From Candidatus Latescibacterota bacterium (GTDB lineage Bacteria; JAAXHH01; JABIQT01), in NCBI GenBank assembly GCA_018667995.1, contig JABIQT010000102.1:1-5802 (forward strand): DNA of 5,802 nucleotides, in the 5' to 3' direction. Positions 1 through 5,802 of the stretch are shown here, piece after piece; position 1 is the stretch's first letter, and every line of letters starts with the position of its first letter. The position numbers were made by a program, and so were the translations under genes. The notes below the pieces were generated by a model. That model ran no database searches, was not told the origin of the DNA, and was given only the letters and a program-made list of their open reading frames with translations.

Positions 1-949
1 ATCGGTCCTGGATCTGGCCGGCCGCACTCAAGAGGAATGCGCTGTTGTACAGGCCATATGTGAAATCTTCCTCCTCTATATGGCGACTGCCAATTAGGAA
101 TGCGCTGCCCGTACGCTCTCCCATTTCAGCCACAAGCGTGAGAAAGGCACTGTCCGCAGCAAGATAGCTTCCCGTCATCGTCTCCGGTAATACGGTCAGA
201 TCCGCTCGATAATCATCCAATGCGCCGAGGAGCGTCCTGTACCGTCTTATAATCTGTTCGTGCACTACCGCGGGATCCTGGTTGCGCTCATCAATGGCAG
301 CCTGAACAGTTGCCACACGCACCAACTCGCCGTTGCCAGGTTGGGACCTGAGAACCAGTGTGCCATAGGTGGCGGCTCCCAGCAGCATAATCGTAGATGT
401 GGCGAGCCAGATTGTGGTATACCGCGCGTTCAGAGGGGAACGGATTACAAGGCGGGTTAAGGTCACGCTGATGACGACGAGTAGCAACGACAGACCGAAA
501 ACGCCGGTGACGGAAACGATCTGTACCAGATGCGTCACTCGCGCCTGCGATGCACCCAATGATCCGACTTGAAGGCCTGTGAACGCGGTGGCACGGATGA
601 ATTCCAGTGCGGTCCAAAGCAAAGGAGAAATAACGCAAGCCAGTTCACGGTTTCGACGGGCCACATAACTGACCCCCGCGGAAAATAGTCCCACATAGAG
701 TGACACGTATAGTAGCAACATCACAAAAATGGAGATATTCAGAGCCTGCAAGGTATAGCGAAAGTGGATGCCGTAGGCTATCAAGCCGCATATCCATCCG
801 CAGGCGAGGGAGATTCCTGTTGAAGGCGGATGCTTTATGAGGTGAAACAGAAGCGGAACAAGTGCGCCGGCCGCCAACCAGGATGTATTCTGGTCCCACA
901 GGGAGACTGCGAGAAGAAGTCCGGAGATCGCGGCGGAGAGAAGCGGCAT
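1..949 (-). CDS. lnt: Apolipoprotein N-acyltransferase (Lnt) homologue, C-terminal part beyond window
   Basis: Lnt is an inner-membrane enzyme that moves an acyl chain from phospholipid to the N-terminal cysteine of lipoproteins. It has a multi-spanning N-terminal half and a periplasmic nitrilase-fold domain. From the ATG at 949 (AAGG at 958-955, 5-nt spacer; an in-frame stop lies upstream) 316 codons stay open to the window edge. Seen: hydrophobic segments around residues 2-17, 25-37, 45-63, 71-96, 103-118, 138-170 and 179-200; a P-x2-W-x3-E-x2-R motif (P109, W112, E116, R119); an LVQIVSVTGVFG stretch (141-152) like the family's LIQIxxxTGVxG; Q216 opening the nitrilase domain; and PET at 255-257, with E256 matching the catalytic Glu. 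The catalytic Lys and Cys would lie past the edge (full length is usually about 500 residues). Oddities: Leu instead of the usual Trp before PET, and no FPP motif near the N-terminus, so it may be a divergent paralogue rather than the housekeeping copy. It lies 71 nt after the kinase gene. Confidence 0.88.
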   Translation of the reverse strand, partial: MPLLSAAISGLLLAVSLWDQNTSWLAAGALVPLLFHLIKHPPSTGISLACGWICGLIAYGIHFRYTLQALNISIFVMLLLYVSLYVGLFSAGVSYVARRNRELACVISPLLWTALEFIRATAFTGLQVGSLGASQARVTHLVQIVSVTGVFGLSLLLVVISVTLTRLVIRSPLNARYTTIWLATSTIMLLGAATYGTLVLRSQPGNGELVRVATVQAAIDERNQDPAVVHEQIIRRYRTLLGALDDYRADLTVLPETMTGSYLAADSAFLTLVAEMGERTGSAFLIGSRHIEEEDFTYGLYNSAFLLSAAGQIQDR

Positions 950-1020
950 CAGAGCCTTCGTGCAGGTTGGGATAGGGGTGGAGCGGTGCGAATCGGTTCG
1001 ATTTCAGCAGCAGGAATTGG

Positions 1021-2082
1021 TCAGCTGATAAGTTCGCCAATTCTGTCAGGCAGGTCATCGAGATCTGCTCCACATATCAATTGGTAGCATGGGGTCTGTT
1101 CGACCAAATCCCTCATTGTATCCAGAAAACCATCGAAACCCCATGGAAGTCGAACTGGCCAGTTCAATTCAATCAAATGCCTGAGTCCTTCGGCGCCCGA
1201 AATCGGTTCTATGATGTTGGCGGCCGGACCGTCTCCGTCGTGGGCATCTGGAAAGAACAGGGCAGCTGGGATGGCAGAGGGAATGACACAACCGGGCCAG
1301 AATGTCTCGACGTCAAACGAGATCTTGAGAGGAAAATCTGCTGGAAATGCCTCGTGTGGACGATGTGGCAATTCGTCAAAGCGGTGGAGTTCGTCTACAT
1401 ATCCGTTTACTGGTTCTGGAAACGCCAGTATTCTCGGACCATTGGAGTCACTCAGGACCGCCGGTTTATCGTCCCCAAGGAAATGATAGCCCGCCCGCAC
1501 CATCGTAAGAGCCAGAGTCGTTTTTCCATAGCCTGATGGGGCCGGGAACAAAGCCGCCCGCCCACCCATCGCCACCACTGAGGAGTGTATTGGATAAATA
1601 CTGCGGCTGTGCAGCATGACTTCCAGCGTCTGGAAGAACAGCTGATTGGAGAAGATGAGAGGAGGAGGCGTTTCGTCTTCACGCAGTACAAGGAGTGCCA
1701 CTCCTCGGTGGCAGTCTATCACCGCCGTGGCCCAGGGGTAGAAGTCGACCAGGCAGAGATCGCCCGAGACAAAATAACCTGTTGTCTCCCAGGCCAGCAC
1801 CAGTTCCGCCCCAATGAATCTGTCCAGTATGGATGGAGAGTCAGGTGCCTCCTCAATAACATACATGGTGAGGTCTGCTCCCCCAGATTCCTCATCGGTG
1901 AGGGCAAACCCCATCATGTCTCTGACGGACTGATCAATAGCCGGGATTGGAGTGGATATCTGCAGGTCAATCCCGTGAACGTGAAAGGTTGATCTACAGG
2001 TCCAGGGAGGCCCGCCCTTGAGATAGCTGTGGAGCAGATCATCCAGTCCTGCTGGCTCCTGCACTATGGCTGATCTGGGCAC
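1021..2082 (-). CDS. HPr-kinase-like P-loop protein (RiPP-associated HprK-related kinase)
   Basis: 353 aa, related to the C-terminal P-loop domain of HPr kinase/phosphorylase, but in the group found beside PqqD proteins and RiPP genes rather than with the sugar phosphotransferase system. Seen: a Walker A region APSGYGKTT (181-189, K187 and T188), an upstream IHSSVVAMGGRA strand (165-176) and FLGDD (201-205), matching the family's HxxxV...GPSGxGKST...DD pattern. The first P-loop glycine is Ala (A181). In paeninodin-type lasso clusters such kinases phosphorylate the precursor peptide, so the likely substrate here is the adjacent small peptide; that is inference. The start is GTG (an in-frame TAA lies five codons upstream), 2 nt after the precursor stop, with no Shine-Dalgarno sequence visible, which suggests translational coupling. 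A second in-frame GTG at codon 7 is an alternative start. The stop is TGA at 1023-1021. Confidence 0.85.
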   Translation of the reverse strand: MPRSAIVQEPAGLDDLLHSYLKGGPPWTCRSTFHVHGIDLQISTPIPAIDQSVRDMMGFALTDEESGGADLTMYVIEEAPDSPSILDRFIGAELVLAWETTGYFVSGDLCLVDFYPWATAVIDCHRGVALLVLREDETPPPLIFSNQLFFQTLEVMLHSRSIYPIHSSVVAMGGRAALFPAPSGYGKTTLALTMVRAGYHFLGDDKPAVLSDSNGPRILAFPEPVNGYVDELHRFDELPHRPHEAFPADFPLKISFDVETFWPGCVIPSAIPAALFFPDAHDGDGPAANIIEPISGAEGLRHLIELNWPVRLPWGFDGFLDTMRDLVEQTPCYQLICGADLDDLPDRIGELIS

Positions 2083-2087
2083 TATCA
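2083..2087 (-). promoter_or_regulatory. Stop-restart junction between precursor and kinase genes
   Basis: On the minus strand the precursor ends in TGA (2087-2085), followed by TA and then the kinase GTG (2082-2080). There is no purine-rich ribosome-binding site in the 20 nt before the GTG. The arrangement suggests that ribosomes finishing the peptide restart on the kinase gene. Coupling is inferred from spacing only. Confidence 0.5.
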
Positions 2088-2264
2088 GTTGAACTTAAAT
2101 TGAGCCGGCGGTCCCGAGCACCGCTGTAGTCTGCATTTTGTCACATTGCCGACGCCTTCCAGAAACATGGAGCGCTCTCCCTTCTGTTGCTGCAATGATC
2201 CGTAGCTGGTCAGTTCCGGTGGAATGTATGTCTTTCGTCTAGCTCGCGGCTTCTGCTGGTCCAT
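2085..2264 (-). CDS. Putative RiPP precursor peptide, 59 aa, lasso-like leader motif
   Basis: Small gene between the radical SAM and kinase genes. ATG at 2264-2262 has GGAGG at 2275-2271 with a 6-nt spacer; the TGA is at 2087-2085. It overlaps the last 26 nt of the radical SAM gene in another frame. The N-terminal half is basic (KPRARRK, 5-11) and contains YIPPELTSYGSL (13-24). This resembles the YxxPxLxxxG leader element of lasso-type precursors, which docks on PqqD-like recognition elements; the usual Thr a few residues later is not obvious (QQQK, 25-28). The C-terminal half (about 29-59) is a candidate core: G35/G37/G39 nearby, C44-x4-C49, PP at 52-53, and it ends QFKFN. Possible kinase targets are S32, T42 and S50. 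No signal peptide or lipobox is present. Met33 (2168) has its own AAGGGAG 8 nt upstream, an alternative start for a 27-aa form. That it is a precursor is inferred from position, ribosome-binding site and leader motif. I recognise no named product. Confidence 0.75.
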   Translation of the reverse strand: MDQQKPRARRKTYIPPELTSYGSLQQQKGERSMFLEGVGNVTKCRLQRCSGPPAQFKFN

Positions 2265-3504
2265 TGTCGCCCTCCAGTATATTTATGGCCTGCGTTGCCC
2301 GGCATCGATCCGATGACGGCAGTAGGGGGTCTCTATGCTCGCTGTAGGCGAGACCGGGACATTTGTGACATTTTGAGATGACACCACAGGATGAGCAAGC
2401 CTCATCGAAATCGTCATGGGTCAACGAGCGAATACGTTCCAGTAGTGGTGATTTATGCCAGATATCTTTAAATGACTCGTTACGCAGGTTTCCGAGGCTC
2501 ATCCGCCAAGTAATACACGGAAGCACCTCGCCCCAGGAAGTAATTGATACAGAATTCCATCCGGCGCTGCAGACACCTTTCTTTTTCGGAGTTTCTTCCA
2601 CCGGCTCATCTGCCGAAACAATACTCTCAGCCGAGATCAATTCGTTGTCAGTCTCGTTATCAGGCGTGAGCATGCAGTGAGATTCCGATAACCCCATGGG
2701 GCCGCCGAGTGCGGCTGACTGCTCGATTTCATGCCATGCGTCCATGGGGATCATATCCGGATCATCGACTACCGACAGATCAGGAAGGGAGGGCGCCACA
2801 TCGGAGAGCCCCGAATGTACCATGGCCGTTTGTATTTCGTCGTCCTTCAGCATTCTGTCTGTAATTCGAATCTGATCATCGGAGATACGCTGCTCCCACA
2901 CATCGGTGGATCCATCGTCCCTTGGAAACAGAATATAGTCGTACCGGAACTGCCATCCGTTTTTCTGGCACATGGCTTTGAGGGCCGGAAGTTCGTGGAA
3001 ATTCTGCTTCATGAGAACCATCTTGACGTTTACCATTATGCCTGCTTCGTCCAGATAGGATATGCCACGCATAGTACGGCGTAACGATCCTTTGAGGCGC
3101 GTAATGCCGTCGTGAATTTCGGGCGTGACACCATAGACGCTGATATCGACTTCCTGCACCCGGAGCTTCGCGAGCTCCTGGGCAATCTCTCTCGTAATTA
3201 ACGTAGCGTTCGTGAACAGAAAGAGCGCGAATCCCAGTTCATGGCTCTTTCTCATGATCGGGAGGAAATCCTCTCGAACCAATGGATCTCCGCCGGTAAA
3301 CGTCAACTCCATGGCGCCTTCTGCAGCCAGCTGTTCGAGTATGTCAACGATCTCATCATAGGTGAGTTCATTACCCATCCATCGGCTTCGGACACAGTGA
3401 GAACAGTCCTCGTTGCATCGGCTGGTCATTTCAAAACCCACCGAAAACGGAACCGTAGAATCCGTTTGCTTGGCGATCAAATGGTCCAGAGTAGCTTCCC
3501 GCAT
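2239..3504 (-). CDS. Radical SAM/SPASM peptide-modifying enzyme
   Basis: 421 aa. The N-terminal radical SAM domain has the [4Fe-4S]/SAM motif C30-x3-C34-x2-C37 and GGDP at 71-74 for SAM binding. The C-terminal SPASM domain has C312, then G325-x4-C330, then C370-x2-C373-x5-C379-x2-C382, and a late C401, enough for two auxiliary Fe-S clusters. Family members such as PqqE, sactisynthases and related maturases use a 5'-deoxyadenosyl radical to make C-C or thioether crosslinks in a peptide held by a PqqD-type recognition element. Here a PqqD gene lies just upstream and the small precursor gene overlaps the 3' end. Odd: between the core (to about 198) and SPASM (from 312) there is a long, acidic, Ser/Asp/Glu-rich stretch of roughly 110 residues. 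The start is ATG with a strong AAGGAG site. The exact reaction cannot be read from sequence. Confidence 0.93.
   Translation of the reverse strand: MREATLDHLIAKQTDSTVPFSVGFEMTSRCNEDCSHCVRSRWMGNELTYDEIVDILEQLAAEGAMELTFTGGDPLVREDFLPIMRKSHELGFALFLFTNATLITREIAQELAKLRVQEVDISVYGVTPEIHDGITRLKGSLRRTMRGISYLDEAGIMVNVKMVLMKQNFHELPALKAMCQKNGWQFRYDYILFPRDDGSTDVWEQRISDDQIRITDRMLKDDEIQTAMVHSGLSDVAPSLPDLSVVDDPDMIPMDAWHEIEQSAALGGPMGLSESHCMLTPDNETDNELISAESIVSADEPVEETPKKKGVCSAGWNSVSITSWGEVLPCITWRMSLGNLRNESFKDIWHKSPLLERIRSLTHDDFDEACSSCGVISKCHKCPGLAYSEHRDPLLPSSDRCRATQAINILEGDNGPAEAAS
2271..2275 (-). promoter_or_regulatory. Ribosome-binding site of the putative precursor
   Basis: GGAGG, 6 nt before the ATG at 2264, lying inside the last codons of the radical SAM gene. 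It decides the start of the small gene and is the best single sign that it is translated. Confidence 0.7.
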
Positions 3505-3609
3505 GTGGACTCCTTTTATAAGTGCATATCAACGATTCGGTTCTGATCTGGCTTGCGTCCGACACATGGAAGCCACACCTGAAGGAACGCTGATTTTGCG
3601 CGCGTCTTT
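3505..3609 (-). other. 105-nt intergenic spacer before the radical SAM gene
   Basis: The longest non-coding stretch in the window. It holds the strong radical SAM ribosome-binding site AAGGAG at 3515-3510 (5-nt spacer to the ATG). A weak 5-bp GGCTT/AAGCC inverted repeat with a 15-nt loop is present, but no run of T follows, so it is not a convincing terminator. The only small ORF in it with an ATG is 12 codons (3567-3529), with no ribosome-binding site. I see no supportable promoter. Confidence 0.5.
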
Positions 3610-3879
3610 CTATTCCTCAACAAGATCCACGAGCCCTTGACCCGCAAGATCATTCACCAGTTTCTCAAAATCGGCCTCAGCTGTTTTCTCCTCGACCTCG
3701 AACTCCTCAACAACATCCGCCACTATGGCGGCATATGGACGGTCATCTACGAGGCCCTGCCAGATAATTCGTCCGGTTTCGTTGAGACTGTAATAGGAAC
3801 CTGAGTCAAGATGCATCAGTACGAACTCATCCTTTAGTCGGCGCCAAGTGATGCGGTCCTTATCGATGACGATTTTCAT
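3610..3879 (-). CDS. PqqD-family peptide chaperone (RiPP recognition element)
   Basis: 89 aa, the usual length of a stand-alone PqqD-type protein. Seen: N-terminal beta strands (residues 2-14 and 18-25, ending HLDSGSYY), the signature YYSLNETGRIIW (29-40), then helices with an acidic EEFEVEEKTAEAD region (58-70) and a terminal LVNDLAGQGLVDL. Members fold as a winged helix-turn-helix and bind the leader of a precursor peptide, presenting it to a radical SAM/SPASM partner or a leader protease. The radical SAM gene follows directly, and the YxxP..YGSL leader in the 59-aa peptide is the obvious ligand (inference). The start ATG has GAGG at 3888-3885 (5-nt spacer); the upstream in-frame codons contain no ATG, GTG or TTG back to the glycosyltransferase stop. 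It is not PQQ biosynthesis: no pqqA, pqqB or pqqC is present. Confidence 0.92.
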   Translation of the reverse strand: MKIVIDKDRITWRRLKDEFVLMHLDSGSYYSLNETGRIIWQGLVDDRPYAAIVADVVEEFEVEEKTAEADFEKLVNDLAGQGLVDLVEE

Positions 3880-3947
3880 AATGGCCTCTATGTTTGCGAC
3901 GAGGGTGGGATCGCTCTCGGTGCCGATCCATTCTGTCTCGTTCCGGT

Positions 3948-5117
3948 CTAAGATTTCAGATTGAAGTGTTCTTTCACATAAACCATGAAATAACCTATCA
4001 TTGTAAATAGGATAAAAGCCTGTACGAGCAGGAGCACGGCGTCGAGTCCATCAGATTTTCTCAGGACCATAGCTCCGATACCAAGTATAACGGATACCAG
4101 ATAGATTGCCACCACCGAGCGTCTTACACTGAATCCGATTTCAACCAGTCGATGATGAAAATGGTCCTTCCCCGTGAAATGTATCCATTCGGCGAAATTC
4201 CGAACCTGGCCATACTTGATCCTGAGAAACGTTGTGAGTGTGGTATCGAATATGGGTACTCCCATGATCAAAATGGGTACGATCAAGTCTACGCTACTGC
4301 TGCCGGTTCCCCAATCACCCAGGATACCGATGGCTGCCACAGTGAAACCAAGGAAATTGCTGCCGCCGTCTCCCAGGAAAATCCTGGCTGGCTTTCTCAC
4401 TCGAAAATTGTACGGCAGGAACCCCAAACAGCTACCCATCAATGCAATGGACAGAAACCGCATATACGGCTGTCCCATCTCGAATGAGATAAAGCTGAAA
4501 ATGGCAGCGTAGATCATAATGGTGCCGGCTGCCAGCCCATCCAGACCGTCCAGGAAATTGACGGCATTAGTCATGCCGATCATCCAGACCACTGTAAACA
4601 GGATTTCAAGCCCGTCTCCCCACCAGGAATCTGGCATAAAACTCACTCGCACACCATACTCAATCATGATAGCAACTGCAGTGAGCTGGATCACCAATCG
4701 TAGTTTGGCGCTGAGGGGTTTGATATCATCCAGAGCGCCTATGAGGTAAACAAGCGTGGCCGCAATAGCCACGCCCTTGACCTCTTCCGTGTACAGGTTG
4801 TTGATAAAAATCGTGGCAGTAAATGCCACAAAAATAGCAAATCCACCCATTAACGGAGTAGGCGTCGCATGCATTTTTCGTGCAGCAGGTTGATCGATAG
4901 CGCCGAGTACGCGAGCAAGATACATCGCCACCGGCGTAAGTAGAAAGGCCATTGCGGAGGCAAAGATAGCAAGATACAGTGCCCGCAGGTGGCCGCTGGA
5001 AAAGAACCACCAACGTACTGGATCGCGTATCAGGAGTATCGATATTATGGCCAATGCCGGCAGGCACCTGGCTAAAAAATAGCCGGGAGTCAGCCCGATT
5101 TTACTTTGCTGAGTCAT
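3948..5117 (-). CDS. Polyprenyl-phosphate sugar-1-phosphate transferase (WecA/TagO/MraY family)
   Basis: 389-aa integral membrane protein with 11-12 hydrophobic segments (for example 11-31, 44-70, 91-106, 138-155, 197-215, 276-292, 333-352, 358-382). It transfers a sugar-1-phosphate, probably a HexNAc-1-P, from a UDP-sugar to undecaprenyl phosphate at the cytoplasmic face, starting a lipid-linked glycan. Seen: RKMHATPTPLMGG (80-92, substrate-site motif), GALDD with the Asp pair 130-131 (Mg/nucleotide site), NFLDGLDGLA (187-196, catalytic Asp), FLGDGGS (247-253) and DHFHHRL (318-324). The His motif and overall form favour the WecA/WbpL/TagO group over peptidoglycan MraY, which would sit in a cell-division cluster. 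The ATG lies 5 nt after the aminotransferase stop; AGG at 5124-5122 overlaps that stop, so the two genes are probably co-translated. With the aminotransferase it indicates synthesis of an amino-sugar-containing surface glycan. The sugar specificity is unknown. Confidence 0.94.
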   Translation of the reverse strand: MTQQSKIGLTPGYFLARCLPALAIISILLIRDPVRWWFFSSGHLRALYLAIFASAMAFLLTPVAMYLARVLGAIDQPAARKMHATPTPLMGGFAIFVAFTATIFINNLYTEEVKGVAIAATLVYLIGALDDIKPLSAKLRLVIQLTAVAIMIEYGVRVSFMPDSWWGDGLEILFTVVWMIGMTNAVNFLDGLDGLAAGTIMIYAAIFSFISFEMGQPYMRFLSIALMGSCLGFLPYNFRVRKPARIFLGDGGSNFLGFTVAAIGILGDWGTGSSSVDLIVPILIMGVPIFDTTLTTFLRIKYGQVRNFAEWIHFTGKDHFHHRLVEIGFSVRRSVVAIYLVSVILGIGAMVLRKSDGLDAVLLLVQAFILFTMIGYFMVYVKEHFNLKS

Positions 5118-5122
5118 GTTAC

Positions 5123-5802
5123 CTATATCACGAGGTGTAACGCTTCAATGACCGATGCATACTCTTCCTCCGAGAGCGAAGGGTAGATCGGTATGGATAG
5201 AGCGGATGCGAATGCCGCATCGGCAGCTGGGAGCGAGGGCTGCTCAAGTAGCTGGTGAAGAGGCATTGAAACCGGTCTGCGACAGGCGATGCCTGCTCGG
5301 TCCAACCCGGCGATAATCTCCTCAAGCGGTCGACGCATGCGCGTCACGTATCTATAGAATATATGTGTTCCGGCGGGCCTGTCTACTGGAAGATCCATAT
5401 CCAGATCCTGCAGGTCTCGCGAATAACAACGAGCGATCTCGCGCCGTCGATTGATGAAGTCGGGCAGGCGCCTTAGCTGCACCATCCCCATAGCAGCCTG
5501 GATCTCGGTCATCTTGTAGTTGTATCGGGTAGTATGGCCGTCCGGTTGGTCGTAGTCGCGTAGATCACGAATGCGTTCGCCAACGGCCGCATCGTGTCCG
5601 ACAACCATTCCACCTTCGCCGGTTGCCAGCATCTTGGTGGCATAGAACGAACAGATGGCAAGTTCCCCCTGGCCACCGACGAAGCGTCCATTTGTGGATG
5701 CTCCTATCGCCAGCGCGCAGTCCTCTATCACCGGTACGCCAAGAGACATCACATCGGCAACGGGTGCTGGCAGGCCAAACATGTGGGGTACGATAGCTGC
5801 GC
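5123..5802 (-). CDS. DegT/DnrJ/EryC1/StrS sugar aminotransferase, 5' end outside window
   Basis: 225 C-terminal residues are visible (first full codon at 5800-5798); about 150 N-terminal residues should lie beyond the right edge, from a usual 370-400. PLP enzymes of this family aminate keto-sugar nucleotides to make amino sugars for O-antigen, capsule or glycan units. Seen, numbering from the first complete codon: HMFGLPAPV (6-14), VIEDCALAIGA (24-34, D27 contacts the pyridine nitrogen of PLP), and CSFYATKMLATGEGGM (50-65), in which K56 is the Schiff-base lysine (codon at 5635-5633). These are followed by YNYKMTEIQAAMGMVQLRRL and an RRREIARCY helix typical of the family. The gene ends with TAG at 5125-5123, 5 nt before the glycosyltransferase start, so the two probably act in one glycan pathway. 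The substrate cannot be told from this fragment. Confidence 0.93.
   Translation of the reverse strand, partial: AAIVPHMFGLPAPVADVMSLGVPVIEDCALAIGASTNGRFVGGQGELAICSFYATKMLATGEGGMVVGHDAAVGERIRDLRDYDQPDGHTTRYNYKMTEIQAAMGMVQLRRLPDFINRRREIARCYSRDLQDLDMDLPVDRPAGTHIFYRYVTRMRRPLEEIIAGLDRAGIACRRPVSMPLHQLLEQPSLPAADAAFASALSIPIYPSLSEEEYASVIEALHLVI

Follow-up and report, generated by a model that had tools for sequence, protein, structure and literature searches.

YxxP segments are RRE-binding motifs, and precursors that carry them are phosphorylated by HprK-like kinases (PMC13381572, PMC10368454, PMC9266682), for which a His-Lys-Asp-Asp motif is required in the lasso kinases (PMC9266682). RREs of the PqqD kind considered here bind such leaders (PMC13381572, PMC12710340). 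In the linear-polyphosphorylated peptides (LPPs; Popov et al. 2026, PMC13381572), which are mostly from Bacillota, a discrete PqqD-type RRE and an HprK-like kinase stand beside a YxxP-leader precursor in a polysaccharide neighbourhood, without a lasso cyclase and in genomes that also hold lasso clusters. These systems further include an S26-type leader peptidase, an NTP transferase and an MsbA-like exporter; their leader motif is longer, and no radical SAM enzyme is mentioned (PMC13381572). The kinase-tailored lassos (paeninodin/PadeK, PMC9266682; BsfA/BsfK, PMC10368454) have a B1/PqqD RRE, an HprK-like kinase and a YxxPxL leader and, in addition, an Asn-synthetase-like cyclase and a B2 protease; their leaders carry Thr, rarely Ile/Val, at position -2. 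According to RRE-Finder (PMC7470986) discrete RREs co-occur with radical SAM enzymes near sactipeptides and ranthipeptides; no kinase is mentioned there, and we found no precursor or product described for this group.

The window analyzed here is a whole contig of 5,802 bp (G000:C755) from a genome that is 85% complete, comprises 1,165 contigs and is evidently metagenome-assembled. In the order of transcription it encodes:

5123..5800, minus strand: DegT/PseC-like sugar aminotransferase, cut by the contig end (PF01041, 8.7e-47)
3948..5117, minus strand: WecA/MraY-like polyprenyl-phosphate sugar-1-phosphate transferase (PF00953, 4e-35)
3610..3879, minus strand: PqqD-family RiPP recognition element (RRE), 89 aa (PF05402, 1.2e-18)
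2239..3504, minus strand: radical SAM/SPASM peptide maturase, 421 aa (PF04055, 1e-23; SPASM PF13186, 1.7e-12)
2271..2275, minus strand: GGAGG serving the precursor gene as ribosome-binding site, located in the 3' end of the radical SAM gene and separated from the ATG by a short spacer
2085..2264 (2264→2085), minus strand: precursor peptide gene, ATG start, TGA stop, 59 aa
1021..2082, minus strand: HprK-like peptide kinase, 353 aa (TIGR04352 HprK_rel_A, 9.4e-10, under cut-off)
2-949, minus strand: apolipoprotein N-acyltransferase (Lnt)-like protein, cut by the contig end (TIGR00546, 117.8 bits, cut-off 132.9)

From these sequences we propose, with a probability of roughly 0.85, that the 59-aa ORF is a RiPP precursor that the PqqD protein would recognize, the SPASM radical SAM enzyme would modify and the HprK-like kinase would phosphorylate, probably at S32.

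Comparison with described clusters and the enzymes of the window

As in RRE-dependent RiPP clusters in general, the PqqD protein adjoins the modifying enzymes (PF05402, 1.2e-18; TbiB1, 1.9e-8) and a short precursor whose YxxPxL segment is a predicted RRE-binding leader. With the LPPs the window has in common the discrete RRE, the HprK-like kinase, the YxxP leader, the lack of a lasso cyclase, the polysaccharide neighbourhood and lasso clusters in the same genome, and with the kinase-tailored lassos the B1/PqqD RRE, the kinase and the YxxPxL leader. Its SPASM radical SAM enzyme is extra relative to the latter and unlike the LPPs; a discrete PqqD protein next to a radical SAM enzyme recalls the RRE-Finder group. 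In recognition and phosphorylation the window resembles lasso and LPP pathways, and in its radical SAM step radical SAM RiPP or PQQ pathways.

The SynChlorMet cassette has two radical SAM proteins. Its combination of PqqD, SPASM radical SAM and HprK-like (ScmC) proteins (TIGR04248-TIGR04251, ScmC/D/E/F) is found in the window as well, but the respective profiles score weakly and far under their curated cut-offs (ScmC 16 of 125, ScmD 24 of 100, ScmE 109 of 400 bits). Furthermore, no Asn-synthetase-like cyclase, B2 protease or S26 (SpI-like) leader peptidase is encoded on the short 5.8-kb contig, beyond whose ends such genes may lie, Thr is not found at -2, and the LPP consensus YxxPxVLxHQxIxFETxxS is not matched by the corresponding segment YIPPELTSYGSLQQQKGERS. 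Because these defining features were tested and not found, we did not file the cluster as lasso peptide, LPP or SynChlorMet. In the full-text literature searched, which excludes most subscription papers, no RiPP that unites a discrete RRE, a radical SAM enzyme and an HprK-type kinase is described, and the radical SAM–kinase peptide family is apparently undescribed.

The radical SAM protein carries the CxxxCxxC motif (C30/C34/C37) and the SPASM cysteines, remains under every NCBIfam equivalog cut-off shown, and counts SkfB and PqqE, both peptide-modifying, among its PDB relatives. A long, mostly acidic insertion between its radical SAM core and SPASM domain (residues ~237-310, window ~2575-2800) is missing in the relative L032. 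The best PDB matches of the PqqD protein are the lasso RREs TbiB1 (5v1u/5v1v, 1.9e-8) and TfuB1 (2.2e-6), and the lasso PqqD profile NF033530 yields 56 bits (cut-off 70). The kinase retains the His-Lys-Asp-Asp motif (H166, GxGKT with K187, D204-D205), of which H166, K187 and D204, together with G186, are invariant across ten cluster kinases. PDB HPr kinases match it at E 0.1 only, and an AlphaFold2 model from a five-sequence alignment (pLDDT 55) was too poor for a fold search; the putative kinase function is assigned from the P-loop region. The Lnt-like gene comes after the kinase on the same strand, and no homologue of it was found in the other clusters.

A 59-codon ORF between the radical SAM and kinase genes

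The original prediction described a hidden 59-codon ORF with a GGAGG site, an overlap with the radical SAM gene and a 2-nt gap to the kinase, all of which we confirmed in the sequence. The encoded peptide (MDQQKPRARRKTYIPPELTSYGSLQQQKGERSMFLEGVGNVTKCRLQRCSGPPAQFKFN) starts from an ATG at 2264 that is preceded by TGGAGGGCGACA; the sequence ahead of the start, ATACTGGAGGGCGACA-ATG, contains a good GGAGG site. The ORF shares 26 nt (2239-2264) with the radical SAM stop region and its TGA lies 2 nt ahead of the kinase GTG (2082). Since no SD is evident for the kinase gene itself, translation of precursor and kinase is likely coupled. That the ORF might extend the kinase at its N-terminus was rejected, as the frame differs and a stop codon intervenes.

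The motif expected at residues 13-24 is present as YIPPELTSYGSL, so that the N-terminal leader, Y13-I-P-P-E-L-T-S-Y-G22, matches YxxPxLxxYG. The variable C-terminal core holds S32, C44 and C49. No Pfam or NCBIfam family matches the peptide at cut-off and a lipobox is absent from it. Precursor genes this short are usually overlooked by annotation.

Could the ORF be a chance frame in an intergenic spacer, with a merely coincidental leader-like motif? The 156-nt gap between the radical SAM and kinase genes is crossed by an open frame in 0.46 of shuffles, which is not significant alone, and codon usage is uninformative (~0 per codon in any frame versus 0.13-0.23 for the neighbours), a 59-codon precursor yielding little signal of this type. 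Consequently, the length of the ORF proves nothing by itself. A start codon followed by [YFW]xxPx[LIVMF] on the right strand of this gap, however, occurs in only 0.013 of shuffles. Moreover, a leader HMM of 17 columns, derived from 23 candidate precursors in other clusters with the window ORF left out, ranks the ORF first among 168 window ORFs (E 7.4e-5; next ORF 3.3) with a score reached by 0 of 2000 residue shuffles, though it partly restates the YxxP motif because its 23 sequences were picked by a YxxP-type motif. Together with the SD, the recurrent position and the conservation in the L147 family (see below), these values make a chance ORF highly improbable, and the ORF is very probably a real precursor of the adjacent enzymes.

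Its anticipated role as substrate of the adjacent PqqD, radical SAM and kinase proteins is supported by the leader HMM, the position in the gap and synteny, whereas the accompanying label "lasso-type" had to be loosened: the HMM from the radical SAM clusters recognizes the leader, but a lasso-only leader profile gave E 0.086, NF033528 reached 12.8 bits (cut-off 33) and NF033521 did not match.

Related loci and selection

No close orthologue of the window radical SAM protein was found in 84,980 genomes, the best matches being 34-38% identical over their best segments; at E<=1e-40 there was none in 95 other genomes, 15 of the same order, with the window itself as sole match. A scan of genome contigs with this protein alone as query gave no match, a plasmid search with the kinase gave two weak ones, and no orthologue was found near enough to test dN/dS directly on the precursor ORF. 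As a close radical SAM orthologue was missing, the system was traced through the kinase, using a ten-kinase profile by which 384 genomes were searched and 60 loci fetched; loci of earlier searches were added. A radical SAM gene lies within 2.5 kb of HprK in 35 loci from 29 genomes (PqqD in 22 of the 35, S26 peptidase in 11, lasso-type B2 protease in 9), counts which are not an unbiased prevalence because the profile was seeded with kinases from radical SAM clusters. Clusters of PqqD, radical SAM and HprK-like kinase are common across phyla.

A same-strand YxxP ORF occupies 17 of 28 radical SAM–HprK gaps of at least 60 nt, with 2.8 expected from shuffles and 5 of 28 found on the opposite strand; two loci with two radical SAM genes each are counted twice, and probably one or two of these 17 ORFs, such as that in L155, arose by chance. 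Such ORFs were located in L034, L045, L122, L139, L143, L146, L147, L156, L158, L164, L165 and L166, so that the proposed inspection of the same interval in related loci had a positive outcome in distant relatives. None of the precursors tested from these clusters matches Pfam or NCBIfam. A Deltaproteobacteria MAG (L045), for example, shows the order PqqD-rSAM-A-HprK-S26 with a YEKPKL leader and a Cys-rich core (precursor ORF L045:5500-5664); further clusters come from Firestonebacteria (L038) and Hydrogenedentota (L056) MAGs. Recurrence extends to the outer genes on the upstream side of the window, since DegT and WecA lie upstream in L166 and L143: L166 (DegT-WecA-PqqD-rSAM-A-HprK-S26-NTase) has DegT-WecA-PqqD-rSAM-A-HprK in common with the window, and L143 likewise reads DegT-WecA-...-rSAM-A-HprK. 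The WecA homologues match at 7e-94 (L166) and 3e-84 (L143), with DegT homologues upstream of WecA in both.

The polysaccharide-type neighbourhood, the HprK kinase, the discrete RRE and the YxxP leader would also be expected of an LPP precursor (PMC13381572), on which the kinase would be the main modifier while the radical SAM enzyme acts on something else, and S26 signal-peptidase-like genes do occur in several relatives, such as L045, L139 and L166. Yet the radical SAM gene overlaps the precursor ORF, such a gene accompanies HprK in 35 loci, none is mentioned for the LPPs, and the window departs from the LPP consensus; we therefore consider this reading unlikely.

The leaders closest to that of the window stem from one small phylum (L147, L178-L180, L182 and L164; G137 group) and follow the pattern YxKPxLTKYGTV...GPSC. 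L147, L178, L179 and L180 encode nearly identical peptides, with the core MKKNENENKKTYSKPVLTKYGTVKDVYTGPSCKAIMEAEADK and homologues in L182 and L164. Precursors of the L147 type are 42 aa long, shorter than that of the window. In all six loci the ORF overlaps the radical SAM 3' end and its SD is internal to the radical SAM gene, as in the window. With pN/pS of 0.04-0.44, and shifted frames almost without synonymous change, the corresponding ORF of these relatives evolves under purifying selection. The anticipated bias towards synonymous substitutions is thus a property of the L147 family as nearest relatives and not of orthologues of the window itself. Conservation of the two Cys, which had been proposed as a further check, did not hold up: counted from the leader Tyr as register position 1, they lie at 32 and 37 in the window and often at 21 in the relatives, and several of these (L122, L027, L123, L136) have no Cys.

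These results suggest a RiPP family that spans phyla and in which SPASM radical SAM enzymes are paired with HprK-like kinases and YxxP-leader peptides, a more interesting result than the single window cluster, which is itself related to lasso and linear-polyphosphorylated peptides. The family connects lasso/LPP peptide kinases with radical SAM RiPPs, two fields described separately, and supplies defined substrates for an orphan radical SAM/kinase pair together with a testable phosphosite.

Proposed pathway, phosphosite and neighbouring lasso systems

In the proposed pathway the PqqD protein would bind precursor residues ~12-24 (YIPPELTSYG) and hand the peptide over to the radical SAM enzyme. 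This SPASM protein probably acts on the precursor and would modify a carbon centre in the core (residues ~29-59). Sactipeptides and ranthipeptides combine a SPASM enzyme with a Cys-containing core in which a thioether leads to another residue. The window encodes a SPASM enzyme and a precursor with two Cys, in which a Cys thioether is possible. Phosphorylation of the precursor by the HprK-like kinase is moderately favoured and would take place on a Ser, most likely S32. As leader protease and exporter are both absent from the 5.8-kb contig, we infer that they are encoded off it.

The predicted phosphosite is derived from a register argument. BsfA is phosphorylated by the characterized kinase BsfK at core Ser3, which is register position 20 (PMC10368454), and S32 of the window coincides with it. 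Ser also occupies register 20 in 6 of 6 members of the L147 family and in three of the genome's own four lassos. The assignment of S32 in particular is tentative, with chances somewhat below even.

The adjacent DegT sugar aminotransferase and WecA suggest a role at the cell surface or one linked to glycans. It is conceivable, albeit a long shot, that the products are surface-attached phospho-RiPPs with a radical SAM-derived core crosslink, in which the register-20 phospho-Ser links a sugar or polysaccharide supplied by DegT/WecA (and NTase in relatives). If true, the radical SAM/kinase pair and glycan attachment would define a RiPP class.

The register also bears on an ordinary lasso precursor, with cyclase and B2 encoded elsewhere in the genome and radical SAM enzyme and kinase as tailoring enzymes. 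Cyclases are indeed present in this genome, the YxxPxLxxYG leader is of the same kind as in its four lasso precursors, and the PqqD protein is closest to lasso B1 proteins. Register 16 (-2), however, is Lys in the window and Thr in all four of these lassos, a core in lasso register would begin with Glu30 in place of the usual Gly, the contig carries neither Asn-synthetase nor B2, and the lasso-only profile barely responds to the leader, which leaves a lasso product very unlikely. In the relatives the residue at register 16 partly follows the protease type: L027, L122 and L123 pair Thr with B2, L056 and L136 do not, and most S26 loci show an EE-A/V block. A superficially lipobox-like block of the type E[EA]..VLxGCK recurs at the leader-core junction of L045, L139, L143, L146 and L166.

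Two long Cys/Gly-rich precursors with YEKP leaders (L034:45-269 and 4302-4532) lie on either side of two radical SAM genes in a locus that also has HprK, S26 and an ABC exporter. In L155 two precursors (9594-9764 and 9873-10049, minus strand), whose leaders are YxxP-like and whose tails are of the GGGGCGCGCG type, are situated upstream of a radical SAM gene and adjoin HprK and S26. The small ORF L029:3614-3817 (minus strand), adjoining HprK-PqqD-rSAM, resembles a Tat-style signal peptide protein (MKRREFLEKGKK...) more than a classic YxxP-leader peptide.

The genome of the window holds several true lasso loci, L021, L022 and L023 (contigs C127, C1103 and C855), with Asn-synthetase, PqqD and YxxP precursors that share YxxPxLxxxG; two of the three also have B2. 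In L023 there are two cyclases, along with two precursors that end in Arg-rich tails (RGWDKRRRR). A further locus, L020 (C1043), without cyclase or obvious YxxP precursor on its contig, combines an HprK-like kinase, PqqD, NTase, a sulfotransferase-like and another transferase-like gene and is possibly another kinase-RiPP cluster.
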